Of a stretch of DNA of 64,000 bases, positions 1-64,000 are shown piece after piece (position 1 is the stretch's first letter; each line of letters begins with the position of its first letter). The notes below the pieces were generated by a model. It saw nothing but the letters and a program-made list of their open reading frames with translations. It made no database searches and had not been told where the DNA came from. The position numbers and the translations under genes are program-made. This stretch comes from Lachnospiraceae bacterium (lineage in GTDB: Bacteria > Bacillota > Clostridia > Lachnospirales > Lachnospiraceae), in the NCBI GenBank assembly GCA_016288005.1, contig JAEEXY010000004.1:26700-90699 (forward strand), in the 5' to 3' direction.

Positions 1-95
1 AAAAAGGAAGCGGCTATTATCTTATGATTTTTGCGGCTTTGGCTTTAACTATCGCGGGTATCATAGGATTACTGTCGAAAAAGAAAAATAAATAA
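1..95 (+). CDS. C-terminal fragment of a probable cell-wall-anchored surface protein
   Basis: Reading frame from nt 3 gives KGSGYYLMIFAALALTIAGIIGLLSKKKNK*: hydrophobic segment plus basic tail, as in sortase substrates. Any LPxTG motif would lie outside the window. Confidence 0.5.
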   Translation, partial: KGSGYYLMIFAALALTIAGIIGLLSKKKNK

Positions 96-180
96 AGATG
101 TTTTCTTGTATTGAAGAGTTCATTAGTTTATAATATTTCTATCAACCGGGGGACCGGAGTATTTTGAGAGGAGTATTAAA

Positions 181-942
181 ATGGCTGAGGAAAAAAAGGA
201 ACGTAAGATTGTGTCAGCTTCCGACACGACTAAGACTGTTAAGACTGCGACCGGCGAAAAGAAGGTTCAGCAGGCTAAGCCCGTCGGAAACGCGGGAGGG
301 TTAAGATGCGGAGCTATCATTCTCTGGGTACTTGCTATCTGCTGTGAGGTTTTCGCATTCCTGTTCTATTTTGGAAAGATCAATATCACATTTGCGCCTA
401 CCATGACTGTGATCATCGGTGCCATCGTACTGGACCTGATATTTGTTGTGATCGGTTCACTGCTCTGGAAAAAGGCTAACCTTATCGATCCCGCATCAAA
501 GAAGAATAAGGTTAAGTTCTGGCTGTGGAACAATATGGGCATGATCGTTGCCGTTTTCGCGTTCCTGCCTCTGATCATTCTTATCTTTACCGATAAGGAG
601 AAGAAATTTGACAAGAATACCCGCATCATCGCAGGTATCGCGGCTGTTGTAGCGTTGCTCGTTGCTCTGGCTGTTGGTCATGACTGGAATCCCGTTTCCC
701 AGGAGGATCTGACCACCGCGCAGACCGAGATCGACGGCAATGTATACTGGACTCACTACGGACATGTTTATCACCTGAGCGAGAACTGCCAGCACCTGAA
801 CAACAGCGATACACTTGTTACCGGTACCGTTGAGGAGGCTGTTGCGGCCAACAAGAGCCGTCTGTGCAAGACCTGCCTGAACAACTGGAACAAGGAGCAT
901 CCCGATGACCAGATCTCATCAGAGGTTGTTACGGATGAATGA
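181..942 (+). CDS. Membrane protein with C-terminal H/C-C-C putative metal-binding motif (YHLSENCQHL...CKTC)
   Basis: ORF with gaggag upstream; several hydrophobic segments; C-terminal VYHLSENCQHLNNS...SRLCKTCLNN. Confidence 0.75.
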   Translation: MAEEKKERKIVSASDTTKTVKTATGEKKVQQAKPVGNAGGLRCGAIILWVLAICCEVFAFLFYFGKINITFAPTMTVIIGAIVLDLIFVVIGSLLWKKANLIDPASKKNKVKFWLWNNMGMIVAVFAFLPLIILIFTDKEKKFDKNTRIIAGIAAVVALLVALAVGHDWNPVSQEDLTTAQTEIDGNVYWTHYGHVYHLSENCQHLNNSDTLVTGTVEEAVAANKSRLCKTCLNNWNKEHPDDQISSEVVTDE

Positions 943-1015
943 TCGCATCTGACCGGATGCCCGGGATCTGTTGAGGATGTATCATTAAACGGATCCGATC
1001 TATAAAGAATCATTA

Positions 1016-1053
1016 CCCGCAGCAGGTTTATGCCGGCTGCGGGGTTTTTAAAC
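1016..1053 (+). terminator. Intrinsic terminator
   Basis: cccgcagc...gctgcggg stem followed by gttttt, downstream of the 181-942 CDS. Confidence 0.75.
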
Positions 1054-1119
1054 AAGCAGTATCAGACGTTTTCCGAACTGTTTCAGCCCGGAGCGATGAT
1101 ACGGAACGGAGGTAGTTTT

Positions 1120-3507
1120 ATGCCTGATATGCAGGGCGGAAGAAAGAAAAATGTTACCGGACAGGGTAAAGACGTTTATAAGAGAGGAGAGGGCTTAGGC
1201 ACCGGTCCCGTCGGCAGCGGCGGCGGCAGACCGCCCATAGGCAGTGGTTCGGGACGCGGTTCGGGTTCACAGGTTACCCGCGGGTCGGGCGGCATGATGA
1301 AGATCATCCTGATCGTGATCGCTGTTCTCGTTCTCGGCGGAGGCGGCACCGGTCTGTTCTCGCTGTTTGGCGGCGGTTCGGGCAGCGGCAGCGGTACGGG
1401 CACAGGCACTTCGATATCGTCGGGCTCATCGTCGTCGGGTTCACTGCTCAGCGGCATTGCAGGGAGCCTCATCTCTTCGGGATTCGGCTCGAGCACGATG
1501 CAGAGCGTAGGCAGCACGAGCAGCGGCTGGGTTGCGGATAACAACACAGGTAAGCTGAACAAAAATGTCGACAAGAGCGCGCGCAGCAGATATACGACCA
1601 TAAAGGGCAACGGCAAGGACACCGTTACCATGATGGTTTACATGTGCGGTACCGACCTTGAGAGCAAATACGGCATGGCGACCAACGATCTCAACGAGAT
1701 GATGAAGGCCACCATTTCCGACAAGATCAATATCATCGTTTATACGGGCGGATGCAGCAACTGGAAGACTAACGGCATCAGCACCTCCAATAACCAGATA
1801 TATAAGCTCACGAGCGGCAAGATGGTACGTCTCGAGGATAACATGGGCAATAAGGCCATGACCGATCCCGCGACGCTCACCGAGTTCATCAAGTACGCGA
1901 ACAAGAATTATCCCGCCGACAGAAATATCCTGATATTCTGGGATCACGGCGGAGGATCGCTCTCGGGCTACGGCTATGACGAGACTCATAAGTCTGCGGG
2001 TTCGATGAACCTCGCGGGCATCAATACAGCTCTTAAAAATGCCGGTATCAAATACGATTTCATCGGCTTTGACGCATGCCTGATGGCGACAGTTGAGACC
2101 GACCTGATGCTCGCCAATTACGCGGATTACGTGATCGCATCCGAGGAGACGGAGCCCGGTGTCGGCTGGTATTACACCAACTGGCTTACCGCGTTCTCGA
2201 ACAATACCTCGATGGATACGATCGAGATCGGCAAGAACATCATCGACGATTTCGTTGATGTCTGCGCGCAGTCCTGCCCCGGACAGAAGACCACTCTGTC
2301 GATCGTTGATCTGGCCGAGCTTTCCGAAACCGTAGGAGACGATTTTAAGGCATTTGCGAAGAGCACCTCAAAGCTCATCAACGACAACAAGTACGAGACC
2401 GTTTCAGATGCGAGAAGCGACACCAGAGAGTTTGCACAGTCAAACGCGATCGATCAGATCGACCTGATCAATTTTGCGCTGAACCTAGATACAAAGGAAG
2501 GCAAGGCACTCGCGGATACACTGCTTTCATCGGTTAAGTACAACAGGACCTCGTCCAACATGACCAATGCTTACGGTATCTCCATTTTCTTCCCCTACCG
2601 CAAGACAAATAAGGTTAATTCGGCAGTATCGACATATGACCAGATCGGCCTTGATGACGAGTATTCCGCATGCATCAAGGAGTTTGCGGGAGTACAGGGC
2701 GTAGGTGCCGCGGCAGGCGCTTCGTCAGGTTCTTCGATGGGATCCCTGCTCGATCTGCTCGGCGGCGGCTCGGCTTCGGGTTCGGGTTCATCGCTCGACA
2801 GCATCCTGGGACTGGTTTCGACTATCTCGGGACTCAGCGGCAGATCGATGAGCGACGAGGCGATCGCCGGATATGTCAGCAATAACCTGCTCGATACTTC
2901 AAAGCTTAACTGGAAATCGGACAGCGAAGGACATAAGTACATTACGCTCAGCACATCCGACTGGAGCCTGATCAACAGCGTCGATCTCAACATGTTTGTT
3001 GACGACGGAGCCGGCTATATCGATCTCGGTCTCGACAATCTCTATGCCATCGACGATTACGGCAATCTGATCGCGGACACCGAGGGCACATGGCTCTCGA
3101 TCAACGATCAGCCTGTTGCCTACTATCATGTTGATACGACCGGCGATGTGATCACGGGCAAGGTACCCGCGCTGCTCAACGGTGAGCGCGTGAACCTCAT
3201 TATCAACCTTTCCTACAGCACCGGAAAGGGCAGTGTGATCGGCGCGGAGCCCATATATGATAATACTGTCACCGAGACAGAGTTCAGAGGTCTCGTTGAT
3301 ATCGCAAACGGCGACGTGATCGATTTCCTCTGCGACTATTACGCATACGACGGCAGCTACCTCGACAGCTACAAGCTCGGTGACCGCCTCACCGTAAACG
3401 GCGCGCTCAAGGTCAGCGACACTTACGTAGGACAGAAGATGGTCGGCCTGTATAAACTTACCGACATCTACGGCCAGAGCTACTGGACCGAGAAATTCAA
3501 TAAATAA
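1120..3507 (+). CDS. Clostripain-family (C11) cysteine peptidase, membrane-anchored, with Gly/Ser-rich linkers
   Basis: MMVYMCGTDLES, ILIFWDHGGG and FIGFDACLMATVE motifs; ggaggt SD before ATG 1120. The track start at 1030 lies inside a terminator. Confidence 0.85.
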   Translation: MPDMQGGRKKNVTGQGKDVYKRGEGLGTGPVGSGGGRPPIGSGSGRGSGSQVTRGSGGMMKIILIVIAVLVLGGGGTGLFSLFGGGSGSGSGTGTGTSISSGSSSSGSLLSGIAGSLISSGFGSSTMQSVGSTSSGWVADNNTGKLNKNVDKSARSRYTTIKGNGKDTVTMMVYMCGTDLESKYGMATNDLNEMMKATISDKINIIVYTGGCSNWKTNGISTSNNQIYKLTSGKMVRLEDNMGNKAMTDPATLTEFIKYANKNYPADRNILIFWDHGGGSLSGYGYDETHKSAGSMNLAGINTALKNAGIKYDFIGFDACLMATVETDLMLANYADYVIASEETEPGVGWYYTNWLTAFSNNTSMDTIEIGKNIIDDFVDVCAQSCPGQKTTLSIVDLAELSETVGDDFKAFAKSTSKLINDNKYETVSDARSDTREFAQSNAIDQIDLINFALNLDTKEGKALADTLLSSVKYNRTSSNMTNAYGISIFFPYRKTNKVNSAVSTYDQIGLDDEYSACIKEFAGVQGVGAAAGASSGSSMGSLLDLLGGGSASGSGSSLDSILGLVSTISGLSGRSMSDEAIAGYVSNNLLDTSKLNWKSDSEGHKYITLSTSDWSLINSVDLNMFVDDGAGYIDLGLDNLYAIDDYGNLIADTEGTWLSINDQPVAYYHVDTTGDVITGKVPALLNGERVNLIINLSYSTGKGSVIGAEPIYDNTVTETEFRGLVDIANGDVIDFLCDYYAYDGSYLDSYKLGDRLTVNGALKVSDTYVGQKMVGLYKLTDIYGQSYWTEKFNK

Positions 3508-3514
3508 ATAGTAG

Positions 3515-3540
3515 ACATGGGGACGGTTCTTCCTTGTCTC
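3515..3540. repeat. Half copy of the GGGGACGGTTCTTC repeat
   Basis: acatggggacggttcttccttgtctc shares ggggacggttcttc and a tgtct core with 37112-37130. Confidence 0.65.
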
Positions 3541-3651
3541 CCTAAACCGAAAAATGAATAAAATGTGAATTCTACAGCTTTGGACTTGCAAAAAAGTGAT
3601 TCAATTGTTACAATATTGTTACGAAATTGATTCGAAGGGTAACATTGTATC

Positions 3652-4821
3652 ATGAAACTGTCCAAAGCTGTACGCATTTTTATAGCGATCTTACTTGTCT
3701 GCGCATTCATTCTTCCCGAGGGAGTCAGTGTCAGCGCAGCCTCATATAAAACCGGTATCTATAAGATAAACACTCAGGAGTCACCGCTTAACATCAGATC
3801 CTGCTACGGCAGCGAATACATGAAGGTGGGATCCGTGCCGAAGGGCAAGCAGGTCAACGTTACCTTTGTCAGCTCAAACGGCTGGGGTAAGATCGTTTAC
3901 GGCGACGCGCACGGATGGATCTCGCTCGAGTACTGCAAGTATGTAGGACCCGCGGAAGAGGCGACGGTATCCGCGTCTAAGGCCAAGGTCGATAAGACTT
4001 ACGCAGTTTCGGCAGCCAATCTGACCTGGGTTACCGGCTGGAAGCAGGAGTATTCAAAGTCCAGCGGTCTGTGTACTTCATCAGCTACCGCATCTCTGCT
4101 CAGACGCCGTCAGGCAGCCGAGGGCAGGCCTGTAACATTTACTTTCGGCGATGTCCGCGCGGCCATGGGCGGCAATCCGATACCCGATAAAAACGGCAAA
4201 TACGAGAGCTGCAGCTCTTATTTCTCGGATGTTACTCCTTTTACACATCAGGATACTGCGACCGGCGCGGCCGTTACATATTACCTTAAAAAGGAGACCG
4301 AGACCACTCATTCGCATAACCGCGAGTATATTGCGGATCTGCTGGATGTTCATCCCGAGGGCGTGGTCGTTTACACCAGGTACGGGAGCAGCGGAAAGCA
4401 CGCGGTGCTCATTTCCGATTATGTCCGCAACAAGGACGGTTCGCTAACTTTTTACGCTTACGATCCCGCAAACGGCACAGGCAGGAGAAAGCTTCAGGAC
4501 ACCTGGATCATGACTAAGATCAGTTCAGTCGGAGCGTTTTTCGCTAATGTTATTTCCATCTGGTATGTTCAGGGTGAGCTGACAGTGGACGACGGGTATT
4601 TTGCGTATCCCGGATATGAGGTGGTCAACTCGCAGATGACCGTCGCGAAAAAGAAGACATATGTTTATGCTGAGTCGGATACCTCATCAGAGCGCATCGA
4701 GAAGCTCGCGAAGGGCAGCACGATCGACGTGGCGTACAGATTTACCTCCGAGGACGGCACTGTATGGTGCATCACGGGAGCAGGCTTCTTCATCGAGGCT
4801 GACAGGCTTTCAGCAAAATAA
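3652..4821 (+). CDS. Secreted SH3b - C39-like peptidase - SH3b protein
   Basis: Signal peptide; SH3b-like N-terminus (LNIRSCYGSEYMKVGSVPKGKQVNV); SGLCTSSATASLL, GKHAVLISDYV and YDPANG fit a papain-like Cys/His/Asp fold. Confidence 0.65.
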   Translation: MKLSKAVRIFIAILLVCAFILPEGVSVSAASYKTGIYKINTQESPLNIRSCYGSEYMKVGSVPKGKQVNVTFVSSNGWGKIVYGDAHGWISLEYCKYVGPAEEATVSASKAKVDKTYAVSAANLTWVTGWKQEYSKSSGLCTSSATASLLRRRQAAEGRPVTFTFGDVRAAMGGNPIPDKNGKYESCSSYFSDVTPFTHQDTATGAAVTYYLKKETETTHSHNREYIADLLDVHPEGVVVYTRYGSSGKHAVLISDYVRNKDGSLTFYAYDPANGTGRRKLQDTWIMTKISSVGAFFANVISIWYVQGELTVDDGYFAYPGYEVVNSQMTVAKKKTYVYAESDTSSERIEKLAKGSTIDVAYRFTSEDGTVWCITGAGFFIEADRLSAK

Positions 4822-4836
4822 TATCACGAATTTCAG

Positions 4837-4871
4837 GTACCCGAAGGACCAAACTTCGGGTACTTTCTTTA
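4837..4871 (+). terminator. Intrinsic terminator
   Basis: gtacccgaag-gaccaaa-cttcgggtac followed by tttcttt. Confidence 0.8.
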
Positions 4872-4960
4872 TGTTTGCATTTTGTGTAAATAGGAGTAAA
4901 ATATAAGATGTTGAATTATGTGATGATGAAGAAAACAGAAGAATTTGGGAGAAACCATAG

Positions 4961-6316
4961 ATGAAGATTATTGTTATAGGATGCGGAAAGATCGGACTTT
5001 CGCTGGTAAAGCAGCTGACGCAGGAGGGACATATCGTAACCGTTATCGATAAGAATTCCACGCGCCTTAAGACTGCGCTTTCAAACCTGGACGTCATGTC
5101 ATATACGGGTGACGGCACGAGCTCCGTTACGCTTCGCGAAGCGGGCATAGGAGACGCGGACCTGATGGTGGCGGTCATGGATTCGGACGAGATGAACCTG
5201 CTCTGCTGCGTGATAGCGCAGAAGGTCAGCAAATGCCGTACCATCGCGCGCGTTCGCAACCCCATTTACAATTCCGAGATAGAGTTCTTAAAGAACGAAC
5301 TCGATATCTCGATGATATTTAACCCCGAACTGACGGCGGCAGAGGAGATCGCGAGAATATTCAATTTCCCTTACGCGACAAAGATCGATGTATTCTCAAA
5401 CCGCAAGGTCGAGATGGTACATTTTAAGATCAAGCTCGACTCCAAGCTCTCGAAGCTCCATATCGTAGATATCAGGGCAAAGTATAACGCGAATGTGCTG
5501 GTCTGCACGGTAACGCGCGGCGACAGGACCATCATCCCCGGCGGTGATTTCATACTCGAGCAGGGCGATCTGGTCGGTATCGTGGGCGCACGTACCGAGA
5601 TCAACAAGTTCTTTAAGATGTTCGGCGTAGGTACCGACAGGGTTCCCGACGCGATGATCGTCGGAGGCGGCAAAATAGGCTATTTCCTCGCGAAAAAGCT
5701 TATCGAGTCCGGCATTAAGGTTAAGATCGTTGAGGCTGACCGTGACAGATGCGAGTTCCTTGCGGACGTGCTTCCCGAGGCTGATATTATCAACGGCGAC
5801 GGCACCGACCGCAATCTGCTGATGGAAGAAGGACTGGGCAACGCGTCGGGGTTTGCGGCGCTTACGAGCATCGATGAGGAGAATATCCTGCTTAGCCTGT
5901 TCGCGATCGATCATGTCAGGGCCAAGACGGTCACAAAGGTTAACAGGATCAATTACGATGAGGTTATCGACAGGCTCAATCTCGATACGATCATCAACCC
6001 CAACAAGGTTTCCAACGACCTGCTCATACAGTTCATCAGATCGATGGATTACACAAAGGATTCCGACATAGAAAACTACCGCAAGATAGGCGATGACGAG
6101 GCCGAGGCGATGGAGTTCATCATTAAGGACGGCTCTCATGTTGTCGATATCCCGCTGATGCAGCTCAAAAAGAAAAAGGATGTGCTGATCTGCTGCATTA
6201 CGCGCGATAAGAAGATCATCATACCCGGCGGCCAGGATCTGATCAAGGTCGGAGACAGGGTGGTCATCGTTCACACCACCTCGGACATCAATAATATCGA
6301 CGACATACTCGAATAA
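4961..6316 (+). CDS. trkA: Trk potassium uptake system protein TrkA
   Basis: Two Rossmann/TrkA-N repeats (MKIIVIGCGKIGLSLVKQL; DAMIVGGGKIGYFLAKKL) with TrkA-C regions; trkH follows. Confidence 0.93.
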   Translation: MKIIVIGCGKIGLSLVKQLTQEGHIVTVIDKNSTRLKTALSNLDVMSYTGDGTSSVTLREAGIGDADLMVAVMDSDEMNLLCCVIAQKVSKCRTIARVRNPIYNSEIEFLKNELDISMIFNPELTAAEEIARIFNFPYATKIDVFSNRKVEMVHFKIKLDSKLSKLHIVDIRAKYNANVLVCTVTRGDRTIIPGGDFILEQGDLVGIVGARTEINKFFKMFGVGTDRVPDAMIVGGGKIGYFLAKKLIESGIKVKIVEADRDRCEFLADVLPEADIINGDGTDRNLLMEEGLGNASGFAALTSIDEENILLSLFAIDHVRAKTVTKVNRINYDEVIDRLNLDTIINPNKVSNDLLIQFIRSMDYTKDSDIENYRKIGDDEAEAMEFIIKDGSHVVDIPLMQLKKKKDVLICCITRDKKIIIPGGQDLIKVGDRVVIVHTTSDINNIDDILE

Positions 6317-6353
6317 GCGTTATCGCTATTATTGATCAACGGGGAGATAATCT

Positions 6354-7796
6354 ATGAATTACGGAGTAATAATCTATATACTGGGACTTCTGATGAAGGC
6401 AGAGGCAGCCTTCCTGATGTGCCCGTTCGTGGTGGGACTGATCTACCGCGAGAATACGGCATGGAGCTATCTGATCACCGCCGCGATCTGTCTGGCGCTG
6501 GGTCTGGTCATGTCGTGGAAAAAGCCCAAAAAAGGCGGGCTTTATCTGAAAGAGGGCTACTTTGTGGTAGCGCTCGGATGGCTTGTAATGTCTATGCTGG
6601 GTGCTCTTCCTTTCGTTATGACACGGGAGATACCCGGATATATCGACGCTCTTTTCGAAACGGTATCCGGATATACGACGACAGGAGCAACGATACTTGC
6701 AGATGTTGAGGTGCTGACGCACGCGACTCTGTTCTGGAGGAGCTTCCTGCATCTGTTGGGAGGCATGGGAGTATTCGTATTCCTTTCGGGACTGCTGCCC
6801 ATGCTCGGCGGTAATTCGGTCAACCTCATGAAGGCGGAGTCGACAGGACCGTCTGTAGATAAGCTGGTTCCGAGGATCAAGGATACGGTTCGGATCCTGT
6901 ATTCGGTATACCTGGTGATGGGTCTTACAGAAGTGCTGCTCCTGCTCATATTCGGCATGGATCTGTTCTCAAGCCTTACGCTGACCTTCGGTACCATCGG
7001 CACCGGCGGTTTCGGCATTCTTAACTCGAGCATAGGCTCGTATTCGCCCGCGGTACAGTGGACGATCGGTATATTCATGCTGCTGAGCGGTATGAACTAT
7101 TCACTGTATTTCCTGCTGCTTCGCAGGAAGTTTAAGCAGGCGTTCGGCATGGAGGAGATCAGGCTGTATCTGAGCATCACTCTTATAGCATGCGCTCTGA
7201 TCGTACTGAATCTCGGCAGGTTCTACGCGACCTTCGGGGAAACTGTCAGACAGACATTTTTCCAGGTTTCTTCGCTGCTTACGTCCACCGGATACGCGAC
7301 TACGGACTTTGATCTGTGGCCAGAGTTTTCCAAGACTATCCTTATCGTGGTAATGATCATCGGTGCCTGCGCGGGTTCCACCGGCGGCGGTATCAAGATG
7401 AGCCGTCTGCTGATCCTTTTTAAAGCCGCGCGCAAGCAGAACCAGATATTCATCCATCCGCGCGCAGTCAAAAAGATCAAAATGGACAACAATGTTGTCG
7501 ATCACGATGCCGTGCGCGCGACCAATGCATATATTTCGCTGTTTTTCGCTGTTTTGTTCATATCCGTGCTGCTTGTCTCACTGGACGAGCACGATTTCAC
7601 AACGAATTTTACGGCGGTTGTCGCAACACTCAACAACATGGGTCCCGGATTCAATCTCGTCGGACCTACCTGCAACTATTCGTTCTTCTCGGTAGGCTCG
7701 AAGATCGTGCTGATCTTTGATATGCTCGCGGGACGTCTCGAACTGTTCCCGATGCTGCTGCTCATCATGCCGCGAAGCTGGAGGAGGTACTTGTGA
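6354..7796 (+). CDS. trkH: TrkH family potassium uptake protein
   Basis: Polytopic; VSGYTTTGATIL, FGTIGTGGFG, GACAGSTGGGIKMSRLLIL, MAGRLELFPMLLL. Confidence 0.93.
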   Translation: MNYGVIIYILGLLMKAEAAFLMCPFVVGLIYRENTAWSYLITAAICLALGLVMSWKKPKKGGLYLKEGYFVVALGWLVMSMLGALPFVMTREIPGYIDALFETVSGYTTTGATILADVEVLTHATLFWRSFLHLLGGMGVFVFLSGLLPMLGGNSVNLMKAESTGPSVDKLVPRIKDTVRILYSVYLVMGLTEVLLLLIFGMDLFSSLTLTFGTIGTGGFGILNSSIGSYSPAVQWTIGIFMLLSGMNYSLYFLLLRRKFKQAFGMEEIRLYLSITLIACALIVLNLGRFYATFGETVRQTFFQVSSLLTSTGYATTDFDLWPEFSKTILIVVMIIGACAGSTGGGIKMSRLLILFKAARKQNQIFIHPRAVKKIKMDNNVVDHDAVRATNAYISLFFAVLFISVLLVSLDEHDFTTNFTAVVATLNNMGPGFNLVGPTCNYSFFSVGSKIVLIFDMLAGRLELFPMLLLIMPRSWRRYL

Positions 7797-7809
7797 GATA
7801 AAACTATTC

Positions 7810-7877
7810 ACAGGAAATCTGTGAAAGCATAAATCGCAAGCTTGCTTGCAGATTTATGCTTAAACAGATTTTCCTGT
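7810..7877. repeat. Long imperfect intergenic hairpin
   Basis: acaggaaatctgtgaaagcataaatc / gatttatgcttaaacagattttcctgt arms around gcaagcttgcttgca. Confidence 0.8.
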
Positions 7878-7893
7878 AAAGGCCGGACAAAAC

Positions 7894-7955
7894 GCATGAA
7901 TAAACATAAGCCGCACAGCGGCGGCTTACGGCGAAGCCGGAAGGTTTATGAATGC
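7894..7955. repeat. Branched hairpin containing the GGCGAAGCC mini-hairpin module
   Basis: GCATgaATAAAC...GTTTATgaATGC outer arms; inner taagccgc/gcggctta stem and CGGC-GAA-GCCG (7929-7939). Confidence 0.65.
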
Positions 7956-8009
7956 TTTTGTACGGCTGGGAATAGTTTTTATCTCCCTATACAGATTTGG
8001 AGGAAGGAA

Positions 8010-9530
8010 ATGGTCTTACATGCCCAAAAGGGAAGCGACATCTCTGCACTGCTAAAGAATGCAGGCTTTCCTTTCCTCTGCGGCGGCACGGGATCATGCG
8101 GAAAATGCAGGATCAGGGTCCTGTCGGGGGAGGTAAGCATCACCGATGCCGACAGGACGTTTTTTAGTGAAGAAGAGTTAAAAGCAGGCATGAGGCTCGC
8201 CTGCATGGCAGGGACGGCCGGGAGCGATCTCGAGATAGAGTATGAGCTGCCGGACGAGGATATATATATCCCTGAAAGCAGCGACCGGAGCCCGGATTCA
8301 TGCCCCGCAGGAGACAGCTCCGATGCGGAGCGCAAAACAGATATCATAGACACAGGTTCGGCTGCGTTTGACATCGCGATCGACATCGGTACCACGACGA
8401 TCGCGGCTGCGGCGGTCGATAAGCATTCCGGACGGATTATTGCGGTCAGGACAGGCATCAATCATCAGCGCAGCTTCGGCGCGGATGTAATATCGAGGAT
8501 CGTGGCATCGAATCTGGGCAGCGGACCTAAGATGAGAGACGCCGTGATCACCGACATCAATGCCCTGATCGAAGCGATCATGACAGAGCATGCGCTGACT
8601 GCGGCGGGGCTCGGCAGGATCGTTATCGCGGGCAATACCACGATGCAGCATATATTTGCGGGCTATTCGTGCGAAGGACTCGGTACGGCGCCTTTTACGC
8701 CGGTCTCTACGGCACTCACCGATACTCCGTCGGGGCTGCTGCTTCCCGGGATATCGGCTTTTGTGGGCGCGGATATAGTCGCAGGCATCTATTCCTGCGG
8801 ATTCGGAGATGATCTGAGCCTGCTGATAGATCTCGGTACGAACGGAGAACTGGCACTCGGCACTAAGGACAGGATACTGGTCGCGTCTACTGCGGCGGGA
8901 CCCGCGTTTGAAGGCGGAAACATCAGCTGCGGGACCGCGGGCATACCCGGAGCGATATGTGATGTGACGCTATGCGATGAGGACGGAAAAGAGCCGATAG
9001 TGCTGAAACTGATAGGAGGCGCGGAAAAACCTGTCGGGATCTGCGGCACGGGCGTTATAGCGCTGATTGCGGAACTGATCAAACAGGGGCTCGTCGATGA
9101 GACGGGGCTGCTCGATGAGAGACTGCACGGCAGGATCAGGCTGTCCGCGGACGGAAAAGTCACCTTTACACAAAAGGATATAAGAGAGCTGCAGCTGGCT
9201 TCGGCCGCGGTAAGAGGCGGCATAGAGACGCTGCTGGAGGAGTACGGGGCTGCGGCCGGTGATATAAAGCATGTATTTATAGCCGGAGGTTTTGGGACAG
9301 AGCTGGATCCGGATAAGGCAGTCACGATAGGGCTGCTGCCGGAGGAGCTTTCGGACAAGTGCGAGAGTGTCGGGAATTCCTCACTTTCGGGTGCCGTAAA
9401 ATATGCCTCCGACCCGGCAGGTGCGGAGGCACTGGATAATATCGTAAAAGTCAGCCGTGAGATAATCCTCGCGGACAGTGAAGCGTTCAAGGCTCATTTT
9501 ATGGAGCACATGAACTTCGATCATTTGTGA
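8010..9530 (+). CDS. 2Fe-2S / ASKHA-domain protein (DUF4445; corrinoid reductive-activator-like)
   Basis: 2Fe-2S motif [14 protein letters not shown]...[50 protein letters not shown]. ttggaggaaggaa SD before ATG 8010. Confidence 0.85.
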
Positions 9531-10228
9531 TCGCCCTGACCGTAGTAAGCATTGGCGCCGTGTTTGCGCAGATAATGCTTGTCAAGGAGTGAGTTGGGAA
9601 CGGGCTTGATGCCGCAGTTCGACAGCGAGAGATTGTGCCATGCCATGAATGCGACTTCCTCGAGTACGATCGCATTCTCGACGGCTTTCTCGGGGGATTT
9701 GCCCCAGGTGAAGGGACCGTGCGATTTGAGCAGTACCGCGGGAACGTCCATGGGCTTGATGCCGCGTGACTTAAAGGTTTCGATGATCACTTTGCCGGTA
9801 TTGGCCTCATAGGCTTCGGCGATCTCTTCGTCCGAGAGGCAGCGTGCGCAGGGCACGGGGCCGTAGAAATAATCGGCATGAGTGGTTCCGAGGGCGGGGA
9901 TGTCCATTCCCTGCTGGGCCATGATCGTTGCCCATCTCGAATGTGTGTGAACGATGCCGCCGAGCTCGGGATACTCACGGTACAGAGCCAGATGAGTGGG
10001 AGTATCGGATGACGGATTTAAGTTTCCCTCCGCACGATTGCCGTCGAGGTCGAGAACGACCATATCCTCGGGCTTCATGGTGTCGTAGGATACGCCTGAG
10101 GGTTTGATGACAACGAGTCCCTTTTCACGGTCGATACCCGAAACATTGCCCCAGGTAAGTGTGATCAGATTGTTTTTGGGTAAAAGCAGATTGGCGTCAC
10201 AGACGCGCTTTTTCAGTTCTTCCAGCAT
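9521..10228 (-). CDS. araD: L-ribulose-5-phosphate 4-epimerase
   Basis: Class II aldolase family: [45 protein letters not shown]. Confidence 0.9.
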
Positions 10229-10329
10229 GTTGCGGTCCTTTCTTGTCTGAGTTTTAAGGCTTTGCCTGCTATAAATAAATTATCAAAGGCAGGGCGGTAA
10301 GTCAATCGAAAAGGAAAACGGAGATTATT

Positions 10330-11499
10330 ATGAATGAGATAAATGCATGTCCTTATTCCAAAAAATGCGGAGGCTGCATGTATTCGGGCGTTTCCTACGG
10401 GGAACAGCTCGATATAAAGAACGGTCTCGTAAGGAAATACCTGGGTCCCGTAGCCAAAGAAAACGGTATAAAGCCCGAGCCTGTCGCAGGCGCAGCTGAT
10501 CCGCTCTATTACCGCAATAAGGTGCATTCGGTATTCGCGAGGACCAAAAAAGGACAGATCGTACGCGGCATATACCGCAGGGATTCGCATGAGGTGATAC
10601 CCGTGAGCGGATGTCTGCTGGAGAATAAAAAGGCAGACGCGATCATCGAGAAGATAAAAAGACTCGTGCCGTCGTTCAAATACAGGATATTCGACGAGGA
10701 CAACGGAACAGGGTGGCTGCGTCACGTGCTCGTGCGCACCGGGACCTGCGGGGGCAAAGAAGAGATCATGGTGATCCTGGTCACTTCCGAAGTTCCGTTC
10801 CCCGGAAAGAATAATTTCGTAAAGGCGCTGAGGTCGGCATTCCCGGAGATCACGACGATCGTGCAGAACATAAACGCGAAACGCACGAGCATGGTGCTGG
10901 GAGAGCGGAATATCGTTGTTTACGGCAAAGGCTTTATCGAGGACGATTCGTTGGGGCTCAGGTTCAGGATATCGCCCGGGTCGTTTTTCCAGATAAACGG
11001 TCCGCAGACAAAAAAACTCTACGGTCTGGCACTGGAGTTTGCGCAGCTTACGGGCAGCGAGACGGTGCTCGACGCATATTGCGGCACGGGTACGATTGGC
11101 ATGTTCATGAGCGCGGGAGCAAAACGGGTCATCGGAGTGGAGCTTAATCCCGACGCGGTGAGGGACGCGAGGGACAACGCAAAGAGGAACGGTATCGGAA
11201 ACATCGAATTTATCTGCGCCGATGCCACAAAATACATGCTGGGGGATATGCCCGCGGGCATCGACGTGCTGTGCATGGATCCGCCGAGGAGCGGCAGTAC
11301 GCCCGAGTTTATCAAGGCTGCGGCAGGGTTGGGGATCGGACGTATCGTATACGTTTCGTGCAATCCGGAGACGCTCGCGCGCGATCTGAAGCTTTTTATG
11401 AAACAAGGGTATCGCGTAAAGCGGCTTTCACCGGTCGATATGTTTCCGCTGACCGACAATCTGGAATGCTGCGCGTTACTGGAAATAGGGAGGAAGTAA
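10330..11499 (+). CDS. rlmD: 23S rRNA (uracil-C5)-methyltransferase, RlmD/TrmA family
   Basis: Iron-sulfur Cys cluster CPYSKKCGGCMYSG; VLDAYCGTGTIGMFMS; DVLCMDPPRSG; IVYVSCNPETLARDL. Confidence 0.88.
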   Translation: MNEINACPYSKKCGGCMYSGVSYGEQLDIKNGLVRKYLGPVAKENGIKPEPVAGAADPLYYRNKVHSVFARTKKGQIVRGIYRRDSHEVIPVSGCLLENKKADAIIEKIKRLVPSFKYRIFDEDNGTGWLRHVLVRTGTCGGKEEIMVILVTSEVPFPGKNNFVKALRSAFPEITTIVQNINAKRTSMVLGERNIVVYGKGFIEDDSLGLRFRISPGSFFQINGPQTKKLYGLALEFAQLTGSETVLDAYCGTGTIGMFMSAGAKRVIGVELNPDAVRDARDNAKRNGIGNIEFICADATKYMLGDMPAGIDVLCMDPPRSGSTPEFIKAAAGLGIGRIVYVSCNPETLARDLKLFMKQGYRVKRLSPVDMFPLTDNLECCALLEIGRK

Positions 11500-11500
11500 A

Positions 11501-12670
11501 GTGAAATTCAAGGAGATCAAAAACAAAAAATGGTTTAACGGCATGCTGATAGCATGTACCGCTGTGACATTGTTCGTGGTACTGTCAAATATCGGCAAAG
11601 TACTGCATGTGATCGGAGCGGCCATAAGCTTTTTCATGCCGCTCATATTCGGCGCGATCATCGCCTATATGATCAATCCGCTGGCAAAAAAGCTTTCGCA
11701 GACACTTTTCAAAAAAATTAAGCGCAGGAATGTGCAATGGACCCTTTCGGCAGTGCTTGCCCTGATAATTGTAGTCCTTGTAGTCGGATTCATGCTCGGT
11801 ATACTGATACCTCAGCTCATCGACAGCATCAGGACATTCTCGGCCAATTTCAATACATATCTCGAAGCTCTGCAGAACTTCCTGGAGAAGGGCGAGATAT
11901 CGAAATTCATCGATCTGAAGGCGTTTATCGATTCTTCGGAAACTGCATGGAACAAGCTGTTCGGCCTGATCTCGGACAACATGGAGAATATCATGTCCGC
12001 GTCCGCCGATTTCGGAAAGTCGTTCATAAACTGGATATTAGGCTTCATACTTTCGATCTATCTGCTGATGGCAAAGAGATCCGTAAAGGTTTTCTGCTCG
12101 CAGCTCGGCAAAGCGCTTTTTGACGCGAACAGATATGACGCGTTCAAGACTTTCTGGTACAGATGCGATTCGATACTTTCGCATTACATTGCGTACAGCC
12201 TGATCGAGGGCATCATGGTCGGCCTGATAAACGCGCTTTTCATGATGATCATGAGGATGCAGTATGTAGGCATGATCTCGGTTGTTGTGGCGCTCACAAA
12301 CCTGATCCCTACCTTCGGACCCATATTCGGAGGCGTTGTGGGAGCCTTTATCCTGCTGATGGTAAAGCCCTGGCACGCTCTGGCGTTCATCATATTCACG
12401 CTTGTCCTCCAGACCGTGGACGGCTATATAATCAAGCCCAACATGTTCGGAGATTCTCTTGGAGTTTCGGGACTGCTCATCCTGGTTACGATCATTACCG
12501 GAGGCAAGATGTTCGGTGTGCCCGGCATTCTGCTCTCTATCCCGTTCGCGGCGATACTTGATTTTGTATACAAGGACTACATCCTCGTCAAGCTTCGTGA
12601 AAACAGGGAAAAGAAGGACAATATGGCGGCTGTCGAAGCCGAGCGGACAGCGGATGACGGGGAAACCTGA
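11501..12670 (+). CDS. AI-2E family transporter
   Basis: Polytopic; NLIPTFGPIFGGVVGAFI, DGYIIKPNMFGDSLGVSGLLIL. Confidence 0.88.
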   Translation: MKFKEIKNKKWFNGMLIACTAVTLFVVLSNIGKVLHVIGAAISFFMPLIFGAIIAYMINPLAKKLSQTLFKKIKRRNVQWTLSAVLALIIVVLVVGFMLGILIPQLIDSIRTFSANFNTYLEALQNFLEKGEISKFIDLKAFIDSSETAWNKLFGLISDNMENIMSASADFGKSFINWILGFILSIYLLMAKRSVKVFCSQLGKALFDANRYDAFKTFWYRCDSILSHYIAYSLIEGIMVGLINALFMMIMRMQYVGMISVVVALTNLIPTFGPIFGGVVGAFILLMVKPWHALAFIIFTLVLQTVDGYIIKPNMFGDSLGVSGLLILVTIITGGKMFGVPGILLSIPFAAILDFVYKDYILVKLRENREKKDNMAAVEAERTADDGET

Positions 12671-12683
12671 GGCAAACACTGTC

Positions 12684-12712
12684 TTGTATATAAGCTGTCA
12701 TTATGTTATAGT
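12684..12712 (+). promoter_or_regulatory. Sigma-70-type promoter
   Basis: TTGTAT - 17 nt - TATAGT upstream of the diguanylate cyclase. Confidence 0.6.
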
Positions 12713-12792
12713 ATAAGATACAGCTGATTTACGGTTTTTTGACTGTTATCGATGATTTGTAACCCGCGTATACACCACGGAAAGGATATGTG

Positions 12793-13977
12793 ATGCCGCA
12801 TTATTCCGGCATCCATGTGTGCATAATGGAATTTCAGACTATATTTATCCTGAATCTGTTTGGGATCATTCTGCTGCTGTTTCTTATAGCCAGCCGTTTT
12901 GCCACCCGTCAGCGCAGGAGGCTCGGAGACAAGTTTTTCACTGCGCTTACCCTTATCACGATGGGCGCGAGCATCGTCGAGATATTCTCATTCTGGATAG
13001 ACGGAAAACCCGGTGTCATCAGCCACTGGCTGAACCTGCTCTGCAATACGGGCCTTTATCTGGCCAATGTTACCGGATGCTTTGTATGGCTGCTCTATGT
13101 TGACCTGAAGCTTTACCGCGACCGCAAGCGCCTGCTTAAGAAGATCCCCGTATATGCCGCTTTTCCCGTGATATCGGCGATAGCTCTGATAGTTAACATA
13201 TTTAAGCCGTTTTTGCTGTATATCGATTCGGACAATATCTACCACAGACTTCCGCTGTGCAACGTGCTGTATTTCTTCGTCATGCTTACCGGAGCGGAGA
13301 GCCTTGTGATTTACTTTATTTACCGCAAAAAGCATGGGAGGCTCAGGTTTTTTCCCATATGGATGTTCATGCTGCCGGTTGTCGCGGGATGTCTCGGACA
13401 GGCCTTCTTCTACGGTATCTCGACCGCATGGCCGGGCACCTGCATAGGTATCGCAGCGATCTATATGGGCATACAGAACGAAAAGTCCTATATCGATCCG
13501 CTCACGGGTCTGTACAACAGACAGTTCCTCGAGCATACGCTGCTGGTATTCAGTGAGACCAGGAGTTTTTACGGAATAATGTTCGACCTTAACAAATTTA
13601 AGGAGATCAATGACAGGTTCGGTCATTCCACAGGTGACCGTGCGCTTTTCAGGGCAGGCAGGATACTTCATCGCGCTTCGGAGTCTAAGGGCACCGTTTT
13701 CAGGTTCGCCGGAGATGAGTTCATCATCCTTATGAATTCGGATTCTGAGGCGGATGTGCTCGCGCTCAAGGAAAGAGTTTGGATATTGTCCAATAACTTT
13801 AATACCGAGTCGGGCGAGCCGTTCAGGATTTCGTTCTCGATGGGCTACGCAAAGTATTCAAAGGGTGAATCACAGGATGATTTCCTGCATCGCATGGATG
13901 AGGCGATGTATATCGATAAAGAGAGAATGCACAGACTGCTCGCGAAAGAGGAGTGTGCGGAAGGAGCTGCGACGTGA
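12793..13977 (+). CDS. Membrane diguanylate cyclase (GGDEF domain, AGDEF signature)
   Basis: N-terminal TM segments; DPLTGLYNRQFLE; FRFAGDEFIILM. Confidence 0.88.
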   Translation: MPHYSGIHVCIMEFQTIFILNLFGIILLLFLIASRFATRQRRRLGDKFFTALTLITMGASIVEIFSFWIDGKPGVISHWLNLLCNTGLYLANVTGCFVWLLYVDLKLYRDRKRLLKKIPVYAAFPVISAIALIVNIFKPFLLYIDSDNIYHRLPLCNVLYFFVMLTGAESLVIYFIYRKKHGRLRFFPIWMFMLPVVAGCLGQAFFYGISTAWPGTCIGIAAIYMGIQNEKSYIDPLTGLYNRQFLEHTLLVFSETRSFYGIMFDLNKFKEINDRFGHSTGDRALFRAGRILHRASESKGTVFRFAGDEFIILMNSDSEADVLALKERVWILSNNFNTESGEPFRISFSMGYAKYSKGESQDDFLHRMDEAMYIDKERMHRLLAKEECAEGAAT

Positions 13978-14450
13978 CGGTTATCAGGAGAGCCGAAGTC
14001 AGGGACATCGGCGACATAAACATACTTCTCGGGCAGGTACTGCTCGTGCATCATAACGGCAGGCCCGATCTTTTTAAGGCCGAGGGCGCGAAATACTCGG
14101 ACGATCAGCTGGCAGAGATCATTCGCGATGATAACAGGCCCGTTTTCGTTTATGAGGAGGACGGCAGAGTGATCGCGCACTGTTTCTGCATGATCAAAGA
14201 CTGGCCCGAGACAGGCGCGGCTTACGCCCGCAAGAACCTGTTCATTGACGATCTGTGCGTGGATGAGAACGCACGCGGAAAACATGTCGGGACGCAGCTC
14301 TACGATTATGTTAAGGGCTGGGCGGCCGGACACGGTTTTGATAATATCACGCTGCATGTCTGGGAGTGCAATCCCGGAGCCGTTGAGTTCTATAAGAGCC
14401 TTGGCATGCAGGTTCGGCAATACACTATGGAGACGATCCTTAGAAAATGA
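13974..14450 (+). CDS. GNAT family N-acetyltransferase
   Basis: IDDLCVDENARGKHVGTQLYDYV; LHVWECNPGAVEFYKSLGM. GTG start overlaps the upstream TGA; SD ggag. Confidence 0.85.
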   Translation: MTVIRRAEVRDIGDINILLGQVLLVHHNGRPDLFKAEGAKYSDDQLAEIIRDDNRPVFVYEEDGRVIAHCFCMIKDWPETGAAYARKNLFIDDLCVDENARGKHVGTQLYDYVKGWAAGHGFDNITLHVWECNPGAVEFYKSLGMQVRQYTMETILRK

Positions 14451-14468
14451 TCAGCGAGAGGCGTTGAG

Positions 14469-16685
14469 ATGTACACAAAGATCATATATGTCCTTGTAGA
14501 CAGCCTTGCTATAGTCATAATGTTATTTACGATCATGGCATCTATGCAGATCAGGCAGAGATACGGAGTTATCCTGAAAAAGGCCTTTATCTGTTCTATA
14601 GCTGCCATTTTTTCCAATATCCTTATAGCGGTATCACCCAACGCGGTATTCGCCGAGATCGTATATTCTCTGTACTTTGCCGCGATAGACTGGATGCTGC
14701 TGTATCTGACCGGATTCTGCCTGTCATACACCGATCACCATAAGGCGCTGAAGATCCTTCGTCCGATAGCTACCGCTCTGGTCTGGATCGATTCGGTATC
14801 CATTCTTCTCAATTATTTTTTCGGCCATGTATTCGACATTTACGAATATGAATACGCGGGCACCGTATTTTATCAGACCAAATTCAACACGCTGTATTTT
14901 GTGCACCTCGGCATAGACTATCTCGCGGTAGTAATAACCTTCGGTTTCATCATCTACAGGATAGCAAAGAGCTATGACGTTTACCGCACAAAGTACGTGA
15001 TGATTCTGGCCGTGCTCCTGCTGGTAGTATTCCTGAACGTACTGTACATGGCGTTCTCGCTGATACTTGATATCTCCGTTATATTCTATGCGGTCGCCGG
15101 TCCCCTGATCTGTTTCGGCATCATGCGTCTGGTACCGCGCAATCTGATGAGCCATTCGATAGCCAAAGCGGTCGACGACATGAACGAGGGACTGGTGCTG
15201 TTTGATTCCGGCGACAAATACATTTTCTCGAACAAGTATTTCAATGAGCATTTTGGCCCGATAGACGAGGACGATACCTATGATGCGGAGCCCATGTCTT
15301 CGATACGTACGTCGCTCATGCTGAAGGGAAAGCAGTTCGGTCCCGCGGAGTATGAGAGGTCCGACGGAGAGGGCAGCCGTGAGCACTATCAGGTGCTGTA
15401 TAATCAGCTCCTTGACAGAAAAAACCGACCTATCGGCTCTTATCTGCTGGTTGAGGACGACACGGAGGAGATATCTTACTTAAGACAGCTCGATGATGCG
15501 CGCCGTGAGGCCGATGAGGCCAACAGGGCAAAGTCGACTTTCCTCGCGAATATGTCGCATGAGATCAGGACGCCGCTTAACGCAGTACTCGGAATGAACG
15601 AGATGATACTCCGCAAGGCCGAGGACCCCGAGCTGCTCGAATACGCCGAGAATATCAGGTCATCGGGCAATGCGCTGCTGCATCTGATCAACGATATACT
15701 GGATTTCTCCAAGATCGAAGCCCGCAAGATGGAGCTTCTTTTGGGTGAATACAAGCCTCACGACCTGATGCGTGAATGCGTATCGCGTTTCGAAAAGATG
15801 GCCGATGATAAGGACCTGCTGCTGAAAGCCGCGTTCGATCCCAATATCCCTACGGTTCTTGAGGGTGATGTCCTGCATCTGACGCAGGTCATCAGCAACA
15901 TGGTCTCGAACGCGATCAAATACACCAGAGCGGGCAGCGTGGAGCTGCGTTTTTCAGAAGGAGAGCGGCCCATAGCAAAGGGTGAGTTCGGTCTCGTCAT
16001 TGAGGTCAGGGACACAGGCATGGGTATCGCGCAGTCGGATCTGCCGTATCTGTTCGACGCGTTTGAACGAGTAAATGAAAAGGAAAACGCGAACATACAG
16101 GGCACGGGTCTGGGACTGGCCATCACAAAACAGCTCGTGGAGCTGATGAACGGCTCGGTTACTGTTGAGAGCGAGCCCGGCGAAGGCACTGTATTTAAGG
16201 TCTATGTGCCTCAAAAGATAAAGGACGCGACTCCTGCGGGCGAGTTTGAGCGCAATGTAAGGGCCGAACATGAGGTATATCATGAGACGTTCAGGGCGCC
16301 GAACGCGCATGTGCTCGTTGTTGACGATGTTGCGGTAAATATCATGGTCATCAAAGAGCTCCTTAAAAAGACCGAGGTTGTGTTAGATAAGGCAAACAGC
16401 GGTGATGAGGCCATAGCAAAGTGCAAAGAGCTCAAATACGATCTTATCCTGCTCGACCACAGGATGCCCAAGAAGGACGGCATCGAGACATTCCGCGAGA
16501 TATCCGCCGACGGGCTCAATCAGGGCACGCCGGTTATCATGCTCACGGCCAATGCCGAAGCGGGGGCGCGCGATGAGTACAGAAAGATCGGTTTTGTCGA
16601 TTACCTGACAAAACCCGTTGACAGCGCTGAGCTGGAGAAGTCGCTCGCGACTCATCTGCCTCAGGAGCTGATAGAAAAAATGTGA
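14469..16685 (+). CDS. Hybrid sensor histidine kinase / response regulator, multi-TM N-terminus
   Basis: FLANMSHEIRTPLNAVLGMNE (H box), GTGLGLAITKQLVELM (G box), C-terminal receiver domain LILLDHRMPKKDGIE. Confidence 0.92.
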   Translation: MYTKIIYVLVDSLAIVIMLFTIMASMQIRQRYGVILKKAFICSIAAIFSNILIAVSPNAVFAEIVYSLYFAAIDWMLLYLTGFCLSYTDHHKALKILRPIATALVWIDSVSILLNYFFGHVFDIYEYEYAGTVFYQTKFNTLYFVHLGIDYLAVVITFGFIIYRIAKSYDVYRTKYVMILAVLLLVVFLNVLYMAFSLILDISVIFYAVAGPLICFGIMRLVPRNLMSHSIAKAVDDMNEGLVLFDSGDKYIFSNKYFNEHFGPIDEDDTYDAEPMSSIRTSLMLKGKQFGPAEYERSDGEGSREHYQVLYNQLLDRKNRPIGSYLLVEDDTEEISYLRQLDDARREADEANRAKSTFLANMSHEIRTPLNAVLGMNEMILRKAEDPELLEYAENIRSSGNALLHLINDILDFSKIEARKMELLLGEYKPHDLMRECVSRFEKMADDKDLLLKAAFDPNIPTVLEGDVLHLTQVISNMVSNAIKYTRAGSVELRFSEGERPIAKGEFGLVIEVRDTGMGIAQSDLPYLFDAFERVNEKENANIQGTGLGLAITKQLVELMNGSVTVESEPGEGTVFKVYVPQKIKDATPAGEFERNVRAEHEVYHETFRAPNAHVLVVDDVAVNIMVIKELLKKTEVVLDKANSGDEAIAKCKELKYDLILLDHRMPKKDGIETFREISADGLNQGTPVIMLTANAEAGARDEYRKIGFVDYLTKPVDSAELEKSLATHLPQELIEKM

Positions 16686-16707
16686 TCATATAACAGGAGG
16701 GTTTACG

Positions 16708-17622
16708 ATGGAACTTGATGAACAGGATCTGAGAGATGGTTTGAAGTTTTTGGTGGGAACGTGGCAGGTTGATTACATTGTAAACGCGTTTTCGAACGAT
16801 CTGGCGCACATTCCGGCCACTGAGTTCAAGAGTGAGGACGGTACAGATTTTACCGCGATCACGTATGAGTTTTTTGAGGATCATACCCTGATCCTGCGCA
16901 ATTCGGCCAACGGCAGAGAGATAAAGGGCACGTGGGAGCAGACCGGATGGAGCGAATATCATTATACCGCAGAGGATTTCTACGATATTCCCGACGATAG
17001 TTTCCGCAAGGGCGTTGAGACCCTGCAGGTTGTGGACGGCTGCGTTGTTTTCAGCATCGGTTTCCTCGCGATAGGCATGAAAAAGACGGCGGAAGGCGTT
17101 GTTACGGTTCAAAAGAAGCAGGATATCGGCGATATCGAGATGAGCGAAGCCGATAAGAAGTGCATGGATATCGTCGGAACTTACCGTGCGGCAAAGATGA
17201 TGAGCATGATCGGAGGCAAGTTCGAGCTTTTCCCTGTCGAAGAGGTCATTGCGGATCTCGATAAACAGCTGGCTGCCGGCGCGATAGACGAGCACGAGGC
17301 GGGGCAGATGAAGAGCCTGATCGAAGCCAGATACGAGTTTACTGACGATCACCGGGTTCTCGAGATGGCGAAGGTACCTGTCGGAGTCAGCGAGGAAGAG
17401 ATCAAAAAAGCGATCGAGGCCGGTCAGATAAAGGGTTATAAGGACGGGTATTTCTCACGCGGCGAAAAGGAATGGAAAGCCATAGGCGGGAAGTACTATT
17501 ACGATACGCAGGAGCAGCGTGAGGTATTCGGGGAAGCCCTGTCATCGTGGGATGAGCTGGTGTTTGACGAAGACGGTCTGCTCAACTACGGTTCAGGCTT
17601 CGTAAAGCTCAAAAAGATTTGA
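16708..17622 (+). CDS. Hypothetical protein, two lipocalin-like halves possible
   Basis: SD aggagg upstream; complete ORF followed by a terminator; no family recognised. Confidence 0.75.
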   Translation: MELDEQDLRDGLKFLVGTWQVDYIVNAFSNDLAHIPATEFKSEDGTDFTAITYEFFEDHTLILRNSANGREIKGTWEQTGWSEYHYTAEDFYDIPDDSFRKGVETLQVVDGCVVFSIGFLAIGMKKTAEGVVTVQKKQDIGDIEMSEADKKCMDIVGTYRAAKMMSMIGGKFELFPVEEVIADLDKQLAAGAIDEHEAGQMKSLIEARYEFTDDHRVLEMAKVPVGVSEEEIKKAIEAGQIKGYKDGYFSRGEKEWKAIGGKYYYDTQEQREVFGEALSSWDELVFDEDGLLNYGSGFVKLKKI

Positions 17623-17631
17623 TGATATTTA

Positions 17632-17667
17632 AGGTTTCGGCCGATGATCGGTCGAAACCTTTTTTTG
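17632..17667 (+). terminator. Intrinsic terminator
   Basis: aggtttcggccgatgatcggtcgaaacct followed by ttttttt. Confidence 0.85.
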
Positions 17668-17727
17668 CAATACGATATGTGAAGTATCGAATTAAAAACT
17701 ATCGCATAAGAGAAAAATAAAAAGTGC

Positions 17728-17756
17728 TTAACATTTTTGTGTACTTGTGTTATAAT
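17728..17756 (+). promoter_or_regulatory. Sigma-70-type promoter of the hydrogenase-MCP gene
   Basis: TTAACA - 17 nt - TATAAT. Confidence 0.75.
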
Positions 17757-17815
17757 ACGTTTTATAAAAAATATGCGATGATGAAAACTCTCATCGGAAG
17801 CAAAGACTTTAGAGC

Positions 17816-19783
17816 ATGGATAAGGAGAACATGATGGAAGTAAAAACGAATTCCCTGGTCTTTACCAACGACAATTGCGTCGGCTGCAACAGATGTATCA
17901 GAGTCTGCAGCTGCCTCGGAGCCTGTGTGGCATCCGAGCAGGACGAGAACGGTATTTCCAGAGTAGATGTCGACGGAACCAAGTGTATCGCTTGCGGAGC
18001 CTGCTTTGAGGCATGTGAGCATAATGCGAGAGAGTATCGTGACGATACCGAGAGATTCTTTGAGGACCTGAAGAAGGGCGAAAAGATATCGATACTTGTG
18101 GCACCTGCCTTCAGGGCCGATTATCCGAGAGAGTACAAGAGAGTGTTCGGCGGGCTCAAAAAGCTCGGCGTTAACCGCATCATCAGCGTTTCATTCGGTG
18201 CAGATATCACCACATGGGCATATATCAACTATATCCGGAAGTATAATTACCTCGGCGGCATTTCGCAGCCCTGTCCCGCGGTCGTAGGCTATATCGAGAG
18301 ATATGTGCCCGAGCTTCTGCCTAAGCTGTTCCCGGTACATTCACCCATGATGTGCGCGGCGGTCTATGTGCATAAGGAGATGCATGTAAACGACAAACTT
18401 GCTTTCATCAGCCCCTGCATAGCAAAAAAGAACGAGATCGACGATCCCAACACGCACGGATATATCAATTACAACGTTACTTTCGAGCATCTGATGAAAT
18501 ATGTGCGCGAGCACAATATCAGCGGCGAGGAGATCGAGGATGAGATCGAGTACGGACTCGGTTCCATCTACCCGATGCCCGGCGGACTTAAGGAGAACGT
18601 TTACTGGCTGCTCGGCAGCGATGTATTCATCCGTCAGATGGAGGGCGATCAGAGAATGTATCGCTACCTTGAGGATAACAAGGCCAGGATCAGGGGCGGC
18701 AATACGCCTTACCTGTTCATCGATGCGCTGAACTGCGAAAACGGCTGTATCAGCGGCACCGGTACCGATCATAAGATCACTCACGGCGACGATCCTCTCT
18801 GCAATCTGCACCAGATCCAGGAGTCGGTCAAGAAAAACGAGAAGAGGAGCGCGTGGTCGAGAAAGAGCACTCCCGAGCAGAGACTTGCAGCGCTCAATAA
18901 GCAGTTCGCGAACCTCAAACTCGACGATTATATCCGCAAGTATACCAACCGTTCGTCACAGGCCGCTCATAAGATCCCGAACGACAATGAGCTTGACAGG
19001 ATATTCCGAGAGATGAACAAGCTGACGCCCGAATCGAGGACGATCAACTGCGAATGCTGCGGTTATAGCGGCTGTAAGGAAATGGCCGTTGCAATCTACA
19101 ACAATGTCAACCATAAGGAAAACTGCGTTCATTACCTCAAGGACCTCGTAGAGAAGGAAAAGACCGAAGCTCAGGATATGGTAAAACAGGAGAGAGCGCA
19201 GCTTGAGGCTCAGCAGAAGGGTATCCTTGACGCGATCGAGACCATCAACAATCATTTCCTCAACCTCAGTGAATCGATGAATACCATGGTCGAGGGCAAT
19301 GAAAGAAACGCGTCCGAGAGTGCGCAGGTTTCCAACGAGATGACCAGCGTTTCCGCTTTCTGCAGCAAGCTCAACGATTCGATCAAGCGTATTACCGAAT
19401 ACCTTACCGAGATGACCCTGAACAACGAAAGAGTCGTAGATATCGCGAACCAGACCAACCTGCTCGCGCTGAACGCTTCGATAGAGGCAGCACGCGCAGG
19501 AGACGCCGGACGCGGATTTGCGGTAGTTGCCGATGAGATCAATACTCTGGCGGCCGATTCGAAGGATACCGCGACACAGAGCGGCGCGGCGAACAAGAAC
19601 ATCAAGGACGCCGTTTCTTCGATCGCGACCGAGGCCGACGGACTGCTCGAGATCATCGATAAGGTCAACAGCCTGATCCAGAACCTCGCGGCGTCGACGC
19701 AGGAGATCGGCGCTTCGACCAAGACTATCAACGAGACCGTTGAAGAGGTTAAGAGAGAACTGGCATCTCTGGTTCAGAATTAA
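17816..19783 (+). CDS. Ferredoxin / [FeFe]-hydrogenase H-cluster domain / methyl-accepting chemotaxis signalling domain fusion
   Basis: [11 protein letters not shown] and [48 protein letters not shown] (H-cluster motifs); [43 protein letters not shown] (MCP tip). Confidence 0.9.
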
Positions 19784-19804
19784 ATTTGCAAATAATTTGC
19801 AAAT
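19782..19804. promoter_or_regulatory. Candidate Fur/Zur-family operator (7-1-7 dyad)
   Basis: AATTTGCAAATAATTTGCAAATT; core TGCAAAT-A-ATTTGCA, 4 nt upstream of the -35 box. Confidence 0.55.
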
Positions 19805-19808
19805 TCTA

Positions 19809-19837
19809 TTGACAATCACAAAAGGCATGTTTATAAT
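19809..19837 (+). promoter_or_regulatory. Consensus sigma-70-type promoter
   Basis: TTGACA - 17 nt - TATAAT. Confidence 0.88.
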
Positions 19838-19879
19838 CAACTTCCCGATGGGACTAATTCATTGGGAGGTTGATTTTTT

Positions 19880-20944
19880 ATGAGAAAGAGTATTGCAGTA
19901 TTAATGATCGTATTAATGCTGGCGGGCCTTTTGACAGCCTGCTCGGGCGGTGCGGCAAAGTCGGGGAAGAAGCAGATCGTGGCTACGGTGTTCCCCGAGT
20001 ACGACTGGGTCATGAACGTACTCGGCGATAAGGCCGGTGACTATGATGTTACGATGCTGCTCGACAACGGTGTGGACCTGCATAGTTTTCAGGCGACCGC
20101 GGCGGACATCATGAAGATATCTTCGTGCGATATGCTGATATATGTCGGAGGCGAATCGGATGAGTGGATCGAGGAAGCGATCAAAGAAGCGGTCAATAAG
20201 GACATGGTCGTTATCAATCTGCTCGAGACACTCGGCGACGCTGTAAAAGAAGAAGAGGTTGTAGAAGGCATGGAGGGTGAAGAGCATGAGCACGAAGGCG
20301 GAGAAGGTCACGAACATGATGAGGATGATGAAGACCATGACCATGAAGAGGGCGAGGATCATGACGATGATCACGGCCATGGACATGACCATGAAGGGGA
20401 CGAGGTCGAATACGACGAGCATGTATGGCTCTCGCTTCGCAACGCCGAAGTCATTGTAAACGCGATAGCGGACGCTTTTGCGGGTATTGACAGTGAGAAC
20501 GCATCAGTTTATTCTTCTAATGCGGCAGTTTATAACGAAAAGCTTAAAACTTTAGATGCTGAGTACAAAGCGGCTGTTGACGGCGCATCGGTAAAGACCA
20601 TTCTCTTCGGCGACAGATTTCCGTTCAGGTACCTGACCGATGATTACGGACTCAGTTATTATGCCGCGTTTGTCGGCTGCTCCGCCGAGACCGAAGCGAG
20701 CTTCGAGACCGTGGTATTTCTCGCTAATAAGCTTGACGAGCTCGGACTCAAGGCAGTGCTTACGATCGAAACATCCGATCAGAAGCTCGCGAAGACGATC
20801 AAAGAGAATTCCAAATCTGCGGATCAGGAGATCCTTATGCTTGATTCCATGCAGTCGACGACATCAAAGGATATAAAGGCCGGAGCCACATATCTCTCGA
20901 TAATGGAAAAGAATCTGGAGGTACTTAAAAAGGCTCTGAGATAA
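19880..20944 (+). CDS. znuA: Zinc/manganese ABC transporter substrate-binding lipoprotein with His/Asp/Glu-rich loop
   Basis: Lipobox LLTACSGG; VATVFPEYDWVMNVLGDK; EHEHEGGEGHEHDEDDEDHDHEEGEDHDDDHGHGHDHEGDE; EHVWLSLRNAEV. Confidence 0.88.
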   Translation: MRKSIAVLMIVLMLAGLLTACSGGAAKSGKKQIVATVFPEYDWVMNVLGDKAGDYDVTMLLDNGVDLHSFQATAADIMKISSCDMLIYVGGESDEWIEEAIKEAVNKDMVVINLLETLGDAVKEEEVVEGMEGEEHEHEGGEGHEHDEDDEDHDHEEGEDHDDDHGHGHDHEGDEVEYDEHVWLSLRNAEVIVNAIADAFAGIDSENASVYSSNAAVYNEKLKTLDAEYKAAVDGASVKTILFGDRFPFRYLTDDYGLSYYAAFVGCSAETEASFETVVFLANKLDELGLKAVLTIETSDQKLAKTIKENSKSADQEILMLDSMQSTTSKDIKAGATYLSIMEKNLEVLKKALR

Positions 20945-20960
20945 GCATTGAAAGGCGGTA

Positions 20961-21815
20961 ATGTTTGTGGCGGATAAATTGATAATGTATTTTCAGTTTC
21001 CGTTTGTGAGATACGCGATGGTAGTGGGCGTGCTGATCGCTCTGTGCTCATCGCTGCTGGGCGTGACGCTCGTTCTGAAGCGCTTCTCATTTGTGGGAGA
21101 CGGACTTTCCCATGTCGCGTTCGGAGCGATCGCGATCGCGTCGGTATTCAATCTGACGAACAACATGTATCTTGTCCTGCCGATCACGATAATCTGCGCG
21201 ATCCTGCTGCTGAGGACCGGCCAGAACGCGAAGCTTAAGGGAGACGCGGTCATCGCGATGATCTCGGTAGGCGCGCTCGCATTCGGATATCTGTTAATGA
21301 ATGTTTTCTCAACGTCATCAAACCTTACCGGAGATGTCTGCAGCACATTGTTCGGATCGATGTCGATACTCACGCTCACCAGCCGCGAGGTATGGCTCTG
21401 CTTTGTACTTTCCGTAGCTGTCATTGTCATATATGTGCTGTTCTACAACAGGATATTTGCCGTGACCTTTGACGAAGTGTTCATGAGAGCGACTGGAGGT
21501 CATGCCGAGATCTATAATCTGATGATCGCCGTGATAATCGCAGTGATCATCGTGCTGGCCATGAACCTGGTCGGTTCGCTGCTGATATCGGCACTCGTTA
21601 TATTCCCTGCGCTTTCGGCCATGAGGATATTCAAGAGCTTCCGCTCGGTAACGATATTTTCCGCCGTGCTGTCCGTTTTCTGCGCGTTCTTCGGCATCGT
21701 GATCTCGCTGCTTACCGGAACGCCAGTAGGATCTACGATCGTGGCTGTCGATACGCTCGCGTTCTTTGCCTGCTGCGGCGCCGGGATGATGGCCCGGGGA
21801 GGCGCAAGAGCATGA
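20961..21815 (+). CDS. znuB: Zinc/manganese ABC transporter permease
   Basis: FSFVGDGLSHVAFGAIAI; NLVGSLLISALVIFPALSAM; GTPVGSTIV. Confidence 0.9.
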   Translation: MFVADKLIMYFQFPFVRYAMVVGVLIALCSSLLGVTLVLKRFSFVGDGLSHVAFGAIAIASVFNLTNNMYLVLPITIICAILLLRTGQNAKLKGDAVIAMISVGALAFGYLLMNVFSTSSNLTGDVCSTLFGSMSILTLTSREVWLCFVLSVAVIVIYVLFYNRIFAVTFDEVFMRATGGHAEIYNLMIAVIIAVIIVLAMNLVGSLLISALVIFPALSAMRIFKSFRSVTIFSAVLSVFCAFFGIVISLLTGTPVGSTIVAVDTLAFFACCGAGMMARGGARA

Positions 21816-22357
21816 AGAGATTTATCGCCATACTGACCGCCGTCTGCGTAATGCTTGCCGCGACGGGTTGTAAAAAAAACACTGAGCCCGCGGATGATGA
21901 TATAACGATCATTTCCGTAAAGGACACTGATGATCCCGAAGACCCCGGGGTACAGTTGTTTGATCCGAATACCGCCGTGCTAAGGGACGAGCCCCGGGAA
22001 GATGATCTTAAGGATCCTTCGGCTACGGACGTTGATGTGGATCTGACAGTTCTCTCATCGACAATGGTATATGCCGAGGTCTTCTATATGCTTAACACGC
22101 CCGAAAAATACCGCGGAAAGACCGTAAGGATGGAAGGCTTGCATGCCGTTTACAAATCCGGCGACGCAGGGACCGAATACCATACCTGCATCGTTAAAGA
22201 CGCAACGGAATGCTGCGCGACCGGCCTGGAATTCAGGCTGGAAGACGGCGCCGAGTACCCCGAAGGCGGTCAGTCGATCAAAGTAGTCGGCGTGTTCGAA
22301 ACCTACGAAGAAGACGGCGCGCAGTACGCGACCCTCACCGACGCCCGGATTGAATGA
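21812..22357 (+). CDS. Lipoprotein of unknown function (possible OB-fold)
   Basis: Lipobox LAATGCKK; ATGA overlap with znuB; MLNTPEKYRGKTVRMEG... Confidence 0.7.
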   Translation: MKRFIAILTAVCVMLAATGCKKNTEPADDDITIISVKDTDDPEDPGVQLFDPNTAVLRDEPREDDLKDPSATDVDVDLTVLSSTMVYAEVFYMLNTPEKYRGKTVRMEGLHAVYKSGDAGTEYHTCIVKDATECCATGLEFRLEDGAEYPEGGQSIKVVGVFETYEEDGAQYATLTDARIE

Positions 22358-22361
22358 GAGG

Positions 22362-22390
22362 TTGACACGGGCACGGAATAAAAGTAAAAT
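22362..22390 (+). promoter_or_regulatory. Sigma-70-type promoter
   Basis: TTGACA - 17 nt - TAAAAT. Confidence 0.75.
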
Positions 22391-22407
22391 TTATAGTGTT
22401 CTTACAG

Positions 22408-22431
22408 ATCCCCGCTTGTATGAGCGGGGAT
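22408..22431 (+). other. 5'UTR hairpin
   Basis: ATCCCCGCT-tgtatg-AGCGGGGAT followed by TGGTTT, between the promoter and the GT2 start. Confidence 0.7.
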
Positions 22432-22455
22432 TGGTTTAAGTACAGGAGGGGTGGT

Positions 22456-23172
22456 ATGGATAAGCTGTATATAGTTATTCCGGCGTATAATGAAAAAGAC
22501 AATATCATACGTACCGTCAGCGAGTGGTATCCGATAGTCGAGAAGTACGGTACCGATTCCAGGCTGGTCGTGATCAACGACGGCAGTACCGACGAGACCT
22601 ACGATATCCTGACAGCCATGGCCGAGACGAAGCCTCAGCTTACAGCGCTTACAAAGCTTAACGGCGGACACGGTTCGACCGTTATCTACGGCTATAAGTT
22701 CGCGATAAACAAGGGCGCCGACTGGATATTCCAGACGGATTCCGACGGTCAGACGGACCCGGCGGAGTTCGACGCTTTCTGGCAGCTGAAGGACAGGTAC
22801 GACGCGATCATAGGCAACCGCACGGTCAGGGGTGACGGACGCTCGCGCAAGTTTGTCGAGAATGTTGTATGCCTTCTTTTAAGGTTTATTTTCGGCGTTA
22901 AGGTTAAGGACGCGAACGCGCCCTTCAGACTCATGAAAAAGGATCTGGTAGCCAAATACATTGACAGGCTGCCGTCCAATTATAATCTCCCGAATATCAT
23001 GATGACTACGTTTTTCTCGTATTATCATGAAAAGCTTACTTTCAGGGAGATCACCTTCAAGCCCCGTCAGGGAGGCAAAAATTCGATCAACATCAAAAAG
23101 ATCGTTAAGATCGGCATCAAAGCCCTTAAGGATTTTATGGGCTTCAGGCGCCAAATGAAAGAAGTAAGGTAA
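22456..23172 (+). CDS. Glycosyltransferase family 2
   Basis: MDKLYIVIPAYNEKDNI, VVINDGSTDETYDIL, FQTDSDGQTDPAEF; SD aggagg. Confidence 0.9.
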   Translation: MDKLYIVIPAYNEKDNIIRTVSEWYPIVEKYGTDSRLVVINDGSTDETYDILTAMAETKPQLTALTKLNGGHGSTVIYGYKFAINKGADWIFQTDSDGQTDPAEFDAFWQLKDRYDAIIGNRTVRGDGRSRKFVENVVCLLLRFIFGVKVKDANAPFRLMKKDLVAKYIDRLPSNYNLPNIMMTTFFSYYHEKLTFREITFKPRQGGKNSINIKKIVKIGIKALKDFMGFRRQMKEVR

Positions 23173-23181
23173 GGAACTGTT

Positions 23182-24405
23182 ATGAACAAAAAAGATGTAC
23201 TCGAGATCCGCAGGAGATTTACGAAGAATACTTCGATCGACCGGGTTTCGGGATGTTATGTGGATTGCAACAGAAACATAGTGGTTAAGTTCAACGAGAG
23301 CTTTTACGGGCTTTCGGAGGAGGAGTTCTATAAGTATCTCGAGATAGCCAAAAAGACCATGTCCGGCAATGTCGGCAACAATATACTCGAGCTCGATTTT
23401 CCTTCCGACGAGGAGGAGACCGGCGGCAGGCAGGAGTTCTTCATGCAGCTCAAAAAGAGCGGGCTGAAGGAAGAGGAGCTCCTCGACCGTCTGTATGCGG
23501 ACATTATCGAGAAATACGCATATACGGGCAATTTTATCATTATCGTATTCCACGATTCATATGACGTTATGAAGAAAACTTCGGACAATCTCGAGCTCGA
23601 CGAGTCCGAAGAGGTATTTGAATATATCCTGGTATCAGTCTGTCCCGTGGAGCTGTCAAAGCCCGCACTGGGTTATCGTCAGGATGAGAACAGGATCGGC
23701 GCGCGGATCAGGGACTGGGTTGTGGGCGCACCCGACCTCGGATTCATGTTCCCCGCGTTTGATGACAGAAGTGCCGACATCCATAAGGTTGATTATTTTA
23801 TCAGGGATCCCAAGAACGCGCATCCGGAGTTTGTTGAGGATGTGCTCGGCTGTGCCTGCCGCCGTACCGCCTATGAGCAGCGCGAGACCATGAAACAGAT
23901 CGTGAACAAGGCTTATAAGGATGAGGATAAGGCTGAGGAGGTGCTGCTCGACATCGAGGAGAGCTTCAAGCTCAAGACCGATGAGGCCGAAAAAGAGGGT
24001 ATCCCGCTTACGGCACCCATCGTGCTTTCCGCAGACATCATCGATGAGGTCATCGAAGAGAACAACATCGACGAGGAGCAGGGCGCTTACATCAAAAAGA
24101 CCATGCTCAACGAATTTGCGGATGAGATGCCCGAGATAGCCAATCTGGTCGATTCGAGGGCGCTCAAGGCTAATGAGCCTGTTAAGCGCGAGAAGGAGCT
24201 CGTAAAAGAGGTCATCGAGCTTCGGAATAAGCTCGACGACGTAACGGGTTCGTCACTTTCAAGATATTCCGTTGTGCTTACCGTACCCGAAGAAAAGGCC
24301 GGACTGGTAAGAGCGGAGTATATCAACGATACAAGATACCTGATCATTCCTTTTGACGAAGACGAGAATGCGAGTGTTAACGGACAGCTTCTTGACAACG
24401 ACTGA
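23182..24405 (+). CDS. DUF4317 family protein
   Basis: N-terminus MNKKDVLEIRRRFTKNTSIDRVSGCYVD and overall layout recognised as this family. Confidence 0.7.
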   Translation: MNKKDVLEIRRRFTKNTSIDRVSGCYVDCNRNIVVKFNESFYGLSEEEFYKYLEIAKKTMSGNVGNNILELDFPSDEEETGGRQEFFMQLKKSGLKEEELLDRLYADIIEKYAYTGNFIIIVFHDSYDVMKKTSDNLELDESEEVFEYILVSVCPVELSKPALGYRQDENRIGARIRDWVVGAPDLGFMFPAFDDRSADIHKVDYFIRDPKNAHPEFVEDVLGCACRRTAYEQRETMKQIVNKAYKDEDKAEEVLLDIEESFKLKTDEAEKEGIPLTAPIVLSADIIDEVIEENNIDEEQGAYIKKTMLNEFADEMPEIANLVDSRALKANEPVKREKELVKEVIELRNKLDDVTGSSLSRYSVVLTVPEEKAGLVRAEYINDTRYLIIPFDEDENASVNGQLLDND

Positions 24406-24422
24406 ATGAAAAGGAGATTTTT

Positions 24423-25118
24423 ATGAAGATTGTTTTTGCCGTTATTGTCAGTATAATAGCCGGATATCTCGTAGGCTGCATCAATCCGTCATATATCATC
24501 GCCAAGATGAAAGGATTTGACATCAGAAAGTCAGGCTCGCGCAACGCGGGCGGGTCCAATGCGGTCATCACGATGGGCAAGGTTGTCGGAGCGATATGCA
24601 TCGTGTTCGATATCCTGAAAGCATTCGCGATCATAGGCATCATGGCCGCGCTGTTCCCCGAGATATCGTTTATCTACAGCGTTACGGGCGTTGCCTGCAT
24701 CATAGGGCATATGTTCCCGTTCTACATGGGGTTTAAGGGCGGAAAAGGACTGGCATGCCTCGGCGGCATGATACTCGCGTTTAATTGGAAGGTATTTCTG
24801 ATCATGCTCTTTATCGAGCTCGTGCTCGCTATCGTGATCGACTATATCTGCGTGGTTCCGATCACGGCTTCTGTCGCGTACCCGGCCGTTTACGGCATTA
24901 TGTCGGGGAATGCGCTCGGAGCGGTCATCATTCTGGTCGCGACCGCCGTTATGCTGCTGAAGCATCTGGAGAACCTCAAGCGCATAAAACAGGGCACGGA
25001 GCTGCATTTCTCATATCTCTGGAGCAGGAACAAGGAGACCGAGAAAGCACGTATCATCGAGAATGTCAGAAAGATCGATGAGACACAGGTTGGCACGATC
25101 TGGCGCGAGAAAAAATGA
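24423..25118 (+). CDS. plsY: Glycerol-3-phosphate acyltransferase PlsY
   Basis: YLVGCINPSYIIAKMKGFDIRKSGSRNAGGSNA; GHMFPFYMGFKGGKGLA. Confidence 0.92.
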   Translation: MKIVFAVIVSIIAGYLVGCINPSYIIAKMKGFDIRKSGSRNAGGSNAVITMGKVVGAICIVFDILKAFAIIGIMAALFPEISFIYSVTGVACIIGHMFPFYMGFKGGKGLACLGGMILAFNWKVFLIMLFIELVLAIVIDYICVVPITASVAYPAVYGIMSGNALGAVIILVATAVMLLKHLENLKRIKQGTELHFSYLWSRNKETEKARIIENVRKIDETQVGTIWREKK

Positions 25119-25139
25119 TACGCGTCGGAAAAACTGTCT

Positions 25140-25168
25140 TTGACTTTGAGAAAAATACGCACTATAAT
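25140..25168 (+). promoter_or_regulatory. Sigma-70-type promoter of a small ORF
   Basis: TTGACT - 17 nt - TATAAT. Confidence 0.75.
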
Positions 25169-25193
25169 ACCGATATAGTATTGGAGGCGTAAG

Positions 25194-25364
25194 ATGACTG
25201 ATATTATCAAGTGTTTGAATGATGACCTGGCTAAAGAGGTCATGGCCCGCGAGAATGCCAGACGCATTTATCAGGGCACTCAGAAGGATGAAAGAATAGC
25301 TTATCATTCGGGCAGGATAGAGTATATCCAGCAGCTGCTCGAAAAACTCAACAAAGAGAAATAA
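25194..25364 (+). CDS. Small protein, 56 aa, unknown function
   Basis: MTDIIKCLNDDLAKEVMARENARRIYQGTQKDERIAYHSGRIEYIQQLLEKLNKEK*; SD ttggaggcgtaag; own promoter and terminator. Below the ORF-track size cut-off. Confidence 0.75.
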   Translation: MTDIIKCLNDDLAKEVMARENARRIYQGTQKDERIAYHSGRIEYIQQLLEKLNKEK

Positions 25365-25377
25365 TATATAAAAAAAG

Positions 25378-25401
25378 CGGAGTTCCCTTTCGGGAACTCC
25401 G
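25378..25401. terminator. Bidirectional terminator between convergent genes
   Basis: cggagttccc-tttc-gggaactccg between the small ORF (+) and proA (-); A-tract on the left side. Confidence 0.7.
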
Positions 25402-25409
25402 TGATCAAC

Positions 25410-26684
25410 TTACATATCTTTAAAATCAAACATTCTACGGCCTTCGGCGTAATCCGCGACGATGTGCCCGTTTCCGTACAGCCTGTACTTGTAGGTCACC
25501 AGACCCTCGAGTCCCACAGGACCTCTGGCATGGAGTTTGCCGGTACTGATACCGACCTCTGCTCCGAATCCGTATCTGAATCCGTCCGCAAATCTGGTGG
25601 AGCAGTTTCTGTATACATTTGCCGAATCAACGAGCTGCATGAACTTCTCGGTTTCCTCGTCATCCTCGGTGATGATGCAGTCAGTGTGATGTGAACCGTA
25701 GAGGTTGATATGCCCGATCGCCGCATCGAGATCCTTTACGGTATATACCGAGAGCTTGTAGTCGAGGTACTCGGTATGGGGGTCAGCAGGCTCTTTGATC
25801 AGCTCTACATGCGCATCCGCCATGGCTTTTTCCAGCTGCGGCATGAAGCTGTCTTTTATCGACTCGTCTATGAGCACACTCTCTACGGCATTGCACACAG
25901 CCACGTACTGAGTCTTTGCGTCCGTAATGATCTTAATGGCCTTTTCTGTATTTGCGTTCCTGCTCACATAGATATGGCACACACCGTCGGAATGACCCAT
26001 TACGGGGATCCTGGTGTTGTCCATGATGTATCTGACAAAGGAGTTCGAGCCTCTCGGGATGATCAGATCCACGCTCTCGTCACACTCGAGCAGCTCGCTG
26101 ATCTCGGAGCGCTCCTCCGCATGCACGAGACAGCCTTCGGGGAGGCCTGACTTAATGACTGCGGTATTGATGATGTTAAACAGGATGCGGTTGGTCTCGA
26201 CGGTCTCGTGACCGCTCTTTAAGAGCGCGCAGTTTCCGCTCTTTATGCAGAGAGAGGAAATCTGCACCAGCGCATCGGGACGTGCCTCAAAAATGACGCC
26301 TATAACGCCTATCGGGCATGTTATGCGGTAGAGCTCCAGATCGCTGTCGAGCTGTCTGTGGAGGAGCTGCCTGCCTACGGGATCGGGCAGCTCGATCAGG
26401 CCGAATATGCCGTCGAGAGCGGAGTTGAGCTTTGACTCGTTAAATGTCATGCGCTTAATGACGGGCTCGGCCAGGCCGAGGTTTTGGGCGGCCCTGATAT
26501 CGGCTTTGTTGGCGGCAAATATCTCACCTGCATGGTTTCTCAGAGACTCTGCGATAAGACTCAGCGCATAGTTTCTCTCTCTGATCGGGGAAGCGGCGAG
26601 CAGCGGGCTCACCTGTTTCATCTTTTTGGCTTTTTCTTTGACAGTCATATCAAACCCTCTGTATTCGGTATTATTGCTTTGCAT
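25410..26684 (-). CDS. proA: Glutamate-5-semialdehyde dehydrogenase (gamma-glutamyl phosphate reductase)
   Basis: CPIGVIGVIFEARPDALVQ; DLIIPRGSNSFVRYI; GAEVGISTGKLHARGPVGLEGL. Confidence 0.93.
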   Translation of the reverse strand: MQSNNTEYRGFDMTVKEKAKKMKQVSPLLAASPIRERNYALSLIAESLRNHAGEIFAANKADIRAAQNLGLAEPVIKRMTFNESKLNSALDGIFGLIELPDPVGRQLLHRQLDSDLELYRITCPIGVIGVIFEARPDALVQISSLCIKSGNCALLKSGHETVETNRILFNIINTAVIKSGLPEGCLVHAEERSEISELLECDESVDLIIPRGSNSFVRYIMDNTRIPVMGHSDGVCHIYVSRNANTEKAIKIITDAKTQYVAVCNAVESVLIDESIKDSFMPQLEKAMADAHVELIKEPADPHTEYLDYKLSVYTVKDLDAAIGHINLYGSHHTDCIITEDDEETEKFMQLVDSANVYRNCSTRFADGFRYGFGAEVGISTGKLHARGPVGLEGLVTYKYRLYGNGHIVADYAEGRRMFDFKDM

Positions 26685-26757
26685 TTTATAATTATAAAAG
26701 GATAGCCCAAGTATTGCAATATCAGGGATTTTATTTTATATTTAAGGAGGTGTTTTT

Positions 26758-27282
26758 CTGAAAAAACGGGATTATTCGGGCATTTTGAAGGCTGTCGGGG
26801 CAGCTTTGATGCTGCTCGCCGGAGTATCGTACGCGATGTGGTTTCGCTCCGACCAAGCCGTGACCGTCTACAGCAGGGACGGTACCGCTGCTTCTCGCGG
26901 AGCGCCCTCAGAGGAGCCCGCAGTGACGGACGGACCGGTGATCACGGCGGCAGATACGGCGGATGGGACGATAACGCAAGATGAGATTGCGTTGTCGGAT
27001 GCCATACACGGACCTGACGATAGTCTGATTGATCATTTCGCAGATGATTTCTTTGAAGAAAAGCCCGTAGATATCAATAAGGCCGGCATTGATGAACTCA
27101 AGACATTGCCGGGCATCGGGGATTCCAAAGCGGCAGCGATAGTTGCTTTCAGGGAGGCTAACGGAGATTTTTCGTGCATTGAGGATATCATGCTCGTGCC
27201 GGGGATCAAAGAGGGTGTTTTCGGCAGGATCAGAGACCGGATATGCGCCGGTGATACTGCGGCAGGGACCGGCGTTGAATAA
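26758..27282 (+). CDS. comEA: ComEA-like helix-hairpin-helix protein, possible CTG start
   Basis: PVDINKAGIDELKTLPGIGDSKAAAIVAFREANGDFSCIEDIMLVPGI; single N-terminal TM; aaggaggtg SD 7 nt before CTG 26758. The track uses TTG 26785. Confidence 0.75.
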   Translation: MKKRDYSGILKAVGAALMLLAGVSYAMWFRSDQAVTVYSRDGTAASRGAPSEEPAVTDGPVITAADTADGTITQDEIALSDAIHGPDDSLIDHFADDFFEEKPVDINKAGIDELKTLPGIGDSKAAAIVAFREANGDFSCIEDIMLVPGIKEGVFGRIRDRICAGDTAAGTGVE

Positions 27283-27314
27283 CAGGGAATTACAGGGAAG
27301 AGCAGAGGTGTTTT

Positions 27315-28004
27315 ATGTCTAAGAGGGTTTTGGTTGTTGATGACGAAAAGCTGATCGTAAAGGGTCTGCGTTTCAGTCTGGAGCAGGAGGGCTACGAAGT
27401 CGACTGCGCGTATGACGGAGGAGAGGCGCTCGGGCTGATCAGGAAAAACGATTATTCGGTGATCCTTCTCGATGTAATGCTCCCGGTCATGTCGGGATAT
27501 GAGGTCTGCCAGGCTGTCAGGGAGTTCTCGGACATTCCGATCATCATGCTCACCGCAAAAACGGACGACATCGATAAGATCATGGGTCTCGAATACGGAG
27601 CGGACGATTATATCACAAAGCCGTTCAACATCCTCGAGGTAAAAGCCAGGATAAAGGCCATCATCAGGAGGAGCAGCAAGACCGAACGCGAGGAAACAAA
27701 GCCCAAGACCGTTCAATACGGCGACCTGATGCTGGATACAGTCTCCAGAAGGGTAGTGATCGCCGGCGAGGAGATCAACCTTACCGCAAAGGAGTTCGAT
27801 CTGCTCGAACTGCTTGTTTTCAATCCCGACAGAGTTTACAGCAGGGAGGAGCTGCTTTCCATAGTCTGGAAGAGCGACTATCCCGGTGATGAGAGGACCG
27901 TGGATGTTCACGTGCGACGCCTCCGCGAAAAAATAGAAAAGAAGCCCGGAGAGCCTGAATATGTTCACACCAAATGGGGTATCGGATACTACTTCCATCA
28001 CTAA
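27315..28004 (+). CDS. OmpR/PhoB-family response regulator
   Basis: Receiver LVVDDEKLIVKGL, ILLDVMLPVMSGYE; winged helix VDVHVRRLREKIE...HTKWGIGYYFH. Confidence 0.93.
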   Translation: MSKRVLVVDDEKLIVKGLRFSLEQEGYEVDCAYDGGEALGLIRKNDYSVILLDVMLPVMSGYEVCQAVREFSDIPIIMLTAKTDDIDKIMGLEYGADDYITKPFNILEVKARIKAIIRRSSKTEREETKPKTVQYGDLMLDTVSRRVVIAGEEINLTAKEFDLLELLVFNPDRVYSREELLSIVWKSDYPGDERTVDVHVRRLREKIEKKPGEPEYVHTKWGIGYYFHH

Positions 28005-29481
28005 GACCAGAATAAAGAATTTCTTCAGGAGCATGCGCCTGCGCGTGTTTCTGATCGTTGCGGCCGTTACCTGCGCTATCGGCTGCATTGTAAGCATTGT
28101 TTCTTTTGTTGCCTCGAAGAGACTGGCTGTTGAGTCGAGGACGATGCAGGTCATGGATTACGCGGACAAACTGATCACAAAGATGGTCAATAATGTCTAT
28201 ACCGCGTATCCTGCGCAGTCCACGGACATCAACAAGGAGCTGGAGCTCGTATCGTCTCTTTACGACGGCAGGATCATCGTTACCAATTCTCGACTTACGG
28301 TCATCTATGATTCATATCATTTCGAAGAGGGCAAGACCATCGTTTCGTCAGAAGCGATCGGAGCCCTGAAAGGCAATTCGAACGAATACCGCGACAGGAG
28401 TGAGGACCGCATAGAGCTGTGCCTCCCGATCCGCGATATCTCCATGCTCTCGACCAACGCTCCGGCTCAGAATACAGCCAATTATTCCGTGAACACTACC
28501 GTGCAGGGTGTGCTTATCATATCGTTTTCAATCAGGGACTGCGCTGCGTCCAGCATCAGGCTGCGCAATATCCAGATATTTACGGGGGCAATACTGGGCC
28601 TGCTGGTACTGGTACTCGGCATATTCGCCGCAAAGGGCATAACGCGGCCTCTGGTTAAGATCAGCCAGTCGCTCAACGATACATACGACGGCAATCCCGA
28701 TGAGGAGATGCATATCAGCGGTTTCTCGGAAATGGACGATATATCCGATTCCTACAACAAGATGCTCGGACGTATGGCTTCCATCGAAGAGTCCCGTCAG
28801 GAGTTCGTTTCAAACGTTTCCCATGAGCTGAAAACTCCGCTTACTTCGATGAAGGTGCTGTCGGATTCGCTGATAGAGCAGCCGGACGCGCCCGTGGAGC
28901 TGTACCGTGAGTTCATGACCGACATCAATGCGGAGGTTGACCGCGAGAATAAGATAATCAACGACCTGCTGGCTCTGGTTAAGCTGGACAGGAAATCCGG
29001 AGACATGCATATCGCGTCCGTCAATATCAACGAGCTGCTCGACCTGGTTGTCCGCAGGATTAAGCCGATCGCGCAGGCTGCGGATGTTGAGATCATCTAT
29101 GAGTCATACCGGGAGGTACTGGCCGAGGTGGATGAGGTTAAGCTTATCCTGGCGATAACCAATCTCGTCGAGAACGGCATCAAATACAACAAAGAAGGCG
29201 GCTCGGTGACCATTTCGCTGAACGCCGACCACAAATTCTTTATGATCACCGTGACCGATACCGGTATCGGTATCCCGAAGGCCGCGCTGGACCGCATCTT
29301 CGAACGTTTCTACCGTGTCGATAAGATGCGTTCGAGGCAGACGGGCGGTACGGGACTCGGACTGGCGATCACCAAGAGCGTGGTTAAGATGCATCACGGA
29401 TCGATCAAGGTAGAGAGCACCGAGGGTGAGGGCTCGACCTTTATGATCAAGATCCCTTTAAGCTATATACCGGAGGTTTAA
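27961..29481 (+). CDS. Sensor histidine kinase (HAMP, HisKA, HATPase)
   Basis: EFVSNVSHELKTPLTSMKVLSDSL; TGIGIPKAALDRIFERFYRVD; GTGLGLAITKSVV. Exact start uncertain. Confidence 0.92.
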   Translation: MFTPNGVSDTTSITKTRIKNFFRSMRLRVFLIVAAVTCAIGCIVSIVSFVASKRLAVESRTMQVMDYADKLITKMVNNVYTAYPAQSTDINKELELVSSLYDGRIIVTNSRLTVIYDSYHFEEGKTIVSSEAIGALKGNSNEYRDRSEDRIELCLPIRDISMLSTNAPAQNTANYSVNTTVQGVLIISFSIRDCAASSIRLRNIQIFTGAILGLLVLVLGIFAAKGITRPLVKISQSLNDTYDGNPDEEMHISGFSEMDDISDSYNKMLGRMASIEESRQEFVSNVSHELKTPLTSMKVLSDSLIEQPDAPVELYREFMTDINAEVDRENKIINDLLALVKLDRKSGDMHIASVNINELLDLVVRRIKPIAQAADVEIIYESYREVLAEVDEVKLILAITNLVENGIKYNKEGGSVTISLNADHKFFMITVTDTGIGIPKAALDRIFERFYRVDKMRSRQTGGTGLGLAITKSVVKMHHGSIKVESTEGEGSTFMIKIPLSYIPEV

Positions 29482-30444
29482 ATGAAAAAGCTATATAACA
29501 GGCTTTTGCGCGCTTTTATCGCGATGCTGGCGATAATGCTGCTCGGGGCCTGCGGCCTTAGGGACGGCGAAGACATTCCCGAGGGTTCGGTTAGAATATA
29601 CCGGACGGATATCGGCTTTTCAAAGCTGACATGGGAATACTATGTTCCGAAGGCGCAGGACATCGAGGCGCTGGTCCATGAGATACTTGACCGCCTCAAG
29701 AGCGCGCCCGACAGCAATGTCTATAATTCGATCGTTCCCGAAACGGTCGATATACAGAGGTTTTATTTTGCGCATGAGGGAGAACTCGTGCTGGATTTTT
29801 CCGAGTCCTACTCGTCGATGGAGCCGCTGCAGGAGATACTCTGCAGGGCCGGTATCGTAAAAACCCTGTGCGGTCTCGAGGGTATCGACGGTGTGGAATT
29901 CCTGATCAATTCACAGCCCCTCGTTCTTAACGGAGATATGATGGCCGGGACCATGACCGGCGAGGATTTTATCGACAATACGGGCGCCGAGGTCTCATTC
30001 AGGCAGACCGTGCTGCTAACTGTTTTCTATGCGACCGGAGAAGGCAATACGCTCTCGTCCGTGAGACTCCTGGTGGAGAGCAACGGCACCAGGTCGCAGG
30101 AGGAGCTGGCGCTCGAACAGCTGATAGGAGGACCCGGATTCGAGACAACCGAGTACATGGCCACCCTGCCCGCGGATACAAAAGTCAACAAGATCCTGGT
30201 CAGAGACGGCATCTGTTATCTTGATCTGTCGGAGGAGTTCCTAAACGGCGTTGAGGGAATAACCGATGAAGTCAGTGTCTACAGCCTGGTCAATACGCTT
30301 ACGGAGCTTTCATCCGTCAATAAGGTCAGGATCACGGTTGATTCGGCTTCTGTAAAAACCTACGGCAGCGTGCCGATAGACGGATTTCTCGAGCGCAGGC
30401 CTGATCTGACCGATACCGAAAGGGCGGGCGAAGCCGGTGATTGA
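29482..30444 (+). CDS. GerMN-domain lipoprotein
   Basis: Lipobox LLGACGLR; two GerMN-like repeats (LVLDFSESYSSM...; CYLDLSEEFLNG...). Confidence 0.75.
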   Translation: MKKLYNRLLRAFIAMLAIMLLGACGLRDGEDIPEGSVRIYRTDIGFSKLTWEYYVPKAQDIEALVHEILDRLKSAPDSNVYNSIVPETVDIQRFYFAHEGELVLDFSESYSSMEPLQEILCRAGIVKTLCGLEGIDGVEFLINSQPLVLNGDMMAGTMTGEDFIDNTGAEVSFRQTVLLTVFYATGEGNTLSSVRLLVESNGTRSQEELALEQLIGGPGFETTEYMATLPADTKVNKILVRDGICYLDLSEEFLNGVEGITDEVSVYSLVNTLTELSSVNKVRITVDSASVKTYGSVPIDGFLERRPDLTDTERAGEAGD

Positions 30445-32890
30445 TCTGGATAAGATTTTATGCAGGCCGTGCGCGTTATGGGGCGTTGCGGCCGTGACCG
30501 GTGCGGCTGCCGGAGGATATGTCATTTTTTACGGCGGAGACGGCAGATCAACCGGATTTCTGACGGTCGCGGCGATCGCGGCATTTGCTGCGGGGCTGAT
30601 ACATATCGTCAGGGCAAAGCCTAAAGGCAGGATATATCTGACGACTGTATGGCTGCTGACGTTTGTGTTTGCCGTATCCGGGTTTATGAGGATGCGCGAG
30701 GAGGGCCGGGAGAGCGAACTGAAATCAGTACTCGCAAAAGGCACGGACGCGCAGGTCGCGGGAACGGCAGACTATATCTCGGTGAGGCCCGACGGATACC
30801 GTATTACCCTGCGTGACGCGGCTGTTAAGATTCGCGGCAGGACCTACGCTGCGGACGGCATACTCTTAAGTGTCTCATCGGATACCGGCATACAGCCCGA
30901 ACCGGGTGATACCGTTATCGCGAAAGGACGCGCCTATCCCTTTGAAAAGGCCACAAATCCCGGTCAGTTCGATTCTGATATGTATTACCGCATCAGACGG
31001 CTGGACGCCGGATTCAGCGCCGCAGGGGCCGCTGTAAGGCCCGGAGGAGGGCATCGGATCGGCGCATTTTTGTATCACATCAGGACATTTCTGTCCGACA
31101 ATATCTTCAGGATACTTCCCGAACAGGAAGGTTCTGTCTTAAATTCGATACTTACGGGTGACCGCGGGATGCTCGAGAGCGATCTCAAGGATCTGTATTC
31201 CGATGGCGGTATAGCCCATATACTCTCAATCTCTTCACTGCATGTCTCGCTGCTGGGACTCGGCATATACAGACTTCTCATTAAGCTTACTTCACGCATG
31301 CGGCTTTCAGCGGCAGTCACTCTGTTTATCATGTACTGTTTTCTGTCTCTTACGGGCGGGTCGGTATCGACATCGCGCGCGGTCATCATGCTGACGGTCA
31401 TGCTGGCGGGGAGGCTGATGGGCCGGAGATACGATATGCTCAACACCGCAGGAGCCGCTGCTGTCATCCTGCTGCTCATTCAGCCGCTGTACATCTATGA
31501 CCCCGGTTTCAGACTGTCATTTCTCGCGGTGCTCGGCATATTTACGGCGGGAGAGGTCGTGCGCGTCTGGAATATAAAGCATGTGATCGCGAGGTCTCTG
31601 ATCATGAGTTCTTTTGTCTGGCTGCTCACGCTGCCCGCAGTCGTCTCGTCATATTTCTGCGTAAATCTGCTGTCGGTCGCGGTCAATATCCTGATACTTC
31701 CGATGATGTCGATCCTGCTCCCCGCGGGGTACTTAGCGGCAGCGACCGGTTTTGGTCCTGTCGCGGGGCCTGTGTATTACATACTGCGTCTGTACACGGA
31801 GATATGCGAAAAGGAGAGGAGCATGCCTTATATCAGGCCTGTGGTCGGTATGCCGCATGCTGCGGCCGTAACAGCCTATTATTCTGCTCTGGCCCTGTTT
31901 TTGCTTATTATCTGCCGCAGGCCGTATCTGAAAAAAGAGAAAAGACCGCATGAGAAAAGGAAGAATCTGCCTTTGCTGCTGATGCTGGCAGGCTGCGTGG
32001 TAATATTTGTCAGGCCTGCGGATACAGGGCTTTTTGCTGCGTTTCTGGACGTGGGGCAGGGAGACGCTATATACGCGGAGGCGGACGGCGTGAGTATCCT
32101 GATGGACGCCGGTTCGAGCAATGTCACCGATGTCGGCAGATACAGGGTCATACCTTTTCTGAAATCCCGGGGCATCACAAAGATAGACCATGTGATCATC
32201 TCTCATACGGACAAGGATCATATCAGCGCGGTAAAGGAGATGCTCGAGTCCGACTATCCGCAGATCGGAGAGTTATGCGTCGGTGTGAATATCGATCCGG
32301 AGCATGAACTGCTTAAGCTGGCACGGGAAAAGCAGGTAAGCGTGCGGTACGTGCACGCAGGTGAAATGCTTTGTGGTGATGCGTTGTCTAAAGATAGATC
32401 AGAGCGGTCATACGATGAAATGGGTAAGGACAGCGTGGCCGGTAAGGACAATACAGGGCTGTATGTACAGATCGTTGCCCCCGAGGCGGATTACAGGTAT
32501 TCTGATATAAATTCGGGTTCCGTAGTCGCTTTGCTTAGATACCATGATTTCAAGCTGCTGCTCACCGGTGATTCGGGATTTGAGAGCGAAAAACTGTATA
32601 CCGGCAGGCTAAGAGACATCGGACCTTTGACAGTCCTCAAATGCGCGCATCACGGTTCGAGGTATTCGTCGTCCGCGGATATGCTTAAAGCCGCGCGGCC
32701 TGCGATAACCGTTATTTCCTGCTATAAATACAACACCTACGGTCATCCGCACCCGCTGACACTTGAGCGGCTTACGGCCGTGAACAGCGATATATACTGC
32801 ACCGCGGATTCGGGAGCCGTACTGATAGGCTATGACGGAGGACTCACTGTCGAAGAGTACGGTAAGCGGAGAACCGGACCGGTCAGATAA
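30437..32890 (+). CDS. comEC: ComEC/Rec2 family DNA internalisation protein
   Basis: Competence-domain TM region; C-terminal metallo-beta-lactamase domain FLDVGQGDAIYAEADG, ISHTDKDHISAVKEML, KCAHHGSRYSSS. Confidence 0.92.
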   Translation: MIDLDKILCRPCALWGVAAVTGAAAGGYVIFYGGDGRSTGFLTVAAIAAFAAGLIHIVRAKPKGRIYLTTVWLLTFVFAVSGFMRMREEGRESELKSVLAKGTDAQVAGTADYISVRPDGYRITLRDAAVKIRGRTYAADGILLSVSSDTGIQPEPGDTVIAKGRAYPFEKATNPGQFDSDMYYRIRRLDAGFSAAGAAVRPGGGHRIGAFLYHIRTFLSDNIFRILPEQEGSVLNSILTGDRGMLESDLKDLYSDGGIAHILSISSLHVSLLGLGIYRLLIKLTSRMRLSAAVTLFIMYCFLSLTGGSVSTSRAVIMLTVMLAGRLMGRRYDMLNTAGAAAVILLLIQPLYIYDPGFRLSFLAVLGIFTAGEVVRVWNIKHVIARSLIMSSFVWLLTLPAVVSSYFCVNLLSVAVNILILPMMSILLPAGYLAAATGFGPVAGPVYYILRLYTEICEKERSMPYIRPVVGMPHAAAVTAYYSALALFLLIICRRPYLKKEKRPHEKRKNLPLLLMLAGCVVIFVRPADTGLFAAFLDVGQGDAIYAEADGVSILMDAGSSNVTDVGRYRVIPFLKSRGITKIDHVIISHTDKDHISAVKEMLESDYPQIGELCVGVNIDPEHELLKLAREKQVSVRYVHAGEMLCGDALSKDRSERSYDEMGKDSVAGKDNTGLYVQIVAPEADYRYSDINSGSVVALLRYHDFKLLLTGDSGFESEKLYTGRLRDIGPLTVLKCAHHGSRYSSSADMLKAARPAITVISCYKYNTYGHPHPLTLERLTAVNSDIYCTADSGAVLIGYDGGLTVEEYGKRRTGPVR

Positions 32891-32977
32891 AATCGATGCG
32901 GCCGTTATTGATATGTGCTTTACATTCCGAAAGTATTATTTTATAATTTTAAGGGTTACGGATTTGGAGGCATATTT

Positions 32978-33628
32978 ATGATCGGTTTTTATAATTACAC
33001 AGTCATCATCACTTATCTGAGCGTGGTTTCCGCAGGACTCGGCATGTATTTCTGTTCGATGGGCGAACTCAAGACAGGCATCTTTTTCATGATGTTTTCG
33101 GGCCTTTGCGACATGCTCGACGGACCTGTATCACGTACCAAAAAGGATCGCAGCGAGACCGAGAGGAAGTTCGGCATACAGATCGATTCGCTCTGTGACT
33201 GTGTAAGCTTCGGCGTACAGCCCGCGATCGTTTATTATTACATCGCAAAATATCAGCTGCCCGACGGCACCGCGCTCCACAGGGTCGCGTTTGTGCTCGG
33301 TGTATGCCTGATGCTCGCGGCCGTTATCAGGCTTGCGTTCTTTAACGTTTCCGAGGAGGACAGACAGAAAAACGAGGGCAACAAGCTCCGCGCCTATTAC
33401 AGGGGACTGCCTGTTACCAATGTTACATGGATACTGCCGCTTTGTTTCCTTACCAGATATTTTGTCAGCGGCATGACTTTTGTGATCATCATGCTCGCTT
33501 CGGAGGCGCTTACCGCGTTCCTGTTCCTGCTGGATTTCAAGATGCCGAAGGTTCACGGCAAGAAGCTCATTCCCGTTGCGCTGGCGGCCATAGCCGTATT
33601 TGTAGGTGTATGCTTTATAAAGCTTTGA
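32978..33628 (+). CDS. pssA: CDP-diacylglycerol--serine O-phosphatidyltransferase
   Basis: CDP-alcohol phosphatidyltransferase motif CDMLDGPVSR...FGIQIDSLCDCVSFG; SD ggagg before ATG 32978. Confidence 0.88.
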   Translation: MIGFYNYTVIITYLSVVSAGLGMYFCSMGELKTGIFFMMFSGLCDMLDGPVSRTKKDRSETERKFGIQIDSLCDCVSFGVQPAIVYYYIAKYQLPDGTALHRVAFVLGVCLMLAAVIRLAFFNVSEEDRQKNEGNKLRAYYRGLPVTNVTWILPLCFLTRYFVSGMTFVIIMLASEALTAFLFLLDFKMPKVHGKKLIPVALAAIAVFVGVCFIKL

Positions 33629-33650
33629 CCGGCGATAGGAGTATTATTTC

Positions 33651-34550
33651 ATGAGTGACGTAATCTATAAAGACAGAAAAGGCAATGTGATATCCGGAGA
33701 CGCTACACCCTCCGGATTTCTTGAATTTGCGTATGATACGGTACCGGGCAGACTGGCTCTGAACATTCTGATCAGGCCTGCTTTTTCAAACCTGGTCCGC
33801 GCTTTCTTAAAGAGTCCGGTATCGACTCTGATGATCGACCGTTTTGTAAAAAACAACAATATCAGCCTCAGGGACTGCGTACCCTGCAGATACCCTTCAT
33901 TTAACGATTTCTTTATCAGGGAGCTGAAGAGCGGAAAGCGCCCGATCGAACGCGATCACAGGCTGCTGGCTTCACCCTGTGACGGAAAAGTGACCGTTGC
34001 AGAGATAAATGACGATCTGGTCCTCAGCATCAAGGGCACGGATTATACGGTTCCCTCACTCTTAAGAAACGATGAGCTGGCAGAAGAGTTCGCGGGCGGC
34101 TGGGCAGTGGTGCTACGTCTTACTGCGGACGATTATCATCATTATTGCTATCCGGATGACGGACATAAGGGCGAGAATGTATTCATCCCCGGTGTGCTGC
34201 ATACGGTCAGTCCCACGGCGACCGAGAGGATACGTGTTTTCCGCGAGAACCAGAGAGAGTACACGGTGATCGATTCGCTGCATTTCGGACGTTTCGTGCA
34301 GATGGAGATCGGTGCGATGTGCGTGGGCAGGATCGTGAACCTGCACGGAGCGCGCGCGGTTAAGCGCGGCACGGAAAAGGGCCGTTTTGAGTTCGGCGGC
34401 TCCACGATCGTGCTGCTGCTCAAAAAGGACTGTTATACGCCCGATGAGGACCTGATCGCCAATTCACGTGAGGGCATCGAAACGGTTGTTAAGCTCGGAG
34501 AGAGGATAGGCTTCAATGAAGAATATCAAGGCGGACATAGTAAGTGGTAA
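33651..34550 (+). CDS. psd: Phosphatidylserine decarboxylase proenzyme
   Basis: FNDFFIRELK; DDYHHYCYPDDG; pyruvoyl cleavage motif FEFGGST. Confidence 0.92.
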   Translation: MSDVIYKDRKGNVISGDATPSGFLEFAYDTVPGRLALNILIRPAFSNLVRAFLKSPVSTLMIDRFVKNNNISLRDCVPCRYPSFNDFFIRELKSGKRPIERDHRLLASPCDGKVTVAEINDDLVLSIKGTDYTVPSLLRNDELAEEFAGGWAVVLRLTADDYHHYCYPDDGHKGENVFIPGVLHTVSPTATERIRVFRENQREYTVIDSLHFGRFVQMEIGAMCVGRIVNLHGARAVKRGTEKGRFEFGGSTIVLLLKKDCYTPDEDLIANSREGIETVVKLGERIGFNEEYQGGHSKW

Positions 34551-35499
34551 GTACAAAAGAGTCTATCTGCTGTACGGTGACGAGTTCTATCTGCTGAGAC
34601 GCTGCGTGGCATCGCTCAAAAAGGGAGTTCTCGGCGATGACGGCTCGGATGTCAATTTTACCGCATTTGACGGCAGTTCGGGATATGATGTGAACGAACT
34701 GAAGGAGATATGCCAGACGCTTCCGTTTTTTGCCGACAGACGCCTGATCATCGTTGAGAATTCGGGTCTGTTCGGCGGCGATTCGGGTTTCGACGCATTT
34801 ATACCGCAGATACCCGATTCAACCGTGCTGATACTCATCGAGCATTCGGCGGATAAAAAGACAAAGCTCTACAAAGCGATCAAAGAGGGCGGTTATGTCT
34901 GTGAGTTTACGACTCCCACACCCGACCAGGCGATCGAATTCTGCGCAGGGTATCTCGGCAAGGCCGGCAAACGCATATCACGTGATGACTGCACATATTT
35001 TGTGAACGGTGTGGGCCAAGACCTCTATAATGTCTCGACCGAGCTCGACAAACTGATCGATTACACGGGGGACGCCGATACCGTGAAACGAGCCGATATA
35101 GACGCTATCTGCTCTATGCAGATCGAGAATAAGATATTTGATATCGTTGACAGTCTGATGAGCGGGAGCTTTAAGGACGCGCTGAAGATATATCACGATC
35201 TGATCAGCCTTCGGGAACAGCCGCTCGGCATACTGAGATTTATCGTTGCACGCTATCTTAAGCTGCTCGGTATACGCGATGAGATCAACAGAGGCAGATC
35301 GGTGAACGAGGCGGCTTCGAACCTTAAGATGCCCGACTGGCTCTTTAAGAAAGAAAAAGCTAAGCTTAAGGATTTTTCATCGGCAAAAATCCTTAAGGCG
35401 ATCGAGCTCTGCACGGAGACGGAGAACCTTATAAAGACCGGTGATATCGCGGATTCCGCAGGTTTGGAAATTTTGCTTGCAAATTTGTCCGCACTGTAA
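34516..35499 (+). CDS. holA: DNA polymerase III subunit delta
   Basis: VYLLYGDEFYLLRR N-terminus; PFFADRRLIIVENSG; overall HolA layout; overlaps the psd 3' end. Confidence 0.88.
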   Translation: MKNIKADIVSGKYKRVYLLYGDEFYLLRRCVASLKKGVLGDDGSDVNFTAFDGSSGYDVNELKEICQTLPFFADRRLIIVENSGLFGGDSGFDAFIPQIPDSTVLILIEHSADKKTKLYKAIKEGGYVCEFTTPTPDQAIEFCAGYLGKAGKRISRDDCTYFVNGVGQDLYNVSTELDKLIDYTGDADTVKRADIDAICSMQIENKIFDIVDSLMSGSFKDALKIYHDLISLREQPLGILRFIVARYLKLLGIRDEINRGRSVNEAASNLKMPDWLFKKEKAKLKDFSSAKILKAIELCTETENLIKTGDIADSAGLEILLANLSAL

Positions 35500-35505
35500 T
35501 ATAAT
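35477..35505 (+). promoter_or_regulatory. Promoter for tRNA-Ser inside the holA 3' end
   Basis: TTGCAA - 17 nt - TATAAT. Confidence 0.7.
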
Positions 35506-35569
35506 CACGTTTGTGGCTGTGAGTCGAGCATACCGACCGACATGACCGATCGCAGCTGATATATGTTTT

Positions 35570-35655
35570 GGAGTGGTATCGAAGTGGTCATAACGGCCCT
35601 GACTCGAAATCAGGTAGGCGGCAACGTCTCGTGGGTTCGAATCCCACCCACTCCG
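35570..35655 (+). tRNA. tRNA-Ser(CGA)
   Basis: Acceptor ggagtgg/ccactcc, anticodon loop ctCGAaa, long variable arm, TTCGAAT T-loop, discriminator G. Confidence 0.95.
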
Positions 35656-35657
35656 CT

Positions 35658-35699
35658 AAGGCGTAAACTGTTTGATCGAGAGTTTGCGCCTTTTTTTTT
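35658..35699 (+). terminator. Terminator of tRNA-Ser
   Basis: aggcgtaaact...agtttgcgcct followed by a T tract. Confidence 0.8.
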
Positions 35700-35842
35700 C
35701 GGTTATAGCAACATTTCACAACATCTGACCTTTTTTTGCGTAGTGCGAACGAACGGACGATATTAAAATAATAAAACGAAAGCCCGGTAAGCCGTGAGGC
35801 CTGCCGGGTTTTTCAGGGGATGAAAAATATGAAAAGGATGGT

Positions 35843-37084
35843 ATGCAAATGAAGAGATTACTTGCACTCCTGCTTGCCGCAGTCATGGTTTTATCCGTGG
35901 CGGGCTGCAAAAAAGGAAATGACACAAAACAGACTACGGAGCCCACACAGGCTGTGACACAGGCAGCGGAACCCACGAAGGCTCCTACCGAGGCTCCTAC
36001 CGCCACACCGGAGCCCGAACCCACAAAAGAGCCCATTAATCCTGACGATTATTGCCTCAAGGATGTTTTCGCGCAGCACGGCATGAAGATCGGTACCTGC
36101 ATTTCCGGGCAGATGATCGACAGACCTGCCATAAGCAAGATTATTACCGAGAATTTCAGCAGCCTTACCTGTGAGAATGCTATGAAGCCCGACTATATCT
36201 TCAACAGGAACAAGAGTAAGGAAACGGGCGAACTGGTTGTTGAATTTAATGCGGAAGCACTGAAGATCATGGATTACGCCAAAGAAAACGGTCTTTCGAT
36301 GCGCGGACATACGCTTGTATGGTACAGCCAGACACCTAACTGGATATTTAAAGAAGGCTTTGAGAACTCGGGAGATTTTGTTGACCGCGATACGATGCTC
36401 GCCCGTATGGAGAGCTACATCAAGCAGGTATTTGAGCAGCTTGAGGCGCTCGGATACATCGATCTGTTCTATGCTTATGATGTTGTAAACGAGGCATGGA
36501 TGGAGGACGGCACGATCCGCCAGAACAACTGGACTAAGATCATCGGCGACGATTATCTGTGGTATGCGTTCTATTTTGCGGATAAGTACGCGCCCGAGAG
36601 CATCGATCTTTATTACAACGACTACAATGAGCAGATGAAGACTCAGACGCTCCTTAATTTCGTTGATACGCTCAAGGATGATACCGGCAGATACCTGATC
36701 GACGGTCTGGGATTCCAGGCACATCTGTACACCGAGGACAATCTGGTGCAGTATTTCAGACTCGTGGATGCTATCGCCGCTACAGGTTTGAAGGTTCAGC
36801 TTACCGAGGTTGATATCCAGCTCGGCAGATGGCAGCATCCGAAGCCCACTACGGACGAGAACTTAAGGGCACAGGGTAAGTTCTGCTACACTCTGGTAAA
36901 CGGTCTGTTTGAGAGAGTGGATAACGGAACCCTGAACATGGATGCATTTACATTCTGGGGTGTTACGGATTCGCTGTCATGGAGAAGCGAATACAATCCG
37001 CTTCCTTTCGACACCGAGTTGAAGCCCAAGTATGAGTACTACGCGGCTCTGCAGCTGAAAGAACTCGCAGGCTATGAAGAGTAA
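35843..37084 (+). CDS. GH10 endo-1,4-beta-xylanase, lipoprotein
   Basis: Lipobox LSVAGCKK; Thr/Glu/Pro linker; MRGHTLVWYSQTPNW; YDVVNEAW acid/base; LTEVDIQL nucleophile. Confidence 0.92.
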   Translation: MQMKRLLALLLAAVMVLSVAGCKKGNDTKQTTEPTQAVTQAAEPTKAPTEAPTATPEPEPTKEPINPDDYCLKDVFAQHGMKIGTCISGQMIDRPAISKIITENFSSLTCENAMKPDYIFNRNKSKETGELVVEFNAEALKIMDYAKENGLSMRGHTLVWYSQTPNWIFKEGFENSGDFVDRDTMLARMESYIKQVFEQLEALGYIDLFYAYDVVNEAWMEDGTIRQNNWTKIIGDDYLWYAFYFADKYAPESIDLYYNDYNEQMKTQTLLNFVDTLKDDTGRYLIDGLGFQAHLYTEDNLVQYFRLVDAIAATGLKVQLTEVDIQLGRWQHPKPTTDENLRAQGKFCYTLVNGLFERVDNGTLNMDAFTFWGVTDSLSWRSEYNPLPFDTELKPKYEYYAALQLKELAGYEE

Positions 37085-37104
37085 GCTATAAGAGAAAAGA
37101 TATG

Positions 37105-37190
37105 AAGACAAGGGGACGGTTCTTCTGTCTGATGTTTCGTCAGACAGAAGAACCGTCCCCATTGTCTTCTATCGAACGGTGCCTGTCACC
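37105..37190. repeat. REP-like palindrome (GGGGACGGTTCTTCTGTC / GACAGAAGAACCGTCCCC) plus GGTGCCTGTCACC
   Basis: gaagacaaggggacggttcttctgtctga-tgtttcg-tcagacagaagaaccgtccccattgtcttc; related half copy at 3515-3540. Confidence 0.8.
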
Positions 37191-37196
37191 TTTATT

Positions 37197-38864
37197 TTAC
37201 TTGAAATATCTGAGCTGATCGTTGAGCTCTTCGGCCATCTCGCGCATCTTGGAAGACTCGTTCTTGGTATTGGTGACGTTGTCCGAGATATTGTCGATGT
37301 TGGTCGAAACTTCCTGCGACGACGCCGCATTCTCTTCGGAGATGGCGGAGAGGTCGGAAACGTTGTTGAGGATGGATTCCTTAACCTTATTGAGGGCCTC
37401 GGCCTCAGTCGAAACATTCGTAATGCCGGAAACGACCTCCGAAACGGAAGCGCTGAATTCCTCCATATTGTCGGAAACATTCTTTACGAGTTCCTGCTGC
37501 GCGATCATCATATCCTTGGCTTCGTTCGCCATATCCGCGCAGCTCTCGACCTTAACAACCACATCCTCTACGGACTTTCTGATATCCTGGGCGGAGAGAT
37601 TACTCTGTTCGGCCAGCTCTCTGATATTTTCCGCAACAACCGCGAAACCGCGTCCGGACTCACCGGCTCTGGCGGCCTCGATCGAAGCGTTGAGCGCCAG
37701 CAGATTGGTCTGGCCCGCAATGCTTGCGATAACGTCGGCAGCCGATTTAATGTTGTTGACCGCATCTGCCGAAGCCTTTGTCTGCTCGTTGATGTTAAGG
37801 ATGGCATTAACGGACTTCTCGTTGCTCGAGTAAACGCTCTTGATATTCTTAAGAGCTTCGTCATTGACCGACTTCATCTGCTTCGCGCGGTCGCTGGCGA
37901 GAGCGGAACTGCTCGAAATGGACTCGATCGAATTACCCATGTCGATAACGGCGGAGTTGACGTTCTGTACATTGTCCGCCATGCTGACCGCGGTCTTGGA
38001 CATCTCGTTTACGAGCTCGGCAGACTGTTTGATGCCGTTCGCGCTGTCGTTGGAGAGGGAATCGACCTCGCCGACGGTGGTGTTGAGCTGCTCATAAGTT
38101 CCACGGATCGAACCGACGGTGGACTGCAGCTTTTTCTGCGTATTGTCGATGGCGCTGTTTATCTCGCTGAACTCGCGGCATACGGTATTGAGGATCTGCT
38201 TGTTCGTGAGATCTCCGTCAGCCAGTTCGTTGATATTGTGAACCATATTGACGAGAACCTTTTCAAACATGTTCGAGAGCAGGAAGAGCAGAACACCGAT
38301 CACGAGAACGCTGACGATAAGCACGATGATGACCGAATTCCTGATCGAATTGGTCGTTATCTGGGCAACCGACATCGGGATACCCGAGAATGCCATGCCC
38401 CAGAAATTCTTCTGAGCGGCATCCGAATAAATGGGAGTGTAATAAACCGCGTAAAGCTTGCCGCCTATCGTAACGTTCTCGGCGTAATAATCCTTTCCTG
38501 ATTTGACTGCCGCGTAGATCTCGGCTCCGGCTTTGGTGCCTTCGAAGTAAGTACCGTCGGAATTCTTGATCGATGTGAGAAGACGTGTATCGTTCTCAAA
38601 CAGTGTCATCTCAATGTCTTCCGACTTAAGGTTGTTGACATAAGCGTGATCGGCGTACTCTTCGTAATCGACATAGCCGTTTGCTATAACATCGTACTGG
38701 AAGTATTCCTTCAGTGAGTAGCTGACACTCTTGAGAGTGGCTTTTCTCGAGTCGGAAAGACCTGTGCTTGTCTTATTGACGCTGATCATAAAAATGAGCA
38801 GACCTACGAGGATCATGGGAACGCATCCCGCCAGCAAATATGCTGTCTTAAATTTCATTTTCAT
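37197..38864 (-). CDS. Methyl-accepting chemotaxis protein with extracytoplasmic (Cache-like) sensor
   Basis: Two TM segments flanking a sensor region; [38 protein letters not shown]. Confidence 0.92.
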
Positions 38865-39037
38865 ACTGTATGCTCCTTTACACTATACCTTTCAGCAATA
38901 AACCCCTTGCTGTTTAATGCATATTTTAGTATTTTGTCCATGAATAGTCAATATTTAACCCTCGAAAAAATGAAAATATTAATAAAAACCCGTTTTTGAC
39001 GATTTTTGTACGAAAACGGTCGCACATAAGCATTTAT

Positions 39038-39066
39038 TTGACACATATGCGATTTGGCTGTAAAAT
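39038..39066 (+). promoter_or_regulatory. Sigma-70-type promoter of relA
   Basis: TTGACA - 17 nt - TAAAAT. Confidence 0.75.
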
Positions 39067-39114
39067 AATTAGTTATCAGTATGATAATTTGGCATTACGC
39101 GGGCAGGTGATGTT

Positions 39115-41382
39115 ATGAGTGAAAAAGACAGAGCCGTCGGCACCGGGATCCCGGCGGATTTTACCGATCCGGCCGAGCTGCATGACATCCTGATCAACAG
39201 GATAAAACAGTACCATGCGGTCAGCGGTATCGACGTTATCGAGAAGGCCTATAAGGTCGCATATGAGGCGCATAAGGACCAGAAGCGCAAATCGGGTGAA
39301 CCGTATATAATTCACCCTATTTGTGTTGCGATAATACTGGCCGATCTCGAACTGGACATCGAGAGTATCGCGGCGGGGCTGCTGCACGATGTCGTGGAGG
39401 ACACGAGCTGCACCTACGAACAGATCGTTGAGATGTTCGGAGAGGAGATAGCGCTGCTCGTTGACGGTGTTACAAAGCTCACCAAACTCAATTATTCCGC
39501 GGATAAGGTTGAACTGCAGGCCGAGAACCTCCGCAAGATGTTCCTGGCCATGGCAAAGGATATCAGGGTTATCCTTATCAAGCTGGCCGACCGTCTGCAC
39601 AATATGCGCACGATGCAGTACCAGCCCCCGAACAAACAATATGAAAAGTCAAAAGAGACGATGGACATATATTGCCCGATAGCCCAGCGTCTCGGTATTT
39701 CGAAGATCAAGATAGAGCTCGACGATCTGAGCCTTCAGTACCTCGAGCCCGTTATGTATAAGGAACTCTCGGAAAAGGTAGCTGCCAAACTCGCCGAGAA
39801 AGAGGACTTCATCACCGAGATCGTCGCGGAGGTCGCGCATCACATCGAGGAAGCGTCGATCGAAGCAAAGGTTAACGGCCGCGTAAAGCATTTGTTCTCC
39901 ATCTATAAGAAAATGGTCACCCAGAACAAGACTCTGGACCAGATATACGATCTGTTCGCGGTACGCATAATAGTAAAGGACATAAAGGACTGCTACGCTG
40001 CGCTGGGCGTCATCCACGAGATGTACAAGCCCATTCCAGGACGTTTCAAGGATTACATCGCGATGCCGAAGCCCAATATGTACCAGTCTTTGCATACCAC
40101 GCTGATCAGCTCGACAGGACAGCCTTTCGAGGTACAGATCAGGACCCAGGAGATGCACCGTATCGCAGAGTTCGGTATCGCGGCGCACTGGAAATACAAG
40201 TCGGATCCCGAGGGTAAGTCTACAGCAGACTCCGAGGAGGAAAAGCTTTCATGGCTGCGTCAGATCCTCGAATGGCAACAGGAGCTCTCTGACAATAAGG
40301 AATTCCTTATGCTGCTCAAGGATGACCTGAACCTGTTCTCCGACAGCGTTTTCTGTTTCACTCCCTCCGGAGAGGTTAAGAACCTGACAGTCGGCTCGAC
40401 ACCCATCGATTTTGCCTACAGCATACACAGCGCGGTCGGCAATAAGATGGTCGGCGCGCGTGTCAACAATAAGCTGGTTCCCATCGAATACACGATCCAG
40501 AACGGTGACCAGGTAGAGATCATCACCTCGCAGAATTCAAAGGGACCGTCCCGTGACTGGCTAAAGATAGTCAAGACCACACAGGCCAAAAATAAGATAA
40601 ATCAGTGGTTTAAGTCCGAGTTCAAGGAGGAGAACATCGTCCGCGGAAAAGAACTCGTGCTCAACTACTGCAAGACCAAGGCGATCAATCCCGCCGATAT
40701 CCTCAAGCCCGAGTTTGAGGCCGCGGTGCTGCGCAAATACGGCTACCGCGAGTGGGATTCGGTATATGCCTCGATCGGACACGGAGGACTCAAAGAGGGC
40801 CAGATAGTTGCCCGTCTGCAGGAGGAATACGAGAAGACCAAGCGCAAGGAGATGACGGACGCCAATGTCCTCGAGTCCTTTGCCGATACTTCTTTCGAGA
40901 AAAAGCCCATTCTTGCAGCCAAGGGAAGCATCATCGTACAGGGAGTCAACGACGTTGCGGTTCATTTTTCAAAATGCTGCTCGCCCGTGCCCGGTGACGA
41001 GATCTGCGGTTTCGTAACACGCGGCCGCGGCGTTTCGATCCACCGCACCGACTGCATCAACATCATGACGCTTTCCGAAGAGGAGAGGGCCCGCCTGATC
41101 CCCGCGGAATGGAATGAGGCCAAGAACCAGGCGGGAGACGAGGTATTCTCCACCGAGATCAATCTCTATGTTAAGAACAGATCGGGCGTACTGCTTGATA
41201 TTTCAAAGATAACCACAGAAAACCATATCGACGTAACATCGATGAACGCAAGGACCAGCAAACAGGGCATTGCCACCGTTACCATCGGTTTCAGTGTCAG
41301 GGACCGCGAAACACTTGCCACCATCACATCGAAACTCAGGAACATAGAAGGTGTCATAGACATTCAGAGAAACATGGGATAA
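39115..41382 (+). CDS. relA: Bifunctional (p)ppGpp synthetase/hydrolase RelA/SpoT
   Basis: HD domain LLHDVVEDTSCTYEQI; synthetase YQSLHTTLISSTGQPFEVQIRT; TGS and ACT regions. Confidence 0.95.
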   Translation: MSEKDRAVGTGIPADFTDPAELHDILINRIKQYHAVSGIDVIEKAYKVAYEAHKDQKRKSGEPYIIHPICVAIILADLELDIESIAAGLLHDVVEDTSCTYEQIVEMFGEEIALLVDGVTKLTKLNYSADKVELQAENLRKMFLAMAKDIRVILIKLADRLHNMRTMQYQPPNKQYEKSKETMDIYCPIAQRLGISKIKIELDDLSLQYLEPVMYKELSEKVAAKLAEKEDFITEIVAEVAHHIEEASIEAKVNGRVKHLFSIYKKMVTQNKTLDQIYDLFAVRIIVKDIKDCYAALGVIHEMYKPIPGRFKDYIAMPKPNMYQSLHTTLISSTGQPFEVQIRTQEMHRIAEFGIAAHWKYKSDPEGKSTADSEEEKLSWLRQILEWQQELSDNKEFLMLLKDDLNLFSDSVFCFTPSGEVKNLTVGSTPIDFAYSIHSAVGNKMVGARVNNKLVPIEYTIQNGDQVEIITSQNSKGPSRDWLKIVKTTQAKNKINQWFKSEFKEENIVRGKELVLNYCKTKAINPADILKPEFEAAVLRKYGYREWDSVYASIGHGGLKEGQIVARLQEEYEKTKRKEMTDANVLESFADTSFEKKPILAAKGSIIVQGVNDVAVHFSKCCSPVPGDEICGFVTRGRGVSIHRTDCINIMTLSEEERARLIPAEWNEAKNQAGDEVFSTEINLYVKNRSGVLLDISKITTENHIDVTSMNARTSKQGIATVTIGFSVRDRETLATITSKLRNIEGVIDIQRNMG

Positions 41383-41392
41383 GGAGCCGATT

Positions 41393-42100
41393 ATGGGTAT
41401 TTGGGAAATGAGCGGTAATTTCGAGAGCGGCAATGAGGTTTTTCATCAGAACAAGCTCCTGATGAAGTGCATACAGGTCGGGCTTTTCTGCACCAACTGC
41501 TATCTGGTCAAAAACGAGGATACGCAGGAAGGGCTTATCATTGATCCCGGCTCGGACCCCAGAAAGATCAGCTACGCGATCGACGATATGGGCATGATCC
41601 CTGAGGCGATCCTGCTCACGCACGGGCATTTCGATCATATCATGGCCGTTAACGAGCTCAAGCTCAAATACAATGTTAAGGTCTATATCCATGAGCCGGA
41701 GGCTGTGCTCCTGGCCGATCCGAAGCTCAACAGCTCGATCGGGCTCATCAGGCAGCCTTACACCACTTCGGCCGAAGTCCTGCTCGATGACAACGACAGT
41801 ATCGTGCTCGCGGGACTCACGATCAAGGTTATCGCGACACCCGGACATACCGTCGGCGGCGCATGCTTTTATCTGGAAAAACAGAAGATACTGTTCAGCG
41901 GAGATACGCTGTTCTATGAGAGCATCGGCCGCAGCGACCTGCCGACCGGAGATTCCGATCTGCTGATCGATTCGATCAGAAAAAGACTGGCCGTACTGCC
42001 GGACGACACCTATGTGCTGCCCGGACACGGAGTTACTACGTCCATAGGGCACGAAAAAAGGTGCAATTCATACATGCGGAGCAACAGGTATAATGAATGA
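41393..42100 (+). CDS. MBL-fold metallo-hydrolase (glyoxalase II-like)
   Basis: ILLTHGHFDHIMAVNEL; VIATPGHTVGGACFYL; LFSGDTLF; VLPGHGVTTSIGHEK. Confidence 0.92.
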   Translation: MGIWEMSGNFESGNEVFHQNKLLMKCIQVGLFCTNCYLVKNEDTQEGLIIDPGSDPRKISYAIDDMGMIPEAILLTHGHFDHIMAVNELKLKYNVKVYIHEPEAVLLADPKLNSSIGLIRQPYTTSAEVLLDDNDSIVLAGLTIKVIATPGHTVGGACFYLEKQKILFSGDTLFYESIGRSDLPTGDSDLLIDSIRKRLAVLPDDTYVLPGHGVTTSIGHEKRCNSYMRSNRYNE

Positions 42101-43580
42101 ACCCAATGTGGCAATAAATATGTCGGGACTTGATTTCAGACAGGATGTCGAGCCCCTGATAAAAGAGTTTTATCCGCTCCTGTACAATAAGGCGGGAGGT
42201 GTGACCGTAAGCTTTGCTCTCGAAGACGGCAGGATGAGGCTGGCGGTCGGCGGGACGTCAGCTGCCGGAGATAATGTGCAGGTATGCGATGCCGCGGCTG
42301 AGATCACCGAGGAGTTTATATCCGGGGAGACAGACGCCAAAAAGCGGCACCGCGCTTACAGGAATCAGCTGCTCAGAGCCCTGTACAGGTTGCTTTCGGG
42401 CTATACGGGTAAGGAGCTGCCCTGGGGTGTGCTGACAGGCGTCAGGCCGACCAAGCTGATCTTTGAGAGGCTTGAGAGAGGCGAAGCGAAGCACCTGCAG
42501 TTCATGTACGACAACTACTACGTTTCGAAGGAAAAGGCTGCTCTGGCTACGAGGATCGCGGCTGTGGAGTACCAACTGCTCGACGCGATCGATTACCGGA
42601 ACGGCTACAGCTTATATATAGGCGTTCCATTCTGTCCGAGCATATGCAATTACTGCTCGTTCGGTTCGCATCCGATAGAGAGGTTCGCAGACTGTATTGA
42701 GCCCTACATCGAGGCTCTTAAAAAAGAGATAAGGGCGGTTTCGTCCTGTTTTCCCGGGCGTGTGCTCGAGACCGTATATTTCGGCGGAGGCACACCTACC
42801 TCGATCTCGGCGAAGCAGCTGCGTGAGCTGATCCGCTGCGTTAAAGAAAGCTTTGACATGAGCGGTGTCCGTGAGTTTACGGTTGAGGCCGGCAGACCCG
42901 ACAGCATCACCGAAGATAAACTCCTGTTGCTGAAAGATGAGGGCATCACGAGGATATCGATCAATCCCCAGTCCATGGTGGAGCGGACACTTGAGACCAT
43001 AGGCAGACGACATACCGCGCAGCAGGTGCGTGACGCGTTCGCGATGGCCAGACGCCTCGGGTTTGACAACATCAACATGGATCTGATCGCGGGACTCACC
43101 GGCGAGGATATAAACGATTTTGATTACACATTGTCGGAGATCGAAAAGCTCGATCCGGACAGCGTGACGGTACATACTCTCGCGAGGAAACGGGCGGCCA
43201 GACTCACTACCGAAGGCGAGCTCTACGAGGGCAATGAGGCCAGGGATGTGGCACAGATGGTCGAGACCGCGGCTTCGTTCATGAAGGCACACGGCTACGA
43301 GCCTTACTACCTCTACCGCCAGAAGAATATGACCGATAATCTGGAAAACGTCGGATATGCGCGTCCCGGTAAGGAAGGACTCTACAATATCCTCATTATG
43401 GAGGAGAAACAGATAATACTGGCCTGCGGTTCCGGCGCCTCGAGCAAGTTTGTGCGCGATGCCGGTGACAAACGCTTCGAGCGCGTTGAGAATGTTAAGA
43501 ACGTTCATGAATATATTGACCGTATAGATGAGATGATCTCGCGAAAGCTTGATTACATAGCGGAGCACGGGATCAGTTAA
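42093..43580 (+). CDS. hemZ: Coproporphyrinogen dehydrogenase HemZ-like radical SAM protein
   Basis: IGVPFCPSICNYCSFGS radical SAM motif; YFGGGTPTSIS; downstream of relA and an MBL gene. Confidence 0.9.
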   Translation: MNEPNVAINMSGLDFRQDVEPLIKEFYPLLYNKAGGVTVSFALEDGRMRLAVGGTSAAGDNVQVCDAAAEITEEFISGETDAKKRHRAYRNQLLRALYRLLSGYTGKELPWGVLTGVRPTKLIFERLERGEAKHLQFMYDNYYVSKEKAALATRIAAVEYQLLDAIDYRNGYSLYIGVPFCPSICNYCSFGSHPIERFADCIEPYIEALKKEIRAVSSCFPGRVLETVYFGGGTPTSISAKQLRELIRCVKESFDMSGVREFTVEAGRPDSITEDKLLLLKDEGITRISINPQSMVERTLETIGRRHTAQQVRDAFAMARRLGFDNINMDLIAGLTGEDINDFDYTLSEIEKLDPDSVTVHTLARKRAARLTTEGELYEGNEARDVAQMVETAASFMKAHGYEPYYLYRQKNMTDNLENVGYARPGKEGLYNILIMEEKQIILACGSGASSKFVRDAGDKRFERVENVKNVHEYIDRIDEMISRKLDYIAEHGIS

Positions 43581-43607
43581 AACACCTTTATTGCGGGGTA
43601 ACGGATT

Positions 43608-44261
43608 ATGATGATCAAGGAAAAACCTGAGCTGATGCGTCTGTTCAACATCGAGGCGGAGTATGCCGAGGATGTCGAGGACGCGATCAACCACGGTTAT
43701 ATAGTGTCGTTCCTTTCCGGGAGACTGGCCAAGACACTGGGGCATGACGCGCCGTACTGCGATATGATATCGGACGCGGGACTTCTGCACGATATCGGAA
43801 AGCTGCAGCTGGGCGGCCTGATGTACGGCAGGAAAAAAGAGCTGCTGCGCATCGAGGAAATGAAATATGTAAGGCAGTTTCCGGAGCTCAGCTATAAGTT
43901 CCTCTGCGAACAGCAGGTAGGGTCCGAGGAACTAAGAAGGATAGTGCTGCATCAGCGTGAGAATTACGACGGATCGGGATATCCGGATAAGCTCGCCGGA
44001 GAAGCCATCCCGCTGGGTTCGAGGATCATAAGGATATGCGATGTATATGTCGCGCTGATTTCCGACAGGCCTTACCGCAAGGCTTTCGATTCCTCCACGG
44101 CTATGGAGCTCATGATCGAAGAAGTAAAGAATTTTGACATGAAAGCATTTCTGGCGTTCATGCGTCTGGCGCACGAGGATGATTTCGATCAGATACATGA
44201 GTACGTTGACCGTGTGAATAAGACAAAGAACTACGATTATTCGGCTATTTATTCAGCTTAA
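43608..44261 (+). CDS. HD-GYP/HD domain phosphohydrolase
   Basis: GLLHDIGKLQLGG; QRENYDGSGYPDKLAGEAIPLGSRIIRICDVY. Confidence 0.88.
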   Translation: MMIKEKPELMRLFNIEAEYAEDVEDAINHGYIVSFLSGRLAKTLGHDAPYCDMISDAGLLHDIGKLQLGGLMYGRKKELLRIEEMKYVRQFPELSYKFLCEQQVGSEELRRIVLHQRENYDGSGYPDKLAGEAIPLGSRIIRICDVYVALISDRPYRKAFDSSTAMELMIEEVKNFDMKAFLAFMRLAHEDDFDQIHEYVDRVNKTKNYDYSAIYSA

Positions 44262-44279
44262 AATAATCGAAAAAAATGT

Positions 44280-44307
44280 TTGACAATCACAAGTAATTTG
44301 ATATAAT
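44280..44307 (+). promoter_or_regulatory. Sigma-70-type promoter upstream of DUF177-rpmF
   Basis: TTGACA - 16 nt - TATAAT. Confidence 0.75.
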
Positions 44308-44364
44308 AATGCATGTGCGATTTTGAGCGCATCGTTTTTGATGTGTAAAAGAAAGGATATTTGG

Positions 44365-44892
44365 ATGCGAATTTCTCTTTCCGGCGTCATGAATCTTAAC
44401 TCCGAAAGCCGTGAGTTCACCGCGGATGTGGAGGCAGAGAGTTTTATGTATATGGGCGAGAGTTATCCCGTGGCCAAAAAGGAGCCCGTGAGGTTCTCAG
44501 CCGTTTCAGACACAGCAAAAACAGTCAGGGTCAAGGCTCAGACAAAACTGGAGCTTTCCGTTCCGTGCGACAGGTGCTTAGAGCCTGTATCGGTACCGTT
44601 TGATATCGATACGGACTATGTGTTTACCTGGGAGGATGACGGTACGGTCAGGATCAGGGATGACGAAGAGCCGGTAAATTACATAGACGGATATGAGCTC
44701 GATGTTGATGCTTTTATCAGCGAAGAGATTATGATAGGGTTTCCCATGAAGGTGCTCTGCACAGAGGACTGCAAAGGTATTTGCAGTGTCTGCGGAGCGA
44801 ATCTCAACAGGGGAGAGTGCGGCTGCGACCGCACCGTGCTTGACCCGAGAATGTCAATTATCCGGGATTTGTTCCGACAGAAGGAGGTGTAA
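44365..44892 (+). CDS. YceD/DUF177 family protein
   Basis: ELSVPCDRCLEPVSVPFD; CTEDCKGICSVCGANLNRGECGC; directly upstream of rpmF. Confidence 0.9.
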   Translation: MRISLSGVMNLNSESREFTADVEAESFMYMGESYPVAKKEPVRFSAVSDTAKTVRVKAQTKLELSVPCDRCLEPVSVPFDIDTDYVFTWEDDGTVRIRDDEEPVNYIDGYELDVDAFISEEIMIGFPMKVLCTEDCKGICSVCGANLNRGECGCDRTVLDPRMSIIRDLFRQKEV

Positions 44893-44897
44893 GAGCA

Positions 44898-45080
44898 ATG
44901 GGTGCTATTTGTCCGAAAAACAGAACTTCTAAAGCCAGAAGAGACAGTCGTCGCGCAAACTGGAAGATGACTGCTCCCAACCTTGTTAAGTGCAGCAAGT
45001 GCGGCGCGCTGATGATGCCTCACAGAGTATGCAAGGCATGCGGCAGCTACAACAAGAAGGAAATCATTCCTCAGGACTAA
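44898..45080 (+). CDS. rpmF: 50S ribosomal protein L32 (zinc-ribbon type)
   Basis: MGAICPKNRTSKARRDSRRANWKM...CSKCGALMMPHRVCKACGSYN. Confidence 0.95.
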   Translation: MGAICPKNRTSKARRDSRRANWKMTAPNLVKCSKCGALMMPHRVCKACGSYNKKEIIPQD

Positions 45081-45096
45081 CAAATGGAATAAAAAT

Positions 45097-45130
45097 GACC
45101 GAGTCATTTATGGCTCGGTCATTTTTTATT
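45097..45130 (+). terminator. Terminator of rpmF
   Basis: aatgaccgag-tcatttatgg-ctcggtcatttttt. Confidence 0.85.
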
Positions 45131-45133
45131 CCA

Positions 45134-45341
45134 CCCCGCCATGCTGCGAACAAGGTGCAAACGCTTCAATGCACCTTGTTCGTGGCGGGGCGGCGAAGCC
45201 GTTTGTGGTCTCGCAGAGGTATTATCGATGCGAGACTACCATCCGGCGGCGAAGCCGTTTGTGCTCTTGCTCCGAAAGCTTGTGCCGGGCTTTGCCCGGG
45301 CACAAGCTTTCGACGCAAGAGTTCCGAATGTAGCGAAGCCG
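45134..45341 (+). repeat. Modular hairpin array: hairpin A, GGCGAAGCC, hairpin B, GGCGAAGCC, hairpin C, AGCGAAGCC
   Basis: Hairpins 45134-45190, 45205-45239 and 45264-45321; CGGCGAAGCCG at 45191-45201 and 45247-45257, AGCGAAGCCG at 45332-45341. Confidence 0.85.
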
Positions 45342-45486
45342 TTAATTATAAAATACGTGTGTTTTTGACCTTCGGCTTGACACAGCCGTAAAAATAAACG
45401 ATACTAAAAGTATAAATGTGGAGAATTTAGTTTACCCCCTACGGTTTCATCGAGCAGGGGGCTGTTTTATCAAGAGGTGCGGTATT

Positions 45487-46527
45487 GTGATTACTCTTAA
45501 AGAGATCGCGCGAATGTGCGGCGTTTCTCCGAGTACGGTTTCGAATATCCTGAACGGTAAGTCGAAAATGTCCGAGGAGACCAGGAATAAGGTTCTCGAA
45601 GCGATCGAAAAGACCGGCTACAGACCCAATTTCTTTGCGCAGGGTATGCGCCGGCAAAACAACAAATTTATATGCATAATCGCCGAGGAACTGCTGCAGT
45701 TCTCGACACCTCCCATCGTTGAGGCTATCATGGATGTCTGTGAAGCCAAAGGCTACAGGACGATCCTCATCAACATGAGCATGTATGAGAAGTGGAAGAA
45801 GACCGGCGTGAATCTCGGTGAGGAAAAGCTGCTGATGAAATACACCTCACCCGCACTGGTCGAAGCAAAGGCCATGAGGGCCGACGGTATTATATATGTC
45901 GCGGCGCACGGTCATGCCGTGGATGTTGTTCCGGACGATTACGGTATACCCGTTGTATTTGCGTACGGACATTCGAGAAACAGCAATTACAGATGCGTTC
46001 TCATCGATGATTTCGGAGGAAGCGTTATGGTGACCCGGCATCTGATATACCGCGGTCATAAGAAGATCGGTGTCATATGCGGCAAAGAAGACAACATGCA
46101 TACGATCGAGCGGTTGAAAGGATACAGATCGGCTCTTTCGGAGTTCGGGATCAAGTACGATAAGGACCTGGTACTGTACGGTGACTGGGAGCGTGAATCC
46201 GGCAGGATATGCGCACGAAAGCTCCTTTCCATGGGTATCACGACCATCTGGTGCATGAACGATCTGATGGCGGCGGGAGCTTACGACGAAGCCATGGCGG
46301 AAGGACTGATCGTCGGAGAGGATATCTCGATATTCGGATTTGACAACAGAGAGATCTCGGAGTATCTGTTCCCTCAGCTCTCTACCTGTGAGCTGCCGCT
46401 CGAGGCGATCGGAAAAACCTGCGCCGAGCAGATCATAAAGGAGATCGAAGACGAGAACTACAGGAGTCAGCCGGCAGAATTGATAAAGATGCCGTGCATG
46501 ATGGTACAGAGAAAATCGGTAATATAA
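45487..46527 (+). CDS. LacI-family transcriptional regulator
   Basis: ITLKEIARMCGVSPSTVSNILNGKSKMSEETRNKVLEAIEKTGYRPN HTH; periplasmic-binding-like domain; GTG start with gaggtgcgg upstream. Confidence 0.92.
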   Translation: MITLKEIARMCGVSPSTVSNILNGKSKMSEETRNKVLEAIEKTGYRPNFFAQGMRRQNNKFICIIAEELLQFSTPPIVEAIMDVCEAKGYRTILINMSMYEKWKKTGVNLGEEKLLMKYTSPALVEAKAMRADGIIYVAAHGHAVDVVPDDYGIPVVFAYGHSRNSNYRCVLIDDFGGSVMVTRHLIYRGHKKIGVICGKEDNMHTIERLKGYRSALSEFGIKYDKDLVLYGDWERESGRICARKLLSMGITTIWCMNDLMAAGAYDEAMAEGLIVGEDISIFGFDNREISEYLFPQLSTCELPLEAIGKTCAEQIIKEIEDENYRSQPAELIKMPCMMVQRKSVI

Positions 46528-46533
46528 ATGTAG

Positions 46534-46630
46534 TCATGCATCGAAAATACCTCTGCATGACCGCGGATGGCTTCGCCTCCTCGCAATAGACAAGATGCAT
46601 TGGAGCATCTGCACCTTGTCTATCGATTGC
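46534..46630 (-). repeat. Inverted-orientation copy of the modular hairpin array (hairpins D and E)
   Basis: Minus strand: acaaggtgcagatgctccaatgcatcttgt - ggcgaagcc - tcatgcagaggtattttcgatgcatga, matching hairpins A and B in order. Confidence 0.8.
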
Positions 46631-46634
46631 AAGG

Positions 46635-46698
46635 TGCGGTTCTATAAACAAAAACAGTATCTGTTACAGCAGATACTGTTTTTGTTTATAGAACCGCA
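46635..46698. terminator. 29-bp perfect hairpin downstream of tRNA-Arg, likely bidirectional terminator
   Basis: tgcggttctataaacaaaaacagtatctg-ttacag-cagatactgtttttgtttatagaaccgca. Confidence 0.7.
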
Positions 46699-46705
46699 TT
46701 CGCTA

Positions 46706-46777
46706 TGCATCCGACGGGATTCGAACCCATGTTACAGCCTTCGGAGGGCTGCGTGATATCCACTTCACTACGGATGC
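46706..46777 (-). tRNA. tRNA-Arg(CCG)
   Basis: Reverse complement gcatccgtagtgaagtggatatcacgcagccctCCGaaggctgtaacatgggttcgaatcccgtcggatgca folds as a cloverleaf. Confidence 0.93.
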
Positions 46778-46918
46778 TCAACGTGATGAATTATAGCAAA
46801 ACGGCAGGCGGGTGTAAAGGTTTTCCGGTTTAAAATTATTTAATTCGACTAGTCTTGCCGAATGTGATATAATAACTAGGATTGAACAGCTGTGTAATTC
46901 TTTTATACGGAGGTTAAC

Positions 46919-47947
46919 GTGAATAATATCATCATTGCCGGAGCGGCGGGGCTTCCGCCTACAACGATCATTACGATCTCTGTGAGCGTTCTGGCGGTCA
47001 TCATCGTGGCAGGCTTCGGATTTTTCATGTGGATGCGGCAACAGGAACGTATCGACCGTTTTCTGGAGATCAACCGTCTCACAAATAAGATCGGCGCCGG
47101 AATAGTCAATTTTGTTGTCGAGTCGGGATTCGTTTCGTACGCGAGCGACAGCTTTTACGAGATCCTCGGCATCACAAAAGAGGAGTTCGCCGAAAAGTAC
47201 GATTATGACTTTTACCGTTTTATCGGCATATCGGATCCCGCTGCGATCCTTAACTCGATCAGTGATGAGGGCGATCTTATCTTCGAATTCGCCATGAATC
47301 AGGGACCGAACGCCAGAAATTCTTCCGCGGCAGGCAGAGCCAGATGGTTCAAGCTCTCGGGCAACAGGATCATGCGTCGCGGTCATGTCACGATCTCGGC
47401 GATCCTGATAGATATCGATGACGATAAGCGTAAGTTCGGTCTCCTCGAGAACAAGGCAATGCGCGATCCGATGACCGGCGCATTCAACAAAGAGTACACG
47501 AAGCTCCTTATCAACCGCTATATTTCGGAGCATTCCACGAGCTCGGGCATGCTGCTGCTCGTAGATATAGATAAGTTCAAGAGCATTAACGATACCTACG
47601 GACATCTGATGGGCGACAATGTTATCATCGATGTCGTAAAATCGGTAACGGCCGCCTTCCGTTCGAACGATATCGTCGGCAGGATAGGCGGAGATGAGTT
47701 CGTTGTGTTCGTCTGCGATGTCAAGGATCCCCAGGCACAGTTCAACCAGGCGCGTAAGCTGCATGAGGTCCTCAGAAAGCCTCTGGTAGTCGACGGACAG
47801 ACGATCAACAAATCGGCAAGTATCGGCATAGCGCTGTATCCCCAGCATGCGGCGGATTACGAAAAGCTCCTCGAATGTGCGGATAAGGCACTCTACAAGG
47901 TAAAGGGAAGCGGAAGGGATTCGTTCATCATCTATGGAAATGACTGA
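46919..47947 (+). CDS. Diguanylate cyclase (N-terminal TM, GGDEF)
   Basis: DPMTGAFNKEYTKLL; GRIGGDEFVVFVC; GTG start after ggagg. Confidence 0.9.
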   Translation: MNNIIIAGAAGLPPTTIITISVSVLAVIIVAGFGFFMWMRQQERIDRFLEINRLTNKIGAGIVNFVVESGFVSYASDSFYEILGITKEEFAEKYDYDFYRFIGISDPAAILNSISDEGDLIFEFAMNQGPNARNSSAAGRARWFKLSGNRIMRRGHVTISAILIDIDDDKRKFGLLENKAMRDPMTGAFNKEYTKLLINRYISEHSTSSGMLLLVDIDKFKSINDTYGHLMGDNVIIDVVKSVTAAFRSNDIVGRIGGDEFVVFVCDVKDPQAQFNQARKLHEVLRKPLVVDGQTINKSASIGIALYPQHAADYEKLLECADKALYKVKGSGRDSFIIYGND

Positions 47948-49163
47948 TTACATCTATTTTGACAATGCGGCAACGACCGCGCTCGATCCTCTCGTTAAGG
48001 ACGCCATGACTCCGTTCATGACATTTAACTATGCCAATGCGTCGGGTACATATCACGACGCGTCGCTCGCCCGCAGCGCCATCAATAAGGCGAGGGCGCA
48101 GGCTGCGGCACTGATCGGCGCGGAGCCCGACGAGATCATATTCACCTCATGCGGTACGGAGTCGGACAACCTGGCCCTGTACGGAACCGCCATGGCTCAT
48201 TTCTCGCGCGACAAGCGGTTTAACGCGGTATCGGATACGATCGAGCATCCGGCGGTATACAATACACTCGATGCCCTCAAAAAAGCCGGTTTTATCAAGC
48301 TGGCGCGTGTTTCGCCCGATAAGGACGGATTCATAACTCCCGGGGCGGTTGAGGAGGCAGTGCACAGCCAGGTCAAGACAAAGCGTGATGACGCATCGGG
48401 ACAGACAAAGGATAACGGCATCATCTCGGTAATGAGCGCAAACAACGAGATAGGCGCGATAAACGATATAGCCGGTATCGGTTCGGTTGCGGCCGAATAC
48501 GGTTATCTGTTCCATACCGACGCAGTCCAGTCGTTCGGTCATGTACTGCTCGACGTAGACGTGATGGGCGTTGATATGCTGAGCGCATCGGCACATAAGC
48601 TGGGCGGCCCCAAGGGCATAGGACTTCTCTACCTGCGCCGCGGCACAAAGATAGTACCGACCATGTACGGCGGCGGACAGGAGCACGGCCTGCGCTCCGG
48701 CACGGAAAACGTCGCGGGTATCGTGGGCTTCGGAGAGGCCTGCAGGCTCGCGGGCATACGTATGTCAGCGGATACGCGCTATATACATGAGCTTAGAGAC
48801 AGACTGGTGAGCAGGATATTGAACGAGATACCCGATACGATACTCACCGGACCGCAGCTGCCCGATATGGGCGATAAGAGGCTTCCGGGTCATTGCTCGT
48901 TCGCGTTTAAGGGCGTTCAGGGCTCGTCGCTCGTGATCGGACTCGATATCAGGAATATCTGCGCTTCGACAGGCGCTGCCTGCTCGGCGGCCGCCAACAG
49001 GCCTTCGAGGGTATTAAAGGAGATCGGTGTCGCTGCTGATCATTTCAACGGGTCGCTTCGGCTTACGCTCTCGCGCAACAATACGATCGAAGAGGTCGAC
49101 AGGACCGTTGACGCGGTAAAAGCCTGCGTGACGCAGTTAAGAGAAATGTTCGGAGATGATTGA
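47934..49163 (+). CDS. Cysteine desulfurase (NifS/IscS family)
   Basis: YFDNAATTALDP; FTSCGTESDNLAL; SASAHKLGGPKGIGLLYLRRG; CASTGAACSAA. Confidence 0.92.
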   Translation: MEMTDYIYFDNAATTALDPLVKDAMTPFMTFNYANASGTYHDASLARSAINKARAQAAALIGAEPDEIIFTSCGTESDNLALYGTAMAHFSRDKRFNAVSDTIEHPAVYNTLDALKKAGFIKLARVSPDKDGFITPGAVEEAVHSQVKTKRDDASGQTKDNGIISVMSANNEIGAINDIAGIGSVAAEYGYLFHTDAVQSFGHVLLDVDVMGVDMLSASAHKLGGPKGIGLLYLRRGTKIVPTMYGGGQEHGLRSGTENVAGIVGFGEACRLAGIRMSADTRYIHELRDRLVSRILNEIPDTILTGPQLPDMGDKRLPGHCSFAFKGVQGSSLVIGLDIRNICASTGAACSAAANRPSRVLKEIGVAADHFNGSLRLTLSRNNTIEEVDRTVDAVKACVTQLREMFGDD

Positions 49164-49169
49164 AATATT

Positions 49170-50018
49170 ATGATCAGGTACGATTTTCACATGCATTCTT
49201 CTTTTTCCGGTGATTCCGACACCCCGCCCGAACAGCAGGCGGAAGAGGCGATCCGCCTCGGAGCCTCGGGCATATGCTTTACGGATCACATGGATTATGA
49301 TTATCCGATGGCTAAGGAGGCCGGGACCGATTTCGAGTTTGACGATGCCGCGTATTATGAGCGGATGTGCGAACTGAGAGACGCATATAAGGGGCGCCTC
49401 GAGATAATGATAGGCATAGAGTACGGACTTCGCAGCGAGCCTGAGCTGATCGGTGACATGAATGCGAAGTATACGCGTCTCAACGAGACTTACGATCTGG
49501 ATTTTACGATCGGTTCAACGCACTGCCTCGAGCACACCGATCCGTTTTACACAGAGCCCTACTGGGTAGGGAAGACTCCGCGCGAGGGGCTGGAGAAGTA
49601 TTTCATTGCCGTCGCTGAAAATGCTGAGAATTACGACTGCTTCGATTCCGCAGGGCATTTTGATTATGTTGTCAGATACGTTCCTTTATCCGACGAATGG
49701 AGGGGTCCCTCGGATTACGATCCGATGCGGTTTTCGGATATCGTCGATGAATACCTGAAAACCCTGATACATAAGGGCAAGGCTCTCGAGTGCAATACAG
49801 CGGGCATCAAATACGGTCTGGGCTTTACACACCCTCATGAGACCGTGCTCAAAAGATACCGCGAGCTCGGCGGGGAACTGCTGACGATCGGTTCCGACGG
49901 ACACAAGCCCGAGCATATTTTTTATGATTTTCAGAGAACCGAAGATTTCTTAAAGAGTCTCGGATTTAAGTATTACACGATATATCGCCGCCATAAGCCC
50001 GAGTTTATCAGGCTGTGA
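49170..50018 (+). CDS. PHP-domain histidinol-phosphatase (HisJ family)
   Basis: YDFHMHSSFSGDSD; GICFTDHMD; IGIEYGL; TIGSDGHKPEHI. Confidence 0.88.
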   Translation: MIRYDFHMHSSFSGDSDTPPEQQAEEAIRLGASGICFTDHMDYDYPMAKEAGTDFEFDDAAYYERMCELRDAYKGRLEIMIGIEYGLRSEPELIGDMNAKYTRLNETYDLDFTIGSTHCLEHTDPFYTEPYWVGKTPREGLEKYFIAVAENAENYDCFDSAGHFDYVVRYVPLSDEWRGPSDYDPMRFSDIVDEYLKTLIHKGKALECNTAGIKYGLGFTHPHETVLKRYRELGGELLTIGSDGHKPEHIFYDFQRTEDFLKSLGFKYYTIYRRHKPEFIRL

Positions 50019-50037
50019 GGCATTTAAAGGATGAATA

Positions 50038-51813
50038 ATGGCATTTGACGGAGTAGTAATGTCCGCCCTTACAAAAGAGCTCAAAGACAGGCTCGTGGGC
50101 GGCAGGGTTATGAAGATCGCGCAGCCCGAGAAGGATGAGCTGATCCTCACGATAAAGAACTACGATCAGTATAAACTGCTGCTGTCCGCGGACGCGGGCT
50201 TGCCGCTGGTCTATCTGACCGACGCATCGAAGGAATCACCGCTCGTCTCGCCGGCATTCTGCATGCTCCTGCGGAAACATCTGCAGTCGGCAAAGCTTAC
50301 GGATATCTCGCAGCCGGGGCTTGAGCGCATCATCAATTTTGATTTCGAGCATCTCGACGATATGGGCGATCTTAAGAAAAAACGCCTGATCATCGAGATC
50401 ATGGGCAAGCACAGCAATATCATCCTCTGCGATGACAACAATACGATCATCGACAGCATAAAGAGGATACCTTCTTCGGTAAGCTCCGTAAGAGAGGTAC
50501 TGCCGGGCAGGGAGTATTTTGTGACCGAGACCGTGAAAAAGACAGATCCGGTCACGATGGATTTTAACAGCTTTAAAGACGGCATCAGGTCGGTAAACGC
50601 CGGTCTGCACGAGTCGTTATATAAGGCTTTCACGGGCATCAGCCCGCTGCTCGCGAACGAGGCGGTATACAGGGCGGGACTCGATCCCGATCTGCGCGCG
50701 GCCGATATCGACGAAGACCTGCTGATGCATTTGTTCAAGACATTTTCGCGCATGCTCGGGGATGTTGCTGAGGGCAACATCAGTCCGAATATTGTTTACA
50801 GGGACGGTGCTCCTTATGAGTTTTCCGTGGTCAGGCTGTCACTCTTAGAGAGCACGGGCTCATCCGAGACAGTGACTTTTGATTCGGTCAGCTCACTGAT
50901 ACGCCAGTATTATGTGGCAAAGAGCAATTCGGCCAGGATCCGCCAGCGCTCATATGACATGGCCAAGATCATATCGAACGCCATAGGCCGTGCCGCCAAA
51001 AAATACGAGCTGCAGCAAAAACAGCTCGATGATACGGCAAAGCGCGATAAATACAGGGTTTACGGAGAACTGCTCACGGCTTTCGGATATATGGCCGAGC
51101 CCGGGGCAAAGAACATAAAGGTCAATAATTACTATACGGGCGAGGATATCGACATTCCGCTCGATCCCGAGCTTTCGGCGATCGACAACGCGAAAAAGTA
51201 TTTTGACAGATATTCCAAGCAAAAGCGCACGGCTGAGGCTACGGAAAAGTATATAGCCGAGACAAAAGAGGAACTGCAGCATCTCGAATCGGTAAAGATG
51301 TCGCTCGACATTGCCGAGCACGAGGAGGACCTCGAGGAGATACGCGATGAGCTGGTGAGCTGCGGGTATATGAAACGTCCTGCGGGACGAGGGGGCAAAC
51401 CCGGCGGGAAAGGCTCGAAGAAGTCGGGCCGCAGGGTCAGCGAGCCGATCAGGTACAGGACTGAGGACGGATTCCTTATATGTGTCGGCAGGAACAATTA
51501 TCAGAACGACGAGCTGACGTTTAAGTTTGCCAACGGTTCGGACTGGTGGTTCCACGCAAAGGACTGCCCGGGATCGCATGTGGTGCTGAAAACCGACGGC
51601 AGAGAGGTGCCCGACAGGGTATTTGAGCAGGCCGCGGCCGTTGCCGCGTTTTATTCGAGGAACAGGGACGGCGACAAGGTCGAGGTGGATTACCTCGAAC
51701 GCAAGAACGTCAAAAAGCCGAACGGCGCAAAGCCCGGATTTGTCGTTTATTATACGAATTTTTCCATGGTCGCGAGACCGGGAACTGAGGGTTTGATACA
51801 GGAAGAACAGTAA
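50038..51813 (+). CDS. rqcH: NFACT family protein RqcH
   Basis: MAFDGVVMSALTKELKDRLVGGRVMKI; NFACT-R region YRTEDGFLICVGRNNYQNDELTFKFANGSDWWFHAKDCPGSHVVL. Confidence 0.92.
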   Translation: MAFDGVVMSALTKELKDRLVGGRVMKIAQPEKDELILTIKNYDQYKLLLSADAGLPLVYLTDASKESPLVSPAFCMLLRKHLQSAKLTDISQPGLERIINFDFEHLDDMGDLKKKRLIIEIMGKHSNIILCDDNNTIIDSIKRIPSSVSSVREVLPGREYFVTETVKKTDPVTMDFNSFKDGIRSVNAGLHESLYKAFTGISPLLANEAVYRAGLDPDLRAADIDEDLLMHLFKTFSRMLGDVAEGNISPNIVYRDGAPYEFSVVRLSLLESTGSSETVTFDSVSSLIRQYYVAKSNSARIRQRSYDMAKIISNAIGRAAKKYELQQKQLDDTAKRDKYRVYGELLTAFGYMAEPGAKNIKVNNYYTGEDIDIPLDPELSAIDNAKKYFDRYSKQKRTAEATEKYIAETKEELQHLESVKMSLDIAEHEEDLEEIRDELVSCGYMKRPAGRGGKPGGKGSKKSGRRVSEPIRYRTEDGFLICVGRNNYQNDELTFKFANGSDWWFHAKDCPGSHVVLKTDGREVPDRVFEQAAAVAAFYSRNRDGDKVEVDYLERKNVKKPNGAKPGFVVYYTNFSMVARPGTEGLIQEEQ

Positions 51814-51840
51814 GAGGGAAAAAGAGGACAGGAGATTAAT

Positions 51841-53949
51841 ATGATCTACAGATTAAAGCTCGGAAATCCGTTTGAAACCGACGCGGTCGTAAATTTCGAA
51901 GAGGTTAACGACCGCAGTGACGTAGAATTCCTGGAACTGCTCGGGAATCTTGAGGTACAGCTCTTTATCGACAATCATCCGTCGGACGGCCAGCCGGCCG
52001 TTACGGTGACCTATGAGATGTCAGATGAGGCCGTGATCTACGGTCTCGGAGAGACCATGCGCGGCATCAACAAGCGCGGGTATAAGTATATTTCGGACAA
52101 CACCGACGAGCCCGACCAGCTCGAGGGCAAGCACAGTCTCTATGGCTCGCACAACTTTATCGTGGTCAAGGACGGCGAGGAGATATTCGGACTGTTCTTC
52201 GATTACCCCGGGAGAATGGAGTTCGATCTCGGCTTCACACACAGGAACGAGATCAGGATCACAGTGCCTTCACGCGACCTGAACATCTATATGATCAACG
52301 GTGTCGATATCAAGAGCATAGTAAAGCAGTTCAGGAATATCATCGGACAGAGCTATATCCCGCCGCTCTGGGGCTTCGGCTACGGTCAGTCGCGCTACAG
52401 CTACGAGACCGCCGACGAGGTCAGGGAGGTCGTAAACAGATACAGAAAGCTCGGTATCCCGCTCGACAGCGTTTATCTTGACATCCATTATATGGACGGA
52501 TTCAAGAATTTCACCGTTGATAAAAAGCGTTTCCCGAACTTCGCCGAGTTTGTCGAAGAACTCAGGGAGCAGGGTGTCAGACTCGTGCCGATCATAGACG
52601 CGGCGATCAAAAACGAAGAGGGCTATCAGCCTTACGACGAAGCCAAGGCAAAAGGGTATCTCTGCACGAACGAGGACAATTCACTGTTCGGTATCGGCGT
52701 ATGGCCCGGCTGGTGCAATCTTCCCGATTTCCTGCGTCCCGAGGTCAGGACATGGTGGGGAGAGCAGTACGCGACTCTTACTGATGCGGGCATCGAGGGC
52801 TTCTGGAACGATATGAACGAGCCCGCGATATTTTATACGGGCTGGAGTTTCGGCGCCACCATCGATCTGCTCGATGAGCTCGCTCTTAATGAAAACGAAC
52901 CAAAGGTAGAGGATATCTACCGCATCTCCGATTCGATACGCGCATGGCGCAGCCACAACGAATATAAGCATTTTTATCATAAGGTGGACGGCAAGAAGAT
53001 CCGTCATGACAAGGTTCATAACCTCTACGGTTACAATATGACCAGAGGCGCTTTCGAGGGACTTGAGGAGCAGCTCGGCGGCAAGAGACCGCTGCTGTTC
53101 TCGAGGTCGTCCTACATAGGCGCGCATCGCTACGGCGGCATCTGGACCGGCGACAACAATTCATGGTGGTCGCATCTGCTGCTAAATCTTCAGCAGCTGC
53201 CCGGCCTCAATATGTGCGGCTTCCTGTATTCGGGCGCCGATACCGGCGGATTCGGATACGATACCAGCGAAGACCTGCTGATGAGATGGATCGCATTGAG
53301 CATTTTCACGCCTCTTTTCCGCAATCATTCGACTATAGGGAGCAGACGTCAGGAGTGCTACGAATTCGACAACAATGAGGGCTTCAGGGAGATAATCGCA
53401 CTAAGATACAGGCTTATCCCGTACCTTTACAGCGAGTATCTTAAAGCGGCGCTCAACGACGAGATGCTTTTCAGACCGCTCGGATTTGACTATGAGGACG
53501 ACGACCACGCGCATACCGTTGAGGACCAGCTCCTGCTCGGCGAGGGGCTCATGATCGCGCCCGTCTATACACAGAACGCGGTAGGCAGATATGTTTATCT
53601 GCCCGAGGAGATGCTCTTCGTTAAGTTTAAGACCGCATCGGAGTATACGACCGAGGTCATGCCCGCGGGACATCATTACATCGAATGCGCGCTCGGCGAA
53701 GTACCGCTTTTCCTGCGCAAAGGACATATCCTGCCGCTCGGCAATATCCAGGTCTGCACCGACGATATGCGCCATTATAAGGAGGCCGGCAGCAACGGTG
53801 AGCTTACAGGCAGTGACTTTGAGATCATTGCATTCCCCGATGCTGAGGACGAGTCCCCGAGGAATGAAAAATATGAGATGCTGATCGAGGTTAACCGCGA
53901 GATCGTGGTCAACAATATCTTTAAGATCAGCGAGGAGGAAGACAACTAG
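51841..53949 (+). CDS. Glycoside hydrolase family 31 (alpha-glucosidase-like)
   Basis: WGFGYGQSRYSY; LDIHYMDGFKNFTVD; GFWNDMNEPAIF; RSSYIGAHRYGGIWTGDN. Confidence 0.92.
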   Translation: MIYRLKLGNPFETDAVVNFEEVNDRSDVEFLELLGNLEVQLFIDNHPSDGQPAVTVTYEMSDEAVIYGLGETMRGINKRGYKYISDNTDEPDQLEGKHSLYGSHNFIVVKDGEEIFGLFFDYPGRMEFDLGFTHRNEIRITVPSRDLNIYMINGVDIKSIVKQFRNIIGQSYIPPLWGFGYGQSRYSYETADEVREVVNRYRKLGIPLDSVYLDIHYMDGFKNFTVDKKRFPNFAEFVEELREQGVRLVPIIDAAIKNEEGYQPYDEAKAKGYLCTNEDNSLFGIGVWPGWCNLPDFLRPEVRTWWGEQYATLTDAGIEGFWNDMNEPAIFYTGWSFGATIDLLDELALNENEPKVEDIYRISDSIRAWRSHNEYKHFYHKVDGKKIRHDKVHNLYGYNMTRGAFEGLEEQLGGKRPLLFSRSSYIGAHRYGGIWTGDNNSWWSHLLLNLQQLPGLNMCGFLYSGADTGGFGYDTSEDLLMRWIALSIFTPLFRNHSTIGSRRQECYEFDNNEGFREIIALRYRLIPYLYSEYLKAALNDEMLFRPLGFDYEDDDHAHTVEDQLLLGEGLMIAPVYTQNAVGRYVYLPEEMLFVKFKTASEYTTEVMPAGHHYIECALGEVPLFLRKGHILPLGNIQVCTDDMRHYKEAGSNGELTGSDFEIIAFPDAEDESPRNEKYEMLIEVNREIVVNNIFKISEEEDN

Positions 53950-54836
53950 TGTTATTAAAGCTTGAAAGGAAATTCGGCAAATATGCCATAAAGAATCTGA
54001 TGCTGTATATGATGATCGTGTATGCGCTCGGACTCATAGTTTACTACATCAACCCGCAGGTATATTACGCGTATCTGATGCTCGACATCGATATGGTACT
54101 CAAAGGCCAGGTCTGGAGGATATTCACGTTCCTTATCCAGCCGATGGACAGCAGTCTGCTGCTGTCCATACTGCTGATGTATGTTTATTATTCGATCGGA
54201 ACCAGCCTCGAATACGTCTGGGGAACCTTCAGGTTCAACCTGTTCTACTTCATGGGCATATTCGCGAATGTACTTGCTGTAGTGCTGATCTATATTTTCA
54301 CCAGACTGTATCTCGGAGCCGGGATCAGCTTCCCGGTATCGCTCGGATACCTCAATATGTCGATGCTGCTCGCGTTTGCGGCCACATTCCCTCAGGCACA
54401 GTTCAATCTGATGTTCCTGATCCCCATAAAGGCTAAGTGGCTGATGATCGGTTATTTTGTGATACTTGGCTATAACATCATCGACGGTTTTGTCAAAGGC
54501 GGATTCGCGTTCGGTGTCTGCACGACGATAGTTATCGTTGTTTCGCTGGCCAATTTCTTTGTTTATTTCTTCATGACAAGGAGCTATCTGTCGCCGAAGT
54601 CTATCAAACGCAAGATGGATTTCTCGAGGAGCTATACATCCGGCATGCGTGACGGAATGAGCCATTCGGTAAACGATCCCCAGACCGGCAGAAAGGTCAT
54701 TACCAGACACAAATGCGCGGTATGCGGCCGTACGGAGCTCGACGGAGCGAATCTGGAATTCCGTTTCTGCTCGAAGTGCAACGGCAACTATGAGTATTGT
54801 CAGGACCATCTGTTTACGCATGAGCATGTACAGTAA
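53949..54836 (+). CDS. Rhomboid-like membrane protein (no visible catalytic dyad) with C-terminal zinc-ribbon-like domain
   Basis: LKGQVWRIFTFLIQP; six or so TM segments; C-terminal HKCAVCGRTELDGANLEFRFCSKCNGNYEYCQDH. Confidence 0.7.
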   Translation: MLLKLERKFGKYAIKNLMLYMMIVYALGLIVYYINPQVYYAYLMLDIDMVLKGQVWRIFTFLIQPMDSSLLLSILLMYVYYSIGTSLEYVWGTFRFNLFYFMGIFANVLAVVLIYIFTRLYLGAGISFPVSLGYLNMSMLLAFAATFPQAQFNLMFLIPIKAKWLMIGYFVILGYNIIDGFVKGGFAFGVCTTIVIVVSLANFFVYFFMTRSYLSPKSIKRKMDFSRSYTSGMRDGMSHSVNDPQTGRKVITRHKCAVCGRTELDGANLEFRFCSKCNGNYEYCQDHLFTHEHVQ

Positions 54837-54842
54837 GAGATT

Positions 54843-55901
54843 ATGTTGACAAAGGACTTAAAGCTTATACTGCATGAGCCGAGGCTCGGTCTGTTTGCCG
54901 CGATCCTGCTGGCTGCGGCGGTCATTGCCGTGCTGTTCGGCCGCGCGGATTATGAGAGCCCGCGTATCGCGATGGGTGTCGCGGACCGGGACGACTCGGA
55001 GTATTCCTCGCTGCTCATATCTTATTTCCGCGACAATGAGGTGTTCAGTTCGTACATCGAAGTCGTCGAAGCGGACGAAGAGGAGCTCGAAGAGAGGTTC
55101 GCGGACGGTGAACTCGATCTGTATCTCGTGATACCCGAGGCTTTTACCGCAAATCTGATAAATATAAACAATGTCGCGATGAAGGCAGTGATAAACAGCT
55201 CGGATCCGACAAAGGCAGTAGTCTACAGGAACCTGCTCGAGAGTTATTCGCAGTACATCACTGCGGTCGAGGCAGGGTGTCAGACCCTGTACGATGTGAT
55301 GTCCGCGGACGGATACTCCGCCGACGCTGTCTCCTCCGAAAACGTAGCGGTATCATATGACCTTATATTCACTGCTCTCGGGAAAGATACTTTTTTCGAG
55401 AGGGAATACATAGAGCGTTTCGAAGGTATATCGCTGGTCAATTATTACATCTATTCGCTGATCATGCTGCTGGTGCTCTACATCGGAGCGTTTGCGGGAC
55501 TCAGCATGCTTAAGGAAAAGCTCGGGAGCGCGCAGAAGAGACTGGCGACCATCGGACACCGGCCGATCGTCGGACATATGTCCAAGGCTTTTGCCTATAC
55601 GCTTATCTGCGGACTGCTGCTGTGCGCGGTCATGGCCGTACTGGAGCTTTTTACGCCGGTGAGGATAAAACCTGCGGCAATCGCCGTTATACTGCCTGTC
55701 GTGTTTGTAAGCTGCTTTGCGTTCGTTATATTCGGATCATGCTTTAAGAGCGTGGCGAGCTATGTCATTACGGCAAATATGCTGATCCTGCTGCTGACGG
55801 TCGCCGGCGGAGGCATTATACCGATCATGTATCTGCCCGAGGCGATGGCTTCGGTTGCGAGACTGACACCCAATTACTGGTTTATCAGGATGCTGCTATG
55901 A
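54843..55901 (+). CDS. ABC-2 type permease-like membrane protein
   Basis: N-terminal TM, large extracytoplasmic region, C-terminal TM cluster ending GGGIIPIMYLPEAMASVARLTPNYWFIRMLL. Confidence 0.75.
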   Translation: MLTKDLKLILHEPRLGLFAAILLAAAVIAVLFGRADYESPRIAMGVADRDDSEYSSLLISYFRDNEVFSSYIEVVEADEEELEERFADGELDLYLVIPEAFTANLININNVAMKAVINSSDPTKAVVYRNLLESYSQYITAVEAGCQTLYDVMSADGYSADAVSSENVAVSYDLIFTALGKDTFFEREYIERFEGISLVNYYIYSLIMLLVLYIGAFAGLSMLKEKLGSAQKRLATIGHRPIVGHMSKAFAYTLICGLLLCAVMAVLELFTPVRIKPAAIAVILPVVFVSCFAFVIFGSCFKSVASYVITANMLILLLTVAGGGIIPIMYLPEAMASVARLTPNYWFIRMLL

Positions 55902-56983
55902 ATGAATTTACACTGCGGTTAAAGCTCCTGCTGAGGGACCGGACCGCCACAATATGCTATATAGCCGTCTGCCTGGTCATCCTGTTCGTCATCATGGGAC
56001 TGAATATCCACTCAGAGGAGCGTTCGAGCCTGCCGATAGGGCTGGTCACGGAGGATGACAGCAGTGAGGCGCGTATACTTTCGGAAAAGATATGCGCAAA
56101 TGACGCGCTGTATGTTTATACGGATGAGTTCGCGTCTCTGTACGATATGCTGCTTGACGGCTATATCAACTGCATTTTCGTGATAAAGGACGGATACGGT
56201 GATTCGGTACGGCGCGGCAGCCCTTCGGAAACGGTCATGCTGTACGCGGCCGAGGACGATAAGGTTTCGACGGTCATATCGGACATCGTCGCGGGCTGTA
56301 TGATGTATGAGATATGCCTCGACAAAGCTTTTGTCAGATACCAGAAGCTTGAGCCTGTCGAGGGCAGAAACAAGCTTGATTTTGAAGGCTTTTCGGAGTA
56401 TCTTGGAACTTTGGCGGGCAGCGATGAGTTCCGATTTAAGTTCGACGTGAGATACGTTGACGGCAAAACCGGTGAGACATCGCCTTCGGATATCACGAAC
56501 GGCATGATCTACAGACAGATGATCGCGGGGATGATCGCGATGCTGCTGATGCTGGTCTGCTTCTGTTCGTGCAACCCGGTCGTTTCTGAGTTTGAGAGCG
56601 GCATACGTTCTCGGCTGAAAACTGTGGGTTCGCTTAAACTTAAAGCCGCGCTCCTCGAGATCGCGGCACTTACAGTGTACAGCCTGCCGGTGATCGTGCT
56701 GATCTCGGTCATGCTTTACGGTACCGCAGGAATGTACGGGAGCTTACGCCTGCTGTTGATCGATCTGGTTTTCACTGTTTTTTGCAGCACGGTCTTTTAC
56801 TTGTTCGCGTTTATCTGCAGGAGCGTTTTTGTGTATCAGCTGCTGGGTACTGTGTTCCTTATCGTATCGGGCGTTACGGGCTTTGTGAGCGTTTTTTCGG
56901 GCTTTATCGGTACGCCTTCGTTTTCCGCTTCACCCGCGGCATGCTATATCGACGCTTTTATCAAATATGTACTGCGCGCGTAG
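55898..56983 (+). CDS. ABC-2 type permease-like membrane protein
   Basis: Same architecture as the upstream gene; ATGA overlap. Confidence 0.72.
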   Translation: MNEFTLRLKLLLRDRTATICYIAVCLVILFVIMGLNIHSEERSSLPIGLVTEDDSSEARILSEKICANDALYVYTDEFASLYDMLLDGYINCIFVIKDGYGDSVRRGSPSETVMLYAAEDDKVSTVISDIVAGCMMYEICLDKAFVRYQKLEPVEGRNKLDFEGFSEYLGTLAGSDEFRFKFDVRYVDGKTGETSPSDITNGMIYRQMIAGMIAMLLMLVCFCSCNPVVSEFESGIRSRLKTVGSLKLKAALLEIAALTVYSLPVIVLISVMLYGTAGMYGSLRLLLIDLVFTVFCSTVFYLFAFICRSVFVYQLLGTVFLIVSGVTGFVSVFSGFIGTPSFSASPAACYIDAFIKYVLRA

Positions 56984-57025
56984 CCGTTCAGGCTAAATCC
57001 AATCGCGCGCGTTCAAGGGATTGTT

Positions 57026-58393
57026 ATGAGTTCAAAGAATTATCTCGAGAAGGATGTTCCCGAGTGCTATTATCTTATTTCGATGGTCATGGGAGCCATT
57101 GATTATTACATGTTCTATGAGTCCTGGGCGGGAAAGCCCGGTGAGGGCGACGCGAGACACCATTCGTTTGACGAGCTGCCTCACGGCAAAGAGGTTGTCG
57201 GCGAGCTGTCGGATATCGTAAAGATCGTATATCTGGACGGCCTTGAAAACGCGGATATCGCCGAAGTGAGCCGCAGGATATTTGAGTTCAGGGAGAGCGT
57301 AAAAGAGCTCGCGATTGACCTGATATCATATTCCGACCGCTTTAAGCTGCATGAGTATGTGATCAACCGCATCAAGCCCGTCGACAAGAGCACGCTCAAG
57401 GTGTTCAACAACGACGCCGCGGCGAGAGATGTGCTCTCTGCCGTATTCTCGAGCGGAGAGAATGCCGAGATCAACGAGAACATCAAACTGGCGGTATCCC
57501 AGCTTCCTCTCAGGATGTCAAAGACCAAATTCTTTGATATCATGGAGAACTCACTTAAGAAATACATCGGGACCGATTCGCTGGCACTCGACCGCGAACT
57601 GTATATGCTGAGAACTTCGTCCGGACTTAAGTCGGTTTCGTCCGATGTGTATCCCGAACTTGAAGCTAAGCTTAACGAGCTGGCAGGCGCCGATTACGAC
57701 AATGTGGATGAGATTTCCTATCCGGTGCTCGAAGCCCGTCTGATAGAGGCTGTGCAGGTGATCACCGACATGAGCGAGCTGCTGCAATCAGCAGAGACAA
57801 TAGTAAACCGCATGGCTGTCATGGTTATGTGTTTCGCCAATGTTGAGACTGTTTTCGCGAAGGAGACCGCCAATGTAAAGGTACTGGTTTCCGAGGCGGC
57901 AGAGGGCCTGGCAAACCCTGCGGATAAGGAAATGAGCGATGATGTGCTCAAGAGCCTGCAGATGCTCGAGGGCATCTTCGAGCCCGTTATGGAGAGACTG
58001 CAGAAGTATCAGACACGCGCGGCCAAGCAGAACCTTGACGGCAGCGACACCGATGTGAGACCGCTTCTCGAGACCTTTGATTCATGCGAAAAACTGATGT
58101 CGCCTTCCGTATTTGCGGACCTGAAGGACGAGGCATCGCATGAGCTTGCGGAGGTTGAGGTTCAGGGCAGGTTCGAGGAGATAAAGTCAGAGCTTTCGGA
58201 GGCTTTCGGCAGTGACATGAAGCTCATGCAGAGGGCCAGAATGGCAGCGATCCTTTCACAGCTGCCCGTATTTTTCAACTCACGCACGGATGTAATGAAC
58301 TATGTTCGCGATTCGCTCGACGGCTGCCGCGATACCTATGAGAAAATGGTTGCCGTTAAGCTTATCCTGGACACGGCAAAGACCAACAGATAA
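57026..58393 (+). CDS. Hypothetical soluble helical protein, 455 aa
   Basis: Long ORF in the same block; TTGTTATG context; no family recognised. Confidence 0.75.
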   Translation: MSSKNYLEKDVPECYYLISMVMGAIDYYMFYESWAGKPGEGDARHHSFDELPHGKEVVGELSDIVKIVYLDGLENADIAEVSRRIFEFRESVKELAIDLISYSDRFKLHEYVINRIKPVDKSTLKVFNNDAAARDVLSAVFSSGENAEINENIKLAVSQLPLRMSKTKFFDIMENSLKKYIGTDSLALDRELYMLRTSSGLKSVSSDVYPELEAKLNELAGADYDNVDEISYPVLEARLIEAVQVITDMSELLQSAETIVNRMAVMVMCFANVETVFAKETANVKVLVSEAAEGLANPADKEMSDDVLKSLQMLEGIFEPVMERLQKYQTRAAKQNLDGSDTDVRPLLETFDSCEKLMSPSVFADLKDEASHELAEVEVQGRFEEIKSELSEAFGSDMKLMQRARMAAILSQLPVFFNSRTDVMNYVRDSLDGCRDTYEKMVAVKLILDTAKTNR

Positions 58394-58405
58394 CACGGGG
58401 ACAGT

Positions 58406-58729
58406 ATGATCACTTGGGATGATAATCTTCGATGCTCCGAGCGCATCAGGAAAGAGCTCGGCAGCATTCGCAGACGCGTTAAGAGAAGAAGGGCGACATC
58501 AGCCACGACTTTCTGTATCACGCTCGCGACAAACGAAAAGAATCTCTTTGATATTTACAACATGGGAGAGCTGCTTTTTGAGCATTATCGCAGGTCGGAC
58601 ACAGATCTGCATATAATAGGGCTCGCCAACACCAGGGAAGAGGCGTGCGAGCTGGCAGCCGAACTGGTTGGGGAGATATACGAAGCGACCGGCGGTTTCG
58701 ATGTAAGGAAGTATTTTGGTTCGGTTTAA
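58406..58729 (+). CDS. Hypothetical protein, 107 aa
   Basis: Complete ORF 13 nt after the previous stop, followed by ggaggaaagc SD of the next gene. Confidence 0.6.
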   Translation: MITWDDNLRCSERIRKELGSIRRRVKRRRATSATTFCITLATNEKNLFDIYNMGELLFEHYRRSDTDLHIIGLANTREEACELAAELVGEIYEATGGFDVRKYFGSV

Positions 58730-58741
58730 CGGGAGGAAAGC

Positions 58742-59875
58742 ATGCTTTCTGTGATATTGATGATCCTGAAGATCATAGGGATCGTTCTGCTGAGTCTCTT
58801 GGGACTCGTGCTTTTCCTGCTTTTGCTGGTCCTGTTGGTGCCTGTCAGGTACCGCGGAAAGGCTGAAAAAGCAGAGGCGATAGCTGCCGATGTGCATGTG
58901 ACGTGGCTGCTGCACCTGGTCCATGTGATCGTATCCTACGGTGAAGACGGATTGGCCAAACAGATCAGGATATTCGGATTCGCACTGAAGGACAGGAACG
59001 GAGATACCGATAAAAAGCCGGACGGCGGTAAAAATGAGGCCGGTGACGGTGATAAGGATAAAGAAGCAGACACAGGTAAGTCAGATTCTGATAAGGCCGA
59101 TTTAGGCAAGTCAGAGTCGGATAGATCAGAGATAAATAAGGCAGATGACGGGAAATCCGGTGCGGATAAAAACGGTCCGAAAAATACGGATGCCACGGAT
59201 AAAACGGATGTGTCGGACAAGACCGATACGACCGCTGAAGCCGATATCAAAACCGCAGCCGCCGGTAAGGACAGCGAAGCGGTGACCGTAACCGGGAAAA
59301 CCGACAGCGAAGCGGTAATCATAAGCGAGCCAACCGGTGACGACAAGATCCCGGGCCACAAGGTCGGCAAAAAGAAAAAGAGCAAAAAGCCCGTCAAAAT
59401 TCCCGAGCCCGAAGAGGGAAACGGCGACGCAGAGGAAAAACAGAGCTTCTTCGACAAACTTGAGGCAAAGAAAACCGATATTGCCGAAAAGCTCAAGAAC
59501 ATTTATAATAAACTGGTGCACTACAAAGAGATCATAGACGATCCGAGGTTCAGGAACGGCATACATTATGCCTTAAACCGCCTGTTCGCCGCATTGAGGC
59601 ATATACTTCCGAGACGGCTGAAGGGCCGGGCGCATTACGGGTTCGAGGATCCTTCGACGACCGGATATATAACGGCCGCTGTGGGCGCGACCTACGGTCT
59701 GTTCTATGATCATATGAAGTTCGAGCCTGATTTCGAGAACGAGGTACTCGAGGGCAATATTGAGTTCAGAGGGCATGCGAGACTCGGGACGGTACTGTTC
59801 ATCGCATTGCAGGTTATTCTGAAAAAGGATTGCAGATTTGTTTATAAGACAATAAAAGCAGAGGGGAAAGACTGA
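58742..59875 (+). CDS. DUF2953 family protein with long low-complexity Lys/Asp/Thr insert
   Basis: N-terminal TM then VPVRYRGKAE...; C-terminal GFEDPSTTGYITAAVGATYGLFYDHMKFEPDFENEVLEGNIEFRGHARLG; followed by ytfJ/gerW. Confidence 0.8.
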   Translation: MLSVILMILKIIGIVLLSLLGLVLFLLLLVLLVPVRYRGKAEKAEAIAADVHVTWLLHLVHVIVSYGEDGLAKQIRIFGFALKDRNGDTDKKPDGGKNEAGDGDKDKEADTGKSDSDKADLGKSESDRSEINKADDGKSGADKNGPKNTDATDKTDVSDKTDTTAEADIKTAAAGKDSEAVTVTGKTDSEAVIISEPTGDDKIPGHKVGKKKKSKKPVKIPEPEEGNGDAEEKQSFFDKLEAKKTDIAEKLKNIYNKLVHYKEIIDDPRFRNGIHYALNRLFAALRHILPRRLKGRAHYGFEDPSTTGYITAAVGATYGLFYDHMKFEPDFENEVLEGNIEFRGHARLGTVLFIALQVILKKDCRFVYKTIKAEGKD

Positions 59876-59876
59876 T

Positions 59877-60278
59877 ATGGCTGAGAATTTTAACGAGACC
59901 GCAGCAGCATTGTTTAAGGGAATGGATTCTTTTATTTCCGCAAAGACGGTTGTCGGAGACGCGGTTAAGTTTGACGACGGAACGATCATCGTGCCGCTCG
60001 TTGATGTTTCCTTCGCGGTAGGCGCGGGCGCTTTTGCCAAGGATTCGAAGAACAGCGCAGGCGGCGGCATGGGCGGAAAGATAACCGCCAATTCGGTGCT
60101 GGTCATTCAGGACGGCAAGACCAGGCTCGTCAACATCAAGAACCAGGATACCGTAACACGCGTTCTTGACGCCATTCCCGAGGTCATCGACCGCATAAAG
60201 AAGACTCCGAAGGATAAGGAGCAGGAAGAGGAAATGGACAAGAAGGGCCGTAAATTCATCGACAAAAATCTGAAATAA
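59877..60278 (+). CDS. ytfJ: GerW/YtfJ family sporulation protein
   Basis: GTIIVPLVDVSFAVGAGAF; GGGMGGKITANSVLVIQDGKTRLVNI. Confidence 0.9.
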   Translation: MAENFNETAAALFKGMDSFISAKTVVGDAVKFDDGTIIVPLVDVSFAVGAGAFAKDSKNSAGGGMGGKITANSVLVIQDGKTRLVNIKNQDTVTRVLDAIPEVIDRIKKTPKDKEQEEEMDKKGRKFIDKNLK

Positions 60279-60286
60279 AAAACTGT

Positions 60287-60315
60287 TGCATTATTTTTGG
60301 GCTTATGTTAAAATC
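60287..60315 (+). promoter_or_regulatory. Sigma-70-type promoter of rpmB
   Basis: TTGCAT - 17 nt - TAAAAT. Confidence 0.65.
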
Positions 60316-60380
60316 GGTTTGTTTGAGGCATTTAAAGAAATAATTTTCTGCGCCTAATATGGATTAAGGAGGTGTGTTAG

Positions 60381-60578
60381 GTGGCAAAGTGTGAGATCTG
60401 TGAGAAGGCTAACATGTACGGACATCATCTGAGTTACTCCAGAAGCCACGTTTCGAGACGTGCGAACAGAGTATGGAAGTCAAATGTTAAGTCTGTCAGG
60501 GTAAAGACTGAGGGCGGAACAAAGAAGATGTATGTTTGCACTTCATGTTTAAGAGCAGGCAAGGTAGAGCGTGCTTAA
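60381..60578 (+). CDS. rpmB: 50S ribosomal protein L28 (two CxxC motifs)
   Basis: MAKCEICEKANMYGHHLSYSRSHVSRRANRVWKSNVKSVRV...YVCTSCLRAGKV; GTG start after aggaggtg. Confidence 0.93.
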   Translation: MAKCEICEKANMYGHHLSYSRSHVSRRANRVWKSNVKSVRVKTEGGTKKMYVCTSCLRAGKVERA

Positions 60579-60680
60579 CGGCGATTTGTATGGGGCTGCT
60601 TTTGGCAGTCCCATATTTGCTTTTGTAAGGCAGAAAATCAGGATCGGCCGGAAAGCCGGTCCCAAAGAGGAGGACAAAAC

Positions 60681-61037
60681 ATGAACGTTACTATAATGAC
60701 CGAAAACGGTGAGATTATTGTTGACAATGACGTGATCGCAAAGTGCGCCGGCGCCGCTGCATGCGAGTGCTTCGGTATTGTCGGTATGGCATCGATCAAC
60801 GTACGAGACGGTCTGGCAAAGCTCTTAAAGGTTGAGAACCTTGCGAACGGAGTCAATGTCAGGGTAGAGGACAATAAGCTCAGGATAGACCTTCATATTA
60901 TTGTTTCTTACGGTGTGAATATTCCTTCTGTCTGCGAGAATCTTCGCGAGACGGTTAAATATAAAGTCGAAGAATGTACCGGACTGGATGTTGTTACTGT
61001 CAATATCTATGTTGACGGCGTTCGCGTGATTGATTAA
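60681..61037 (+). CDS. Asp23/Gls24 family envelope stress protein
   Basis: IIVDNDVIAKCAGAAACECFGIVGMAS...LHIIVSYGVNIPSVCENLRETVKYKVEECTGLDVVTVNIYVDGV. Confidence 0.92.
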   Translation: MNVTIMTENGEIIVDNDVIAKCAGAAACECFGIVGMASINVRDGLAKLLKVENLANGVNVRVEDNKLRIDLHIIVSYGVNIPSVCENLRETVKYKVEECTGLDVVTVNIYVDGVRVID

Positions 61038-61058
61038 GGATATTAGGAGGAATATATC

Positions 61059-62762
61059 GTGATTGTTAAATCGGTTAATGCGGCGCTCATGCGCAAGATG
61101 TTCCTTGCGGGAGCACAGGCTATAGATTCCGAGAAGGATGTGATCAACGAGCTGAACGTTTTCCCCGTTCCAGACGGAGATACGGGTACAAACATGACCA
61201 TGACGATCATGTCGGCGGCTCGAGAGGTCAACGCGCTTTCCGACCCCGGCATGGAGGAACTTGCTAAGGCTATCTCGAGCGGTTCGCTCCGCGGCGCGAG
61301 AGGTAATTCCGGCGTTATCCTTTCTCAGCTTTTACGCGGCTTTACAAAGGTTATACGTGATTATGACGAGATAACGGTCGATGTTGTTTCCGCGGCCTTT
61401 ACAAAGGCTGTTGAGACCGCTTACAAGGCTGTTATGAAGCCCAAGGAGGGCACTATCCTTACCGTGGCTAAGGGCGGAGCCGAAAAGGCAGCCGAGCTGG
61501 TAGGACAGACTGAGGATCTGGTCGAGTTTGTCGGCAAGATCATCGAGCATATGGAAGAGGTACTGGCGCTGACTCCCGAGCTGCTTCCCGTACTTAAGGA
61601 AGCCGGTGTTGTGGATTCGGGCGGACAGGGTCTGCTCGTTATCATGAAGGGCGGATATGACGTGCTCTGCGGCAAGGAGTTCAGCTTTACCGGTGAGAGC
61701 ACACCTACCGTTCCCGCCGCATCGGGCGAGCGCGGTCCCGTCAATACAGAGAATATTTCTACCGCGGATATCAAATTCGGTTATTGCACCGAGTTCATCA
61801 TTCTGCTCGAGAAGGAGTTTGGTGAGCAGGAAGAGCGCAAATTCAAGGCATTCCTTGAGTCGATCGGCGATTCGATCGTTTGCGTGGCGGACGATGAGGT
61901 AGTTAAGGTACATGTTCATACCAATCATCCCGGAAAGGCATTCGAAAAGGGCCTCGAGTACGGTCAGCTCACAAAGATGAAGGTTGACAACATGCGCGAG
62001 GAGCACAATGAAAAGCTTTTCCTCGAGCAGGAGAAGGCTCAGGCAGCAAACGGCGCGGCACCCGCTCCGGCAGCTGAGGAGCCCAAGCCCGCAGAGCCCC
62101 GTAAGCCCGTTGGTTTCATCGCCGTATCGATCGGCGAGGGTATCAACGAGATATTCAACGGATTGGGCGTTGATTATCTGATCGAGGGCGGTCAGACCAT
62201 GAACCCCAGCACCGAAGACATGCTGAACGCGATCGACGCGGTCAACGCGGACACGATATTCATCATGCCCAACAATAAAAACATCATTCTTGCGGCGGAT
62301 CAGGCAAAGGCCATGACCGAGGACAAGAATATCGTTGTTATTCCTTCGAAGACAGTTCCTCAGGGCATTGCGGCGATCATCAGCTATCTTCCCGACAAGA
62401 CCGTTGACGAGAACGAAGCTGCGATGCGCGACGCGATGAAGAACATCAGGACAGGTCAGGTAACCTATGCCGTCCGTGATACGAAGATCGACGGCAAGGA
62501 GATCAGAATGGGCGATTACATGGGCCTTGACGATCATACGATCCAGAGTGTCGGAACCGATCTGTTCGAGACATCCGTAGGACTTATCGAGTCTATGATC
62601 GATGAAGATTCCGAGCTTATCAGCATCTACTACGGAGAAGAGGCCGATGAGGCATCCGCTCAGGCTATCGCGGACGCGATCATGGAGAAGTACGACAGCG
62701 TTGATGTAGAGATTCACAACGGCGGTCAGCCGATCTATTACTACATCGCATCTGTTGAATAA
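61059..62762 (+). CDS. yloV: DAK2 domain protein, YloV/FakA-like fatty-acid kinase
   Basis: NELNVFPVPDGDTGTNMTMTI; GSLRGARGNSGVILSQLLRGF; KVHVHTNHPGKAFE. Confidence 0.92.
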   Translation: MIVKSVNAALMRKMFLAGAQAIDSEKDVINELNVFPVPDGDTGTNMTMTIMSAAREVNALSDPGMEELAKAISSGSLRGARGNSGVILSQLLRGFTKVIRDYDEITVDVVSAAFTKAVETAYKAVMKPKEGTILTVAKGGAEKAAELVGQTEDLVEFVGKIIEHMEEVLALTPELLPVLKEAGVVDSGGQGLLVIMKGGYDVLCGKEFSFTGESTPTVPAASGERGPVNTENISTADIKFGYCTEFIILLEKEFGEQEERKFKAFLESIGDSIVCVADDEVVKVHVHTNHPGKAFEKGLEYGQLTKMKVDNMREEHNEKLFLEQEKAQAANGAAPAPAAEEPKPAEPRKPVGFIAVSIGEGINEIFNGLGVDYLIEGGQTMNPSTEDMLNAIDAVNADTIFIMPNNKNIILAADQAKAMTEDKNIVVIPSKTVPQGIAAIISYLPDKTVDENEAAMRDAMKNIRTGQVTYAVRDTKIDGKEIRMGDYMGLDDHTIQSVGTDLFETSVGLIESMIDEDSELISIYYGEEADEASAQAIADAIMEKYDSVDVEIHNGGQPIYYYIASVE

Positions 62763-62777
62763 AGAAAGCGTGGATTT

Positions 62778-63155
62778 ATGCAGCTACCCGGAGCAAGAAA
62801 GACCATTCTGGTCATCGACGATATGGCAGCGATCCTGGAACATGCGAAGCAGCTGCTGAAAGAGAAATACAGTGTTATTCCCTGTACATCGGCCAAACAG
62901 GCGCTCGAGATCATCGAAAAGCGCAAGCCCGACCTTATCCTTGTCGACATTAACATGCCCGAGATGGACGGCTTTGATTTCATCAAGAAGATAAAGGAAG
63001 ACGAGCGTTACAGCGATGTACACGTAATGATGATCACTGCGGAGATCACCTCGCAGACCGAGAGCAAGGGGTATGAGCTCGGAGCGGAGAACTTCGTGCT
63101 GAAGCCTTTCGCACAGGCTGTGATGATGAAGAAGATAGAGGCATGCCTGGGCTGA
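62778..63155 (+). CDS. CheY-like response regulator (stand-alone receiver)
   Basis: ILVIDDMAAILEHAKQLL; LILVDINMPEMDGFDFI; FVLKPF. Confidence 0.9.
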   Translation: MQLPGARKTILVIDDMAAILEHAKQLLKEKYSVIPCTSAKQALEIIEKRKPDLILVDINMPEMDGFDFIKKIKEDERYSDVHVMMITAEITSQTESKGYELGAENFVLKPFAQAVMMKKIEACLG

Positions 63156-63172
63156 TAATTATCAGAGATATA

Positions 63173-63218
63173 AAAGAGGAGAGACGTTCCTTGTTAAGAA
63201 ACGTCCCTCCTCTTTTTT
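63173..63218. terminator. Bidirectional terminator
   Basis: aaaagaggagagacgtt-ccttgttaag-aaacgtccctcctctttttt between convergent genes. Confidence 0.85.
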
Positions 63219-63232
63219 GTGCCTGAAATCTA

Positions 63233-64000
63233 TTAAGGTCTGGATGAAAGCGTAACCGTAACCGTATGCTCGTTATAACGTCCGGCTGTGATCGTATATA
63301 CGGTCAGCTCGATCGTTTCGCCTGCCCTGATCTTTGAAATGCGGTTCCGGAGATCTTCCATGGTCGAAACCTTTCTGCCGTTGATCGCGGTGATTATGTC
63401 GCCTTCACGAAGATCCGACCCGGCAGCGGGAGAACCCTGAGCGATAGAGTATACATATATGCCGACGGGCATTCCGAAACCGGTGGAGTAGGATTCGGTA
63501 ACATCCTTGCCTTCGATGCCCAGATACCCGGCTTCGGAAGGATCGAGAGTTACATCCTCGATCAGATCGTTAATGATCGGGATCGCTGTATTGATCGGGA
63601 TAGCGTAACCCATTCCTTCAACGCTGGTATCCGAATATTTTACCGAATTGATGCCGATCACCTGTCCGTGGACATTGAGCAGAGGTCCGCCGCTGTTGCC
63701 GGGATTGATCGCGGTATCTGTCTGGATAAGGCTGTTTGTGACGCCTTCAACGGTAACTTCACGGTCAAGAGCGCTGATATAGCCGACTGTGGTGGACTGT
63801 CCGTAACCGAGAGCATTGCCGATAGCGATCGACATCGAGCCGACTGTAACTGAATCGGAATCTCCGAGCGATGCGATCTTGATAGCGGCGATGTCTTCAT
63901 CGGAAAGATCGCTCAGATTTACGGCGATGACTGCCAGATCGTAACTCGGATCCGTGCCGATAACCTCAGCTGCGATCACGCTGTCATTGCAGAGAGTAAC
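63233..64000 (-). CDS. HtrA/DegP-like serine protease with PDZ domain (5' end outside the window)
   Basis: DLAVIAV; TDTAINPGNSGGPLLNVHGQVIGIN; PDZ SPAAGSDLREGDIITAINGRKV. Confidence 0.92.
   Translation of the reverse strand, partial: VTLCNDSVIAAEVIGTDPSYDLAVIAVNLSDLSDEDIAAIKIASLGDSDSVTVGSMSIAIGNALGYGQSTTVGYISALDREVTVEGVTNSLIQTDTAINPGNSGGPLLNVHGQVIGINSVKYSDTSVEGMGYAIPINTAIPIINDLIEDVTLDPSEAGYLGIEGKDVTESYSTGFGMPVGIYVYSIAQGSPAAGSDLREGDIITAINGRKVSTMEDLRNRISKIRAGETIELTVYTITAGRYNEHTVTVTLSSRP

Follow-up and report, generated by a model that had tools for sequence, protein, structure and literature searches.

What is the array of strong hairpins that lies between rpmF and a LacI-type gene in the genome of a Lachnospiraceae bacterium? 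The window analyzed here is a stretch of 64,000 nucleotides of this genome. A preliminary description of it reported three hairpins in this intergenic region (A, B and C) with three (G/A)GCGAAGCCGTT linkers (GGCGAAGCC), and all of these are present as described. The folding of the whole region is much stronger than that of dinucleotide shuffles (z -11.8, matched by 0 of 200 shuffles), and the element proper (45078-45245) has a z-score of about -10.9, as DNA and as RNA alike. The view that the array is not a normal terminator agrees with a terminator scan of 44850-45550, in which no terminator was detected. A promoter-like site with TTGACA is found at 45377-45405 between the array and the LacI-type gene; such sites are also expected by chance. 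A role of the hairpins as a leader of this gene was rejected, since this sole promoter-like site lies downstream of the array and since other copies do not have such a neighbour gene.

The array consists of one complete element, named copy 1, and a duplicated, degenerate P4-P5 half, rather than of three equivalent units A, B and C. The full element has the order P1 [P2, P3, P4] P1' P5, a four-way junction free of linker nucleotides that is directly followed by the hairpin P5. Copy 1 and its host gene rpmF (ribosomal protein L32, 44898-45080) are on the plus strand. The left edge CTAA (45077-45080) includes the rpmF stop codon TAA (45078-45080). The 5' strand of P1, ACAAA (45080-45084), shares the final base of this codon and pairs in the DNA fold with the 3' strand TTTGT (45202-45206), for which there is also covariation; in the RNA minimum-energy fold P1 of copy 1 is left open. 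This helix was found by reading the extended copies, where the segment from the gene end to P2 pairs with the nucleotides just before hairpin B. P2 is a long hairpin (45085-45133) at the position of the rpmF terminator, as judged from the DNA and RNA folds and from comparison with the empty site in the related genome G320. It had been taken for a separate terminator bounding the array; it is in fact part of the structure, with P3 immediately after its stem. P3 (45134-45190) corresponds to hairpin A, with a 5' bulge TGCTG (45142-45146) and the loop AACGCTTCAA (45160-45169), and is followed by the mini-hairpin P4, CGGC-GAA-GCCG (45191-45201). P5 (45207-45240) corresponds to hairpin B and carries the conserved loop GAGGTATTATCGA (45216-45228) and the right edge GACTACC. 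Hairpins A and B are constant components of one element, since they are found jointly at other sites as well. The duplicated 3' half opens with a second P4-like mini-hairpin (45247-45257), a repeat of the CGGCGGCGAAGCCGTTTGTG-type unit. In the fold, hairpin C (45264-45321) has a P5-like stem, CTCTTGC/GCAAGAG, and a long hairpin in place of the loop, a replacement comparable to one in locus L130; it looks like a degenerate duplicate of the P4-P5 half. A third GCGAAGC mini-hairpin core is located at 45333-45339.

Is the element unique to this site? In the genome of the window (3.3 Mb, 136 contigs), the 300-bp region used as first query also matched the minus strand of the window at another place, as well as a tRNA array that belongs to a different contig. 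Four copies that share one loop and have compensating stems were found with a hairpin-B pattern, and a fifth after the pattern was relaxed; in 298 other genomes of the family the unrelaxed pattern had no match. With the covariance model R1, built from an alignment of five copies, six strong copies were detected, and a model of P5 detected eight places. The genome has six near-complete and two reduced copies, and tandem and partial copies exist. Many copies are near contig ends (L103, L106, L108, L109, L121 and L132), so that these palindromes probably break assemblies and copy numbers are probably lower bounds. The linker RGCGAAGCCGTT was rejected as the defining repeat, since the genome has merely four exact sites, three of them in this array; with up to one mismatch, the window has 6 matches where 1.7 are expected.

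Copy 2 is complete and located on the minus strand (46527-46705), from the 3' end of its host gene tRNA-Arg(ccg) (46706-46777, minus strand) to the stop of the LacI-type gene. The covariance-model match covers 46527-46634 with 110 bits, and the 5' part was read directly. Its P5, GGTCATGCAGAGGTATTTTCGATGCATGACTACA, is found at 46529-46562 and its P3, with the loop GATGCTCCAA, at 46579-46634, both on the minus strand. The LacI-type gene is hence flanked by two complete copies in opposite orientation (45077-46705). At L106:7300-8121, the spacers between the genes of a tRNA array (Glu, Met, Asp) contain modules of complete, reduced and reversed form.

The structure is supported by covariation. In the five-copy alignment 18 of 32 pairs have double-sided changes; in 24 extended copies (alignment A4) 50 of 52 pairs do, and P1 covaries too. 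The paired cells of A4 amount to 91.4%, compared with 68.4% in shuffles and 39-44% in slid controls; some of this covariation reflects relatedness among the copies, which the slid controls preserve. The edges of the element are CTAR on the left and GACTWCCTT on the right. Its most conserved part is in P5, N-GA-GG-UNUUN-YC-GA-N, where the tandem GA step is kept around a covarying pair (G-C to A-U); the P5 pattern is GAGGTNTTNYCGANGCNNGACTWCCTT. The P5 loop GAGGTNTTNYCGA is conserved across the family and the P3 loop (type RAYGNYTCAA) less strictly, in both cases as seen on one strand, and few other unpaired nucleotides are conserved. The 5' bulge of P3 usually has 4-5 nt. In P4 most loops are GAA or GGA, and its sequence varies by compensatory changes (GGC-GAA-GCC, CAGC-GCGA-GCTG, TGCC-GCTCCAA-GGCA). 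The GCGAAGC mini-hairpin was initially regarded as the defining module; the P5 and P3 loops are conserved instead. A function of the GAGGU in the P5 loop as a Shine-Dalgarno mimic is weakened by GAAGU..TTGA variants, which preserve pairing within the loop. At two lysC 3' ends of genome G299 (L202 and L203), the P3 loop contains an additional array of hairpins, about 70 nt long (GGTGACAACTTGTTGTCACTAGAAAGCATAC...), which may be a second mobile hairpin nested in the element.

R1 members occur in 11 of 24 genomes of the genus. Model R3, which represents P5 only, has 46 matches in 11 of the 24 genus genomes, at gene ends where examined, and none in the remaining 13. Model R2, which represents the whole element, found nothing outside the genus in 397 family genomes of 334 genera (333 other genera), and R3 found nothing else in 388 genomes of the class; both of these searches were run with stricter filters and may have passed over weak members. 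The phage and plasmid collections gave no match. The family is therefore clade-restricted, found in part of one genus only within the genomes sampled. A genome has at most about nine copies. In a genus tree from rpmF and rnpB, data too short for counting gains and losses, the carriers form two groups, with G316 in addition among non-carriers. Mean identity is 0.86 for orthologous sites, 0.645 for different sites in one genome and 0.613 for different sites in different genomes; marked similarity within a genome is seen in G319 only (0.72). Because copies in the same genome are hardly more alike than others, there was no recent burst, and the spread is old, with exchange.

In a comparison with Rfam 15, only two tRNAs in the window reach the gathering cut-off, and a loose search gave weak, unrelated matches; no Rfam family describes the element. 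It had been stated that the array fits no nameable repeat class, which is borne out by a multi-copy family with no credible Rfam match. We are dealing with a real structured repeat family that is apparently undescribed when set against Rfam 15. The preliminary description left three options, a structured RNA, a mobile element recognised as single-stranded DNA and a protein-bound DNA array. The structured multi-copy family is established, and its features point both ways, to DNA and to RNA.

The reading that we prefer, with about equal measures of confidence and doubt, is a REP-like, probably formerly mobile palindromic DNA repeat that is transcribed as the 3' end of its host gene. The family itself, its architecture and covariation, its placement and the polymorphism of its sites are demonstrated; past mobility, recognition of a single strand, transcription and the effect of transcription are what we infer. 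Non-autonomous DNA would have been moved or copied between gene 3' ends. The folded single strand with its conserved P3 and P5 loops would be what an enzyme or binding protein recognises, and its arms would be renewed by template switching, hence their almost perfect Watson-Crick pairing. With a left edge that shares bases with a stop codon or abuts the end of a tRNA, the element would become the 3' end of the host transcript, and such a rigid fold, 0-5 nt from the stop codon, would be expected to block exonucleases or slow ribosomes in a REP-like manner.

Matches in 11 of 24 genus genomes with none in the sampled relatives, the covariation and the placement at gene ends argue for this REP-like reading. 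In protein genes the stop codon ends within about -5 to +3 nt of the P1 start. The hosts, most of whose names were read from C-termini and not from a family search, include rpmF, groEL, moeA, purH, khpA, glnA, secG, glgP, lysC, a glycosidase-like ORF, an NlpC/P60-like ORF and others. At tRNA genes (Arg, Leu, Val, Asp, Ser, Trp) P1 starts 0-2 nt from the gene end, and in G000 and G310 the element lies 3' of RNase P RNA (rnpB, recognised by eye). CTAR is present at 14 of 27 left edges, which were chosen by eye, and a CTAG or CTAA at the left edge often overlaps the stop codons of unrelated genes. These edges count in favour of the REP-like reading because CTAG is rare: the 64-kb window has eight when both strands are counted, i.e. 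four places. In two loci, L112:4859-4962 and L116:2797-2820, a 3' fragment of tRNA-Leu recurs immediately ahead of the element, an arrangement like that of the att site of an integrated island; in L112 the element is flanked by a separate repeat, GGACTTGAAGCCACCTTCGGTGGCCCGCATTT. The single copy of G316 also lies 3' of a tRNA-Leu 3' fragment, apparently the distal end of an island that has integrated.

Empty, partial and swapped sites, the tandem and partial copies and the scarcity of wobble pairs are likewise consistent with a formerly mobile DNA repeat. At groEL, glnA and glgP, close relatives have empty sites bearing terminator-like hairpins. At moeA, G310 has P5 alone whereas the genome of the window has P1-P5, so that the difference is the P1-closed unit; at purH, the latter has P1-P2-P5 and G310 the full element. 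At tRNA-Arg, P1, P4 and P5 are retained between the genome of the window and G320, with P2 and P3 replaced. Such swaps of whole modules occur beside nearly identical orthologous genes. Reduced forms at stop codons are L252, without P3, and L250, a single hairpin plus P5. At the groEL 3' ends of G320 and G310 (L181, L182), where the element is absent, there is another hairpin repeat family (GGATCGCGAGAG...GCGATCC, CGTATGAGCAAGAAGC...); half of one such hairpin remains after the element at groEL in the genome of the window. The rpmF product ends with PQD* in this genome and with ..EA* in G320, G311, G314 and G316 (codons read by eye), so the gene end changed in the lineage of the former. G320, whose site is empty, has the P1-forming ACAAATG as well, a finding that speaks against a simple transposon end or insertion. 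Also against the REP-like reading are the search for a mobilising enzyme, in which no Y1 transposase was found in the own genome, the lack of a recent burst and of a demonstrated target-site duplication, as well as an excess of G-U over A-C outside P3.

This last point bears on a second explanation, which is possible though somewhat unlikely: a cis-acting RNA element under selection that replaces the ordinary terminator and is co-transcribed with the upstream mRNA or stable RNA. Its fold would control 3'-end processing, stability or termination, and P5 would be the bound part. Nearly all copies are sense-oriented and placed exactly at a gene end. The sense strand is the one with the conserved loops, and P5 keeps its tandem GA with the covarying inner pair. 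In L110, L116 and L117 terminator-like hairpins are found 3' of the element. Sense placement and one-strand conservation of the loops allow an RNA nature; nevertheless, a few copies are antisense and face the 5' end of a tRNA or of rnpB. Moreover, close relatives lack the element at the same genes, 13 of 24 genus genomes do not have it at all, and the host genes are unrelated and without a common function. The fold of the top strand is good whether it is treated as DNA or as RNA. The helices are nearly pure Watson-Crick: 1202 pairs have eight G-T and four A-C internal single mismatches. The tRNAs of the same loci have 58 G-U and no A-C in 699 pairs; as the counting method was not the same for both, the ratio is rough. 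Counted by alignment column, G-U:A-C is 32:22 (with P3 partly mis-registered), or 22:6 without P3; inside helices it is 8:4. The excess outside P3 leans towards RNA. A DNA nature is favoured by the polymorphic sites, the exchanged modules and the low number of G-U pairs.

A more far-reaching version of the DNA reading is unlikely. In it, a folded single strand with the four-way junction would be the form that transposes, the enzyme would be other than the known Y1/RAYT type, and the left end CTAR would supply or replace the stop codon of the gene that it joins; such mobile DNA would make up a new class.

Quite improbable is a repeat with no selected function, an old palindrome that decays and is re-corrected, its perfect stems being a by-product of template switching and its placement that of tolerated insertions. 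Replication with template switching is able to create perfect stems and to restore them (PMC8794818), which fits the module swaps; whole stems are replaced at one site, and reduced, degenerate copies exist. Template switching alone is insufficient, however, where the loops and the P5 tandem GA stay constant while the stems change, and tolerance alone fails to explain starts within a few nucleotides of gene ends. Finally, a self-cleaving ribozyme or a trans-acting small RNA freed from the 3' end of the host transcript is hardly credible: the compact linker-free junction, the conserved loops and copies abutting tRNA 3' ends, where processing would release an RNA, are in line with it, but even relaxed thresholds gave no credible Rfam match, some sites can do without P1-P4, and few unpaired nucleotides outside the P5 and P3 loops are conserved.

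If the proposed explanation is right, the family offers a compact system in which to study the spread of structured repeats that have no RAYT, their settlement at gene ends, and the way in which palindromic stems change their sequence yet stay perfectly paired. It would also give rpmF, groEL, tRNAs and RNase P RNA a common structured 3' end in part of the genus. Such 3' ends could affect the expression of core genes and be mistaken for ordinary terminators.

Among known systems, RNA candidates from Rfam and from microbiome screens (e.g. PMC8040213) have in common with the element a conserved structure supported by covariation. An intrinsic terminator is resembled by P2, which is at the native terminator position and at tRNA-Leu(aag) looks homologous to the terminator. 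In contrast to terminators, most P2 have no U-tract (L252 is an exception that keeps it), P3 starts at the next base, and five helices covary. That P2 is the native terminator in every copy was therefore rejected; in addition, the copies at lysC and on the 5' side of rnpB have P1-P2 sequence in common. Like integron attC sites, the element abuts stop codons, has variable complementary stems and may be used as a folded single strand. Unlike them, its hosts are core chromosomal genes and tRNAs and not cassettes, and no attC-like or R boxes were apparent by inspection of alignments A4 and A5.

The closest comparison is with REPs. For GTAG REPs, RAYTs are the presumed mobilising enzymes (PMC3733652). 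A Y1 transposase (PF01797) had no match in the own genome, whereas control genomes respond. RAYTs can be lost from genomes. The bottom strand of P5 can start with GTAG, as in these REPs, but this foot is not conserved: CTAC, which is GTAG on the other strand, is present in 11 of 24 distinct P5, and several others have CTTC. As GTAG is not conserved and the own genome has no Y1 match, the element should not be filed as a REP. The GTAG REP families, moreover, were reported from phyla that do not include Firmicutes (PMC3733652). REPs of E. coli, too, are found near stop codons, and those no more than 15 nt away influence translation (PMC12306157). Like REP/BIME sequences, the element is palindromic, intergenic, arrayed and often a few nucleotides from stop codons (PMC3733652), and its stems have alternative complementary residues. 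It differs from REP/RAYT systems in that the full element is a four-way junction plus a hairpin, and in that the loops, not the stems, are what is conserved.

Follow-up and report, generated by a model that had tools for sequence, protein, structure and literature searches.

We identified, in two copies within the window (the whole 64,000-nt stretch of Lachnospiraceae DNA that was analysed), a dispersed, structured, intergenic element of 145–190 letters that has not been described before. The element shares one fold from copy to copy, its stems are maintained by compensatory changes, the fold belongs to one strand, and its copies are placed behind genes on that strand. It is restricted to one genus of rumen-type Lachnospiraceae. 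We propose that it acts as structured RNA at transcript 3′ ends and in intercistronic spacers and is dispersed in the manner of the REP and BOX repeats, a reading to which we give about an even chance. Its strongest rival is a mobile single-stranded DNA (ssDNA) hairpin of the REPIN kind.

The initial annotation described the window pair as hairpin arrays in inverted orientation. The sequences it quoted occur in the window as given, and hairpin A, GGCGAAGCC and hairpin B at 46530–46634 on the minus strand form the counterpart of the array at 45134–45239. A repeat finder reports the pair as an inverted repeat with arms of 90 nt (45150–45239 and 46530–46619, 79% complementary); other, unrelated inverted repeats within the same 4 kb are much shorter. 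The annotated modules stand, but the limits drawn around them were too small: a further, strong hairpin, H1, and a long-range helix, P0, belong to the unit, and neither these two parts nor the placement at gene 3′ ends nor the wider family had been noticed. In the fold common to 23 copies, P0 closes a four-way junction with hairpins H1, H2 and H3, and a separate hairpin, H4, follows (Table 1). H2 corresponds to hairpin A, H3 to the mini-hairpin, and H4 to hairpin B with its GAGGTRTTTTCGA loop, while P0 has its 5′ arm where the preceding gene ends and its 3′ arm between H3 and hairpin B. GACTAC, previously read as a conserved tail after the loop, is better described as part of the stem, as GACT pairs with a 5′ GGTC at the base of the same helix; the copy behind rnpB has GGGGAAG where the window copies have GACTAC.

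Table 1. Parts of the two window copies and the genes beside them (positions are those of the window).
Feature	Position	Strand	Remarks
rpmF (ribosomal protein L32), precedes copy 1	44898–45080	+	ORF; orthologues in 21/24 genomes of the genus
Copy 1, P0 5′ arm ACAAAT	45080–45085	+	Overlaps last base of rpmF stop codon; pairs with GTTTGT at 45201–45206
Copy 1, H1	45086–45132	+	Also the rpmF intrinsic terminator (stem and T-run)
Copy 1, H2 (hairpin A)	45134–45190	+	Outer stem CCCCGCC/GGCGGGG, 5′ bulge ATGCT, inner stem, loop AACGCTTCAA
Copy 1, H3 mini-hairpin GGC-GAA-GCC	45192–45200	+	
Copy 1, P0 3′ arm GTTTGT	45201–45206	+	Complementarity to 45080–45085 by inspection; P0 helix in alignment
Copy 1, H4 (hairpin B)	45207–45237	+	GGTCTCGCA-GAGGTATTATCGA-TGCGAGACT
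Copy 1, additional H3–H4-like half-unit	45245–45321	+	Partial duplicate, H4 loop exchanged for another long hairpin; repeat D1, inverted repeat I3
LacI-family regulator, between copies	45418–46527	+	Ordinary gene, not composite-element cargo; Pfam; G005 order rpmF-lacI-tRNA-Arg
Copy 2, H4 (hairpin B)	46532–46562	-	GGTCATGCA-GAGGTATTTTCGA-TGCATGACT
Copy 2, P0 3′ arm ATCCGC	46563–46568	-	One A.C mismatch against 5′ arm
Copy 2, H3 GGC-GAA-GCC	46569–46577	-	
Copy 2, H2 (hairpin A)	46579–46634	-	
Copy 2, H1	46635–46698	-	Perfect 29-bp hairpin; inverted repeat I2
Copy 2, P0 5′ arm GCGAA	46699–46703	-	2 nt past tRNA-Arg 3′ end
tRNA-Arg(CCG), precedes copy 2	46706–46777	-	

The family was assembled from the exact loop GAGGTATTWTCGA, which occurs three times in the 3.3-Mb genome, twice in the window and once behind rnpB (reversed-pattern control, 0). 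A covariance model, R1, was built from these three copies; it contained neither P0 nor H1, which were recognised by inspecting the flanks and folds of the copies that R1 found. This search yielded six strong copies in the genome of the window, and 11 of 24 genomes of the genus proved to be carriers. A second model, R2, with 146 positions and with copy 2 left out of its building, gave 8 matches in the genome of the window and 1 to 10 per carrier genome, the window copies scoring E values of about 1e-21 to 1e-22. The other 13 genomes of the genus, some of them incomplete, yielded no copy, which we count against the RNA reading. Outside the genus, R2 had 0 matches among 397 genomes of the family (334 genera) under stricter filters, which miss weak matches. 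When about 85,000 species were scanned by pattern, nine stretches were returned, all from metagenome-assembled genomes labelled Lachnospiraceae or uncultured Clostridia, several of them from rumen or omasum. Rfam 15 holds no family matching at the gathering score, and at E values up to 10 only the tRNA and chance-level matches appear; literature searches for such a Lachnospiraceae element found nothing. Phage origin was considered and set aside, the single IMG/VR pattern match reaching 9.9 bits (E 0.96).

The H4 loop alone, on different stems and in different architectures, is present in other Lachnospiraceae genera, in some of them at 4–7 copies per genome with a low reversed-pattern control; its same-strand bias there is weaker (12 vs 6). 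As a separate observation, the same GAGGTATTTTCGA hairpin stands in other genera (L111–L116, L126, L127, L130, L024) mid-way in long, near-perfect inverted repeats of about 18–35 bp, whose arms vary from copy to copy around a common core, yet are complementary.

The hairpin B stem of copy 1, TCTCGCA/TGCGAGA, is TCATGCA/TGCATGA in copy 2; positions 3 and 4 differ on either side of the stem, so that pairing is restored, as the initial annotation had pointed out. From this it had argued that the fold is under selection, a conclusion that the wider alignment (A6, MAFFT, 23 copies) bears out. In A6, 47 pairs are predicted in 6 helices, and at least one double change occurs in 41 of them; all six helices contribute, P0 in 5 of its 5 pairs. 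Standard pairs fill 95.0% of 1076 pair cells, compared with 72.6% for shuffled and 38–47% for slid partners, and 264 cells carry double changes where 74 are expected. The shuffle control is inflated by the kinship of the copies, a weakness from which the slid control is free. The outcome that the initial annotation had named as refuting, uncompensated stems or unstable loops in other copies, was looked for: stems proved to be paired, and loops conserved, GAGGTRTTTTCGA (near-invariant) in H4 and AAYGNNYCAA in H2. The covariation of P0 and H1 is not a selection artefact, because both were missing from the model that found the copies. Local fold-back correction is a poor explanation for P0, since this helix spans about 110 nt.

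The exceptions to Watson–Crick pairing indicate which strand folds. Among the non-Watson–Crick cells, G.U exceeds A.C by 32 to 9 (p = 0.003), a count that leaves out the invariant G.U column of the loop. One strand, that of the preceding gene, therefore carries the fold, which speaks against a double-stranded cruciform and agrees with RNA or ssDNA of that strand. The apex of H4 consists of the stem, a tandem G.A, a G-C pair, a G.U and URUUU; two copies have A-U instead of G-C, and the apex is thus itself structured. The initial annotation had also proposed a recognition role for the conserved loop, which may be bound by a putative factor. A hairpin of related form, CTT-GGTATTTTC-AAG, stands near the element in L021/L099; Watson–Crick pairs there take the place of the loop's tandem G.A. 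Extra hairpins within the hairpin A loop occur in copies between the aspartokinase and aminotransferase genes (L103 1324–1518, L108 2614–2800), and short tandem duplications at the H4 3′ end occur in L087 (on the minus strand, immediately below 3944) and in L072 (5131–5160), where GCAAGACTTCCTTGTGA and CGAGGCTGTGACTACCTT, respectively, are repeated.

In about 20 of 25 strong copies P0 starts no more than a few nucleotides from the end of a gene on the same strand, be it a stop codon, the end of a tRNA or that of rnpB. Seven of these sites follow tRNAs. The preceding tRNA genes on the same strand include tRNA-Val, tRNA-Leu (three isoacceptors), tRNA-Ser, tRNA-Trp and tRNA-Arg. The other preceding genes on the same strand are rnpB, rpmF, groEL, type III glutamine synthetase (glnA), secG, khpA, glycogen phosphorylase, an AICARFT/IMPCHase-domain (purH-like) gene, a GH115 enzyme and a MoCF-domain protein; weaker copies follow a PRPP-synthetase-like gene and aspartokinase. 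In L079 tRNA-Val and tRNA-Met stand on either side of the element, the latter only 10 nt on, so that it should be co-transcribed. Exceptions are the copies in L073 and L081, which adjoin tRNA 5′ ends on the opposite strand, those in L096 and L098, which lie divergently upstream of rnpB, and those in L082, L090 and L092, each behind a duplicated 3′ tail of tRNA-Leu.

The strand bias and the L079 position lead us to the RNA reading, as do the rnpB and tRNA-Arg sites, where it replaces a terminator, and the rpmF site, where P0 pairs with a host flank that also occurs without the element. With P0 starting at, or immediately after, the stop codon or tRNA end, and the fold on the strand of the preceding gene, the element would act at the RNA level: tRNA, RNase P RNA and mRNA transcripts would contain it in their 3′ trailer or intercistronic spacer. 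There it may shape or protect the RNA 3′ end, as an exonuclease barrier or a processing signal, with the conserved loops of H2 and H4 bound by a putative factor, and new copies would arise now and then through some duplication or insertion process. A stronger form, which we consider unlikely, would make it an RNA 3′-end module common to tRNA, RNase P RNA and mRNA, in which a dedicated factor reads GAGGTRTTTTCGA and AAYGNNYCAA and which replaced intrinsic terminators at some loci. Two copies in the genome of the window, copy 1 and the groEL copy (L074), sit downstream of canonical terminators and could be transcribed by read-through only, which argues against a general RNA role. The sites, which vary from species to species, the placements in L073/L081 and L096/L098 and the tandem duplications in L088 and L089 likewise count against it, being what a mobile repeat would show.

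The hairpins right after stop codons or tRNA ends resemble intrinsic terminators, and H1 to H4 could be a termination module standing in place of one. The tRNA-Arg and rnpB sites of relatives without the element carry an ordinary intrinsic terminator in its place, and H1 of copy 1 is the rpmF terminator. However, the T-run is missing from most H1 and H4 hairpins, as it is from H2 to H4 generally, and copies often lie between co-directional genes: tRNA-Val and tRNA-Met (L079), aspartokinase and aminotransferase (L099, L103), and secG and rnr (L094). After some copies (L086, L092, L095) there is also a separate terminator-like hairpin with its own T-run. We regard a terminator variant as improbable.

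The inverted orientation of the window copies around lacI, and the fact that copy 1 is closest to copy 2 among the copies compared (72%), could suggest a composite element whose two arms carry lacI between them. This is contradicted by G005, which has the same order rpmF-lacI-tRNA-Arg with a copy at tRNA-Arg only and a plain terminator at rpmF. The window pair therefore represents two separately acquired or lost copies: rpmF (+) and tRNA-Arg (-) converge, and the copy behind each has the orientation of that gene, hence the inverted look. We give the composite arrangement almost no credence; the likeness of copies 1 and 2 would fit local spread. In G005 the rpmF site, which is free of the element (L179), has the flank TAACAAATG as in copy 1, so that the ACAAAT with which the P0 arm of the inserted copy pairs exists there without the element. 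Between the tRNA-Arg orthologues copy 2 and L078, P0 and H4 show compensated changes and the outer stem of H2 is wholly replaced. The sequence of copy 2 H1 (46635–46698) is entirely unlike H1 of the G005 orthologue. L073 and L081, first taken for an orthologous pair (8 compensated, 0 uncompensated pairs), occupy different tRNA-cluster positions and are paralogues only.

Insertion polymorphism at orthologous sites (rpmF, rnpB and tRNA-Arg) is in keeping with the strongest rival, in which the element would be non-autonomous mobile DNA of REPIN or MITE type that inserts beside terminator hairpins and gene 3′ ends, keeps its fold for a trans-acting transposase working on ssDNA of one strand, and has no host function. 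The rpmF site is filled in the genome of the window (G000) and empty in G005, and the rnpB site is filled only in G000 and G020. Tandem and partial copies exist, duplicated tRNA-Leu 3′ tails precede three copies (L082, L090, L092), and at one site, L086, the adjoining terminator hairpin is repeated on either side of the element. However, the Y1 transposase (PF01797, Y1/RAYT) is absent from the genome of the window (99.55% complete) and from the carriers G005, G010, G014 and G017, and is present in several element-free genomes. Reverse transcriptase (PF00078) is absent in 8 of 11 carriers, which does not suggest a group II intron or retroelement. Neither terminal inverted repeats nor a general target-site duplication of MITE type was found, the exceptions being the repeated hairpin of L086 and the tandem copy of L088. 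Copy number is low, and orthologous copies persist with their pairing retained. On balance we consider mobile DNA possible, though less likely than the RNA reading. A 583-aa neighbour (L092/L097) was examined as a mobilising enzyme and rejected; by sequence reading it has a lipoprotein-like N-terminus, and it matches no family.

Several structures beside copies at tRNA-Leu were noted in their own right. At L092 2797–5050, genes of HTH, MNT-type nucleotidyltransferase and HEPN type lie in a 2.1-kb stretch bounded by a pair of direct repeats; these comprise the final ~20 nt of tRNA-Leu and a (partial) element, which suggests an islet at a tRNA hotspot. In L082 (4879–4950) and L083 (326–400) two hairpins beside the element lie within a segment with complementarity to the T-arm of tRNA-Leu (GGACTTGAA...TTCAAGTCC), and the antisense segment of L089 carries the matching variant of its own tRNA-Leu (AGACTTGAA).

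REPs are located at gene 3′ ends and in intercistronic spacers. The present element resembles REP/BIME and REPIN sequences in consisting of short extragenic palindromes scattered through intergenic DNA and dispersed at gene 3′ ends. Such hairpins are predicted to fold in ssDNA or mRNA, and for REPINs a clover-shaped fold has been proposed (PMC3116915). In contrast, our element has a four-way junction plus an extra hairpin, measures about 145–190 nt, has an unrelated conserved sequence, occurs in 1 to 10 copies (8 in its own genome) and not hundreds, lacks a Y1 transposase in its own genome, and keeps a fixed orientation to the upstream gene. BOX, ERIC and similar repeats have been reviewed as prokaryotic MITEs (PMC10969869); they too are short, intergenic, strongly folded and polymorphic in presence, whereas ours, in this comparison of features, lies in a different lineage and shows neither terminal inverted repeats nor general target duplications. 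Clostridiales-1 (RF01699) and Bacillaceae-1 (RF01690) are lineage-restricted structured-RNA candidates of unknown function from comparative genomics (PMC2864571). Our element is likewise a lineage-restricted candidate with covariation, and differs in matching no Rfam 15 family.

The 23-copy alignment makes the choice between RNA and mobile DNA testable. If mobile, the element would be REP-like but lack the customary transposase. Should it act as RNA instead, rumen bacteria would carry an unrecorded structured element behind core genes (tRNAs, rnpB, rpmF, groEL and glnA), with a direct route to the protein that reads its invariant loops. Should the RNA 3′-end module prove true, the H4 loop in other Lachnospiraceae genera would be the mark of a family-wide RNA-binding system.
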